DNA from: Thuidium tamariscinum
Lineage: Eukaryota > Streptophyta > Bryopsida > Hypnales > Thuidiaceae
Reading direction: 5' to 3'
Assembly: GCA_947034885.2 (NCBI GenBank)
Contig: OX344751.2
Coordinates: forward strand, 36,197,582-36,261,581
DNA length: 64,000 nucleotides
The notes beneath the pieces are model-generated. The model saw nothing but the letters and a program-made list of their open reading frames with translations, was not told the DNA's origin and searched no databases. The stretch's first letter is position 1; the number at the start of each line of letters is the position of its first letter. Made by a program: the position numbers and the translations under genes. Shown here in pieces: positions 1 to 64,000 of this stretch.

Positions 1-380
1 AATTCTATAAGTTGCTTTTTGAAGAAGATGCTTAGATTGCCCAAAAAACAAGATTGTCCATAACTTTTTCATTATTAGTCCAAATAGGATGAATCAAAGC
101 TTTAAATGTAGACAAAAACATAATCTTTCAGAAAAAAAATTGAAAAAAAAAATTTCATTTTTTTGTGGGTTTTTTTTCTGCCTGCCGAATTGCTTTTTTG
201 ACTTCGGATGGCAAAACTTCTCCTCCCAGGCACTGATTGAAAAAAAAATTATATTTTTAGAAAGCTGATGTGATTCCCTATCTTCGAAAAAAGTTTCAAA
301 AAATCAGGTCAAAATTTCAGGTCACACAAGCCTGCCCAAAATCCCAAGTGTCCCCCGAGGGGACTTTGGGACTTTAGGGG
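1..380 (+). mobile_element. Right-hand part of a TTAA-type repeat, cut by the window edge
   Basis: Bases 1-380 match 19073-19453 on the same strand with many small differences. Both begin at AATTCTATAAGTT and end in CTTTAGGGG (the second copy has TTTTAGGGG). In the second copy this end is followed by TTAA; here it is TAAA, so the target repeat has decayed. It is therefore the right end of the same non-coding element family as 18270-19453, and its left end lies outside the window. Confidence 0.7.
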
Positions 381-975
381 TAAACCACCATCTATAACCA
401 AGATTTGTATTTGTATTGACTAGCCATTTAGAGAATAACATAATGGAAAAAAAATGATCAAGAATACTTTGAAACATAGAGGTTCAGAGGATGAGAATCC
501 ATAATATCTCAACAAGTGAGTGTACTTTTTTGAAAATGTATTAAGATGATGTTGGTTCCAAATGAAAAAGGAAGGATCAAGAAAAGAGACAATGGGATGT
601 TGTAACTCAAAATTTTAACTCAAAATTTTCATTGGCCTCAAAATAAAGACACTCACTTCCATGGTTCACCTTAGGAGAGCACCCATAATTGACAATGGGA
701 ATATTTATAAATGTTGAAAGGAATACAATGCACACAAAAAATGATTTATTCACAAAAAGACACACGTTGAATGGAATTTATCAATGGCTTCTTGTTCCAA
801 CGGTTAGTATGGCATTCTTCGCCATTCATGCTCACATTCTAGGTGTTGAAAATTAGGCAGGGTCGATAAAGGGTGCTCACACCTTATGTAGCAAACAGAG
901 CCATTGCCCAAGTACGGTGTACTCTACTTACAATTGGCAAGTTCTCTCGACGTTTAATCTCATGTAACCTAAAAT
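381..975. other. Intergenic DNA and 3' flank of the disulfide isomerase gene
   Basis: No open reading frame with support. The part nearest 975 should hold the 3' untranslated region of the minus-strand gene whose stop codon is at 976-978. I see no repeat copy elsewhere in the window for this stretch. Confidence 0.5.
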
Positions 976-3900
976 TTACAGCTCATCCTTGGCATCCTCA
1001 CCCTCCGTAGAACCTGCAGTTTTAAGAACAGAACTCCTGTGCTTCTTAATAAACTCACTAAGGTCGGCTTGGCTGCGATTACCCTCGTATCTAATGCTTT
1101 CTCCAGTGGCAGTGTGAAGATAAATAGTGGGAAAACCCTTCACATTGAATAGACCTTGGGGAACATCATTGGTGGTTGCATCCTGAGGAACATCACAAAC
1201 TCAACGTGTGAAAATTCCAGATACCATAAAGACAGCGATATCTATGCACATTTTCCAAGAGAAAACGAACACTCCCTACACCAGAGAAAAAAGAAAAGTG
1301 AGATTCAAGGCAAGTCTAGAACAGGTCACTTACCATCTTAGCAATGACAACATCGGAATCGTCCTTGAATTCAACCGCAAGCGCATCCAGTGTGGGAATC
1401 AGTTTTTTGCAGTGACCACACCAAGGTGCATAAAACTCCAGCAGCACTGTATTATTCAATGATGGAACGTATCAGACCCTGAAAATATATGGACTGCATA
1501 ACGAGCTGTACATATGCGTTATCTTGAACGCATGTCAACTATCAATAAGGAGTGGGGAGGGAAATGAAAATAGAAAATACACTCTAAAAGACACTGACTG
1601 CATTTGCCACTGAAGTCCATGAAGTCAAGCAACGAATCTAACATCCATTGAGAGAATCTTACATCTATTGAGATTCTATTTTGTGACGAATTCATAATCT
1701 TCGAGAACTTTTATAAACAAGTTGAAATTCCTTGGAAGACTATACTTAAATATTACTGGGTAATAAGTAGCAAGGAAGCAAAAAGTTTTACTGTATCCCT
1801 CACACTGCAATCCAAAAGGATAGGTTGGAAGTTTTTGAACACACCGTTCTTTCCTGAGTCCAACACCAACTTGTTGAAGGACTTCCTCACAATCACCTTC
1901 ACGGGTTCGTCATTCTTTTCTGGAATCTCATCAGATTTCACGTATGCTTCAATCTTTCCATCCTGAAAAATGGAGAAAGATGGTCAAGTTAAGATCTAAC
2001 AATTGCAACAAGAGTGAAACGCACACCACAATAACACTGCTTCAACTTTCAAGAGAACCTCTCGAAGATAACACTACTGACATAGTCACTTGGACAAGAA
2101 CCAGAGGCATATTATTATCGTGCACACTGAATATTCTAAGAAATTTACCACGAAATCTTGCAACCATGCAGACATGTCGGAAGCCTTGATGTTGTTTGCC
2201 ACATACTTTGCATTGTCATCTTTGTCTTGAACCACAAGTGCAGGTAATCCAGTATCTTTGATACCAAAAAACTGCAGAATGCAAACAAGAGTTACATCAA
2301 AACTACACATTCAGGATTTTACAGAACTAAAGACTTTAGAGGAACCTGTACAAACCAATGTAAAGACCAACTTGACCTATTCTCGCAAAGAAGAAGAAGA
2401 CTGAAAGCGGACGATTAATTGATACATCAACGGAATCGAGCCTTGTCTTTACACCCCAGCTAGCATTGAGATCCCAGAACGTCCTCAATTCAGCCAGTTC
2501 GAAGGTAACGTTGCTAACCTTCACAGCGTTATCATTCTCGTTGGAGTCGGCTAAGAGAAATTTGAGGCCTTTTGGCTGGTAGGTCTTTGCTAATTCGGCA
2601 TAAGTAGTTCTATAGGACTCTGCAGTATCAACCTTCAAGTCCAGGAGTAAAAATGCCTGTCCAGAATATCAGTCAAAGGGTGAGCACCAAAAGGTCGTAA
2701 AAAACTAGACATAAGTAAGATTTGTCACCACTGTAACTGACTGCAACAACACGTTGACGTCTGTGCTTTTATATACATATTCATTAGAGTTAAGCAAAAG
2801 CACCTTGGTGGCAACAGTGTTGAAGAACTTGAGTAAGAAGCTATGAGATGCAGGGTCTTTATTCATTTCAGTGACAAGCGGAACGCTCTTCTCCTCAAGA
2901 AAATTCTTCAATCCCTCCACTGATAAATCCTGCGAAGGCCAAATCATTAGATGAGAAAATTATACAAAGAACACCGAGTCGATTTCTAATAGAACACCCC
3001 TACGCTATGGTACATTACGTTGATAGAAGAAGACCCAGCGTTCTATCTTTGCACTTCCAGAACACGTTCGTTCGAAATTCTTACGGTCCACATGGTGCAC
3101 TGATCAGACGGGGTAGAGAAATACCGTTCAATAGAGGTACGCTTTAAAGACAAGATATCTCGATGTGCTCAACTTTTAAGGTTGCCAAAGCAGCACATAA
3201 TCACAACTTGGACACAAACTTTAAAGAATTATACAATCCGTATTGAAGACTCACTTGCACATCACTGAATCCCTCGTCAAAGCTCTTATAAAGACGAACC
3301 GCAGGAGCCACCAGTGCAACACCAGTGTCGGGCACAAATGAGCTGTCTAGAGTATGAACAAACTGGTAATCCACTCGCAGATCGTCTGCTACGACCAAAA
3401 AATATGAGTATTCCTTGTCTTCTAGGCTCTTGAATACACCTACCTGCAATCAAAATGAGACCCAGACTATATGAGCGATTTTCTGGAAAACATGTACCAG
3501 ACAATGTCATGAAAGTCGACTCCCTCCGGCATACTGAAATTAAACTGGAAGTTTTAAGCCGGAATCCAACTCCACGAGGCTCACCACTGTCAGCTGCGAC
3601 TTTTTCAATATTCCCTCCGCTTGCTCAGCAGATGTGATTTCCACTGAAGGTGGTCCAACCAACTGTTTCAAATGGGCAACAATCCCTGCAGAGTCCCGAG
3701 GCCCTTTATATTCTGCTACTGTGCTCCCACCCTTCTTGAAGATCTTGAGGGTTGGAAATCCCTTAATATCGTACTTAGAAGCCAAGGGCTTGTTTTTCTC
3801 ATCATTCACGTCCACTTTCGCTAAAACAATTGGCGGGTCGTGGCTCTTAAGCTCTGTTGCAGCTTTGGCGTACTGCGTAAGATAGGACTCGAATGTCAGT

Positions 3901-4614
3901 CAACTAATATAGTGAGGTTGTACCAAGACTATTCATGCTCGTCTAATTGGGCAGAAATAGTCACTATATGGTGTTATAATGGTGACTTCGTCATGTGCAG
4001 GCAAAATAGAGTAACATAGGAGCAGAAGGATGGAAATCGCATGGATAGAGATTGTTAAACAAGCTCGCTCTTATGATTAAGTCCGTGAACACTAAAAGTT
4101 TATTGTTCAATCAAAACTGCGGTGTTGATTTAAAAATATGAGAAAAAAACTTGACAAAATGAATGCATAAGGAAACTATATGATTTCACTTTTAGATGCC
4201 CTCAATATTACTTTTGAGTTTCTTGCTTCGGTTATTCATATCTAATTCCACCAAGGTTCAAAAAGACTGGTGAGATTCAGCATCAACTTGTCATGGAAGG
4301 AAATTTTACTGGAAAATATTTTGACGAGTCCAGCGCTTAAGGGACGGAGTAGGCACAGACACCTTACTCAAGAACTCTGCACCTTTAAAAAACAAAAACA
4401 GTTCAGGATCAGAACTCACCTCAGGAGCCAACTTCTTGCAGTGACCACACCAGGGAGCATAAAACTCAACAAGCATAAACGGATGAGCCTTGATCGTTTC
4501 GTCGATGTTGTCCACACCCAGTACAAGAACATCCACTTCGGAATCAGCGGCACTCGCCGACGAAACCGCCAAAAGCATCACCAGCATCAATTCAATGCAT
4601 GCGTGAACCCCCAT
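976..4614 (-). CDS. PDIL1: Protein disulfide isomerase, classical a-b-b'-a' type, ER lumen
   Basis: Nine exons, read on the minus strand: 4614-4420, 3872-3585, 3443-3255, 2929-2804, 2656-2519, 2271-2149, 1962-1845, 1446-1334, 1182-976. All introns are GT-AG, all phases join, and the product is 498 residues, the usual length for the family. Residues 1-23 form a hydrophobic signal peptide. Two thioredoxin-like domains carry the redox motif WCGHC, at residues 55-59 and 401-405, each followed later by a GFPT motif holding the cis-proline. Between them lie two domains without cysteine motifs (b and b'). The protein ends in KDEL, the ER retrieval signal. By family knowledge it forms and reshuffles disulfides in secretory proteins. 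The start at 4614 is the first ATG giving a signal peptide directly before the a domain. The last introns vary in phase, but no exon is broken. Family assignment is very secure; individual splice sites are inferred. Confidence 0.95.
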
Positions 4615-5938
4615 CCTTGGAGATTCTTGGATCTCACTTCTCCTACACAATTTTGCAAAAAATTCCCCTCTTTCCTTACGCAAGCTCGTAATCGCCCTAG
4701 AATCCACTTGACAAACTCCTCATGAGGTATTTTCAGCAACACGTAACACGATTAACACATCCTTGACCTGTCACGATGCCCAACACGCGACCAACTCAAT
4801 TTATAACAAAGTAGGCCCATCCTTGGTAATCCTAAAATTGATCACCGACATTCTGTTCACTCTCTCCATTTTGATTACTCCCTCCACTTCGTTAACCGAT
4901 CTTATCGATAATTCAAGCTGATACACATCAAAACCGGCACCTCGCCATAAGAAATTGCGATAAATGGATATGAAGATCATCAATACCACATGCATTACCA
5001 ACACTAACGGCTAGTAGAACAAATTAATTCTTGCGAAAATACTACAACGACCAGAGCAAGAGACTCTAGCGAGATTATTCTCCTTCAACGATCCTCGTAT
5101 CAGTCACAGTCGCCAGTGGGCAGTATTGGAAAGAGGAAATCAAACGGAAACTAGTGATCACAATAATTACGAAAAACAAATGCGAGGGCATGCGAGAAGA
5201 AAATTATACCTCGACAAAGCCGTCTGCCATGGAAAGTCTAAGTAATTAACTATGCCTCCTGAAAGACGAGCAATCAAATTTACTCCGCAGTTGCTTCCGC
5301 ATTAAAGTCTGCTAACTTAGGCAAGAGAACTCACCGGAAAACTCGGGAAAATGCGACACTTCTCGGAAATTGAGGAGATTGATTCTCAACCTCTCGGCCT
5401 GTAATAAGCTCAAGTGAAATCACAGGTGCGATGAATGACTTCGAAGAGAAAAGAGTGAAACGGCGATTGAGCTGTGCTTGCACCAGCGATGTGCGCAAAG
5501 AGGATGCGGACCACTTGGCAAAACCCTAAACCCCAACCCTAAGAATCGAAGAGAACTTCCAATTTAGCAACAACGAGTCGGTTCCCCAGCTGAAGTCATC
5601 GTCACCTGAGATAAGGTAGTTATACCCTTCACGGCTCGCCCACCGCCGGTTTCTGTTAAGTAGGTGTCACCAATATGACCGCCAATTGTTTCCTACTTTA
5701 CAAATGGCGCTTCATTGTTGTAAAATAACAAGCTTTTAAGTAAGTGATTGGTTTGGGGTCTTGCTCAAAGTGCTTCAAACATGCACTAATAAAGCACTTT
5801 GAAGTTTCTTTAAAAATTCTCATAAAATATAAAAAATCTTCAAATTATTATTTTTTTAAATGGTGTTGATTTTCATTTGTCTACAGAAAAAATAACACTT
5901 AATTGCGATTTTCACTCCATCTACACATGGGTGCTTAA
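4615..5938. other. Upstream region of the disulfide isomerase gene
   Basis: About 1.3 kb without a convincing coding exon. From 4615 to about 5690 the base composition is noticeably less AT-rich than the flanking DNA, as expected for a promoter and 5' leader of the minus-strand gene ending at 4614. Beyond about 5700 the composition falls to the AT-rich background. Only short spurious reading frames are present. Confidence 0.6.
5521..5542. promoter_or_regulatory. Telo-box-like repeat upstream of the disulfide isomerase gene
   Basis: The sequence contains AAACCCTAA at 5521-5529 and a degenerate second unit, CCCAACCCTAA, directly after it. Telo-boxes are known in promoters of plant housekeeping genes. 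The site lies about 0.9 kb upstream of the minus-strand start codon at 4614, so it could sit in the promoter or long leader of that gene. No transcription start can be read from sequence alone. Confidence 0.4.
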
Positions 5939-6572
5939 CTCCTAAATGCCTAAGGTCTATTTTTAGCTTCTTGGAATTTGCTCTAAATTGAACAAAAATC
6001 CAACATTTTGATAAGTTGAATCAATTTTTTTGAATTGTAACCGTATAAATTCAAAATAGACATGTTAGAAATGACATAGGAAAAGAAAACACAACAATAT
6101 CACTTATGGATTGAAAGATTATAATGTTTGATCATGAGGGTGTAAAAACTATGAAAATCTTTGAGCTCTCTTTTAGCATGTCAAATCTAAAAAGTTGGTC
6201 ACTAAAAAAAATGAGGTTGAAGGGCCTAACAAACATAACCCCAATCAATTTATGGCTTCTCAAAATCTACTCTACAATTTTTTTAAATGAATTTTTAGTG
6301 TGGTTTTTTCTCTAAGATCTAGTGTATTTAAGGCTCATTTCCAAGAGTCCTTAACACTACAGAATGTCAAGATTGCAATGGGTACCCTTGCACTAAATCT
6401 TGAATAGAAAAATCATAATCATTCATTTTCAAAATCGGATTATTGATGCTAAAATTAGACTTCAAAAAGAATCTTCCAATAATATAAACTACTAAAAATA
6501 GAAATTTGGTAAGATTTTATTAACTTCAAAGTTTCTTTGACACCACTTTTGGGTGTCTTGGGCATTTAGGGG
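5939..6572. mobile_element. TTAA-bounded non-autonomous element (short member, about 634 bp)
   Basis: Ends are inverted copies: left CTCCTAAATGCCTAAG, right (read inward) CCCCTAAATGCCCAAG. TTAA lies immediately outside on both sides (5935-5938 and 6573-6576). The interior is AT-rich and non-coding. The end sequence and TTAA boundary match the family described at 18270-19453. Confidence 0.65.
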
Positions 6573-8988
6573 TTAAACAATGGGAATGGATTTTCTACTT
6601 TACACATGATGGCAAACTACAAAGCCCACTTGGTAATTAACGTGGATGAATCTATTGCCTTCATCATTGTAGAAAAGATGAAAATCTTTGCCTTTTTTTC
6701 ACATAAAGAAAGGTAACAATACTTAATTGTTATAGCATATGGATTCTTGCCTAAAATGTACATCTTCTATTCAAAAAAGACCAGAATGGTATTTAGATAT
6801 ACCTATTTTTTATTCTTATGAAAATTTAAAGTTTAATCATGTTAAGTCAAAAAAAATGCATTCTAAGAGAATATATATAATCTTCTTTTGACTACCAATT
6901 AGACTTCACAAAATCTTTTTTAATATGTTATTCATTATTCCACAATTTTTGTTACAACCCAAATGACACCTTATAGTACTAAACACTTCAATAGATTTGT
7001 TTACAGCATTACTTCAGTCACCAACTTCATAACACTACACATGTCAAAGATGACACGATCATAGGTCACAAAAATTACTATAGATATTACATTTCCTAAA
7101 GTTGGAAAAAAATATTTAGGGGGGGGGGAATTCAAAATTTCTACTTTGGGGGCTCTACACTCATAAGCTTACTGCTCTAAGCTTGCACTTTGGTGTCATT
7201 GATGTACAGATATTTGGTTACAAAACAAGTTAGGAATCAACTTGGACACACTCTCATTTGGAAGACAAGTTGGATTGAAGCCCTAGCTCATTTCTTTTCT
7301 AGACTAGTGGTTAGATCTCCCCAAACCATAACTATTTTACATGCCGATTATGTTAAATTGTCAATATGTTAAATTGTCAATATTTTATAGACTAAGAAAT
7401 TGTAACAAATATCCTCACAAAGGTCCAATTTTTAGGCCACAAACTAGGAGTGGTACATATTTGGGTTTCAGATTGTGTAATCTAAAAAGCATTGAAGTAA
7501 TGGAAGATTGCCAATTTAAAGAAACTGACATTTTCTAAGTTGGTGAATGGACTGCAAAAAGATTTTTTCCCCTTGTTTTTCTTCCAATTGCCATCAACAA
7601 GATCCAACAATGAAATTGAGTCATGTTCTGAACAAGATCCATATCAAAATGCTAATTCTCACTCTTCCAGTGAAAACAAGATACAAGAATGATGGATGGC
7701 CCTCGGGTTGCACAAGGCATGTAATTTAATTATACTATGGTAAATAATGTCCATATATTTGTAGCTAGGTCTCCAATATATATGCCATTCCACCAAAGAG
7801 ATCTATCTTATTATACTACTGTATTCTATGAACATTATTATTTTTTAATCTTTGATTTTTGTTTAATACCCAAGTGAAAGAAGATAATCAACATCAAAAC
7901 ACTTGATGAGGTATAACATACTCATCAGCTAGCTCATTTATTAGTTTCCTATTAATAAACAACTACCATTTTACTAACTTTCTAATTTACTAGAGAAGCT
8001 AGCTATGATAATAGATAAGATGGCACCATGAATTCAGAACTAAAATGAATAAGTCTACTACTACAGTCGGAGGTCTTACAACTAGGATAGCATAACCTTA
8101 AAATTGTCCTAAAATGCTTTCAATAGTATCTACAAATGAATTCAAATACGAGGATGTAATGGACAAAGTTCTAATCATATAATATTAATTGAGTTTCTTC
8201 AAGAGAAAGAATTGTAAATGTAAATGCAAAAATAGAGGTGGTTAGTGCCACCCTAAAATTCAATGCATTAGAGAAATAAAGAACCCTGAAGAGGGTCTTC
8301 CTAGTTTGACATAGCAAGTTTATTTACTATATTGTAGGGGGCTAGTGGAGTACATGATTTTTGACAAAATAGGATCACCGTCTCATTTGTATTCCCTAAA
8401 ATAAATATGGTTGAAGGCACAATGAAAATGCCTTTTACTTGTTTATTATAATGGCCTAATGATGTGTTTTTGACATAGTAGCTGTCCAGTTGTTACATTA
8501 GTTTATTATAGATTACAAATTTTGTAGTCTTTTCTTTTTGTAAGGTATGTGGTATAGGGTATACCTAGATGCTATGGTTGAACACTTGGACCTTGGAAAG
8601 AACATGGCATCACCCTTGTCTAAGTGGAAGATATATTTTCATAATGAAAGATTTCATTTCATACCTATATTCGCTGTTTAGAACATTCTTTAATCCTCCT
8701 TCAATAATTTGTTCTAAAACAACATTGAATATAAAATCATTTTATATATAGTATTATTAGAAATTAAAAACTATTGAATTTAAAGATTTACTAATCACCT
8801 CTATTGCCACACACCGATGAGTCAACAATAGGAAAGGATCTAATATATTGAATGTTACATAATCTACCAACCAATCTAGCTATAAGCCAAGCAATAAATC
8901 CAATTCATGATAGGAATCCAATATCACATTGTGTAAACTCTAACACTCTAAAGTAGAAATTTATCAAATAAATAACTATTCTCAGTAG
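6573..8988. other. AT-rich intergenic DNA, no gene recognised
   Basis: Very AT-rich, with stop codons in all frames and only fragments of 60-65 codons. One short G tract lies near 7120. The piece at about 7396-7450 resembles 26709-26757 in the intron of the inhibitor gene (shared words such as CTCACAAAGGTC / TTCACAAAGGTC and TAGGCCAC / CAGGCCAC), so a decayed dispersed repeat is present. Confidence 0.5.
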
Positions 8989-9194
8989 ATGGTCAATTTC
9001 ATTAAAATGGTGGTATTCCAATAAAATGGCATGACATTCCATTAAAATGGTACATTTTCTTCCTCCACCTCTAGGCCTCTATGTCAAAATGGTACACAAA
9101 ATATGTCAAAATGGCACTTGAAATTTGTCAAAGTGGCACATGGAATATGTCAAAATAGCACTCGAAATACCGTCATTTTAACAAAATTGACCAT
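8989..9194. mobile_element. Small inverted-repeat element with internal short tandem repeats
   Basis: The ends are imperfect inverted repeats of about 30 bp beginning ATGGTCAATTT. Between them, at about 9079-9174, the motif ATGTCAAAATGGCAC recurs four times with changes, at a spacing of about 24 bp. The structure fits a MITE. I see no clear target-site duplication, so the superfamily is undetermined. Confidence 0.55.
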
Positions 9195-11108
9195 GTAGAT
9201 ATAAATCAATAGCAAGTGGTGTAAAGTATGTTCAATTTTTTCCTACATATATATATATGTTAATATTGTTCTTTTTGTCCTTAACATTTGAAAACAGTAA
9301 TATGAAATCGATCACTAATTCTTGACCTAAAGTAAACCAACCCATGACATACAAATTAACCGTTTGCCTTGTTGACATATTTGAAACATTTTAATTTTTT
9401 CCATCTAATGGCAAATATGAAAAATAGGGAGAGCAACTGAAATTTTGTTTTTTTAACAAAGTATGAATTGTTACAAATTTTTAAACAAATGGCTTGTAAC
9501 AATCTCTAGACTATTCTAAAGCCATTAAAAACTATATCCACGGTGGTCATCAAACTACCTAATGCAGTTACAAATTTTCCTAACATGGTTGAAATATTTT
9601 TTAATATGGGCATGATATAAAGGAATTAAAAAAATTTAGGTCATGTAATGAATTAGTGAACTACACCAGAAAGATGTAAGTTCCTAAAACAATCTTTAAT
9701 ATCTCCATCACCATCACTCAAAACATTGATTTTAGCCATTAACCTACCTAATGAAGTCTTGTGTACATTAATTAGAAAAAACTTGACATAAAATGATGGA
9801 AAATTGTAATAGGTCGTTTGATAAATGTTTATATTAGGATGGTTACAAGAAACACTTGTACTATTTTGTGTCACACAACATGTGTTGAACTATTTTTTAG
9901 CCATAACTTTTGTATTTTCACTTTTAATGATTCAAGATTTATAGGAAAGGTACTTATAACTATTATATACCTTGCCTAATTTTTTTGGTAATTTTTAAAG
10001 ACAATTAACCATCCAAAAATAGACCCCAATTTAATGTCATACTTGTCAATTTGGAGTTTTTTAGTACTATTTAGCACCCCCAACAATAAATTTTGAGCTG
10101 AAATTTAGAGGAAATGGTCTTCTAATAGACTTGTAGCTAATGGCCAAAGAAATTTTTAAATTATTTTTTTTATGCTATACAGACGTCCACAAAAAGAGCC
10201 TTTTTCTATTTACATTTTGAAACATCTAAAAAATGATTTTGGTGAGTTTTTTGGTGAATGGCTATCTCTATAAAGTTGTTGCAAATGGCCAATTTTTATT
10301 TGATTTAAAAAATAAATAAATAACGTTTTTTCTTGATTGAAACATTAAAGTATATATTTTCTTGAGATTTGACACTTTTCAAGTTCTCCTACTTAGAGAA
10401 TTTTTTTTTACATTTCCTTTGGTGGTTACCTTTATCTTAAAAGTGTATATTTTAATCATATTTTTTAAGTTTAAAAAAAAATAGTTTTCTAATTTTGAAG
10501 TACTCTTGAAAAAATCATGAAAATGCAACAAATAGTACTAGTGTTTTTTGCAATCAATCATTAGTACAAGTGTTTCTTGGAATCAACCATTAGGGAGTTG
10601 GCCTGTTATGGGATGGTTTACCTTAAATTCCTTGTTCCTTAAAGAAAAGGATTTTCGTTGAGTACACATTTGAAGTCCACCAAGTTAGCTTCCCTAGTGA
10701 AATATTTGATTTGATAAGATTTTTTCAATATATTTAAAAGATAGCTCCACTATAGCTGGGGGTTTAAACTTTGCAGTTCCTTAGACATCAACTACCTAGT
10801 TTGATCAAATGACCAAACTAATCACCCTAGGTGTTTAGAGATCAAGGGTATAAAAATAAACCTCAAAGATGAAAACTCCTTGCCCAAATTAAGATAATTG
10901 AAGCAATAAGCAGGAAATCAATAGCCAACCATTAGACTCTGGAAGGTCTTGATGGATCTTGCAAACCTTGCAAATGCTGGACTCGATTACTTGAGCATGC
11001 ACAAAATTCAATACTATGCTACAACCAAAATCTAATACCATGCTATATGTATACCCAAAACTGAGTGCACTAGACATCATGGTTATATAAAGAACCATTT
11101 TTCCTTAA
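9195..11108. other. AT-rich intergenic DNA with a dispersed repeat
   Basis: No gene recognised. Bases about 10190-10530 resemble about 60380-60620 on the same strand, sharing phrases such as AGTTCTCCTACTTAGAGA. This marks an old dispersed repeat. The short reading frame at 10889-11098 shows no family signature. Confidence 0.5.
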
Positions 11109-11393
11109 CCCTTGAAGGATGGACCCATGGCCGTGGAAATCATGCATTTTGATACCGTGTGACAACATCTGCTTTGAATAAGTTAAATATACTCATTTGA
11201 AGTCAAAGTATTGTAGAACATCTCCCCTTTCCACTCGTAATACCGAGGATGAAAAGTTGCAGATCTGTCCTATAAAGAATTATATTCTATTTAGAATTGT
11301 AAGTGCATCCCCTTTCCACCTGTAATACTAAGGATGAAAAGTTGCAGATCTGTCCTACAAAGAATTATATTCTATTCAGAATTGTAAGTGCAA
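11109..11393 (+). repeat. TTAA-bounded repeat end with an 85-bp tandem duplication
   Basis: The repeat starts at 11109 with CCCTTGAAGGATGGACC, directly after TTAA at 11105-11108. Its first 170 bp or so match the reverse complement of about 59810-59974, whose end is also followed by TTAA. Inside it, 11224-11308 and 11309-11393 are near-identical direct copies with an 85-bp period. The far end of the element cannot be placed. Confidence 0.6.
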
Positions 11394-11712
11394 GCGTCCT
11401 AAGAGTCAAGATTTTTGGGATTAAAAAAGGCTTTGAATTCAAGTACACTAACTTCTGCCTACCAATGGGAAATTGGGAACCGCCTTCCTTGTCCTGCTAT
11501 CATGATGAGATCCGCTGATTTACTTTGGTGGGTCTAGGGGATTAGTTCATTCATGCAGCATGCGAGTACAGATTTAAATGCAATCCAAGGTCCGTTTTGC
11601 AACTTCTCAAGGGGTCTTCTGTTGGGTACTTGGGTTCCTTTTTTTTCTCTAATGCCACAGCAAGTTGCAGCTTACTGTTGCTGGAACAAGAAAGAATTAG
11701 GATTGAAATTTC

Positions 11713-14700
11713 TCAATGAGGATGAATGCCTTTCATGGCGTCGGCAAATTTCGCCCCGAGAATAGCGCCAACACAGGGAGCCACCACAGGCACCTGCACC
11801 ATATCCACACCAACACAGGCTCATTGCTCAGCACCTCAGATTCAACGTTAAACTGGCGACGATTCTAAGCACCAAAATTTGTGACAATTCACCTCCACAA
11901 AGCTCTAAACCTGCGACTGGTATATTTCTTTTGGGGTACAGATCTTGCGCAGTGGAAAGAGCGCGAGGCGCAGATTTCAACCAATTTTTCAAAGTTAACG
12001 ATTTATAACAACAATTGACGTTTTTGTGCATTTCAATGGCGAGTTTCAGTGACATTCAAAGTGGGGAATTTTGGACTCCTTTCAAAAATCAGATTAGGAT
12101 TTTGTAAGTTGCACAATTGAAACCTCCGAGCTCTAAGTATTAGATTAAGATAGTACTCATGATATTCCAGCAGATAAGTGTCTCAAATTGCCCCAGTTCC
12201 AAACATAGGGTGCATGCACAAACCGCCGTCCAAGGTCTGTGCACCCCAAATTGATTTTAACAAGAAAGAGAAGCTTACCCATGCATACCACCACTCCGAT
12301 GTGCCTTTCCCGGGAATGGGCAAGAGCCAGTGCACAATCCGAGGCCCTAAATCCCGGGCAGGGTTCAGCGCAGGTCCTGTCATCCCTCCTCCACACAACA
12401 CCAGCCTGCACACGATCCACGAATTCCGTCATGATTTTCCAGGCCAGCATCATGATTCAACTGCAATGATACGATTCCCTTCCGTATTGCACCAAGTTTT
12501 AGAGCTTTGTGAAGATGAATGTCACAAATTTTGGAACCCAGAATCACAGGAATTGCACAAATTCAACAGAATTGACTATAATCTTTTTAATGTTGCATAC
12601 ATGCAACCCGATTCGATGCAACAGATACATTGCTCAGGTGACGTCGATTAAATTTGGCAAGTGTGAGACACGAGTTGCAGAAGTGATTTCACTTCATTTG
12701 AATCATAACTAGGAATGGCATAAATTCAAGTTCTATACAATTAATTGCTAAACGTTGCCATAAAATTTCCTCATTTGGTTGAAATTTGAACTGAAATTTT
12801 CCAATTGAATCGTGAAGTCTGTCTGTCTACGGAAACCAAGCAAGAGAAAAACGTTCAGAAGAATGTGCCAAAATTGATTTTTATCACATTCTAGGAGAGA
12901 TATGTACCGGTATGAATTTATAGATTCATAGATAAAGAGCACTTACGCAAACACCAGGAGTCCAACCAACGACGGCTCAAACGCCGACTTATAGAGTGCT
13001 CGCTGGGCTTCAAACTCCACTGGAATCAACTGCCCCCGGGTACCGATAGCAAACGCTCCATACGTGAGCAGAAAGGTGAGCCCCGCCTCCACCCAAAAAC
13101 AGTAAAACCAGAAGTGCTTCGTAATGGAGGGGCGAGTGCAGAAGACAATGAGCTTCACTTCTTGGTCCTCCGCAATCCGCTGCTTCACACTCGGCCCACA
13201 AGCGGATTTCATCGACTTTGCCTGCGCACGACAGCCACGAAGCTCCATCAATCTTCCGAAAAAACCTTACATTGACAGATCGATCTCCGTGATAGTCATG
13301 ATGGGGTACTAACAGGAAGTAGGGGTTGCAAGACATCATTGATTATAATTTTGCAATGGTTTTGTGGTGGTTCTTTGGAATTAAAACTCATGGTCAATTG
13401 CAAACCCTTGCCGAAGTGCTATAAGCTTGTTGCAAAACTCTTGGTTAATACCAATGCATACCTATGCCTAAAATGTTGCAAAAACTATTGCAATCTCGAA
13501 TATTCACATATATATTTGCACAATGTTGTCCTGTATCATTGCAAAATCGTTAATAGGTTTCTGGCGGTCATAGCAAAACGTTGCAAAAACAATAATTGCA
13601 ATCTCAGCCTTCGGTACTAGTGATGAGACAGGCGGACACTAACGTCACGTGATGAAATCTCACGAAATTGGCACCATACTGACACCCGAGTAAAACCTCA
13701 GATATATACCAGTCTTAGTTTTTCATTGAAGCTCCAGAAAGTTGAAGACCATAGTTTTGGAACTCTGAAACATGCCAATATCAAAAAGTATAGGCATGAG
13801 TTGAGAAAATGTTGTGGGCACTGGCCGCACACTTACCCTGGCTGCGTGCAACTTGTCCATGGAGCCCACGGGAGAGCCTTTCGTCAAGTCCGAGCACTTG
13901 GTGCTTCGTACAACCTGCACAATTCATGAATTTACCAATTTGCCGAGGGATAGTCTTTGCTGTAAATCACTAAATGTTAGGCATAGGTTGGTTCCTGTGA
14001 AGGATTTTATCAACCTCTTAGCGTCCTGGCGTCCACTCAGCGGATTACGAATGATTTCAGGAATTTTCTACAAGAGCTACACGAAAGAAGTTGAGAAGGC
14101 AAAAAAATTTCTACTCTTCATTGATGTGACTAGCGATTAACATTGTCACTTTGTGCTTCATGGATTTTGTGCAAGGCTATGAATATCACTTCAAGTAGGT
14201 ATGAAAAGACTAAGAAAGCTTGCAAAAATGAAGATGCTGTGTTTAAATTCATCCTTACCCTAAAGCTCCAGATCTACAATCCTCTCTCTAGTACCAGAAT
14301 TAAGACAAATAGCTGATTGAAAGGTACCTTGCGTTTCAGCGCTGCCCAAAATGCAGTCGTAGGGTGTACCAGATCCAGCTGCACGCGACCAGTGGTAAAG
14401 ATGGAGGTGTCCCTCGTCCCCGCAGAAGCGTAACTGACAATGAGTCACGGTGAAAATCATGTCAAATAGGGCATCCAACTGTGCGAGCTTGTTAAATGTC
14501 ATGAACCAAAGAAGGGAAAATTTCCATTGATTTGCTAAAGTTTGGTACAATTATCCGCTTATCATAATTAGCAACCGAAAAATAGGTCGAGCATCTCGTT
14601 TTGGCGATCTGAAAATTAGCGATTCAGTTGAAATTGCCTTAAAAAGCTAGAAGCAAACGATTGGAAAGCATTTAATGATAGCAAACGAAGAAGTATTTTA

Positions 14701-16132
14701 CCGGTGAGCAGGCTCGCTGAGTTCCTGCTTGATGATGGCCACGCCGTTGTTTTCCAAATCACAGCAATCGCACATGGCGTCGTCCCTGGACTCCACAAAC
14801 TCCAAGGGTTGGAAATGTGGGACGTATGATAACCAGACGAAAAATCCACCTAAAACGCCACCCAACATCTGGGCACCCAGGCAGACCCAAAACCGCCTCC
14901 ACGTAATATCGCCCACCACAGCTGCAGCCAGCGTCACGGCTGGGTTGATGTAAGCTGCACCAAATGAACACACAAGCGAAGGAGTACAGTCAAGTGCCGC
15001 AAGCACCACTCATTCAACGCACAGGGAACCAGGATAACTTTTTATATAAACCATCAGCTTCGGGTTCAAACCGATCGTAAATCCAATTCAATTGCTCCGA
15101 GTCGACGTACAACTGGCCTTGAGGCTTGAAAACCATAGCAAACAGAAGCAGATCAGGCTGAGCGCTGCCTCTGTTTTCTAGGCATACTGGAAGGATGCGG
15201 GTTTTCAACAAGACGACGATCAAAACACACATGTATGCAACACATTAGATCCATGCGGGTGTTTCTTCACAACTGCCTTGAAGTTGATCAGGGAGGTGCG
15301 TCCGGGTCAGTCAGTCGCCGCTGTGGTCGACGATCCACCGCCATTTTCGCACCGCGTTCTGACCTCCATCGGCTCTGAAATATTTAATTCAGAAAGGTTG
15401 AAGTCTAGTGCCACTACTATCTGAATCCACCCGATTCTGTACCGTTTTGTAGCAGTATTCGAACGTTGCGGATAATACTAAAACGAGTTTCCAAAGTTGG
15501 CGTTGAGCATTCCTAGTAAACATGTCCAGAGCGGCTAACGTTTTGGACGTCAACATATTTGCTGAAACTTTCGCATGTTTGCTTAAGCACGTTTCCAGAA
15601 TTGAAAACAATGCTCCAAGCATGTTTCGAAACGTTGCTTGAAACAAAAAACATTTGCTATAAAGCGTTGCAAAACCCTCCAAATTGTAATAGAGTAAAGC
15701 AACATATACTCCTCCACGCAACACACATTAAACGATAACGGGAATGATTTCCAGTCTAAAAGCAAGCTACTACGAGAAGTTCTAGACTGCGAGTTGAAAC
15801 CAACATGCTCCGAAGTGACACAACCTGGAAATCCAAGAGCAAACTAAAGCGACCGCAGCTGCAGATCAGAGTACTCACCACCCTTTCTTTTCTACACAAA
15901 TTTGGAAAGATACGGAAAAAAAAATTCTACCAGAAATGTGGCCGGCGAATTGGATGGGTAGAAAGACACCAAGGCCGAAACAGAACGCGATCCCGAGAAA
16001 CCCAATCCCATGGCCCTTGGTGCCTGGCAACACAGCATTCGCAATGCCCCCCAACCCCACCACGCACATCACCGTCGTCCCCATAAGCTCCGCGGCGAAC
16101 ACCTGCCGCTCATTATAAACCAACGCCGCCAT
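11713..16132 (-). CDS. GlpF-like aquaglyceroporin (MIP family) with enlarged extramembrane loop
   Basis: Seven exons: 16132-15931, 14954-14702, 14433-14328, 13914-13837, 13221-12947, 12405-12279, 11793-11713, giving 373 residues with consistent phases. Six hydrophobic segments are visible, near 12-35, 41-63, 80-105, 250-272, 295-311 and 348-365. The first pore motif is YINPAVT (NPA at 71-73) and the second is LNPARD (NPA at 319-321). The Asp after NPAR and the text [13 protein letters not shown] are hallmarks of the glycerol facilitator branch, so the pore probably passes glycerol or similar small solutes. The stretch between segments 3 and 4 (about 106-249) is far longer than in bacterial GlpF and holds a Cys-rich acidic patch. 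The start is the ATG at 16132; an upstream TTG frame is not needed. The exon 1/2 junction gives HIS-A-YINPAV, one residue shorter than usual, so that splice is the least certain. Confidence 0.85.
13340..13620. repeat. Intronic cluster of GTTGCAAAA-like motifs
   Basis: Within intron 4 of the aquaglyceroporin gene the words TTGCAAAAC, TTGCAAAAA and ATTGCAA recur at least six times in 260 bp on the plus strand. Related words (GCGTTGCAAAAC, CGTTGCTTGAAAC) occur in intron 1 near 15600-15680. The spacing is irregular and no consensus unit can be fixed. Confidence 0.35.
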
Positions 16133-17680
16133 TCTTCCTCCTCTCAAGAATCAACTCAACTCAGCACTCAACTCAACCCAATTAACTCTAAGAACCAACC
16201 ATCGGGACACAGCCCCCTTGGAATTAATTGCTGATCAAGAAGTACTATACAACGAAGCCACGAAACTCACACCGATATCCACTTTGAATTCCTGTCGATC
16301 CAAATTCCTCAATCCCACATCCTACCTTGTAACGTAAACCTAAATCTATCCCTCGTCTCCACACAGCATCTCTCTTTCTCTCGAACTTTTGCGATGAAGA
16401 TCTAGAGCCAGCTAGGTGACAAGCGCAGGAAGCCCGCTAATGCTTGCATGGGGATACAGCATTTCAAGATATTTATGCAACTCCAGACAGACCGATTCTC
16501 AACGTCGATGAGAGTAGTATTCCACTACGTCGATGAAGTTCCCCTTTCGCACTCCGTCCCCGAATTCCTCTCCTCTTGTCGTCGCTGCTAGTGCCTGCGT
16601 GATGTGAGTCAGCAGTGGGCGTGCCAGCGGTGTCCATTCATCTGCGGCTGATTCCATGGTGCCGAATCACCCCCATCACCGCAGCAGCAGTCTCGAGGTT
16701 CAGGATCTTAACGGAACTCAAGGAACATTCGTGCATACTTCTGCCTGATTCGTGTATGATATCCCGATTCGTGTGTGTGCATATTTCGATGGGAGGATGC
16801 TGACTGCGATAGATGGGAGTGACTACAATAAATTGTGAAATTGTGAAATTGGTGTTCGAAGTGCAGGCATTGTACGGGATGCTGCCAAATTTGCCCACTT
16901 GCGAGAGATGGAGACTTAGATATATAAATGCTGTGTGTGTACACTTGGACTGAGTGTCTGGAAGTGTTCAGGAGAGTCGTGGAAATTCATGGTCTATTAC
17001 TTCTGGGGCGTCCGCGATGCAGACTTGCCCACTTGCAGCGATGGACGGATATTTGGTGGGGACCGAGAAGGGGTACGTAACGGCGCGAGAAGTTGCTCGG
17101 AAATTCCTTTGAAATGATCAAGTTTCCGCTTCCTGGCGGAGGGAATTAGAAGAGTTAATCGTAAAGTGTTTCCAATGGCGATCAAGAGGCCGAGTTTGGG
17201 AAAAACACAGGACAAAACTCTTTGGAGTACCAAAATTGAGGTCCAAAAGGAGTTTGGTGCCGTATTTCTTTTCTACTATATTGAGTTATACCTCCCTCTC
17301 ACGTCTCTTTTCAAATTAGGGTTTTCTTTACGATTAATTCAAGCACATGTTTTTTTTCCATTTCTTGTGAAGTGCGCAAGTGGCGGTATCAAATGTTGCA
17401 ATGGAGCTCCTAATTTCAACATTCATCCACATGTTGGATAGAAACAACACACTAACACATATCACATATCCATAATTCTACTTTCATCCACAATTTGACA
17501 GTCTCATCTGAGACTTTTTTTTAATTTGAATTTTTTTGACAATTTCATCCAAAATTTTACCATCTAATTTCTATGGGCTTGATGCAGAGCTCATTATTTA
17601 GATGCAAATTGACGACAAATCTCAATAAACCACCATTCAAGTTAAGTGCAGTAAGACGATTGTAAGCCCGCATTGAAGCT
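16133..17680. other. Upstream region of the aquaglyceroporin gene
   Basis: About 1.5 kb of mixed composition. The first few hundred bases are C/T-rich on the plus strand, consistent with a 5' leader of the minus-strand gene. Several short overlapping frames occur without family features. Bases about 17365-17560 resemble the reverse complement of parts of 25420-25740, a dispersed AT-rich repeat. Confidence 0.45.
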
Positions 17681-17748
17681 GGGGTCCAAGGCGGGGTCCA
17701 AGGCGGTCCAACGCGGTCCGAGGCGGTCCAACCAAGGTGGGGTCCAAT
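17681..17748. repeat. GC-rich minisatellite built on GGCGGTCCAA
   Basis: About six degenerate units of roughly 10 bp (GGGGTCCAAGGC, GGCGGTCCAA, CGCGGTCCGA and variants) stand in tandem. The array is strikingly G-rich compared with the AT-rich DNA around it. No gene overlaps it. Confidence 0.6.
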
Positions 17749-18130
17749 GTTCAGAACCACTCATTCAGTCCACGGGCAATTTCGGAGCATTTGAACGTTT
17801 GCTAATGACGTGTCGGTGTGCGTTGGCAGCTTGGCCCTGAAGTAGGATACTTGTTGTCGTAAACCTCGGGATGACTGTGCGGAAAGGGGAGACTTTCTAC
17901 ACTGAATAGGGATTGTAAGGAGACCAAAAAATTGAAAGGATTTATTTTAGAAAATTGTAGATGTTTGAAACATGATGTACAAACCCTGCAAACTTCAGTA
18001 ACTACTGACGTACACAAAAAGTAGATATTTTTACAATGTGAAATGTCGATTAATTAGTATGGGTCCCGTAAAAAATCCTATTCAATGTACACTACTTTGA
18101 TTTTTGATGAGTTCTTCTAGGTTTTTTTAT

Positions 18131-18269
18131 ACCAATGATTCCTTCTATATCAAAATGGATGATATTCAAGGTCACCATTCTATCGTTTTAAGGGTTAAAA
18201 TTTTTTAAACCAATGATTCCTTCCATATCAAAATGGATGATATTCAAGGTCACCATTCTATTGTTTTAA
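18131..18269. repeat. 78-bp tandem duplication next to a transposon insertion
   Basis: The unit beginning ACCAATGATTCCTTC occurs at 18131 and again at 18209, nearly identical over about 55 bp. The first copy runs on into TTTTAAGGGTTAAAA. The second copy is interrupted at the same TTAA (18266-18269) by the element at 18270-19453. The two copies therefore act as an empty and a filled site. Confidence 0.8.
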
Positions 18270-19453
18270 CCCCTAAAGGACTAAGGCATTTTCTGGCTTG
18301 AAAACCACTCAAAACTGCCATGTTTTCTACTTCCACCCAAAAAAACAAAAAAAACAGTTTTCTTAGAATCTAACTGTAGGATCTTGTAAATTACTTGTCT
18401 GAGATCATGTGGTAAGAACTTCATGAAGTTTGACCGTACCGATTGGAAGATATTAGCATTCAAAGTTGGAAAAAAAAGTTATTTGAACTCTAAAGTGCAA
18501 TTTAAGATGACTTTGACTGCCATTTGTTGAATTTTCTTGCACTATAGGCCATGAAGTTAAATTTTTTTATGTTGAACATTTGAGTTGAGGATTAGGGAAA
18601 AAAATTCCAAACAAAAATTACTTGATTTTCATTCATTAAAAAATTGTTAAGTAGAAGTAGGTCCAAGATTGAACAAAACACTAAGTTGTTAATAACTTTA
18701 ACCCTTTAACGACCAGGTCGATGACTGATTACTCAAACTGACAGATTTTCATCACTACCAGACTGGCTATTAAGAGCAAGCCCACAGTTGATTCCCCAAA
18801 CAGGGACGTCAAGTGGGGGCTTGGCTTGTGGTTATGATGGCTGCGACCGGCCTCCTTAGGGCCAGTCACCCGTGTCTCTGCAGCTTGGAGGGCTTGCTCT
18901 AATGAAATTGCGTCAGTTTGCCACTTTTTCGTAACCCATCATCGACCTGGTCGTTAAAGGGTTAAGATGTAATTGGAAAACCATAATTCCAACAGTAGGC
19001 TTGTTCTTGCAAACATCCTAAACCCTATCAAAAAAGAAAATTTGAAAAATTTGAAAAATTGCATTCAAAAATGAATTCTATAAGTTATTTTTTGAGGAAG
19101 GTGCTTACATTGCCCGAAATACAAGATTATCCATAACTTTCTCATTATTAGTCCAAATAAAATGAACCAAAGCTTCAGATGTAGAACAAACATAATATTT
19201 TTTTAAAATAAATTTAATAATAAAATATTTCTTTTTGTATTGTTTTTTTCTGCCCAGCAAATTGATTTTGGGACTTAGAATGGCATAACTTTTGCTTCCA
19301 AGCACCAATTGAAATTAAAAATTATATTTTTTGAAAGCTAATCTGATTTCCTATCTTCAAAAAAAGTTTCAAAAAATCATAGCAAAATTTCAGGTCACAC
19401 AAGCCTGCTCAAAATTCCAAGTGTCCTCCAAAGGGACTTTAGTCTTTTAGGGG
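18270..19453. mobile_element. TTAA-specific, piggyBac-like non-autonomous element, about 1.2 kb
   Basis: The left end is CCCCTAAAGGACTAAGG and the right end read inward is CCCCTAAAAGACTAAAG. TTAA flanks it at 18266-18269 and 19454-19457. The interior is AT-rich and non-coding and contains a second, nested element at 18702-18961; without it the host element is about 0.92 kb, like the relatives at 20696 and 62213. TTAA targets with CCC-starting ends are the known signature of the piggyBac superfamily. No transposase is encoded here, so mobility would have needed an enzyme from elsewhere. Confidence 0.75.
18702..18961. mobile_element. Nested 260-bp TTAA-type MITE
   Basis: Perfect 23-bp terminal inverted repeats beginning CCCTTTAACGACCAGG, with TTAA outside at 18698-18701 and 18962-18965. 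Further internal inverted homology (AGAGCAAGCCC near 18774 and its complement near 18889) makes a long imperfect hairpin. The interior is more GC-rich than the host element. It lies inside 18270-19453 and is therefore a later insertion. Confidence 0.85.
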
Positions 19454-19457
19454 TTAA

Positions 19458-20695
19458 GGGTTAAAAAGACAAGCTTGTGATTGTACAAATCATCCCTTTT
19501 GACACTTTGTCATTAATTCATTTACAAAATTCCAAAAGCACTCATTGGAAGTTGAATATCTTTCGCAAACTCATTTTTTTCCCTTAGGTGCCTACTGTAG
19601 AGTAGAATACAGTGATGCAAATTTTTTGTCCATGTCATTCTAAAATTAATAAATGATCTATCTATAGAAATAGGCCTAAACTTCAAATTGCAATAAAATA
19701 TCCAAGTTCTTAAAAATGAAATTTCTTAACTAGACTTGATAAGCTTTATTTTACTAGTTGATCTCAAATTCCAAAATGATCACTTTTGACACTTAAATCT
19801 ATATACAATGCACAAAGCACAAATTGCTGAAATACACCATCTTGTGATTCTTGAATTCAAGCAATTCTACCATTTTTTTCTCATTTAAGCTCTTCCAAAA
19901 AGTATTTCATTCCTCTATAAAGTGTTTCATGAGGCAATAACACTAATATGTGAGCATGAAAATTTAAGCCTATGAGCTTTGAGCATATGTATAAGTAGAT
20001 ATTCTACAATCATTGAAGGTGCTTATAGTATAAATACCAATAATATAGGTATTTATAACATAAGTATGATGTAATCATAGAAGGTCTCTATAATAAAGAC
20101 ATTTATGATATAGGTGTGTAGACTCTTAAGCTCACTTGTTCATGATTCTAGACTTATGTAGTAGCACCTATACTTCATGAGGTGCTCCTTGAACCTTGTA
20201 TCAATATTGACAACATTTAGGCTAATAATACAGAAAGGTTTGTATTTATATTCAACGGCATTCAATAAGACATGGTACTTGGACCAATTTGAATCATTCT
20301 TGCACCTCCCACATGTCTCCCAAGCCTCAAAATGATCATGTTTATCTATTTATTTGGTGTTGCATTTGAACATGACAAGGTTTAGATATTAATTGTTGAA
20401 TTGTCAATCCAACAATTTATATCTTATCATATTGGAGACATAATTTTTATTTTAGAAGTCAAATATGGCACCAAATATATGGTTCCTAACAAATCTTAAA
20501 GGGACATCATAGGGATATAGTTGGAGTGCATTCAATTGCATTGGCATTGACATTTAGTTCCCTAATAAGATATTCCATATTGTTAATTTCCAAACCAAGT
20601 ACTCCACTTTTGGCCGTCCACACATATGCATTTTTGAGGTGAAATTCTTGGTTTAGTGTATCTTAAGAAAGTCAATTAGATTTGGCGTTAATTAA
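19458..20695. other. AT-rich intergenic DNA
   Basis: No gene, hairpin or repeat copy recognised between two TTAA-type elements. Stop codons are frequent in all six frames. Confidence 0.5.
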
Positions 20696-21619
20696 CCCCT
20701 AAAGGATCAACATGCGTTTTTTGGCCATATAGAAAATTTGGGCAGGTATGTGTGATTGGAAATTTGAATATTTTGGGCTGAAATTTTAATAGAAGGTGGG
20801 GGCAAGGAACATCTTCACATGTACCAAATTTCATGACATTTGGAAATATGAGTCAAAAGTTATGGCCTAATATGTTAGTTTTTTCGTAACTAGGCAGTCC
20901 AGGTAGATAAAAAAAAATCACTTTTTTTAAAAACTAAAATTTTAAACTGATTTTCTACGTTTATATATAAGTGGAAAGCTTTGAATCATTCCATTTCAAT
21001 CAAAGAATCAAAAGTTATGAGTTTTTTTTGTTTGCGGGCAGTTATAGATTCTCCAATATTAAAAAAACTTTGAAGTCGTTTATTTCACTCAATTTTCAAT
21101 ATTTTTGGAAAGAAATAAAACCCTAGGCTGTAGATCAATTATTACAACATTACTAACAATTGGGATTGGCATTTTTTAATTCCATAATTAAATTCTTAAC
21201 AATTTAGTATTATGAATCATTCTCTACTTCTTTCTACTTACTATTTTTTTCCTATATGTTGTACAATTCCAAATGATGTGAAATTTTTTGAGCATATCCC
21301 CATCTTGTTTAGGAAAGAGAATTCAAAGAAGCACCACCATTTTTGACATTTTTTCCTTGAAAAGTGAGCTTGTGAAGTGCGGCTGCCCAGTTTTTTGCAG
21401 GATTGAACAAATGGTTTTGGTGAATTTGAATGCTTATATCTTTTGATCCACAAGGTGAATTTTTTTGAAATTTATACCACATGTTTTCTAGACATTATAC
21501 TACAAGATCCTATGGTTACATGTGTCAAAAATTATTTTTTTCAAGAAAATTGGTAGTTGTACTAGAAATGGCAGTTTTGGAGAGTTTTTGGTGAATACAT
21601 AGTCATGAAACTTTAGGGG
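20696..21619 (+). mobile_element. TTAA-bounded element, about 0.92 kb
   Basis: Starts CCCCTAAAGGATCAAC and ends GAAACTTTAGGGG, with TTAA on both sides (20692-20695 and 21620-21623). Much of it matches 62213-63147 in reverse orientation, for example AATAGAAGGTGGG and CAAAAGTTATGGC. The interior is non-coding. Confidence 0.7.
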
Positions 21620-24600
21620 TTAAGTAATTTTTCAAAAATTACATTGATATTGATAAAATTCTCAATTTTTTGATGATAGGGACAATAATTTTTAATTCTT
21701 TTGATGGATTATATGCACAATAAAATTTAGTCTTTGCACAAAAGAATTGAACCTAAAAAAGTATTAGTACATGGTTGTAAAATATAAATTGAACAAATTG
21801 CTTGATATAACAAATATTTCAAATTCAAGGACATTAACAAATAAAAATGGTCCATGTTGCAACCTATACTCTTTCTCCCAATGGCTAATGCAATCCCATG
21901 CTCTCAACTCCAAAAAAAATTTAAATATTGTAAGAACCAACATCATTTACATGTTTGTCAAATTGTTAATATTTTAAATTATGTGAAAGTGAATTTCCTT
22001 AAATTATTGTGTACAAGAATTTGAAATGATGTATACCAACATGCCAGGCACCAAAAATTTCTTTGGAAGTTCTAAGAAGAAATTGACAAAAGAGAAGTAA
22101 TTCCAAATCATATTGAACAAAATTGAATCTTAGACATGACTAACTTTTAAATTAATTTTCTTTCAAATCACAACTAATTTTTTCTTCAAACTTCCATGGT
22201 AATATATAATATATTGTGCGCTAAAACTTTTGTTTATAAACTTTTAGACTATGTCAATTGATGCTTTGGTATGGTTGTTTGAATGAAAATATTTCACATT
22301 TGTACTAGGTTTCACCTATCATTGTAAGAAAGGACTCACTATTTCATTAATTTCATTATTTGTTTGATTTATTGTATAAGGTCCAAAGTAATAATCACAC
22401 TTAATTTGTAGTATATAGGATCTAGCCTCCAATAAATATATAGGAACTAAACAAATCTTACTCCAAATTATTTAGTCTCAAATTGAATTAAAACTCCAAC
22501 TTTACTCTGTAAATTGTAAGGCTTGTGTTCAAAGTCCAAATAATGACTGCACCCAAATTGATTGATTTTGCACTCAATTTTCTATAGATAGACTTTTGTT
22601 CTTAACATCAAAAAGTTCTTTTTTTTAACTTTAAATTTTCTCAGAGATAAACAATTTTCTTTGTAGATTGAGTTAACAAAATATTTAATTTATTTTTTAA
22701 ACAAAAAGAAATGATTCAATAGCTTCAAAATCTAAAATTAGTATAACATTTCTCATCTCTCCATGATAATACACAATTTGGTTGAATAAAGAATAATTTT
22801 CATCCATATTTTTCATGTTTCATTTATAAATGAGCAAGTATGAAAATTTATTCAAAACTCTAATAAAGATCACATTTTGCATTGCCTAAAATGATTGAAA
22901 TAAAAGCCCCAAATAATAGTCATTTTTCAATATGGTTGGAAATTCTATTCAACACATAATGTCCATTTTTTTATATGGCTTTTATTATTCAATATAGGTG
23001 GAAGTTCAAAATAATATCCAAATATGATATTCTTTGGGGACTATTTATACCAAAAAACTTTGGGTTGGAGCCCAAATAAATGGCTATCTTCCAATCAACA
23101 CACCTCATTTCTTTGAACTCCAAATTAAATTTTTTTGTGTAAACAAGCCTTTAAAAGTGTAAGAATTCCTATTCAACTACTAATAAGAATTCTTAAAAAA
23201 TTAAAATATGTATAGTTATATGAATTTTAGACAAGATTGGTAGCATAAAGTTCTATAAATTAATGCCATTCAAGAAAAGTAAAGCTTATATGGGGAAAAA
23301 AGAACAATAGGAAACATTCAAGATTTGGTATTTGTTTGATATTTGTCAAACATTATCTTTTTATAAAAACATGTATATATGTGACCTAAATATACCAACA
23401 TTGCCCTTAAGTCTAAATTTCTATATATTCTTTGTGAAGAAATGTATTTTTTAGCATTCTCAAATCCAAATATTGGACATTGGAATGTTCATAGTTTTAA
23501 GACCCCATACTTCAGAAATCACAAGGAAAAATAGCATCCAAACCCAAGGAGATCACTCTTTGTAATTTTAAGTATACACATGCGGGAACAAGATATTTAA
23601 CATGGGGCTATTTACCTTCATTGTAGTAATTAAGATGATTGTATTTTTACATATAAAGATACCAAGGGCATATTTTTAATATCCTATGATTTTTTATAAA
23701 TTCATTCATATTGTTTTTATAATTGGGCTATCTTATGTACAAAACTTACATGTCTAATTTTTTCATACCTATGTACAATAGATTCTATAAAACTATTGTC
23801 ATACATGTACATTATATACATGTATGACTACATATATATATATATATACTACTTATATTGTAGTTCAATTTCAAATGACAAATAAAAGTGTGAAATGCAA
23901 CATTAGTTTTAAATATTTCTAAACTCTATACCATGTATTCTAAACAGTCTAATATGGTAAATAACAAACAATACCATAAAAACATTAAACATAGTTATGA
24001 TGCTAAAACTAAGAAAAACACTAATACCAACAATATAACATCAACAACATGAGAAATTAATACTTTAAAAATAGTCTAGATTAATACTTGAATATGACCT
24101 CTACTATAACATAGAGACTATATATTCTATCTACCTCCCTCCCTCCTTCCTACATGTCTACTTATCTACCTCTCTATCTATCCATTTGCAATAGTTTGAG
24201 TTTAGAATCAATAATTAAAAGAGTGTTCATAAAATATTAGTAAAAAAAAGATGATTTTAAACATTTACAAGCATATTAACAAGTAGTTAAGGCAAATTTA
24301 GAGTTTACAGTGTCAAAGCATAGGAAAGATTCTATACAATTGTTGTAGATCAACAAGTTCTATAGAATAGTAGTTGTTGTAGATAAGTAGCTCCACCAAA
24401 AATAGCAATCACCTTGCAACCCAAACTCTCAAAACAACAAAAGAGAGTAGAAAAAATCATAGCTTGAAACCCTATCCACCTTACACAAAAATGCATCAAA
24501 AGTGCAAGACAACAATTGCAATATTAGTGTTTTCAGTACCCCTAGCCATATAGGAGTGGAGGTAAATTATTCCAAACCCTAGAACTATTTTTCAATGGGT

Positions 24601-25893
24601 ATTTTGTGTGAACACAAATTGTCCCCATAGTACAACCTCATTGAAAATTTACAACTCAATTTTTCTATCTTACAATGGTAGATTCTCACATCAGTTAACT
24701 TATAGATTGCCACATTGTTGGCATACTTATGAAAAGATTGGTATATATAGGCTAACATTATTTGACAACTACAAAAAATGTAAAGAAAAAAATCCTTAGA
24801 TTTCTAAGAATGTATAAGTTTTATCATTTACTTAAATTTTTTTATATACATCTATATTCATTGTACTACAAAAAATATGTATGGACCTTATTTGTAAAGG
24901 CTTATTTATTAATAAAAAATCCTACCAAATGATGTTTTTACATAGCCTAATTTATATATAAGAGGCTATGTGGCATTTCAAGGACCCTATAGTAGCCCAA
25001 CATATTATGTAAAATTTATCTCCTTTGAATTAAATGAACCCTATCTTTTTAACTCACATAGTTTTCTAAAAAGTGCAAGTTATCTCCCCGGGCATCCAAA
25101 GCCATTGCCATCCATTTTGCACCACTTATATTTGGATTTTGCATGACTACAAGATTACATTGTAGCATAGTGGCTTCGTAATGCTAAGTTGTACTAGATT
25201 AAAATAATTTGGCTAAAAAATGGCAACAAACCATTAAGTTTTTTTTCTTGGAATCTTCAAATTAAACAAAATCTTGGATGAAATTGCCATATTGTGGATA
25301 GTGTTTTTTTTTCTAGGGATTTGGTGCAAAATTGCACCAAATTGTTTGGCTTGGCACCAAGCCTACAAGAAAAAAACAGTAAAATTTACATGAAATCACC
25401 AATAAACTTCAATTTTTTTTTAACAATAGATGAAATTGCCAAATAATGGATGAAAATAGAATGATAGATATGTGTTTTGTACTAGTATGATATTTTCTAT
25501 CCAATATATGGATGAATATTGAGATTTGGAGCTCCACAATAAAATGAAATATCACCACTTTGGCACTTCACAAGAAATGAAAAAAAACAAAAACTAATTG
25601 TGAATGAAAAAAAAATTGTGGACATATGATATGTGCTAATGAGATATTTTCAACATGTGGTTGAATGTTGAAATTTGGAACACCATTGGAACTTACATTT
25701 CATATTCCCACTTTTGCACTTAATAAAAAATGGAAAAAAATATATAAAAAAATATAAAAATGCATTGGTGATGACCAAAACTACTCCAAGTTGTCAAGAG
25801 CAACCAACACGAGTTGAAACATTTGTTTGCAGTTTAGCATCCGATTGCAATTAGCTTTCCAGAGCAAGATTATTAGGTCAAGAGGATTGAACA
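21620..25893. other. AT-rich intergenic DNA, no gene recognised
   Basis: About 4.3 kb of very AT-rich DNA with no frame above about 70 codons. Visible minor features are a TA run near 23827-23850, a CT-rich run near 24130-24180, and two imperfect tandem units of a dispersed repeat at about 25420-25575 and 25600-25745, related in reverse to 17365-17560. From about 25770 the composition becomes more balanced, consistent with the promoter and leader of the gene at 25894. Confidence 0.5.
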
Positions 25894-27592
25894 ATGTTGC
25901 TGCAAAGGTGGTCAATCTGTGTCGCCATTGCCTTTGCAAGTTCCACCATTTCTGTGTATGGCGCATTCAACATTCAAGGTCCTCCTCTCCTCACACTCTG
26001 AGGGCGACCGGCTTTTTTGGGATACGCTTGTTTCGTAAGGGGATATCGGAGAGAATAGGATCACTCAGGGTAGGCCTTACCTTCATCGGAAGTTTGTAAA
26101 ACGAGTCTTAAAAATTGGGTCTTACACACATGATCCTCTCACACAATTTACTGACGAACCCTAATTTTTGTGCCCCAGAACACAGAGCCACTCCTGAATT
26201 CTCAATGCGCTAAATTGAGATGTATCCAAACATGCTATTCAAATTGCCCTTCTATTCACTTCCACGCAACCTTCGTTCGCAATCTGTTTATTTGCAATCT
26301 GCGTTTACAATCCGCGCAAAGTGAGTGAGATCTCCTTCATTCAGATTTAAGAGTCTGCCTGTCGAAAAGAATACGAGCTAATACACCCTCAGTTCGGAAT
26401 TTGTAGGGCACGAGAAGGATGCGTGGCCAGAGCTTCTGCACGCAACGCTCAGTGATGCCCTGGTTGCCCTCAACAGAAGTGGCTTGGTAGAGAATGTGAA
26501 CGTGCAGCCTCCAAGCTCCGGGACCCCACCTGCCAACCCCGGAACCAAAACGGATGTCTGGCTCTACACGGACGGCAACGGCGTGGTGTATGAAATTCCC
26601 AAACGCGCCGTCTGGCATCCCAATCGTATGTGGTCGATCCCCTTCTCTTCTTTGTCCACTCCATGTGCCTGTAACGTCAATTTCGTGAAATTGGCGATAA
26701 TTATTCTACAAACCACAAATACCTTCACAAAGGTCTAATTTCAGGCCACGAATTAGGTTACATATTAATTATGATGTTAGCTGAACTGCGCCAAAGGAAT
26801 GGAAATATCGCCAATATAACGAAATTGACGTTCTGTGTGGAAAATCAAACAAAGTCAGGTTACACCGGCCCACACAAATTTTGGGATGAAGTACTCATTG
26901 TGTACGATTTATCGTATGTGAAATTCCATGTATGAGCTTGGGCCGTGAACCTCGTTCTCACACTGTTGAGAGAATTCGAATTGAATTTCACCATATTTTA
27001 GGTGGGCGGAGAGTGTGAGTTTTCTGCTCCACTTATCAGCAGGTGCATTCATGAAGATCGGCGTCTCCTGTCACGAAAAGAAAGCATGAGAACGCATTTC
27101 CAACATTGAAAATTGTTACTAACCTTCTCAAACACCAACAATCTTCTTGAGGTGGTCGACAACTTCCAACGTTGAAAAGGTTAGTGACAAATGTGAGTCA
27201 CTGAAACAACGAGAACCCCCCAACAACGATGGCATATCTATACTGATCTTGACATGCTGATGAGGAATTGAGGATGATTTGGCATTTTTCATGTGCAGGA
27301 CATCATCGTGCAATGGTTGCTCAAGTCGGGGTCACTAAGTTAGTCACTGTGAGTTTTCACAATCCGTATTAATTCTACAGTTTCTGTGATTCCAGGGGTA
27401 AGACCGGGATGGCCAGAACTGGCAGGCAAGGATTACAAAGCAGCCATCAGCACAATTGCACAAGACTACCTCGGGGTGACTGTTGTCTACGGACCCAAGG
27501 GCTACGTTCGGATCCAAGACTTCAAACTCGACCGCGTTTGGCTGGATGTCAACCCCAACGGTGCAGTTGCTGGTGTCCCTGCTATTGGCTGA
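25894..27592 (+). CDS. Secreted two-domain potato inhibitor I (serine protease inhibitor) protein
   Basis: Three exons: 25894-25978, 26407-26625, 27396-27592, giving 166 residues. Exon 1 encodes a signal peptide (hydrophobic core CVAIAFASSTISV). Exon 2 encodes a domain opening with DAWPELL and closing with the NGVVYEIP region. Exon 3 encodes a second domain opening with GWPELAGKD and closing DRVWLDV...GVPAIG. WPEL near the start and a hydrophobic strand followed by a P-x-I-G tail are typical of potato inhibitor I (family I13). Both introns are in phase 1, so each domain is a self-contained 1-1 exon, as expected from exon duplication. The second domain resembles the family better; the first has a proline-rich stretch where the reactive loop should be. 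The exon 1 donor (AAG then GTCCTC) is weak. An alternative first exon, 26220-26320 joined to 26393, would give a basic presequence instead. Confidence 0.68.
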
Positions 27593-28448
27593 TCATGGCC
27601 GCCCAGTTGGGAAGATGGATGGATTAGCTACCGTGAAAGGAGAATCTGTTTACGAGAGAACTACGTAGCATATTGAGCCTCGGGATCCATTTGGCAAGCA
27701 GGGGATGTTGTATTCTTCGGTTACCTAACCTACCATTTAGTAGCATGCATTGTCACTGGCTTGGCTCTATAGTAGATGGTGTGGAATATTTCACATCCAA
27801 CATTAGATAATGTAGAATATTTTATACCCAACAATACCTCATCAACAACAAAGTGAATAAGTGGAGGCTCAATGTGATGAGCAAGGTGCATGAAGAAAAG
27901 GCAATGGGCATGATGGTTATTTAATGTTATAAACTATGGACATTAGTCCTATGATTTGATTTTGTTTAACCATGATCAATCAAAAAGTTGAGAACTAAGA
28001 CTCCATGAAGTCATTGAAGATCAACATTATGGGATATAGCTAGCCATGTTCTCTAGGTCCTGTGCACACTTGACTCCGAGGTGGATTTTTTTAAGCAATT
28101 AAATGCCCAATTTCCCCCAAAAAATTGAGTAGCTTCAAGCCTATAGAAAAAAATGAAGGTAAATGTGTAAAAAAATGGTTGACTATAATCATGACCTTCT
28201 ACATTGTTGCCAAAATGCTTCCAAAACCTCATTTCATTTGTTTTGCAAAGCCAATACATATGAAAATTACATACAAAAATGACATATTCATAATTGTATA
28301 CTCAAAATTGGCCTCCTTCAATTAAAGCCTCCAAATCATGGTGCAACTTAAAACCTTCTTGAAAGGAAGGCTACATAACTATTTAATCAAAAACCAAAAA
28401 AACTAACCTTGCTTGAGACCTTAAAAAAGGATTCCATAGAGGTTATGT
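27593..28448. other. 3' flank of the inhibitor gene and AT-rich intergenic DNA
   Basis: The first 100-200 bp probably contain the 3' untranslated region. The rest is AT-rich with no supported gene. Confidence 0.5.
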
Positions 28449-28601
28449 CACTAGAAGAAAAGCAAGTTGCAATGAATAAAAAATGTGGGCCAGATTTTAT
28501 TGATAGCATGTTTGTAAATACAAAATCTACGTTTATAAACGCGCCATGAACAAAATCTGGCCCACATTTTTTGTTCATTGCAACTTGCTTTTCTCTTGGT
28601 G
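28449..28601. mobile_element. CACTA-type hairpin MITE, 153 bp
   Basis: Begins CACTAGAAGAAAAGCAAG and ends in the near-complement, with the final bases altered (TTGGTG). Arms of about 45 bp are almost perfectly inverted. TGT flanks it on both sides (28446-28448 and 28602-28604), a 3-bp target duplication as CACTA elements make. No coding capacity. Confidence 0.8.
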
Positions 28602-31600
28602 TGTGGTACAATACTCATCATTCATTGTAAGAATTTCCAACATTATAGGATTTGTAGCCAACATAGCAATGGAACTATTGTGGGTATAATCATACTTCGG
28701 TAAATATATGCCTTCAAACGTGTAGTCTTAGACAAGGGCAAAAAAGAATTATATCTGTCTTTATTCCCTCTGTAAAGGAATGTTCCCACTTGCTCATAGC
28801 GGGGAGTCTTTGTTTTAGGTAGGGCACTTTGAAGCTGGAAAACCCTTTCTTTTTCATACAACTACTGGTTCGGACAGTCTCCTATTGGTTCGGAAGTTGC
28901 TCTCTAGACTCAAGTTGTTGTAATGCATGCAAAGTTGTTGACGTCGAACATGCTTTTCCATGTACTTGCTGACACGGCGTGGAAGTGTAGAACAAAGTTC
29001 ACGTTTGTGTTTCCCTTGGGAGTGTTGGGCTTGTACAAATGAGTGTTGCTGCATCTACCTCTGTCTATGAGCAGTTGATCACGAAGTCAATGTTGATGAG
29101 TAAAAATCTTTCAGTGCTATTTGTGCAAGTTAGCTCATATTGTTTTGGTTTCGTTGAGCACTACGAATGTGCACTATGTGCCGATAAAAAAGGTCGATTG
29201 GTTTCCTTGGTAGCACTTTCGTGTTTTCATGCACAGAGTCTTGCAACAGAACTCACAGTCAATATTTTCCATAATGGACGTCCTAAACCTTTGTATGTTA
29301 AACTTGCTAGCTTGCTCCAAAATCTACGTGGCGTCTTCCCTCTTCTAATGTAGCTCTGACACTGCATGAAGGAGAGAACTTGTCATTACAACCACATGCA
29401 CCATCTTGCGTCGCCCTCCACTAGACCTCCCACGTAGGCTCGGCAATGAATAAAAACTGCAATTGTGAATACTCTCTACTTGTAGAAGAAGTTCCTCTCT
29501 AAAAATGCCACCATAACAAGTGGGAACATCCCTTAATCCCAAGGATTTTAACTACTCTTATGCAGGACGTTAAATCCTCCATTCAAAGTGGGCCCAACAT
29601 GGTAAATTTTGGATTCTCTGAAGTAAAAGTGAAAAAAAATCCCCTATTTTGAGCCTTGTGTAATGTGTGTTCTAGACCTCCCCTTGCTAATTTGGGGTCT
29701 CTGATTGCATATGTGAATTCAGAATTTGCAAAAAAATTATTTGCAAAAAATAAAAAAATTCATGCGTTTTCCCCTGAGATAAATCCACCCTGCTGGGCCC
29801 ACTTCGAATGGAGCTATTTAGCGTCCTGCCGCTCTTCCTCGGAGGATGGTAATTAATGTGTTCTTTTCATGGTTTGCATTATTTTGCAATTATTTATTGG
29901 CAGATAAGTGCAGTTGCTTTCAAAACCTCACTCAATTGTGCACAACTGGTGGAAAATGGAGCTGAAAATGAAAAGCTTTGATGGTCTGGAGCTGGTACTG
30001 AACATCAGCTGGACTCCAACCAGGGCCAATGAGTCTAATTGCTGAATGAGTGATCCAAGTAAAAGGTAAGGTAGGAGGTCCTGAAATGGAGCGGGCATTA
30101 AGAATGGACCCTATAAATGGTAGTTGAATGGACTGGATGTGGTTACTAAATTGACCTCCGTAGTCATTGAGTGAACCAAGAAAAATATTATTCATTATTC
30201 TAAGAGCCAATCATTTTTCTTGCTTTTCCCATTTTTCTTTGGAAGCTGTAGTGAATACTTTAAGAAGGACCTAGGATCATAAGTAGGGACCTATGACACA
30301 TCTCGTTTGAAAATTCATAACTAATTCAAAAATGATTCAAAAAATGTAAAACAACTTGGGTTAGATACCAACTCCTCTTGTCTTTCAATAAAAATTTACT
30401 GAAAAATATTTCAAGAAGTTTCACCTGCCCAAAATTCAAATTCAGTGCTTAGATGGTCCATTTCAAGACCTTCTACCTTAGACAAGCCTATTATAATTTG
30501 TAATCTAATTATCTTAGGGCTAATTCCAAGAGGGGCACATACTTTTTGAAGTGTGCTTGTTTCACGAATCAAACTCCCAAGTGGGTTTATAATTTTTCAT
30601 TAAAAATTGTAATTTTTGTGAGTTTTTGAAATGGTGTGCCTTGAAATTACAAAATCGCTTATAGAGTGGAGTCATAAACACCCTACTAGCAACCCATGAC
30701 CACCTTGGATTGTATTAATTACCACTTCAATATCCATCAATCAAAGATTGACATGTTAACCAAATTGAAGTTAATGCATTCATTTTATGATAAAATAATT
30801 GGATTTGGATGAGTTTTGTGGTAAAATTAGGGTCCAAAAAAGGATAGTGAAAGTATGTAGCTGGTGGACATAGGTTGGTCTACCTTACATGAGTTCTTCA
30901 TTCATCAAAAAATCCAAGAACGTTTAAGGTATGTGGAAATATACACAAAGGCTCTAATGTTTAGAGTAGGAGCACCTGGACAAATTTTCACAACAAAAGT
31001 ATCATGTGAAATGGCATTTTACATGTTCAACCATCCTTCTAGGCTCTACTTGAAGTATCATTGGTGGCTTACCTAATACTTTTTTTGAAGAAAAAAAAAC
31101 AGAATTTTTTACAAGTAGAAATTACATTACCACATCCTCTTGTACTTGTAGTGTATAACTATCAATCATGCAGTTAGTAGGTGGATCCAATTCTAGCACT
31201 TTTTCAATTAAAAGTAGTACAATTAATTAGAGCCCACATTTGTTAGGTGGACATTACTACACTTTTCTAAATGTATAAAACCTTTTTGAGTGTATAGTCA
31301 TTGTGTGTACTTAGAGTGAATAGTGTCACAAGTGCAAATACAAATTCAGTGCAAATTATACATTCAATATTTAAAGTAGCACATGTGTCATTTTATTATT
31401 TATTGTTAAAGTTTTCCATGAATATTCATAGCCTTGGCAGAGGTAATTTTTTAATGCACTACGTCTATTAACTCATGCATTGCTATGAAATGGAATTTTC
31501 CCTTCGACTCATGGAACCACTCCTATGACACTAGTGTTTGCATCATTGGTTTAGTGTATGTTTTTTTGGATGAACATTTTTTTATGTCATCTTTTTTTCA

Positions 31601-31922
31601 ATTGAAGTATAAACTGGTGAATGCTGAACTTCTTCATGCACATATGGTTTTCCTCTTTTAGCTTCATTTTTCATGATCTGAGACAGCGGAGGTCCTATCT
31701 TTGTAAACATGAATGTCACGTAACTCAGTGACGTTTGCCAAGGTTGATAGAATAGGGACTTCACAACATGGGAAATAATGTGACAAATACATAATGGTGC
31801 ACATAGCATAGCCCACATAGGCAGTGATCTGTATTTATGTACAATGGCAAATGCTACTTGAGCTAGGCACCTATCAGATGTATAGTACAATTGTATGCTA
31901 GACACAAGATTATTGTAAGAAT
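28602..31922. other. Intergenic DNA with repeats and one unsupported small frame
   Basis: Between about 28640 and 29540 the composition is less AT-rich. It includes an ATG-started frame at 29039-29353 (104 codons, CALC motif in the middle) with no recognisable family, no partner exon and no domain. I do not call it a gene. The remainder is AT-rich background plus the dispersed repeat listed at 29530-29850. Confidence 0.4.
29530..29850 (+). repeat. Dispersed repeat, copy 1 of 2 in the window
   Basis: Shares long stretches with 45670-45956 on the same strand, for example GACGTTAAATCCT, AAAAGTGAAAAAAAA and AATCCACCCTGCTGGGCCCA. The two ends of each copy are inverted relative to each other (TTAAATCCT near the left, AGGATTTAA-like near the right). 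It is therefore an inverted-repeat element of about 0.3 kb. Confidence 0.6.
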
Positions 31923-32138
31923 CACTAGTAGGAAACCCCATTTAATGTAACAAGGCCTAATTTTTCTTGACGGATTTTGCTAGGCATCAAAAGTAACAAC
32001 CCATGTTTTTATGTCAGCATTGATGTTGTGTTGAACATTTTTCTTGACATAAAAACACGGGTTGTTACTTTTGATGCCTAGTAAAATCTGTCAAGAAAAA
32101 TTAGGCCTTGTCACATTAAACAGGGTTTTCTACTAGTG
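31923..32138. mobile_element. CACTA-type hairpin MITE, 216 bp
   Basis: Ends are CACTAGTAGGAAACCC and its near-complement (GGGTTTTCTACTAGTG). The two arms are inverted and nearly identical for about 85 bp around a short loop. AAT occurs on both sides (31920-31922 and 32139-32141), a 3-bp target duplication. Non-coding. Confidence 0.85.
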
Positions 32139-34536
32139 AATGTTGCAACCCATACATTGACAACATAATTTGGTGAGAAACATAAAAGGAAGGCACCTAC
32201 TTAGCTGCAAGAAAAGAATCATCGCTTGACAACCAAAGCTCCCTAAAATGGCATCTTGACTGTGGTTCTTATACCTCCATGAAAATCACTGTTCTTCTAA
32301 GGTGTAATATTACAAAGATATTGTACCACTTTTACAAATTGGCGCCTTTAATAAAACGTTAGCATCCAACCCACATAAATTTGGATACTGATATAATGAT
32401 TCTTGATTCTAATCAACAATTCAGGTTATTAAAATTCCAGTCTTGAATTCATAATTCTTGATATTTTCAACATCTTCATGAATTTTGGAATACTCATCCA
32501 TGGATTTGTATGCAATAGGGTTCTTTGAATTCTTCAGCATTTGTTGTTCAAAAGCATATGCCGGTGTCATAAATTGCAAATCAATGTTCCACACCAAACA
32601 ACAAAAAATCAAAAAAGAAAACTAGCCTCCACCAAAACTAACACACATATTACTCAAAAGGCTTCTATTTGGACATCCACGTAGAGATTATTGCACAATT
32701 CATTTATCCAATTTTAATAAGTCAAAACATAAATCATTGGACTGAAAGAGAAGGTTCACCAAACTCTAGTGAAGAGGATGGGAAGACGAAGAGTAATATG
32801 CCGAATAGTCTCTTTAGTCTTGGATGATTGCCATATACATGGGGACATCTAGATGGACGGCTAATATTTTTTTTCCATTTTAAATTTTCTAGAGGAGGGA
32901 AGGAGGGGAAGTTTCATAACACCATGCATTGAAACAAATTCTATTTAGTGAAATAAGATGACATAGAGGTACTTCAAATTTCAACAATCATCTACTTATT
33001 GGAAAATTTGATGGCAAAGAAGGGTTGTTTGGGAATTGTTCTTTGTATTGTTTGTAGTGTTCTACTTATTGTGTCAAAACTAGGAACTGGCCATTGCTAC
33101 TTGAATTTTTTTATTTTCAAAAAAAATTTCAAAAATTTCAAAAAGCATTCAAAATTCAATTTTTTAAATTCAAAGTTTGAAAACAATAATTAATTAACAT
33201 TATTTGATATGGCATGATCTCAACCACATCAACTTGTTGATGTAGCGTGTTTCGACAATCTAAGAATAGTTTGAGGTCTTAAAAAGGATTCAAGAAAACT
33301 TGTTAGCTAGTTTAGCCCCAAAATGTATTCTAATGACATTAGCACATATCACATGTCCATGATTCTATTTTCATCTAAAAGTATTTTTTAATTTGAAATT
33401 TTCTAGCAAAAAATCTTCATAATTTGTTGCCTCTTTTTTTCCAAATTATTTTTTTCTAGTGCAATCTAAAACTATTATTAAAAAAAATCCATGTTGCAAG
33501 TGCCTAAGATCAAAGTCTTTATTTGGCTAGGCTTGGGTTGATATTTGGAATTGGCATATTTGTACTAGGGGAGATTTTCAAGAGGCAAGTTTTGCATTCG
33601 CTGGGTGGGGATCATACTAAAAATGGTGGAGATGTTGTAAGTGAAGATGACATAATGTTCTACTATCCAATCACTATAATTTGTACCTTGTCAAATGAAC
33701 CAACCATGTCCTCTTCAAAAATACTAGACATCACCTTGAAATAAATCTTGAGAAATTTATTATATGGCTCTACAATGGGTATATAGATATAGATATGGAT
33801 GGCATACATTACATACAAATATTGGTTATAGATATAGATACAAATATGGATTCATATTCCTTATCATATATGTTTTGTTTCTAAATTTGAAATATGAAAA
33901 GTAAAAGAGAGTGTGAGATTTGGAAAATTTGTTGAGATATGAAAATGCAGGGGATCTCTTGAATGACTATCCACTTACTATTTCCATCCATTCAAAAAGA
34001 CTAATGATATATTCTACATTCTATACATCAACAATTAGGCTTATTTTTAGTGGTGGTTTTGCGTTAAAAACAACTATTGATAAGGAAGAATAGAATTGTG
34101 TAAAAAAATTTCTTGCTTTGAACATTGGAATTGGAAGAACATTGAAGTAATGTGCATTAAATTGCCCTTGTTTTAAAAGCATCTTCAAACAAATTAATAC
34201 ATACTAGAATTTTTATTGAATACATCCACAATGAACGTTTTAGGATGAAAATACTTCTAGAACAATCCCAATTCCAACTTCATTTAGAAAGTTTATAACA
34301 AATCCCATATTAAAACTATTTTCAATTTCTTTTTTCTTCCTTTGTATACCTATCTTTACTCAACATTTTTTTTAAATGGACATTGAGTTTTTTTAGTGTT
34401 ATTTTTTCCCCATACATTCTCATTTGATTGACTAAAATATAAAGTTCAAAATCCTAGCGTAAAATTTTCAAGTGTAATTTCATGTGATTGAATATGCATT
34501 CAAAAATTTGTCCCTCACTACCTACATTTTTTTTGA
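32139..34536. other. AT-rich intergenic DNA, no gene recognised
   Basis: No supported gene. A 73-codon frame at 33523-33744 starts without ATG and has no convincing family match. The part near 33340-33410 resembles 17450-17550 weakly. Confidence 0.45.
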
Positions 34537-34620
34537 CACTATAAGAGAAAAGGGTGTTTTAAGTATAGTTTTAGAGATAATGTTTTAAGTAATGACCTTT
34601 TTAGAAGATTTTAAATAAAA
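34537..34620 (+). mobile_element. Truncated CACTA-type MITE (left arm only)
   Basis: Starts CACTATAAGAGAAAAGGG and continues as a close match to the left arm of the element at 51056 (TTTTAAGTAATGACC, TTTTTAGAAGATTTTAA). The complementary right arm is absent and no target duplication is visible, so this is a remnant. Confidence 0.6.
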
Positions 34621-34696
34621 TGACAAAAATATAGTGATGTCAAAACTTTAGCAATATGTCTGAAATGCCCTGAAATGCCAGGCCTATAACGACTAG

Positions 34697-34847
34697 CATT
34701 AGAAGAAATTTGAGGGCATTAGGAGACTACGGGAACGCAGTTTCTACCCTATGAACCCGAATCCTACGTGGTCGGGACACTGCCACGTAATATATATATA
34801 TTTTTTTTTTCAAATTTTTTTGGACTTATTTTCATATTTCAGGACCC

Positions 34848-34879
<32 letters not shown>

Positions 34880-34975
34880 CGATAAAAGTCGGCCTGACAG
34901 GGTTCTGCGGCATTGGGAGCCGTTTCAGGAACAGACCCGAAACGGTCCTATAATGCCCTCAAATTTCATCTAATG
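34697..34975 (+). mobile_element. Inverted-repeat element with CATTAGA ends, about 279 bp
   Basis: Left end CATTAGAAGAAATTTGAGGGC, right end its near-complement ending ATTTCATCTAATG. It encloses a phrase AAAGTCGGCCTGACA and a T tract of about 27 bases. The element at 46751-47013 is the same family in opposite orientation. The superfamily is unassigned because I see no target duplication. Confidence 0.65.
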
Positions 34976-35757
34976 TTTTAGGCCTTGGTGCCCGTCAATC
35001 AGATTGTTCCCATTTTTGAAGTAGATATGTATGAAAAATTTTATATTTATTTTTCACACATGAAGCTACATGTCTTTTGTACTTCACCAAAAAAATTAGA
35101 TTTTTTAGAGGAAAATTGATTTTTCTGAGAATTTTTGAAGGATAAATGAAGAAAAAATCACATCAATTAGAAAATTATTCTAAAAAATCTGAAAATTTCA
35201 CCATGTGTGTACATTATAGAGACAAACATCATGGTGTAAACTCAATTTCTATGTCCTTTTGCAATTAGAGTACAATGGACATTGAAAATACATTCACAAT
35301 TCAAACTACAATAAAATATTACATGTTATGAATTTTTCAGAAATTCAAATTGGATTAGAAACTAGAGTACATGGCCTTCATTTCAATAGTTGGGCTCAAA
35401 CTCAAAGAATGTCATTTTCAAAGAGAAATTTTGTATTTAGAGCAAGGAGCAATATACACTAAAATAGTAAATTTTGTTGTCTTTTTTTTTTACTTACTTC
35501 TCATTCAGGTGAAGACAAACACTAGCAAGACACCAAATTCAATTAGGTACTCTTAATAACCCTCCATGAAAGACCAACAAACAAAAAATGGATGAAAAAA
35601 TGCTTGTAGTCTCCAGTGACCCCAAAACTGGCTAAATTTTGCTGATTTTCTATTTAATTTTTTCATGCCCTTTGTATAAATTTTCAAAAATCTTTCAAAA
35701 ATGAACATTTGGCTAAAAACCCTGAATCTGTTTTTGAGATCACTGGTAGTCTCTCTC
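34976..35757. other. AT-rich intergenic DNA
   Basis: No gene or clear repeat recognised; stop codons are frequent in all frames. Confidence 0.45.
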
Positions 35758-35900
35758 TAAGGTGGGAACACCCATTCCCATCTACGTATCCATTCCCGTC
35801 CATATGTAGTAGGGGTGCACATTTTTCAAAGCAAAATGTACACCCCTGCTACATATGGACGGGAATGGATACATGGACGAGAATGGGTGTTTTGCCCTTA
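35758..35900. mobile_element. TA-flanked hairpin MITE, about 143 bp
   Basis: Two arms of nearly 70 bp are inverted copies (AACACCCATTC, ATCCATTCCCGTCCATATG on one side and their complements on the other) around a 7-8 bp loop. The dinucleotide TA stands at both outer ends (35758-35759 and 35899-35900), compatible with a Tc1/mariner-type insertion. Its right end directly abuts the next element. Confidence 0.6.
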
Positions 35901-36165
35901 GAGCATCCCCACCAGGCTGTTCCCTTTCCCTATCCCTATCTAAGCTTGGGACGTCATATGGGGATGAGACCTCGCCGTTCCTCGTGAGTTCCCTAAATGA
36001 GCCTTTGGATAGGGAATTGGAGCAAAGTTTTACAGAAATCCTATATAATTTAGAGACATAGGTTGTGTGTAAAGGTTGGTGCGGTGAGATTCCTGTATCT
36101 CTATCTGCATGTGAGGTCCTCTCCCTAAACTTTTAGGGATAGGGAACTCACTGGTGGGGATGCTC
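35901..36165. mobile_element. Tourist-like (PIF/Harbinger) MITE, 265 bp
   Basis: Terminal inverted repeats begin GAGCATCCCCACCAG. TTA flanks both sides (35898-35900 and 36166-36168), the 3-bp target duplication typical of PIF/Harbinger elements. The end sequence resembles the GAGCATC ends known from Tourist MITEs of plants. Non-coding. Confidence 0.8.
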
Positions 36166-36494
36166 TTAGAGGCTATTCAGCTCATCTAAATGCCACATAA
36201 TGGCACTGTTGGCATTTAGGGATTAATGGCCTCCATCAAGAGCCCCATGCAGCATCATACAAAATTCTTTGAATGGTACGATAGGCAGTTTGTAAGGCAA
36301 TAAGATTATTGGGACAAAGCGGGTGATCCGTTCGGCCTTTCCCAACCACTCCGGATTCAGGAACCCCCAAAGCACTTCTCTTCAGTAACGAAGAGCCACA
36401 CGATACGACAGAATGTTTTTGTTTTCATCCTCCACCGAACGATCCCCTTCCATCCACTCATATCCTTTGAGAACCAATGATACGCCAAGCAGTG

Positions 36495-36520
36495 GGTCCC
36501 GCGGGCCCACGGGCCCACCC
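36495..36520. promoter_or_regulatory. Paired GGCCCA (site II-like) motifs in a GC-rich block
   Basis: Two copies of GGGCCCA lie 8 bp apart (GGCCCA at 36504-36509 and 36512-36517) inside a short GC-rich palindrome. GGCCCA/TGGGCC is the plant site II element recognised by TCP-type factors. It opens a 1.8-kb region of higher GC that leads to the ankyrin gene at 38351, so a distal promoter with a long, possibly spliced leader is plausible. This is inference. Confidence 0.35.
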
Positions 36521-37650
36521 TAAAGGAAAGCGCCCAATGAGCTACTCCCATTTTTCAAATTTCAAGAAACTCCAAGACCAATACGAGCTCACCACGCGCC
36601 CGACGAGACTTCGAAAGCCACCAGCCCGCCAACCTGACAGCGAAGGGAAATCCGCCACTCGTATCGGGTCTCTCAAATCTCGGCTGTTCATAGATTCCGT
36701 CTCCCTCCATATTCCAGCACAAGACAGAAGAGTGCAAGCAGGTACTCCACGCAGAGCGCCACGCCTTTCTCCTGCTCGCAGAGACGGACGAGGCTCTTGC
36801 AGGAATTCATGGATTCCTTTGGTACATTCTCGCATCTGTTGCATTAATGCTGTAGCAGCTGGCTACTTTTACATCAGACACCCATCACCTAACACCCCAC
36901 TTCTCGTTGTAACTTAGATGTAGAAATTTTGGAGTTCGGTTGAAACTTTCTGGTTGTGTGAATCCCTTCGCATCCGCTGTTGCTTCTTTGTGTCCTGTTT
37001 TTGCTCTGGTATCAGCATCCCTCTATTGTCAGGCTTCTGTTTGAGTGCACGACTGCAACTGTGAGAGTAGCGGGATTGTCCACTTTTTCTTTTCTATTTC
37101 GAGGTTGAGCGCGATTTTGAGGTTGACGCGAATTCTTCTTTCGAAAAGTGTTGACCTGCTTGTGTTCATACCACGTTGTGCTAATCGGACAGGAGCGCAA
37201 GTTGTTGGACTCTGATACCGCACTTTGGAGTCTCTTGGTTGCAATTTTTTTCTCCCGCTTGGGTTTGGTTGGAAATCTCTGTTTTTGTGGCGCACTCGCC
37301 ATCTCTGTTCTGCATTGTTTTTATGTATTTTGTATTGCTGTGGATCGAATCCCCCGGTTTCGGACTGCGTGCATTCTTTGTTTTTTTTTGGCGGTGTCTG
37401 TCTCCACCTTGGCCTTGGTTCCTCCGCCCCGCCATTTCGTGAACAGGTGCGTCCTTGTGCTTTTGCAATCTCCCCTTTGTGTTGTTGGAGGTAGAGCATT
37501 ATTCTCCTTTAGTTAGTGTGAGCTTGCGTTTATTTATCTGCCATTCCTCACTCTCGCGACGGTATTCCTCCGTGTGTGATTCGCCTGCGCCTGCGTCTGC
37601 GCAAGCACAAAATTCTTTGGGAATTTTGGGGTGGATTGATTGACTTCCTG

Positions 37651-38226
37651 TTTGAGATTCCTTCACACTCCCAAACCTAAAACACTTTTGTGAAACGACA
37701 GCCAGACCGCATCGTGGGATGCCAGCTTTTTCACTCTGACACAGATTGAGTGTGGGAAACGTGTGGTACAGTTAACGATAGTGTAGCAAATGCGCTAGGC
37801 AATTTTAGAATGTCATTTTTAGAGTGTCAATGTAGAGAAAGGCAGGATAATGAGGTGAGAGTGCACAAGGTCAGAGACTCCCTCGTATCAGCTATCCTTC
37901 AGGAATTTCGATTGGATTGAACCACCATTCGAGGCTTCGTTCACGCTCCGAAGCCCTAAATGACTTTTCTGAAATTACAGCCAAACCTCATCGTCAGATC
38001 CCAGCTTTTTCACTCTGACACATATTGAATGTGTGAACGTGAGGTAATGATAGTGTACCAAGTGTGCAGGGCGATTCCAGAATGTCAGTTTAGAGAAAAA
38101 TTCATGATAATGAGGTTTGAGTGGGCAAGGTTAGGAACTCCCTCACATCAACAGTCTCTTAAGAATCTCGACTTAGATTGAACTCCAATTTGAGACTTCT
38201 TTTCTCGCTCCAATCCTTTAAATCGG
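37651..38226 (+). repeat. Tandem duplication of about 270 bp upstream of the ankyrin gene
   Basis: Bases 37651-37927 and 37928-38190 are imperfect direct copies. Shared words include CCAGCTTTTTCACTCTGACA, AACGATAGTGTA / AATGATAGTGTA, AGAATGTCA and GATAATGAGGT. A third partial copy (TTTGAGACTTCTTTTCTCGCTCC) follows to about 38226. The copies lie just upstream of the start codon at 38351, in the promoter or leader. Confidence 0.75.
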
Positions 38227-38350
38227 TTTGTGTCCAAAGCTCTAGAACGCTTATAAGGTTGGGATTAGGTCGCTCTGCGTCCCGTAAAATTTGAGCGCTC
38301 ATTGTGACTCCCAAGCCCCCCCCTGTGGCCTTGCAGCTCCCAGTCAGGGC

Positions 38351-41300
38351 ATGGCTGCGCGTGCTCCCATTGATTTGGACGAGGGCTCCTACGCTTCCCA
38401 GCTCCATTTCGCAGTGAAGCAGAACGACGTCAACCTTGTTCGCTCTCTGGTCTCCGAGGACAGCACCAAGGTCACAAGCCGTGACGCAGTGGGCCGCACC
38501 CCTCTCCACTGGGCTCTGGTGTTCGGGAACGATGAGGCGGCGAAAGCGCTCATCCTCAACATGTCCCGGAGCTCCCTAGACTCTCGAGACCAGCAAGGAT
38601 GCACCCCTCTCCACTACGCCTCCGCACGCGCGTACACCACCTTGGCTCGCGTGCTCATCATGCGGGGCGCCAGTGTCAATGCTGTGGACGCCAAGCAGCG
38701 CACTCCGTTGCACTATGCGGCGCAGCAGATGAACCCCGATATCGTGGAGCTCCTGGTGAGTCGGGGGGCGGACAGGAGAAGGGCGAATGGACAAGGGGAG
38801 TTGCCGCTGGATGTGGCGATCAAGTGGGGCGCCGTGGCGTCGGTGCAGTGCTTGACGCCCGAGGTGGAGTCCATAGCGACGACGACGGCCGAGGACAAGG
38901 TAAGGCTTCGGAAGCTTTCGTCTCTCTTTTGGTCTCCTCCATCCAATCATTTTTAATTATTTTTATCACTGTATGAATTTCTTATGCAATCGGAACTCAT
39001 CTAATCTAAAGTCTCCATTCACCATACAGTGAGGAATAGGTCCCGTTCACCATACAGGTGAACTTTGAACCTTTTCCTACAACCATCTGAAAACTTGCAC
39101 CTTAAATTATGCACATTAATTTTGTGTGAAGCTAAAAATCAATTGCAGAAACTTGTATGTGAGTAGATCGAGTATTTTTCACACTTAGTCAACTCAAATC
39201 TCACGTATGGTTCATAGAGCCTCTAATGTACTGTATGGTCAATGGAATCTCTACCTTAGAATCGGGAACCTCCGCTGCATAATGGCCCTCGTGGAAACGT
39301 CCTCCATGGACGTGCCTGTGTGTAGTGCAGGGGAGGTCCCCGATTCTACATTTTTCCCTATGCAATCCCCCGTATCTTTCGATGTAAGTCATTTTTGAAG
39401 GACTATAGACAAGTGTTTGAACCAACATGTAGGAGTATGCTTTCATTGGGGGATCATTAGAACAGTCTCTGGACAGATTTCTTCGCACACAAGAATCAAA
39501 CTCTCTTGAGATTTAAATTATTGTCACTGTACGAGTTCCTTCTGCAATCTTTCAAATTAGGAGGTTGTGGACCACCATTGAAGGGGTAGTAGACAATTCC
39601 ATTTTCCATTCGAAGATGAGTAGCCATATGCATTATTAGCCAAGGCAGGCTTACTCCCAACTTGCTAGTTGAAGGCCAACCAAGTGTATTGGAAGAGATG
39701 AGTAACAGGGTTTGGTTGGGTACAGGATCAGGTTCCTAATGGTTTTCTTGTCTTCTAACTTAACTCTGAGTGATTATCACAAGCATCTCAGCCTTTGTTT
39801 TGTGATTACAGGAATCGGTGGAGAACGTTAAGAACGACTCGACCTCGACCTCTGTTCCTGTCGAGGCAAAACAATTCGTGAAGAAAGGCCCGTCTCTTGA
39901 AAAACTGTTAAGTGCGTGGAAGTCAGCAGAGACAGAGACTCGCAGGAAGAAAGAGGCCGAGCTGGTAGCGGCCCACAAGGTACACAATCCAATTCTAGCA
40001 TTTAGAAACCTAGTAGAAACCCTCCCCATAATGGTGTTCTAGAGAGCTCAGCTGTTTTATAACTGGCAGGGTTTTCATTAGAATCTACCTTAAAGTGGCG
40101 TTACAATTGTCAGGGTTAAGCGCTACTGTATTTTCTGGGAGTGTGTTTCTACTAGTGGCAATGCAAGCTTGTCTCCTTCTGCACAAATTTGTTTCCAGCA
40201 TTTGGAGTCCGATTAACTGTCGACGTTCTTGTTCTCGTTGATTGAAACAACGCACTTAGCTTAAAGCACATGACATGCTCAGTTGGTTCATGCCAAGACG
40301 GGTAAATCGTCGCATACTGAGTGAGTTTCTGGTATTTTGCCACTTAGGATATCATGCAGGGTTCTCGCTAACGTAGGACTGATTTTTTTCTTTATGCAGG
40401 CGAATGCTGCTCTGGAAGAAGCACTAAAAGCTTGGAGGGAGGTAGAGCAAGCGAACAATCCGGAACGAAGTTTGAAAGAAGTAGACTCGGACTCTGACAA
40501 AGCTTCAACGTCCATATCAGGCCCCAAACCTATTGGTTTCATGGATTTGTCAGTCGATACTGGAGGTGGTTCTTCTTCATGTGACGAGAGCGACTTTGGT
40601 TCGATATCATGCCCTGTAAGAGTATTTACTTGCATCTGTATTTACTTGCAGTGGCCATAGACGTTCAGCCAAGTCCTGCCTACTTATACCCAACTTGCTT
40701 ATTGAAGGTCAACTGAGTGTGTTGGACGAGGTGCGTTGCTGTTAGTAACAGGGGTCAATAAAAGGGACAGATTCAGTTCACTAAGGTAGGTACACCCAAA
40801 AACGCCCTGTTCCTAAAAGCGCCATCTACAGTGCACATACATTTCCGAAATCAGTCATGTTCACAGACTGTAGATGGCGCGTTCAGAAACAGACTTTGAC
40901 TGTTAATAACTTTTGCATACGGTATCCAAATCCTGCGTTCTTTGGTGCGTTGGAACATGCTTTCACTTGCCAACAAGACTACATAAAAATTTGAACTAAT
41001 TAATAGCAGGAACTAGGCTCAGTATGAATAAGTGGCGCTTTTAGGTGTACCTACCTTAATGCTTTTCGTGTCACCTGCCGAGTCGCGATAGAAAGTAATA
41101 GAAAAACCACTGTAGTATAACCGTTTCTTTGTTTGAGAGTGCCAGGTGTAACGAATATATAGCGACTGATTTTCAATGTTGTCTTGTGGCAGAAGAGAGA
41201 TCTGTCATGGTGCACAGAATGGGAGGAGCAAGAGAATGTGCCAGAGGAAGTGGCACGAGCTCAGTCGCCGAGGGAACGGAAGCTGACACCCACCAGTCCT

Positions 41301-41480
41301 TGGAAAGAAGGAAACCACCCGTGGGTACAGGTACCAACGTACAAACAGACGTTGGACCCCAGTTTTGATAACACTAAAGTCCTTCGAAGATCAAATTCTT
41401 TTGATGGATCCCATTTCATCATTCAAGTTGGGGGATTGGCCACCAAGTTACCCTTCATGTCTAGCTTGGAGGTTTACTGA
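38351..41480 (+). CDS. Ankyrin-repeat protein with coiled coil and conserved-looking C-terminal tail, function unknown
   Basis: Four exons: 38351-38899, 39812-39979, 40400-40615, 41193-41480, all phase 0, giving 406 residues. Residues 16-168 hold about five ankyrin repeats, three of them with the clear signature TPLHYA or TPLHWA (50-55, 85-90, 118-123). Residues about 205-260 are highly charged and Ala/Leu-rich (two similar AWKSAE / AWREVE segments), likely coiled coil. A Ser/Asp-rich stretch follows, then a tail with several Trp (SWCTEWEE, PWKEGNHPWVQVP) and an RRSNSFDG basophilic-kinase-like site. Ankyrin repeats bind proteins; there is no transmembrane segment or catalytic domain. Exon 1 is GC-rich, unlike the rest. 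Intron 3 carries a MITE. The start is the first ATG before the repeats; an upstream TTG frame was ignored. I do not recognise the tail family. Confidence 0.85.
40792..41058. mobile_element. TA-flanked MITE inside intron 3 of the ankyrin gene
   Basis: Terminal inverted repeats AGGTAGGTACACC at both ends, bordered by TA (40792-40793 and 41057-41058), as Tc1/mariner-type elements would leave. An inner hairpin (GCGCCATCTACAGT near 40840 and its complement near 40880) adds further structure. It is about 267 bp and non-coding, and both splice sites of the intron are intact. Confidence 0.7.
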
Positions 41481-43815
41481 GGCCCTTCATGCCTTGGCTA
41501 TCCTGGTAGTATATACACACATGTAATGTATTATTTTTTGCAACACAAAGCAATGTGCTGCGATGGTGGTCCCTCCTTGACTACCAACTGTACCAATACT
41601 AGTTGCAGAGTTAGTAGACGGATCCTAGGTACTGGAATATGTTCGCTTATTGAACGCTCTTCTAACATGTTGAGTCGTTCTTTGTTCACTTTCTACAAAT
41701 GCAAAATTGTCGACGACACGGACACAGTTGATATCCTGCCGCTCGTTTCGTGGATTCTACTTACCTTCTATGCCAGTTGGGTTGCTTGGCCGTTAGCTTG
41801 TTTGTATTTGTTGTTTGCTGTCTTGGATCATTCCTTTTTCCTTTAATGAAAATGGATGTTTGTCATGTGGTTCTGCATCACTGAGCAACGGAGGTGCTGA
41901 TGCGTAGACTTTGGAAACTATGTTTCGGGATTGGTTGTCAGGTGAAGAAAAACTTTGATTGTGTGTGAGTTGCCAGTACTGTACAGTGCCTTGTATTTTT
42001 CAATGAAAGGTCTGACCAAGAGTTTACCACTTCAGGTCCGGCCTATTCTCAAAGCAGATGTGGCCTCCTCCTCAACTGCGTGATTTCGACACCTGTGTCT
42101 CAACATTCTAATCACAAATTGTTCCTGAAGTGCAATGGCTGAACCATATACATCGAGGTACACTCATCCCTCTCTACACATACTCTGCAATTGCACATTC
42201 CCTGTATATCTTGTCATGTGTACGTATGTAATTGAAGTTTTCCGCACATAAAGTTATGCACGCATATGAGAATGCATTGAGAAATCATTAGGGTGGTGTC
42301 TACAGGGCAGGTTGAGTATCATTAGAATGCACCCTCTAAAGTAGGGCAATTTCTGTTCCTATTGCTAGTAATCTCCTACTGTAAACCTTAGGAATTACAG
42401 AGTCCTAGTTTGTTTGTTTTAAAAAGTTTGATGACTCCAGCTAAAGAATGTTGCATAAGACCAATTGAGACATACACTTTAGCTAGATAATGCTATTGGT
42501 TAGCATGCTACTCCGTAATTGAATTCCTGATGTGGCTCTTTGAAACCGTCCATAGAATACGCCCTGATAGCTTAAATGTCCAAATTACGTGTGACAATAT
42601 GGAATTGATTGTGACAATCAATAGCATTGCATAAAAAAGTGATAGCAAAGAAGTTATTGGAGTTGAATAATCAGAACTGAGAAAGATGGTCTTGAACTCT
42701 TCTCATATTAAACAAACTCCTTGTTATCCCATTTGTGTGCAACTTCATGGGAAATAACAAAGTATGATAGTGGAACTGAAAAGTGAGAACAAAGGATGTG
42801 AAAATAGAAAAGGTGATATTAAAATTGTCTAGGTAATTCAAAATTTCCTCTTTCCTCCCCGTTCTTGACATTCTGTACATTCTTGACAATGTCTGCAGAT
42901 TGATTCTCAACGTCACCAAAATTTAAGGACCAAATGTGAGGCAACAAGTCCAAATATATAAGGAAATGAGCCTCGTCTAGCTAGCTGCGTCTGGGCAAGA
43001 CCAACAGAGGACATGGAAACTTCCTGCATACTATTTCCTCCAAAGAGCAAACTGCCTATGCTGTACAGGCTCCAGAGTGTGAACTTATCCTCTATTTTGT
43101 GGCTTTGCAGAACCCCTTATGCCCAATGGCAAAAGCCATTTACACAACACACAGAGAAGTTACACACAAGGTATAAAGTTCAACTCACTACAATAGATTA
43201 AGGAACAGATTTGGAACGCTGATCATACAGTAGAACGAAACTATGGTATACCCAGAAGTTTACCTTCAGATGCAATGTCGAAATGACTGCCAACCAGCAA
43301 GAAGTGCCCGCTTCCTCAAATCTAGATGTGGGAACCCATAGACAACATCTGCATGTAAATCATACACAGGGCTCTCATAGTGAGGATTGTCAGCTACGGT
43401 TACTACAATTGTCAGAGAGCAAAGGATGCTGTTGCGATCTCAGCACAGAGGGGCGGGATTGAGGTTAAGCTACAGGACACACAAACCTTGAAGAGACCTG
43501 ATCCTGTCTCCAATGCAGACCTCTACTACCAACAGCAACTCATCTATTACCAGTAAACTAAGTTGGCCTTCGATAAGCAAGTGGTGAAAGCATTATATGC
43601 ATCAATGTCTTCAAGAGTTTTCTATTATCGCTGTCACTTGTAGCAGTCTACGACCTCCTACTTTGAAATTTCATAAGAAACTCAAAACACAAGGATAAAA
43701 ATTTGACTTCCACTTCCATGAACTTGCTATTCCAGTACCGAAAGTGGTCTCTCCAGTGAGAACACTCCTATCTATCGGTGATATGCTCACAGTGAAGGAA
43801 AGGGTAAACTCTACC
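41481..43815. other. Convergent intergenic region between ankyrin and SDR genes
   Basis: Holds the 3' flanks of two converging genes. Frames at 41526-41846 and 42671-42919 lack family features or ATG support. No inverted-repeat element seen. Confidence 0.5.
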
Positions 43816-45312
43816 TTAAGCTTGGGGATTGAAACCATTGACAGTCAAGCCTCCATCAACGCTAATAATCTGGCCCGTAATGTAGGACGCGGTGGGCATG
43901 CACAGAAAGGCCACCAAGCCCGCTACTTCATATGGCTCACCAACACGCTTCATGGGCGTGCGCCCCACCACGGACGCTTTGAACTCGGCGTTGGCTAGCA
44001 CCTGCTGCGCCAGGTCCGTATTGATGTACCATGGCGCCACACTGTTCACACGGATGCCGTCCTTGGCCCACTCGCAGGCCAAGTTCTTGGTGATCTGGTT
44101 CATCGCTCCTGCACACCCAATTCCATTGAATCCTTAAACTGTGACACCTCCAAGTGTCTCGATAATGGACACCATTTGAAAAGTTTCCAGAAGAGGTTCA
44201 AGTCCTTGGAGAACAGTTCATCTCTAGGTTCCATTAGAGTTATCACGACTAGCGCATGAGCTCGAGGAAATCTGAACTTTATCCCTATTCCTTTGCAATT
44301 CATTTCTATTCTCTTGGAACAAGAAATGGAGGGATAGGTGACAAAATTTAGTATGATTTTCAAACAAATTTCTGCGACTGTCTCGCATTCTCAATCTCCA
44401 ATGCTCCATGAATTAAGTTTCAACCAATTCATGAAAGCACTAATTAGTGAATCTTCCGGAATCCCGAAGCTGTCGAACATTGAAACTACTACATGCGACG
44501 TTTCCACAGAAGCCAAACGCAGGACGGACTTCTAGCCATACCTTTGGACAAGGCATACAACGTGCCAGTTCCAAGCGCCGTGACACCAGCTACAGACGAA
44601 ATGAACACAAGAGACCCGTTGCCCCCCGCTCCTTTCAAAAGCGGGTGCGCTAGCTGACTACAATGGTACGCCGACTCCAAATTGGTGGCCATAACAAACG
44701 CGAAATCCTCACTTGTGAAATCCACTGTCGCCTTCCGCACATTCGTGCCCACATTATTCACCTACACACACCAATCCACTCCCGTGAAAACCCTAAACCC
44801 CAGCTCACATGGACAGAACTCACCATCATCAGGGAGTTGGGATTCAAAGCCTTACGAGGATGTCAAGCGCGCCCCCGAACTGGTCACGCACTTTGCGAAA
44901 AAGCTCCTCGCGCGCCTCTCGCACGGACAAATCGCACACGGAGCCTTCCACTTGCAAACCCGCCTGGCGCCACGCATTCAAGCTGGATTGCAGGGAGTCC
45001 TGCGAACGCGCACAGGTGTAGACGGATGCTCCCAATCCGGCCAATTCCTCCACAATCGCCCGCCTGTTGCACACCACCGGAAGCAACCATCAATCAGCGA
45101 TGTCACACTCACAAATGGAATCGTGACTGGAGTCACCAATGGAGCAGTGGTAGCTCGGCAATGACGATGGGAAGAAGAAGAAGCAGAAGCAGAAGAGCAT
45201 GGTGAATGTGAGGATAAGCTTACCCGAGGCCGCGTGTGCCGCCCGTGACTAAGGCCTTCTTGCCGCGGAGGCTCCATCGTGCAGCCAAATCGGAGCCTGA
45301 GACGGACGCCAT
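43816..45312 (-). CDS. Tropinone-reductase-like short-chain dehydrogenase
   Basis: Four exons: 45312-45224, 45063-44856, 44761-44542, 44108-43816, joining in phase to 269 residues, a normal length for classical SDRs. The NADP(H)-binding glycine motif TGGTRGLG is at 23-30, the NNVG motif at 101-104, and the catalytic residues are Asn126, Ser155, Tyr168 and Lys172 (YALSK). The stretch [20 protein letters not shown] after the active site is typical of plant tropinone-reductase homologues, and the C-terminal VDGG motif is present. Such proteins are soluble NADPH-dependent ketone reductases; the substrate cannot be predicted, and most homologues in plants do not act on tropinone. The start ATG is 9-10 residues before the dinucleotide-binding strand region begins. 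No damage seen. Confidence 0.92.
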
Positions 45313-46750
45313 AGCTCACGGGCTAGAAATTTTCAAGAGTAAGGAAGAAAAATTGGGGAATTGTAGCAAACAATGTTCACAATTCGCCAACAACAATCGG
45401 TGAATTCAAGCAGAACTGGGTCTTCGGTTGAAGGGCTAATGAGGACTTGGGCGAAGGCGTCGGGCTTGGGTGAAGAAGAAATGGAACTTGCGCAAGGCAT
45501 GGGCAAAGTACAGTACCATGCTATCAGGGTCAGCACTCATATTATTTTAATTCTAAAAATGGATGCCAAATATTTTTGGAAATGTGTTTTGCACTTTAAA
45601 AAGAAATTGTATTCTTAAAAGGAATGTTGCCAAATATTGATTGAGTATTCTTAGCTTTTGGCAAATTAACCCTGTAAGGTAGGACATTAAATCCTACCAA
45701 TGAAGTGGGGCCAATAGGATGGATTTAGGGTTCCCTTGGATAAAAGTGAAAAAAAAGCTCCATATTTAGTGCCATGTGTAGGGTATATTCTATACCTTTC
45801 CTAGTTAATTTGGAGCTTCTAATTGCAAATATGAATTCAGTTTTTTACAAAAAAAGTTCTTTGCAAAAAATAAAAAATTCTTGTGTTTTCTCCTGAGGTA
45901 AATCCACCCTATTGGGCCCACTTTGTTGGTAGGATTTAACGTCATGCCCTTGTAAGAATGTTGTGGATTAGAATGGTCCATTGGATGATATGGAATTCTT
46001 GCATATAAGAGATAAGTGCTATTGTTTATCTTTGAAATTTTGTGCAAGAAAGTGGAGGTCGTGAATAGTAGTTTGGTCAACAATGAATACTTTTGAGATT
46101 TTAAAAGTAGATGGTTGACATTGTTGCAAAGAGGATGATTTCCACAAAGACCACCTTGTTGTTACAAGATTAAATTGTGATTTAGCAAACAATGCCAAAC
46201 TTAATAGTCAAGTAGAATATTCATAATCATCATTTTACTTGAAGGAGTTCTTTTCATAAATAGGAGAATGTAGGTATAGAAATTTTAAAGGTAGATGCAC
46301 CTTAAATCATGAATAAAAGTGTTTTGTGTGCCCAAATTGTGAAAATTTTATTCTTTAAATTCAAAAAATTCAAAAAATAATAAAGAAAGTAAGTTGTTGA
46401 AAGTAGATTTTTTTTCATTCAATGAATATATAATAAATTTTCAAAAACAACAATTTTTTGAAGGTTCTTGCAATAGGTCATAGAGTCTTTCGTGAGAGGG
46501 TTAGTAGCATGTGAGCTCAGAATCTTGAGCCTATGAGCCTTGACTCCTAGCTTGCATGGTTGTAGAGCATGTATTTATACTTAGGCTCAGGGATTGCAAG
46601 CTCACATTTTTAGGCTCACATGCTAGTGTCATTGTCTTTAGGAAACAATACATTTTAATCCTTGAAGTAACAAAAAATGATGCATGAATAGCATCATTCT
46701 TCAGTAACTACTTTAACCACCGACTCAAGCTTTAAATAGGAAATGAATGA
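45313..46750. other. Upstream region of the SDR gene and intergenic DNA
   Basis: The first few hundred bases include the probable promoter of the minus-strand SDR gene. Beyond that is AT-rich DNA with the dispersed repeat at 45670-45956. A stretch near 46500-46620 carries several AGCTCA/TGAGCC words in both orientations (TAGGCTCA, GTGAGCTCA), probably a decayed inverted repeat. No gene. Confidence 0.45.
45670..45956 (+). repeat. Dispersed repeat, copy 2, TTAA-bounded on the left
   Basis: Same-strand relative of 29530-29850. The left end CCCTGTAAGGTAGGAC follows TTAA at 45666-45669. The left (AATCCTACCAA, GGGGCCAATAGG) and right (CCTATTGGGCCCA, TTGGTAGGATT) regions are inverted copies. It may belong to the TTAA-type group, but the right boundary has no clear TTAA. 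Confidence 0.55.
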
Positions 46751-47013
46751 CATTAGATAAAATTTGAGGCTTTCAAAGAGCTGTTTCGGGTCTATTCTTG
46801 AAATAGTTTCGAAAACGGCCAATTGTTGTCAGGCCGACTTTTTTAATAAATAATTTTGGATTTTGAAATGCAAAAAGAAGTCCAAAATTTTTTTAATAAA
46901 AAAATGATGTGGCACAGTTGTGGCCATGTCAGATTCCTACAATTTCTGTACTTTTTGTGTTCTTAGACTACAAGAACTTGCAGTTTCTTAGAGCCCTCAA
47001 ATTTCATCTAATG
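46751..47013 (-). mobile_element. Inverted-repeat element with CATTAGA ends, second copy
   Basis: Same family as 34697-34975, in reverse orientation. Ends are CATTAGATAAAATTTGAGG and ATTTCATCTAATG; the interior has TGTCAGGCCGACTTTTTTA, complement of the phrase in the other copy. Non-coding. Confidence 0.65.
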
Positions 47014-47052
47014 GTTTATATAAAATTTTGGTTTGTAACACAAGTCTATTTT

Positions 47053-47259
47053 CACTAGAAGAAAACTGCGTTGAATTCCATAAAAACGCGTCAGGTTGTT
47101 TGTGTTGAGTTCCTTGTTCAAAACGCAGTGGAAACGCAAGAAACACAGGAAAATGCAGAAAACTGCATTTTTTTGCGTTTCCACTACGTTTTGAACAGGG
47201 AACTCAACACAAACAACCTGACGCGTTTTTATGGAATTCAACGTAGTTTTCTTCTAGTG
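47053..47259. mobile_element. CACTA-type near-perfect hairpin MITE, 207 bp
   Basis: Ends CACTAGAAGAAAACTGCG and complement. The two arms are inverted and almost identical along nearly the whole length, meeting near 47155. TTT flanks both sides (47050-47052 and 47260-47262), consistent with a 3-bp target duplication, although T runs make this weaker. The end sequence matches the element at 28449. Confidence 0.85.
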
Positions 47260-50200
47260 TTTAGAGACTTGACTTTTCAAGGTATGACTACCTTAAGCAA
47301 ATGAATCCTCTAATGTCCACCCAACAGTTATTGGACAAATTCATATCATAGTATTTTAAAACAAATTTTTTTAATCATTATTGAACTACAAAATGATAAT
47401 CTACAAATTAAACCTTTTTGTTGAGACATTGTATTGAAGATTCCCATGTAGAATGCATTTTTGATTGAATGCATTCCCATCTATAATGTGTCAAAATTAG
47501 CCAAAATCAATTGTTGAAGAACTTGGATGTTAGAATCTTATATCAAAGTGTTTTGGAATCCATTGGATGGATTATAAATGTCTTCAAGATCTTATTGTAG
47601 GAACTACAAATATCATTGAAGAAAGTACCTCCAAATATATTGAAAATATAATTTATCTATTTCACAATAGTGAACTATCATGTTCACTCAAGGCTTCATA
47701 GCTTTTGAGCAAAGTTTTGAACCAATTTCGTATATAGATGGAATGAAAAGAAAATCTTGCAAAAAGATCTTAGTTTTAAATTTTTCATTCACCATCAAAA
47801 ATTCCAAATCTAAATTTGTCATCTACTAGTAACATTTAAGGATTAAATTACGAAGAATTATAAATTAAATGAGTATATTAGCACTATTATTAAATGGTTT
47901 TTTTAATATTTTTTTATATCTCTAGTAAAAAAAAATTGCAATGAAATCAAGTTTCAAAGTGAAAAAGAAATCAAATTTTCAATGTGCAATGTAAGTTCAT
48001 ATTTGTCCATATATATCCAATACCTTTTGTAAGGTTGTTAGCACTTTTCTTTTTAAAAAAATATGTAAAAATAGGACTTTTACTTGTAATTCAGAATTTC
48101 AAAAATTATAAGATAAAGTTGGTATGACATCCATATCCAAATATATATGTATATGTATATTCAAATAGAACATGGAACAAGTCATGGGATAGTTGATTGG
48201 CAATTTTAGTTGCTTAGTTAGTGAAAGAGAAATCAAAATTTGTTGAAAATAGTTTAATTTTTTTTAATTGAACATTAAAATTTTATAGGCTTAATTATTC
48301 ATTTGATGATATACATTTTTTATAAGCAATAAATAGATTTTACAATTGATAAGTAATTGCAATGTATTTATTCTATAACAATTTATTTGAAAATTCCTTG
48401 CTAAAGTGCAAGTACTAAATGCAAAATAGATAATCAAACTCAAACTTACATTTTATTTTTAAAAAATTCAAATCTCTTAATTGTCATAATTAATTAAGGC
48501 TGAAAATCATACAAGAATACGTAGAAAATGAAAAGCATCAAGCAAATAGCTTATTAAAAATTTTAAATTAATCAAATCAATTTTTTAAATGGGATCACAA
48601 ATGAATTTAAAAAAATCTTTATATCGGTTTGAAGTGGTTCAAACTGGAACATGTAATTTAACTTGCAAGGTTTGCAATTAGTTAAATAATATACACTTTA
48701 CATTTATTTTTTAAACTAATATTAAATTCTTTAGCATTTATTGTGTTTTTTTTATCATTTAAATGAATTTGTTGTCAAAAAATGTTTTTGTATTAATTAT
48801 AATATAATTTCATGCACATTGAATTCTTTTGTAAAGACAATGTAGAGGTGTCACCTAACATAATTCATAACAAGGTTTGAACTTGTTGAAGTTTTTGTTT
48901 TTTAATTCCAATTCTTCAAAATTAATATGACTATATTATTATCTTTTCTAAATTATTTTACTTAAAAATAAAAATATAGAAAATCTAAATTTATGCATCT
49001 ATAAGTAATGTTTGGCATACAATTATTATTTATTTAGCTTTTAAATTTATAGGTTTATAAAATTGATTGTTGAAGTTAAGTAATATTTTCTCAAGGGGCA
49101 CTTAGGTTTTTTTTACCAAACAATGCCAATTTAATATAGATAATTTGATCTAGGGAGGTATTAATTCATGGTGATAAAAAATTGAAAAAAACTTTGGGAT
49201 GATATACAATGTACAAATAAATACACTCAATCATAAGTAAGATACGTATGTAACTAATACCTTATATTTATATTAAAATTCTCTAAAATACCTTGAAATA
49301 TAAAGATATTACAAATTAATTGTGAGTAGGGTCAATTTATAGGATTGTTAATGTGCTTGATTGAATGAAAAAACATTCGTAATGGTCAAATAGTATAAAT
49401 GAATTGAAGACCTACTCTTTGTTGGTGGTTTTAGAATGTGATCCCCTTCTGCTAGAATCCTCTTTTTTAGGCTTTGAATGTAGTTTAAGCCCATGCTTTT
49501 ACTTTGAAAGTTTAATTAGAGTTGCATTGAATTTCTCTAGTTTATTGCACTTGGTTTGATACAACAATTTAGGATTAGTATTTCATATATATAGTGTGCA
49601 CTCAATCGTCATTTGTACAGTGTTTGATGAGGAATTTATACAAGTAGGGAATCTAAGAGACTTCAAGATGTATGGGATTTTATTTGGCTTAGGAGGGTTA
49701 ATACCTAGGGTTTCCTACGAAATTTTGGGTGTATTGGTTTAGGTTTGGATTTAGGCCTAGGATTTATTCTTTAAAGTTTGAGGTGATGGATTTATACTTT
49801 TGGATTTAGAGATCCTTTATCTTTCAATATTTCTTTATTGTAGTTCTTGTTGGATTTTAGAGTAATATTGAAGGAAAGGTACATCAAAGTATGGGCCCTA
49901 AATTCTTTAATCCTATCTATATTGTAGAGTATAACTTGTCCAAAAGATTCCTGGAATAAGCTTGAAGTAGCTAGTCAAGGTTGGATGAACAAAGTTTGGG
50001 CAATTTCTAGTACAAGTGCAAATTGAAAATAATTGCACAATTTGGTAGTTTGCTTAGGTGGAATATGTTGTCCTTCATAGTTTGATCACTTTATTGAAAT
50101 TTTATTGAAAAGACAGTCTTTTTAGTAAAATTTTACTTAAAAAACACATTAAAAGACATTACTTAAAAGACATGATGTCTAGGACACTACTTAAAAGACC

Positions 50201-51055
50201 TTATTCTCTTATAGTGGATTGGTGTAGTTTGAATTAATATACAGGTGCTTTGTATGTTTCATTGAGAGATGTGCGTGACATGAAAGAGACATTTGATCAC
50301 AACATGGAGGTGTTCTCAAAATCAATCACAAAAACCATCAATACTACTTTTAGAACCTTATAGAAGCTTCATTGATTCTAGGGGTATAGTTGATAACCTT
50401 ACTAGGTTTTGGTGGCAAGTGGTGAAGATTGGCACAAAAACTTTTTCATATGAATGCCTTCTATCCCCCATGCATGATAGCATTTAGTGTGTAGTTTTTT
50501 GTCTAGTGCTATTAAAAATCATATAAATTGTTCATTTTTAGGTAGTATGACATATCTATCTTTTCTTGGATCATTTTTGATTTTGTGGATCTTTATATAG
50601 AGTGTACAATAAGAAAAAACAAATCTATTTAGGTTATGTACTTAGAATTGTGTTTAAAACACATTTCACGCTTATTTTGGTTTAGCATTATAATTGTCAA
50701 TGCACCTTATAAGCTTAAACATTTTTGGATTTGTTTTGCCTTTTTGGTTTTCTTTTTTGCTTCAAGCAATTCTGAATTCCTTACAACATGTTCTTGTGTA
50801 TTGTATTTGATGGAATTTTGGTGCAACATTGTATTATTCACTTGTTTTTGGGTGTGAATGTTGTATTTGTTGTTTTTGTATTGTATTTTTGTTTGTATCA
50901 TTTTCTGCCTCTTTTTATTATTATTTTGAATTTGAACTTCTAGATTTTCATGGACTTCATATTTCATAAAAGGAAAAAGACAATGATCTAAGTTAGGTGC
51001 TAAAATTGTATTATGAATAAATTTCAAGCCTTTTTCAATTTTGTATTATTATGAA
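47260..51055. other. AT-rich intergenic DNA with a CACTA-type remnant
   Basis: About 3.8 kb with no gene recognised. The piece at about 50110-50216 ends TTATTCTCTTATAGTG and contains ACTTAAAAGACATT phrases, so it is the right part of an element related to 51056 and 34537. The rest shows no repeated structure that I can detect. Confidence 0.5.
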
Positions 51056-51267
51056 CACTACAAGAGAGAGGGGTATTTTAAGTATAATCTTAAAGATAAG
51101 ATTTTAAGTAATGACCTTTTTAGGAGATTTTAAGTAAGAAATAAGTGTCTTTCTAGTAAAATTTTACTAGAAAGACACATATTTCTTACTTAAAATCTTC
51201 TAAAAAGGTCATTACTTAAAATCTTATCTTTAAAATAATATTTAAAACACCCCTTTCTCTTGTAGTG
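51056..51267. mobile_element. CACTA-type hairpin MITE, 212 bp
   Basis: Left end CACTACAAGAGAGAGGGG, right end its near-complement CCCCTTTCTCTTGTAGTG. Arms of about 95 bp are inverted and nearly identical. GAA stands on both sides (51053-51055 and 51268-51270), a clean 3-bp target duplication. CACTACAAGA is the canonical start of plant CACTA elements. Confidence 0.88.
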
Positions 51268-52626
51268 GAATGCACCTTTAAGAGCTTTAGACATTTTTTG
51301 GTCTTTCAACATTTATGAAGTTATTGCATGTTGTTGTTGTTCTTCCTCCCATTGTTTTATAGTAAATAGGATAATTGTACAACATTGTGTTCTTCCCTTT
51401 TTTTATGTGAATGTTTTGTTCTTATTTTGTCTTTTTTACATGTTGTCTTTTTATCTCTTATCTTTAAATTTGTCTCTTAAGCCTTTATTTATTTTTCTCA
51501 TAACAAAGTAAGGGGCTTGAAAATTGTCTCTACTTTAGGATTATAAGCAGTTGTAGTGGGGCATAAAATATCGTGAATTCAAAAATTAGGTAATAATAGG
51601 GACCATTTAATTGGTCATAGTCATTAAAATAAAAATCTTAGCCACACATGATGTACAAACCCTATTTGGACTACCCCTTTTGCCCCTCGGATTTTTTTTC
51701 TTGAGCACAAGTTGGTATCAAAATTTAAAAAAAAATTTAATCTTATATGCCTTGTTTCTCAACACTCTATCTTTGGCATTTCCTAAAAATAACATTTAAA
51801 AAAATATTCGGGATTGTGAAAGGTATCCTTTCAAAATGAATTTGCTACTTTGGCATGGGGATGCTATTTTTGGTTCTAATGTATGATATTATACGTATAG
51901 AAATAAGGAGGAGTTTTTTGGTTGAAAGGTGTAATACAAAATAGAATATTAAATGTTCATGCAATTTTCCAATTTAGATTCTTTTCAAAACCAAATGTTA
52001 TAATTTACATAACAAAGACTTTTATGAATATCTATGAATTATATGTGAAGATGTAACAAACATCATTCTTAAAATTTATCTTTTTTATTTGAAATTTTTT
52101 CCAAAGATAAAGATTGCAAATAGTTACGTAGTACTTTACTCTTTAAACTAAAACTTCTTGGACATTTTTATTTTTAACATAAAAATGGAATTAAAAAAGT
52201 CTATACTATATTTATTATATATATAAAAGACATATTCTAATTGTTGGAATCATCTTCAAATTACAAATACAATTAATCTAAATTGAATCTAAAAAATAGA
52301 AATCAATCAAATGCAAATTTTGAAGTAGAATACTTCATTTACATGCAAATGGTGTTGGTAGCATGATATTGTTTAATTTTATACAACTAAATGAATGTAA
52401 ATAATTTATTCATTGAAGTGAAGAATGATTTTGAAATAAACTGCAATAAATTATTCAAATGTTCTAAAATATTGAAAACAAACAGTTATTATCCAAACTT
52501 AATTGAGTGACTACATCTTAATAGTCAATTGAAATTCTAGAAAGAACAATATAAAAACTAATTGCATCCAACACCAATTGTTTGTGATTGAATAAATTAC
52601 ACAATACTAATTACTATAAGAAAATA
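51268..52626. other. AT-rich intergenic DNA and 3' flank of the OVATE gene
   Basis: No supported gene. The last 200 bp or so probably contain the 3' untranslated region of the minus-strand gene ending at 52627. Confidence 0.5.
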
Positions 52627-55600
52627 TCAAGAAGAGGAAGTTTGAAGAAAATTGTAATCCGATCGGATATCATGGATGACCTTACGAAGGACTTGGTGAT
52701 GAACTTTGGGATTCAAGTCTAAATAATATTGAAACAACTCTTCCACTTCACCATTTTGATTCTGCATCCAAACAAATCATTTTTAAAAAAAATGCATGAA
52801 AGACTTTGAATAAGCTTGCCACTAAAATGATAATTTAATAATGATAATATTGAACTAATATAAAGATGATATTTGTAATGGAAAATAGTTGAGTCATGTA
52901 ACCTGAAGGCCTTCTTCTTCAATCATAGTGACCATAGAGGAGCGAAAGTCAGAGTACGGGTTTGAAGAATGTTTAATGAGAACATTAGGATCATCTGTAA
53001 TGCTTGTTGTAGTAGCCACTTGATGTGCAATCAATTGGACATTATGAGTCAACAACTCATCTTCTTCACTTGAATTTTTTGTACCATTGTCATTATTTAC
53101 TATCTCAAATTCTTGGTGAGATACATTTGTATCAGTTAATTTTGCCTTGTGAGGTGTGGTAACCAAATAATGTGATTTTGTAGTTGAATTTGTACAATTT
53201 GTCTTGCTTGCTAATTGTACACTTTTGCATGATACAAAATGAGTAGAACTTGAATTTGAAGACTCTATTTCATTCTTAACAAAACCATTTGATGACGTTT
53301 TGGTATTGCATGTTATATTATTCTCCAATTCACATAAGTGTGGAAATTGATTTACAATATGCTCATCCTCTAATTTATTTAGAATGCTCAACTCTTTCAT
53401 ATTGTAGAAGTTGAGATCATTTGTTGTAGTACTGTAACCTCCTCTAATTGTTGATGGCCTTTGCTTGTACTTGTCAATTGGGCTACTATCTTGAGATGTA
53501 GTAGTAGACTTTTTATGTGGAGATCCATCTTCAATAGTAGCAAACTTGGAATCATTAAGCACTTGTTTTGAGAGAAAAGGTATTGTTCTTTTTGATGGAG
53601 ACAAATGTCTTTCATATTTGGATCTACTCCAAGTTCTTTGCATAGTAGTTGTTCCACTCTTCAAAGCTTGACTATAATCAGATATAGGTCTAATGAAGCT
53701 TGGCTTTTCAGGCTCATAACTTGCTAAGTGATCAACAATACAAATTGTAGGTGGATTTCAAATTCTATTACATATTGAATTAGTTTAGATATGTTTTTAA
53801 AGTAAAACAAAAACAAAATGCATTTCAAATGAGAATTAGATAATTTTGTTAATATACCTAGGTGACAAATATAATAGACAACAACTACAATGTAATAATA
53901 TAAAAGATAATTAAGTGAAGTGGTACATTGAAGTGACCTTTGAAATCATTTGGTATAGATACATATTGAGAGTCTTCAAATTTAGAAGTGACATCATTAG
54001 TAAGAGATTTGGAATTGACAGTGGAAGTAGAGATATCCATGTCAGAGGAGGTAGTCACTTTGTCACTTGTAGACCATCTACAATAAGGAAAGGAATCCAA
54101 TTTCTCTACTATAGGAGAATCAAATGTTGCATCTCCAGAATGATAGTAATTTATGTTATTATGATTGTTTAACACTAAATCAAGTGGCTCTTCGGTGGAA
54201 AGAGTACTTCCACTATGGTAGTCTTGTAGAATTTTTTGTTGTTTCTTAGTTTGATTAGTATGAGGTTGGAGGTCCTTGTTAATATTAAATAGCTTAGAAG
54301 ATAAATTAGTCTTTTTTTCCCTTTGTTCAATTCTTGACTCTGATTCTACCATACATGGTCTTATTTCTCTTGATAGACATTGCTCAAACATCATCAAACC
54401 ACATCCTACAAGTACCACCAAAACCATCCAATCTTTTGTTGTCATATCATCATATTTTCCTTAATTCTTTTTTATACAAAATTATGATATTCTTGCAAAT
54501 GTTCGATCACAACCTAACTTCACATGATTTTTTCTTATTTCATTTCTTTTTAATATCCTTGATTTTTATGATAATATTTCAATATTCAATAATTCTAAAT
54601 CAACTTTTTAAAAATAAACATTAAGTGAGAAATCCATCCAAAATTTAAAATGAATTTATATATTATTTTGAATTGATAGGGTAATTGCACTTGTACAAAG
54701 AATGGTATATATGGATACAATTATTGTATCAAAAATTAAATGCTAAAGATAATATTTGGATAATAGTTTACATAGGCTTCAATTGAATTACGTTCAAGAT
54801 GGTTGTTGTTGTCAAGATGACACTTAGAAGAAGTAGTAGAGGGACACTCATCAAATACATTTGACATTACATTTAAGGACTTGCGAGTTGATGTTCTTGT
54901 AGATGAAGATGATTTGCGAGCAATATCATATAATGAAGTGAGTTTTGGAGTTGCATATTGTAAGGGCGTTGAACTAAGATCACAATTAGATCCATTGCTT
55001 GAATTTTTCATTGAAATTATTGGAGCAGAATTCGGTCTACCCACCTCAAAAGGCAGTCGTTTGCGACCTCGTTTTTCCACATTTATTGAAGTTACAGGTC
55101 TTCGTAATAATGGTGGTTGGCTCTCAAGGTCAACATCTTTTTTTTTTCGTTCACTAGGATAACCCTATAATCCAAAATCTTTAGTGTTTATTGTATTTTA
55201 ATTATATAAATTCCAATGATGTACAAATTATATTATTATTCAAAATTTCTTAAAGATTTTTTTATCAATATATAAAATGTTGTTTTCATCTTACCCTTAA
55301 AAGAGCCCCTGTTATTGCATTTACTTGCAATTACTTGTAAGTTGCTTATTTCAATATTTCAAGCCTTAATTTAAAGTTTCTTTTAAATTATAACAATTGC
55401 AATATAGATATCAATTTATAAGTGACATATTTAGCTGACATCTTGCTATTGTATAATTTTCTATGATTCAAACTCAAAAATTATATCACAAGTAGTAATA
55501 AACTATTACTTTATTACAAACCCTATTCAATGAAATTATGGGTTTCCCACTAATGATGTCATGAAGTCATGCCAACAACATTATAAATAATTTGCATTAT

Positions 55601-55948
55601 GACATATTGTATCATTTAATGGATAGTGACAAAATATAAGGCAAGTATTGAATGTAATACTTGGCGTTGGATGCGCGTACACATTCCACGAATGTTTTGC
55701 AAGTGGTTTAAAGACTCAAAAGGAGCTTCTTTATAGTTCAAATGGGAAAGCTCAATAGAGCAAAGAGCACGGCGTCGCCGCAACCTATTCTTACTCAACA
55801 TATTTGCAGATGGTGGAGGATTCCCCCATGTACTAAAACCTGTAAATCCACTTTTGCGTACACAATCTACACGTCGAAATAGTTCTCGAGCCTCCACCAT
55901 CTCATCTTGCCATATGAATGGCCGACGCAACTTCAAACTTGGCGCCAT
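52627..55948 (-). CDS. OFP: OVATE-family protein, long and multi-exon
   Basis: Proposed exons: 55948-55661, 55164-54772, 54382-53938, 53723-52903, 52761-52627. Phases join and give 693 residues. The C-terminus (about 630-690) is an OVATE domain: NPYSDFRSSMVTMIEEEGL, then GEVEELFQYYLDLNP and HHQVLRKVIHDI, matching the family pattern of DFR-SM-MI, EEL--YL-LN and H-I. OVATE proteins are plant-specific nuclear transcription repressors that bind TALE homeodomain proteins. Upstream the protein is Ser/Thr/Asn-rich and low in structure, with basic patches (RLRRRR near 75, RKKK and KRGRKR in exon 2) that could be nuclear signals. It is longer than most OFPs and has an intron inside the OVATE domain. 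Exon 3's acceptor is weak. An alternative start at ATG 54445 would give 487 residues with a hydrophobic N-terminus and leave exons 1-2 as another gene. The OVATE domain is secure; the 5' half is not. Confidence 0.7.
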
Positions 55949-56744
55949 TTTAATCACTTATAAATGTACAATGCAATGCACAATAGCACAACAAATTTTG
56001 GGGGCTTCAAGAACAAAATTTTAATAAACCTCAAAGCAAAAGAAGTTGTTCAAGGTATTAGACCTGTACAACATAACCGACATTACATCAAATACTATGA
56101 TAGTGCAAATGCCAAAATGCCAAAATATGATACCAATTCTAATTAACAAAAATACAAAATCAAGTTTTTAAAGAAGATGTCAAAATCTTTTGTACCTTCA
56201 CTTAAGAAGCCCATTCAATTAAGAGGCCTAAGAAGTCAAATTCCACAACGTTATTTACAATAGATTTAATATAAGAAAGATGAATAAGAGTTGGAAGTCA
56301 AGTATGCAATCTATGAACTTCATTTCTTGCTCAAGAATCTCTTAGGTAGAATTAAAACCTAGGGGGGACATAAAATTAAAATATCATGGTTTTAGACAAA
56401 TCAATTAGGAATATAAGTCCTATCTAGTTTAGACTAAGTAGAAATGTCAATTATCAAAACAATTAAGTGAATTGAATTTATCATTGAAGGCAGAAAAATT
56501 ATAAATCTATTACTTGATAAACTAATATGAGATAAATAAATTAAAAAAATGAAAAATCATGTTCACCTATAAAAGTATTAATAAAATAAATTTTTGAAGT
56601 AGAAATTTGCCTTTTTTCTTGTAAATGTTACTCTTGGAATTTCATCTGCCAAATTCAAACCAAAAATTGCAAATATTGTTATTGTGGTTAAAATATTGCC
56701 GTAAACCTCTAATGCCCCATTGGACCAAATTAAAGTGTCATCAC
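55949..56744. other. Upstream region of the OVATE gene
   Basis: Probable promoter and leader of the minus-strand gene at its start, then AT-rich DNA. No gene or repeat copy recognised with confidence. Confidence 0.45.
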
Positions 56745-57677
56745 CTAGTTTCAAGTCCAATTCAAAGTGTTGTAACTTTTGCATTTAATGTCCAATTTCA
56801 ATAAAACTTACCAAAAAATTGTACACTTTCTTCTAGTTTTAATAATAATTTTTTTAGATCAATCCAAGATGTAGTGAATTTTTAGGAGACAATCAAAGTT
56901 CACATATTTAATTTGAATTCACCAAACTACATTTAATGGTTGCAACTTTAGGGGCTTATATCTTCTTCATCTAATGTTTATTTTTAATAAAAATTTGTTT
57001 GTTTTTCTTCCCCTTGAAGTCTAGTTGTTGTATTAAAAAATTCATGTCAATCCAAAATGTTCTGAATATTTGGGAGTGATTCAAAGCTTCAAATCTCAAC
57101 ATTTTTGTATTATAGTTGCCTTTTGTGGCTTGTTCTTCTTCATACAATGTCTGATTCTAATATAAAATAATTTGGAAAGTTGGGCAATCAAGTCTAGTTT
57201 GTATAGTTTAAAAATTCATGTCAATCCAAGAAGTTAAGAGTGACTGAGCAACATTTTAGTAGAAGGAAGTTTAGCCTTAAGTGTTTTTTTCGCAACTTAT
57301 TTCTACTATTTTTTGACATTTCAAAGTCATTTTGTAGACATAGTGAGTCAATTGAATGATATTTTTTTCACCAATATGTTTTTATGTTGGTTTTGAATCA
57401 CTTCATAGTTTAGAATTCTTTTTCATTTGAATAGATTTTAAAATTGAAATTCACTTCCAATTGTGTTTAAAAGAAAATTTGAGCATCTTTTTCCAACACT
57501 GAAACATTATAATTTTACAATCTATGTGACCAAAATACTCCTAATTTGATTTATATCATTGACAACACGTACACTATAGTATTGTATAGTTGAAATTAAT
57601 ATACCTTAGTGACATTTCGAATTATAAGACTTCAAAGGGAATGACTTAAATCCAAAAATGTTGTAGGCCTTTAGGGA
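56745..57677 (+). mobile_element. TTAA-type repeat, inverted partner of 61204-62168
   Basis: Matches the reverse complement of 61204-62168 along most of its length (AGTCCAATTCAAAGTG, ATCAATCCAAGATGT, AGTCAATTGAATGA). The right end is AGGCCTTTAGGGA followed by TTAA (57678-57681); the left end is not clear and may be lost. Inside, three imperfect units of roughly 170-190 bp recur, each with an AACTTT...AATGT and a TCAATCCAA phrase. Confidence 0.6.
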
Positions 57678-57850
57678 TTAATCAACATATTGTGAAGACT
57701 ATATTTATAAAAACTTTCAATATGCTTTTGTTTAGTTAGTGTATTCAAAGTTGTAACTCCTAATTCACTTCAATTTCACCACTTGAAATGTTGTTTTGTG
57801 TTCCATATACACCTTATAGATTGTTGTAGCTAAAAATCTCAAAAAACTAA
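57678..57850. other. Short AT-rich spacer between repeats
   Basis: No gene. It contains phrases resembling the adjoining repeat (TTCAAAGTTGTAACTCC) and may be part of it. Confidence 0.3.
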
Positions 57851-58428
57851 TCCCTAGAGTTTTATAGATTCAAAATTGACAAATACTTGCAAAATTGCTA
57901 AAAATGAGTCCTTTCTAAGAAAGGGGCTATGAAATAAATTTGAATATTCAATTTTTAGAATTTGTAACAATAGGATTGTATTTTTGATTAATATTAGGGT
58001 CATATATATAAAAAAATTGGATTTTGAAGACAATACATATGTGAGAGTACAACTTGTAATGTAGAGTAGATTCTTTTTTTCAAGACTCCTCAAGCCTTTG
58101 ACGATGTGACTTGGTCTAGCTTTTGAGCCATATATCTCACATTTCCTTTGAAAAAAAATTAAAGGACTTCACATTTGAATAGAGCCTCAAGTAAAAAATT
58201 GAAGTGTATAAATAAAAAATGTTGCATTCTTCTTGACTAAATTTAGATGAAAGACAAAAAAAAATACTTCACTTTTTTTCCAACTATTAGATTGTTATAA
58301 AAATAAGATTCCATGGAAGTTTTTTGTTTCTATAATCTCAAGGAAACAATGTGAAAAAAACCATGATATTTCATTTTAGATGCCCAAATTTTTTTAAATC
58401 CATTTTGGATAGTAAGGATCTTCAGGGG
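57851..58428. mobile_element. Probable degraded TTAA-type element, about 0.58 kb
   Basis: The right end AGGATCTTCAGGGG is followed by TTAA (58429-58432). The left end TCCCTAGAG follows CTAA, a one-base change from TTAA. The interior is AT-rich and non-coding. The boundaries are weaker than for the other members. Confidence 0.4.
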
Positions 58429-58432
58429 TTAA

Positions 58433-59650
58433 GAGTGATTGTGCTTAACCAAATACATGTCCTAATTGGGGCCTTGACATATATGTGACTATAATAGATT
58501 GAAATCAGACTTCTATCTAAGACCTTTACAAATTTTAGATTTGTGCCTTCATTCAATAGTTTATTTAATTGCTATTTCATCTCAAAGGGTAGTGATTTCC
58601 AACTCTATAAGTTCAAGAGTTAAGGATTCAATTTTGAAATATTAAACCAACTAAATGCTTTCTAATTAATCTTCTACCATATTTAAGGTACTATACAAAA
58701 TTCACAAAATAAATTATCATATTGATACAAAAACTTATAGGCATTTTTAGTCAAGAAATATTCCTATTCAAATATAATAAGATTGAAATGAAAGAAAAAC
58801 CGTAGTTGCTAATATTATTCCTAATATATATTCAATCAATATTCATTAAGCAAAAAAATAGATAATGATCATAAGTCAATTTATAAAAATATCAAATTAA
58901 CCTCTCTAAAAAAACAAAAAATCATATTAGATAAGGTAGGCAATGTAAGGCTTTGTATAATTAATAGAAACAAATTGATGGTAACAACAATGAATGTTAT
59001 TGCAAATTTAGTCACATTCATAATTTTTCATTTAGAAACTAAAACAATAAACAATTGAGGTAAACTAAAAAATATTAATATTTAGAATTGATGGAACTAC
59101 AATGTTGGGGATATTGAGGATAGCTATAGAACAAAATGATGTGCACTTGATGGTTTGAAAGGAAACCAATAGAAATAGGTCTCGTATTTTTTTGAACTTG
59201 TATATATGAATATAATACAAATTTATAGAAACAATTGTGTAGATACACCTATTGTGAAGCATAGATTGAAACATAGCTATCTTTCAATGAAAACACTCCA
59301 TTTTTTTGGACTCCAACCCAAATTTTTTTGGTCAAAACAAGTCCTAAGTTGCCTTATTTGCAAACTATTGTCATCAAGATTTATCTAATAGGAATCTCTA
59401 AGTGGATCATGCAATGCATTTTAACAACAACGTGCAACATGATATTAAATGTTTTTGTCCAAATTTTGGAGTTTTGAAAGAGTTTTTTAGAAGCAATTTT
59501 TGAAATTGACCCATGGTGATCTAAGACATCCTACATGAGAGAGACTAATTTTAAACAACTAATGCCTTAATGTATCATGGAGGAAAAGACATACTAAAAG
59601 GTAGGCTAATTTCAAATTTAGGATTTGTATTTTTACCAAAACTATTAAAG
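58433..59650. other. AT-rich intergenic DNA
   Basis: No gene, hairpin or repeat copy recognised; stops are frequent in all frames. Confidence 0.5.
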
Positions 59651-59659
59651 TAAAAAGAC

Positions 59660-59974
59660 CAATAGAATTAATTGGATGAAGGGTCATTGCAAGAAACACC
59701 GGTCCTATTTCCTGTCACAATGAGAACCACTTTCTTATTGTTTATTGTAACTTTTGGAGAACCCTTGAACGATGCCGCGGACGTTTGGCGTCCGCTGAAT
59801 GACAAAGAATCTTTCCAGAAATGCAACTTTTCATCCTCGGTATTGGGGGTGGAAAGGGAAGATCTTCTACAGTACTTTGACTTCCAATGCATATATTTGG
59901 CTTTTTCAAAGTAGGTGATGTCACGCGGTATTAAAATGCATGGTTTCCACGGCCACCGGTCCGTCCTTCAAGGG
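59660..59974 (-). repeat. TTAA-bounded repeat, inverted copy of 11109
   Basis: Read on the minus strand it starts CCCTTGAAGGACGGACC just inside TTAA (59975-59978) and matches 11109 onward for about 170 bp (GTGGCCGTGGAAACCATGCA, GGATGAAAAGTTGCA). The stretch 59770-59974 is GC-richer than its surroundings. The other boundary is uncertain. Confidence 0.55.
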
Positions 59975-60036
59975 TTAAAAATGAATATGAAATTTTTATG
60001 GAACCTACCTAACTTGAATTTTATTAAATCCCTTAT

Positions 60037-60145
60037 TTTTTTAGAAATTAAAAAAAATTAAAAATTAAAAAATTAAAAATTAAAAAAAAAATTAAAAAAT
60101 TAAAAAAATTAAAAAAAATTTAAAAATAAAAATTTAAAAATCATT
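60037..60145. repeat. AT-only simple repeat (AAATT-like)
   Basis: An irregular run of AAAATTAAAA units, about 110 bp with almost no G or C. Typical low-complexity sequence. Confidence 0.85.
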
Positions 60146-61203
60146 TTTGTTGAGCATCACAATTTGTAGTTTACAATAATCACTATGTTGTGAGTGCCCA
60201 AATTTAATGATTTATAAACAAAACTTTCATGGTCTATATGTATAGGTATAAAACATACAAATTTACAATGAACTCTGAAAACACGTTATTTTATGTCCTC
60301 CACATGAGTGCAAAAGTTTTTCCGTTGCGCACAATTTTTGAACATTGAGGTTCTAAGATTATTCTTTTGGTGAAATCTTATCAAAATAAACTCCTTAAAA
60401 ATTCCCATTTTTATTTTTAAAAAAAATTGTTTTTCCTATTTTCTTACAAATTAAAATGTAAAAGGACCAATTTTCATGAGATTTTGCACTTTTCTAGTTC
60501 TCCTACTTAGAGATTTTTCCTATGCTTTTCCTTTCTAGGGTACCTTTTTCTTAGAAGGATATACATAAAACATATTTCTCACTATTTTTAAAAATTATTT
60601 TTCTTATTTTAAAGCCCTCCCAAAGAAAAAAAAAGAGTAATATGAAAACGTTACACTTTTTGGTCGGCATTTCTTACAATGACCCTGAAGGGCATTTTTC
60701 AATACCATTTTTCTAATAATATGTATTAATTGTCAATACATAGGGCATTTTATCCGAATGCATCACTTTGGCTTTGAAACAACTTCTTGGTATGCACATT
60801 TTGTTGGCATGGCCTAACTATCCAATCATTCATAGTTTAATCAAAGCTAGAAATTCAATAAGTATGTTTTTTTTCTAAAAATTAGGTGTGCATAGGCCCA
60901 AAAGATAAAGAGATGCAAAATTTGGTTAAAAAGATTTAGAGTGGAGTTTTTTACTTTCCATTTTCTAGGCTCAAAGCATGCCCAATTTATTCAATTACCA
61001 CCAAGTGAATGGTTATTGGAGGGAGCCAACTCACAAACTCAACCTTTTCCCACCCTCAAAGTTGGGGTCTCTCATTCCAAAAATGAATTCAATTTTTCAC
61101 AATTTGATCATTCACACTAAAATAAAAAATTCCAACATTTTCCTTGTCTAGATAAAACAAAAACAAGCCACTAGTATATAGACTTAAGTCATGAGAGGTT
61201 TAA
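60146..61203. other. AT-rich intergenic DNA
   Basis: No gene. The stretch at about 60380-60620 is related to 10190-10530. Bases 61020-61140 share words with the interior of 29530-29850 (GGGGTCTCT, ATGAATTCA, AAAATAAAAAATTC), an old dispersed repeat. Confidence 0.45.
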
Positions 61204-62168
61204 ACCCTCAAGGCCCAAGGCCTTTTTGGGTTTAAAAACATCTTTGCTTTTCAAGCCTTATAAATTTACATGTCACTAAGGTATGAAAACCTCAACCATA
61301 CAATCTTATAGTGTGCATGTTGTAAATGATGTGAATCAAATTTGGAGTCATTTGATTGCATAGATTGCAAGATTATAATGTTTTTGTGTTGAAAAAAGAT
61401 ACTAAATTTTTCTTTAGAACACATTTGGAGGTGAAATTTGATTTCTAAACCTAATCAAATGAAAAAACTTTAAACTAAAAAGTGCTTTGAAATCAACATA
61501 CAAAGACATTGGTGAAAAAAATTGTCATTCAATTGACTCATTGTTGTTTGTAAAATGACCTTGAAATAGTAAAGAGATAGCAAAAAATACATTTATGATT
61601 GAACCTCTTTCTACTAAAATGTTTCTAAGTCACTCATAACTTTTTGTATGGATATGAAATTTTAGCCACACGAACTAGAATAAAATGTACAACTTTTTCA
61701 AAAGAAGTAAATTAGAAATGGACACTGTATGAAGAAGTAACAAGTTGCCAAAGTTCACTATAATCCAAAAATGTATTGTTTTTGAACTTTGAATTGTTCT
61801 CAAACAATCAAAACAACTTGGATTGCCATAAAAAATTTACCACAATAATAGAACTTCTAGAGAAACATAATCCAATAAATTTTATTAAAAATAAACATTG
61901 GATGAAGAAGATACAAGCCCCCAAAGTTGCATCCATCAAGTGCAGTTTGGTGCACTTAAATTAAATATGTGAACTTCAATTGGTTTCCAAAAAGTTGCAC
62001 ATCTTGGATTGATCTGAAAATCTTACCACCCAAACTAGAGTAGGATGCACAACTTTCTCAAAAAAATTTATTAATAGAATTCAAACATTGGATGCAAAAG
62101 TTATAGCACTTTGAATTGGACTTCTAGATTATGTGAGGCTACTTTTGAGCCCCTTGGACTTTGAAGGG
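61204..62168 (-). mobile_element. TTAA-type repeat, about 0.96 kb, inverted partner of 56745-57677
   Basis: The right end, read inward, is CCCTTCAAAGTCCAAGG with TTAA outside (62169-62172). The left end is ACCCTCAAGGCC beside TTTAAA (61199-61204). It contains three imperfect units with the recurring phrases ACTAGA(A/G)TA and TGGATGAAGAAG. Non-coding. Confidence 0.6.
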
Positions 62169-62212
62169 TTAAGAGAAAGAAAAGAATAACCATAATCACT
62201 CTAAGTAGTTAA

Positions 62213-63147
62213 ACCTTAAGTTTTTTTTTACAATGTTTTCACCAAACATACTCCCAAATTGCCATTTTTAGTATAAAAAGTAAATTTTGGAAAAATAAAA
62301 CATTTTTAGACAAATGTAACAATTTAATTTTGTAGTATGCTGACTTGAAAACATGTGAAGTATTTTTTAGGAATTTCCACCATGTGGATTCTAAGATATT
62401 AGCATTTGATTTGACAAAAATCCTATTTTTGGCCTTGCAAAAAATTGCAATACTATACTTCACAAGCTCACATTTGCATGAAATAAAGTCCAAAATGGTG
62501 GTGCTTCTTTAAAATTATTTTTTTAAGGCAAGTTGGATACATGCTTGAATAAAACTCAAATCATTTGGAATTATACAACATATAGGAAAAAAATAGTAAG
62601 TAGAAAGAAATAGAGGATTATTTAAAATGCAAAATTGTTAAGAATTTAGTTATAAAATTGAAAATTGCCAATCTCGATGGTGACAATGTTGTAATAAAAA
62701 ATCTACATGTGATGATAATATTTTTCTCAAAAAATATTGAAAATTGAGTAAAATAAAGGACTTCAAAGTTTATTTCAGAGTAGAAAATCCGTAAGGCTAT
62801 CCACAAACATGGCAAAAATTTCTCATAACTTTTGAATCATTGATCAAAATGTAATGATTCAAAGTTTTTCATATATATTTTAATCTAGAAAACTAATTTC
62901 AAATTTTCTTTTAGGTAAAAGTGATATTTTTTCAATTTGCCCAAACTACCCATTTACCAAAAAAATAACATATTAAGCCATAACTCTTGACTCAAATTTC
63001 TAAATATCTTGATTTTTTGTGCATATGAAAGATATTCCTTGTTCCCACCTTCTATTAAGTTTTGGGTCAAAAATATGGAAATCTCAAGTCACAAGTACTT
63101 GCCCAAAATCACTATGTTGCTAAGTTTACCAAGTGGTCCTTTAGGGT
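62213..63147 (-). mobile_element. TTAA-bounded element, about 0.93 kb, inverted copy of 20696-21619
   Basis: The right end, read inward, is ACCCTAAAGGACCACTTGG with TTAA outside (63148-63151). The left end starts after TTAA at 62209-62212. The interior matches 20696-21619 in reverse for most of its length (AATAGAAGGTGGG, GAGTTATGGC). It lies only about 45 bp from the previous element of the same group. Confidence 0.65.
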
Positions 63148-63151
63148 TTAA

Positions 63152-64000
63152 CAAATATAAAGAATCTTATTCATTTAGCCCATTAAGGACTATTCAACTA
63201 CTTTTGGGTTGAAATTGACACTTTTTCATTTGTAGATAGAATTTAAAAATGAATTTGGATGTAGACAAGAGAGGATGGGTGTAGGGAATTGGGTCCTAAA
63301 TGCATTGGGACAAGAATTACAACAATTCAAGCTAGTATGTGTTTTAGGGGGTGAAAAAGTAACAAAATATGGGTTGAAAATACAAAAATCTTCTAATAAG
63401 AGAATCTTCGATTGCTATAAAATTTACAGTAGGGGTCTTAAGTTTGCATCACAATTTGGTAATTTTTTTCATGCTTAGCCTTGGATTAGAAAATTTCTTG
63501 TCCACTCCAAAAAGTAACTATGGTCCTTGATGGATTGATACCTTAAGGCCTAATGACTTTTTTGCAATAGATGTTTTTAATGAATTATTTGATTTTGATA
63601 TTTTTATTGCATATAGATGTGCTTGAAATTTCTAACACTAATTATACAAAAGTAAAGACTATTTTGTCTAGTTTGTATGGAATTAATTATAGAAAATATT
63701 GACCATTATATTTCTAAATATTAACAATGTTGGATGATGAATTTTATAGGCAAAATATGCAACTTTTAGTAAAGAAAATTATAAGAAGATGAATAATGCT
63801 TCCCCTTCATAAGAATCCCCAAAAATGTATTGGAATCTAAAAAAAATGTAGCGTTTTAAAATTTTTGAAATGATAAATAAAAAATTGCCTCAAATTTGTA
63901 TACATTTTTAAATGCAAAGAGTAGGAAGACCTACAAAAAAATTTAAAATTTATATATGCATCAATTTTTGAAATTTAACAATTGATATCATAAATACATT
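63152..64000. other. AT-rich intergenic DNA to window end
   Basis: No gene recognised. The frame at 63275-63478 (67 codons) has no family feature. Confidence 0.5.

Follow-up and report, generated by a model that had tools for sequence, protein, structure and literature searches.

The 1184-bp element at 18270-19453 (+) of the window, that is, of the whole 64,000-nucleotide stretch of DNA analysed, is very probably a non-autonomous piggyBac transposon and, to judge from its sequence, a shortened relative of a transposase-coding piggyBac element found in the same genome. The assignment draws on its inverted ends (CCCCTAAAGGACTAA... and ...TTAGTCTTTTAGGGG), on the absence of a long reading frame within it and on its copies elsewhere in the genome.

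TTAA-flanked elements in the window

The ends of the main element begin with CCC(T/C), and the same end class is found on coding elements of the genome. With the TTAA included, the inverted ends are 19 bp long and complementary at 18 of 19 places (95%). No stop-to-stop frame of at least 90 aa overlaps 18270-19453, in agreement with the sequence-only reading, which had described the element as non-coding. Without a nested insert and one TTAA, the element measures 920 bp.

The main element interrupts one unit of a tandem pair. The arms of this pair (18123-18191 and 18201-18269) are identical at 66 of 69 positions with a period of 78, which bears out the 78-bp tandem duplication claimed by the sequence-only reading; because the arms begin at 18123, the repeat starts 8 bp ahead of the position 18131 given there. 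Unit 1 (18123-18200), with its TTAA at 18188-18191, reads uninterrupted across the TTAA into GGGTTAAAA. Unit 2 breaks off at the left TTAA copy (18266-18269) and picks up at the right TTAA copy (19454-19457), which is followed by GGGTTAAAA at 19458-19466. These nine bases complete the second 78-bp unit, so two full units are present. Thus, one copy that is uninterrupted and another that is broken at the same TTAA by 18270-19453, as had been reported, could both be read directly. The sequences past 19466 and past unit 1 are dissimilar, as judged by eye.

A chance test, in which every tetramer was taken as a flank and sites 100-2500 bp apart were compared for inverted 14-mers matching at at least 12 places, returned 32 matches among 999,797 site pairs. 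TTAA contributed 11,104 of the tested pairs and 10 of the 32 matches, some of the latter being overlapping pairs of one palindrome. Additionally, a scan of the window for the terminal motif without the TTAA requirement found 21 sites, 10 of which, including all four exact matches, are preceded by TTAA (the rate of TTAA in the window is 0.8%). Against the piggyBac reading, the remaining 11 sites lack a preceding TTAA; all of them are one-mismatch matches, and one, at position 380, is the end of another copy of the main family with a degenerate TTAA. This copy, the right part of which lies at 1-380 (+) and is cut by the window edge, is 82% identical and has TAAA after its GGGG.

A related 924-bp TTAA-flanked element occupies 20696-21619 (-). 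It is 72% identical to the main element over 119 bp and 71% identical over 159 bp to a coding element described below (L064), and its 21603-20721 segment is 75% identical to 62230-63123. Further relatives of approximately 0.9-1 kb were observed at 61204-62168, 56753-57677 and 62230-63147. TTAA was seen on both sides of 61204-62168 and on the right alone for the other two; 61205-62123 and 57676-56753 are 75% identical.

Several other repeats were observed in the window. A 634-bp TTAA-flanked element with the ends CTCCTAAATGCCTAAGG and CCCCTAAATGCCCAAGA lies at 5939-6572. A TTAA-bordered repeat with the ends CCCTTGAAGGAYGGACC is present at 11109 (+) and 59974 (-); its two copies are 86% alike over approximately 160 bp, and one of them carries an 85-bp tandem repeat. 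In addition, elements of approximately 270 bp at 45681-45948 and 29564-29830 are 77% identical, with 45-bp inverted ends on the first, and long imperfect, foldback-like palindromes occur at 51056-51267, 47041-47271 and 31913-32148 (93%, 84% and 85% self-complementary, respectively).

Genome copies, the nested element and coding relatives

The 363-Mb assembly (19 contigs, with the window on contig C3) was searched with the main element, which yielded 6011 first-look candidates, 40 scored candidates and 84 matching pieces. Tabulating the flanks of such copies had been set beforehand as a test of the piggyBac assignment. The same terminal bases recurred, and among 30 loci read on ten contigs, TTAA stands outside the left end in 27 and outside the right end in 29. 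One of the left misses is the window copy (L001), whose alignment was anchored on its right half, and the window itself reads TTAA there; the others are a locus with a cut alignment and hence an unread end (L005) and one with a degenerate end (L010). At the single right miss (L018), the final G was lost and the TTAA is displaced by one. Two copies of the 920-bp family (C10, C6) are 0.3% apart, and the window copy is the most diverged among the 29 aligned, with a mean difference of 8.5% from the others.

Inside the main element, a nested 260-bp piggyBac-type element that had escaped the sequence-only reading lies at 18702-18961 (+). It carries CCCTTTAACGACCAGGTCGATGA at both ends and is bordered by TTAA at 18698-18701 and 18962-18965. 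The insert corresponds to query positions 433-680, and, the window copy aside, none of the pieces listed covers this stretch. In the alignment of 28 siblings, from which L005 was excluded because its alignment was cut, the nested site is a single TTAA in 27 copies and TGAA in one, and the siblings' flanks there are those found on either side of the insert in the window copy. This comparison of filled and empty sites is cleaner than that of the tandem pair and owes nothing to it. All seven full-length genome copies of the nested family are flanked by TTAA, with dissimilar flanks over the 12 bp compared. Four of them lie on different contigs: those on C10, C5 and C3 (the window) are identical, and the C9 copy has one mismatch. 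In the search for a coding partner of the nested element among the full-length elements L051-L054, L064, L065 and L066, the best match was 13 bp.

For the main element, a coding element matching both ends to the terminal base was found on contig C7 (L064:1592-6726, 5135 bp). Positions 1-299 of the main element are 69% identical to the last 299 bp of this element, and positions 819-920 are 78% identical to its first 102 bp. Moreover, in the three of 28 siblings that were compared, the left match to L064 sets in at base 15 with the register unchanged (73%), and that on the right extends as far as the terminal base (72-82%). The five other full-length elements (L051, L053, L054, L065 and L066) gave matches of 15-28 bp, none of them at the ends of the main element. 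A 774-aa open frame of L064 matches the piggyBac transposase 6x67 (E 8.9e-33), with three catalytic Asp residues aligned; for these positions, which we take to be Asp 268/346/447 of 6x67, the numbering was assigned manually along the alignment. The PF13843 match within the element lies at C7:1357340-1358488. The DDD transposase gene with the same ends that the sequence-only reading had proposed to look for is therefore present, and together with the genome copies it substantiates the view of that reading that insertion at TTAA with duplication of TTAA is the piggyBac signature. Because both ends are common to L064 and the main element, and because L064 has a 774-aa piggyBac frame, the main element is best regarded as a shortened relative of the L064 lineage. 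As the ends are only 69-78% identical, L064 counts as a member of the same lineage rather than as the established parent or current helper of the main element.

The PF13843 profile search of the genome gave 116 scored matches over the curated cut-off among 658 candidates, distributed over contigs C1 to C10, and no match in 14 control genomes. The transposase domain is stop-free in 16 of the 20 loci read, and the motifs around all three catalytic Asp residues are recognisable in 19, the second Asp motif being unmatched in L035. These 20 loci form nine groups at 80% identity, and the lowest pair is 38% identical. Cys-rich C-termini are visible in the transposase translations, and Pfam named no domain there. 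The transposase neighbourhoods showed no convincing end pairs in loci of approximately 4.2 kb, because the elements are approximately 5 kb long; wider stretches gave pairs. Seven of the eight wider stretches read yielded an element with paired ends, L051 and L052 being one family, and the L063 stretch showed no convincing end pair. The coding elements measure 4.9-5.6 kb and have open frames of up to approximately 1000-1100 aa.

The L051/L052 element is 5088 bp long, with TTAA flanks, the ends CCCTGAAACGCCGG and CCCCTAAACGCCGG and a 1009-aa frame, the protein of which matches piggyBat (3.2e-27) and piggyBac (1e-22). The L051 and L052 copies lie on contigs C2 and C1 and show 99.96% identity over 5096 bp, both TTAA counted in; for seven more loci of this element, the identity is 99.95% or higher across the 3980 bp compared. 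Such near-identical copies of other piggyBac elements imply recent movement of piggyBac elements in this genome.

Three further observations concern the coding loci. A second open frame of L052 (6718-7560, -), 280 aa from TTG, overlaps the start of the transposase frame and has no Pfam match. On contig C8, two transposase genes of one group (L036/L037, C8:23933884-23934996 and C8:23941055-23942167) have equal scores and lie in opposite orientation 6 kb apart, with a third member of the group on C1. L035 / L066 (C1:38155060) has a stop-free piggyBac domain in which the second catalytic-Asp motif is unmatched, and it would appear to be a broken or repurposed copy.

The movement of the main element can be pictured as follows. 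A transposase from the coding lineage, acting in trans, would bind the ends of the main element, excise it and insert it at a fresh TTAA, with no duplication beyond those four bases. Later, the 260-bp element would have jumped into the 1184-bp element by the same kind of reaction.

Alternative assignments and the history of the tandem pair

The TTAA target is common to piggyBac and another superfamily, Kolobok (PMC6004289), which makes a Kolobok element the obvious competitor. In the available sections of that paper, Kolobok ends begin with two purines (AG; AGGRR in the T2-MITE of Xenopus), whereas the main-element ends begin with CCC; CCCTT is the commonest start among piggyBac ends in the available sections of PMC10813416. 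Moreover, the ends are shared with L064, whose encoded transposase is of the piggyBac type. On the terminal bases and this transposase, Kolobok was dismissed as extremely unlikely. A misread target of TA, TAA or TTA, with an element starting with A or ending with T, would instead point to a Tc1/mariner-like or PIF/Harbinger-like element, and a single empty site indeed cannot tell TTAA+CCCC from TA+ACCCC. Across the copies, however, the outer T and A are constant (27 of 30 left ends, 29 of 30 right ends and 7 of 7 nested copies), whereas a TA target leaves the outer bases free. Tc1/mariner was dismissed for this reason and PIF/Harbinger, with its 3-bp TAA/TTA target, because the 4-bp TTAA stands on both sides, so a misread target is hardly credible. 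Chance or an assembly artefact in one window would also have to be considered if the 13-bp flank match, which is short and partly repetitive, stood by itself; the caveat in the sequence-only reading that GGGTTAA makes this match partly low-complexity was fair. The flank match has no bearing on the nested insertion or on the copies elsewhere in the genome, and an artefact is refuted by the thirty loci, spread over ten contigs, which share these ends apart from the misses described above and have different flanks; its probability is negligible.

The assignment to piggyBac leaves the history of the tandem pair to be weighed. The sequence-only reading took the pair as a record of the site before and after insertion. 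The filled and empty units are indeed seen, but insertion is not the sole possible history, since seamless excision from unit 1 gives the same picture: the element would have been duplicated with the 78-bp unit and would later have left unit 1 without a footprint. piggyBac can excise in this footprint-free manner, and the tandem pair, a sample of 69 bp, is compatible with it. At 61 sites (6.6%), the window element departs from the majority of the 29 copies aligned, with a FastTree terminal branch of 0.079, whereas the tandem units differ at just 3 of 69 sites. With a duplication as old as the insertion or older, approximately 9 differences are expected, and the probability of 3 or fewer is 0.014 at 6.6% and 0.003 at 7.9%. 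This shortfall tends to favour a duplication that arose after the insertion, and therefore either gene conversion, which can homogenise tandem units, or excision from unit 1. When C-to-T and G-to-A changes are left out, however, the rate falls to 4.2%, at which P is 0.16 with all 3 differences and 0.017 with the single one (counted by eye) that is then left. In addition, the private differences of the element may partly predate its insertion, the flank may mutate more slowly than the element, and the sample is 69 bp. Excision from unit 1 is therefore a possible but rather doubtful history.

Comparison with known piggyBac systems

piggyBac is best known from animals and has mostly been studied in them. 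To our knowledge, OVATE is confined to plants; one match over the cut-off was found in the genome (E 8.6e-18) and none in the 14 control genomes. In the window, an OVATE fragment scored 24.5 bits against a cut-off of 25, and a potato-inhibitor match was weak (18.5 against 24.5). The window also has exons of a PDI-like thioredoxin, an aquaporin, an ankyrin and an SDR, none of which is plant-specific; a protein search with the ankyrin gave no indication of the host. Overall, a plant host is likely.

The kind of element described here is already known in the literature. piggyBac-type elements may be rarely described from streptophytes, as the sequence-only reading had suspected. In the available parts of several papers, plants are named among the hosts of piggyBac-like elements (PMC8086355, PMC10813416), and piggyBac is listed among the superfamilies of plant DNA transposons (PMC10794571) and of angiosperm MITEs (PMC10004981). 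These parts describe no full native element, and among the open-access matches listed no title or opening of an abstract reports a full-length or recently mobile native piggyBac of a streptophyte, subscription literature and Repbase lying outside this scope.

On balance, it seems probable that this genome harbours a native streptophyte piggyBac system with recent movement that possibly continues today. The system would comprise a number of deeply separated transposase lineages whose frames are open, 5.1-kb coding copies that are nearly identical and two or more gene-less passenger families, one with both ends of a coding lineage and one inserted in the other, and the tandem pair might record a seamless excision in a plant germline. 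Because piggyBac can leave no scar, it serves as a genome-engineering tool; in rice, the insect element is functional (PMC4309413, in the sections available). A native, recently mobile plant piggyBac, if true, would provide plant-adapted transposases to test, would widen the known distribution of a superfamily examined for the most part in animals and would allow piggyBac families with and without genes to be compared within one genome.

Compared with piggyBac (PDB 6x67) and piggyBat (PDB 9c0f), the elements share the TTAA duplication, the CCC(T/C) ends and, in the coding relative, a PF13843 DDD transposase. They differ from piggyBac in that the host appears to be a plant, in the length of the coding elements (4.9-5.6 kb versus the 2472 bp stated in the accessible part of PMC10813416) and in frames of up to approximately 1000-1100 aa versus a 594-aa chain. 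The fern Ceratopteris is likewise a non-seed plant, and its repeat table gives 1230 'PiggyBac' copies with a total of 122 kb (PMC6890710); in contrast to that table, which is accompanied by no full element in the available parts of the paper, the genome studied here has complete elements, transposase frames that are open and nearly identical copies. The piggyBac-related MITEs of animals, such as those of coral (PMC2872659) and Daphnia (mPok, PMC4912750), are likewise short, non-coding and of the piggyBac group. As far as the available parts of these two papers allow a comparison, the main family differs from them in its length of approximately 920 bp, in keeping approximately 300 bp from one end and 100-200 bp from the other end of the coding element and in residing in a plant-like genome.
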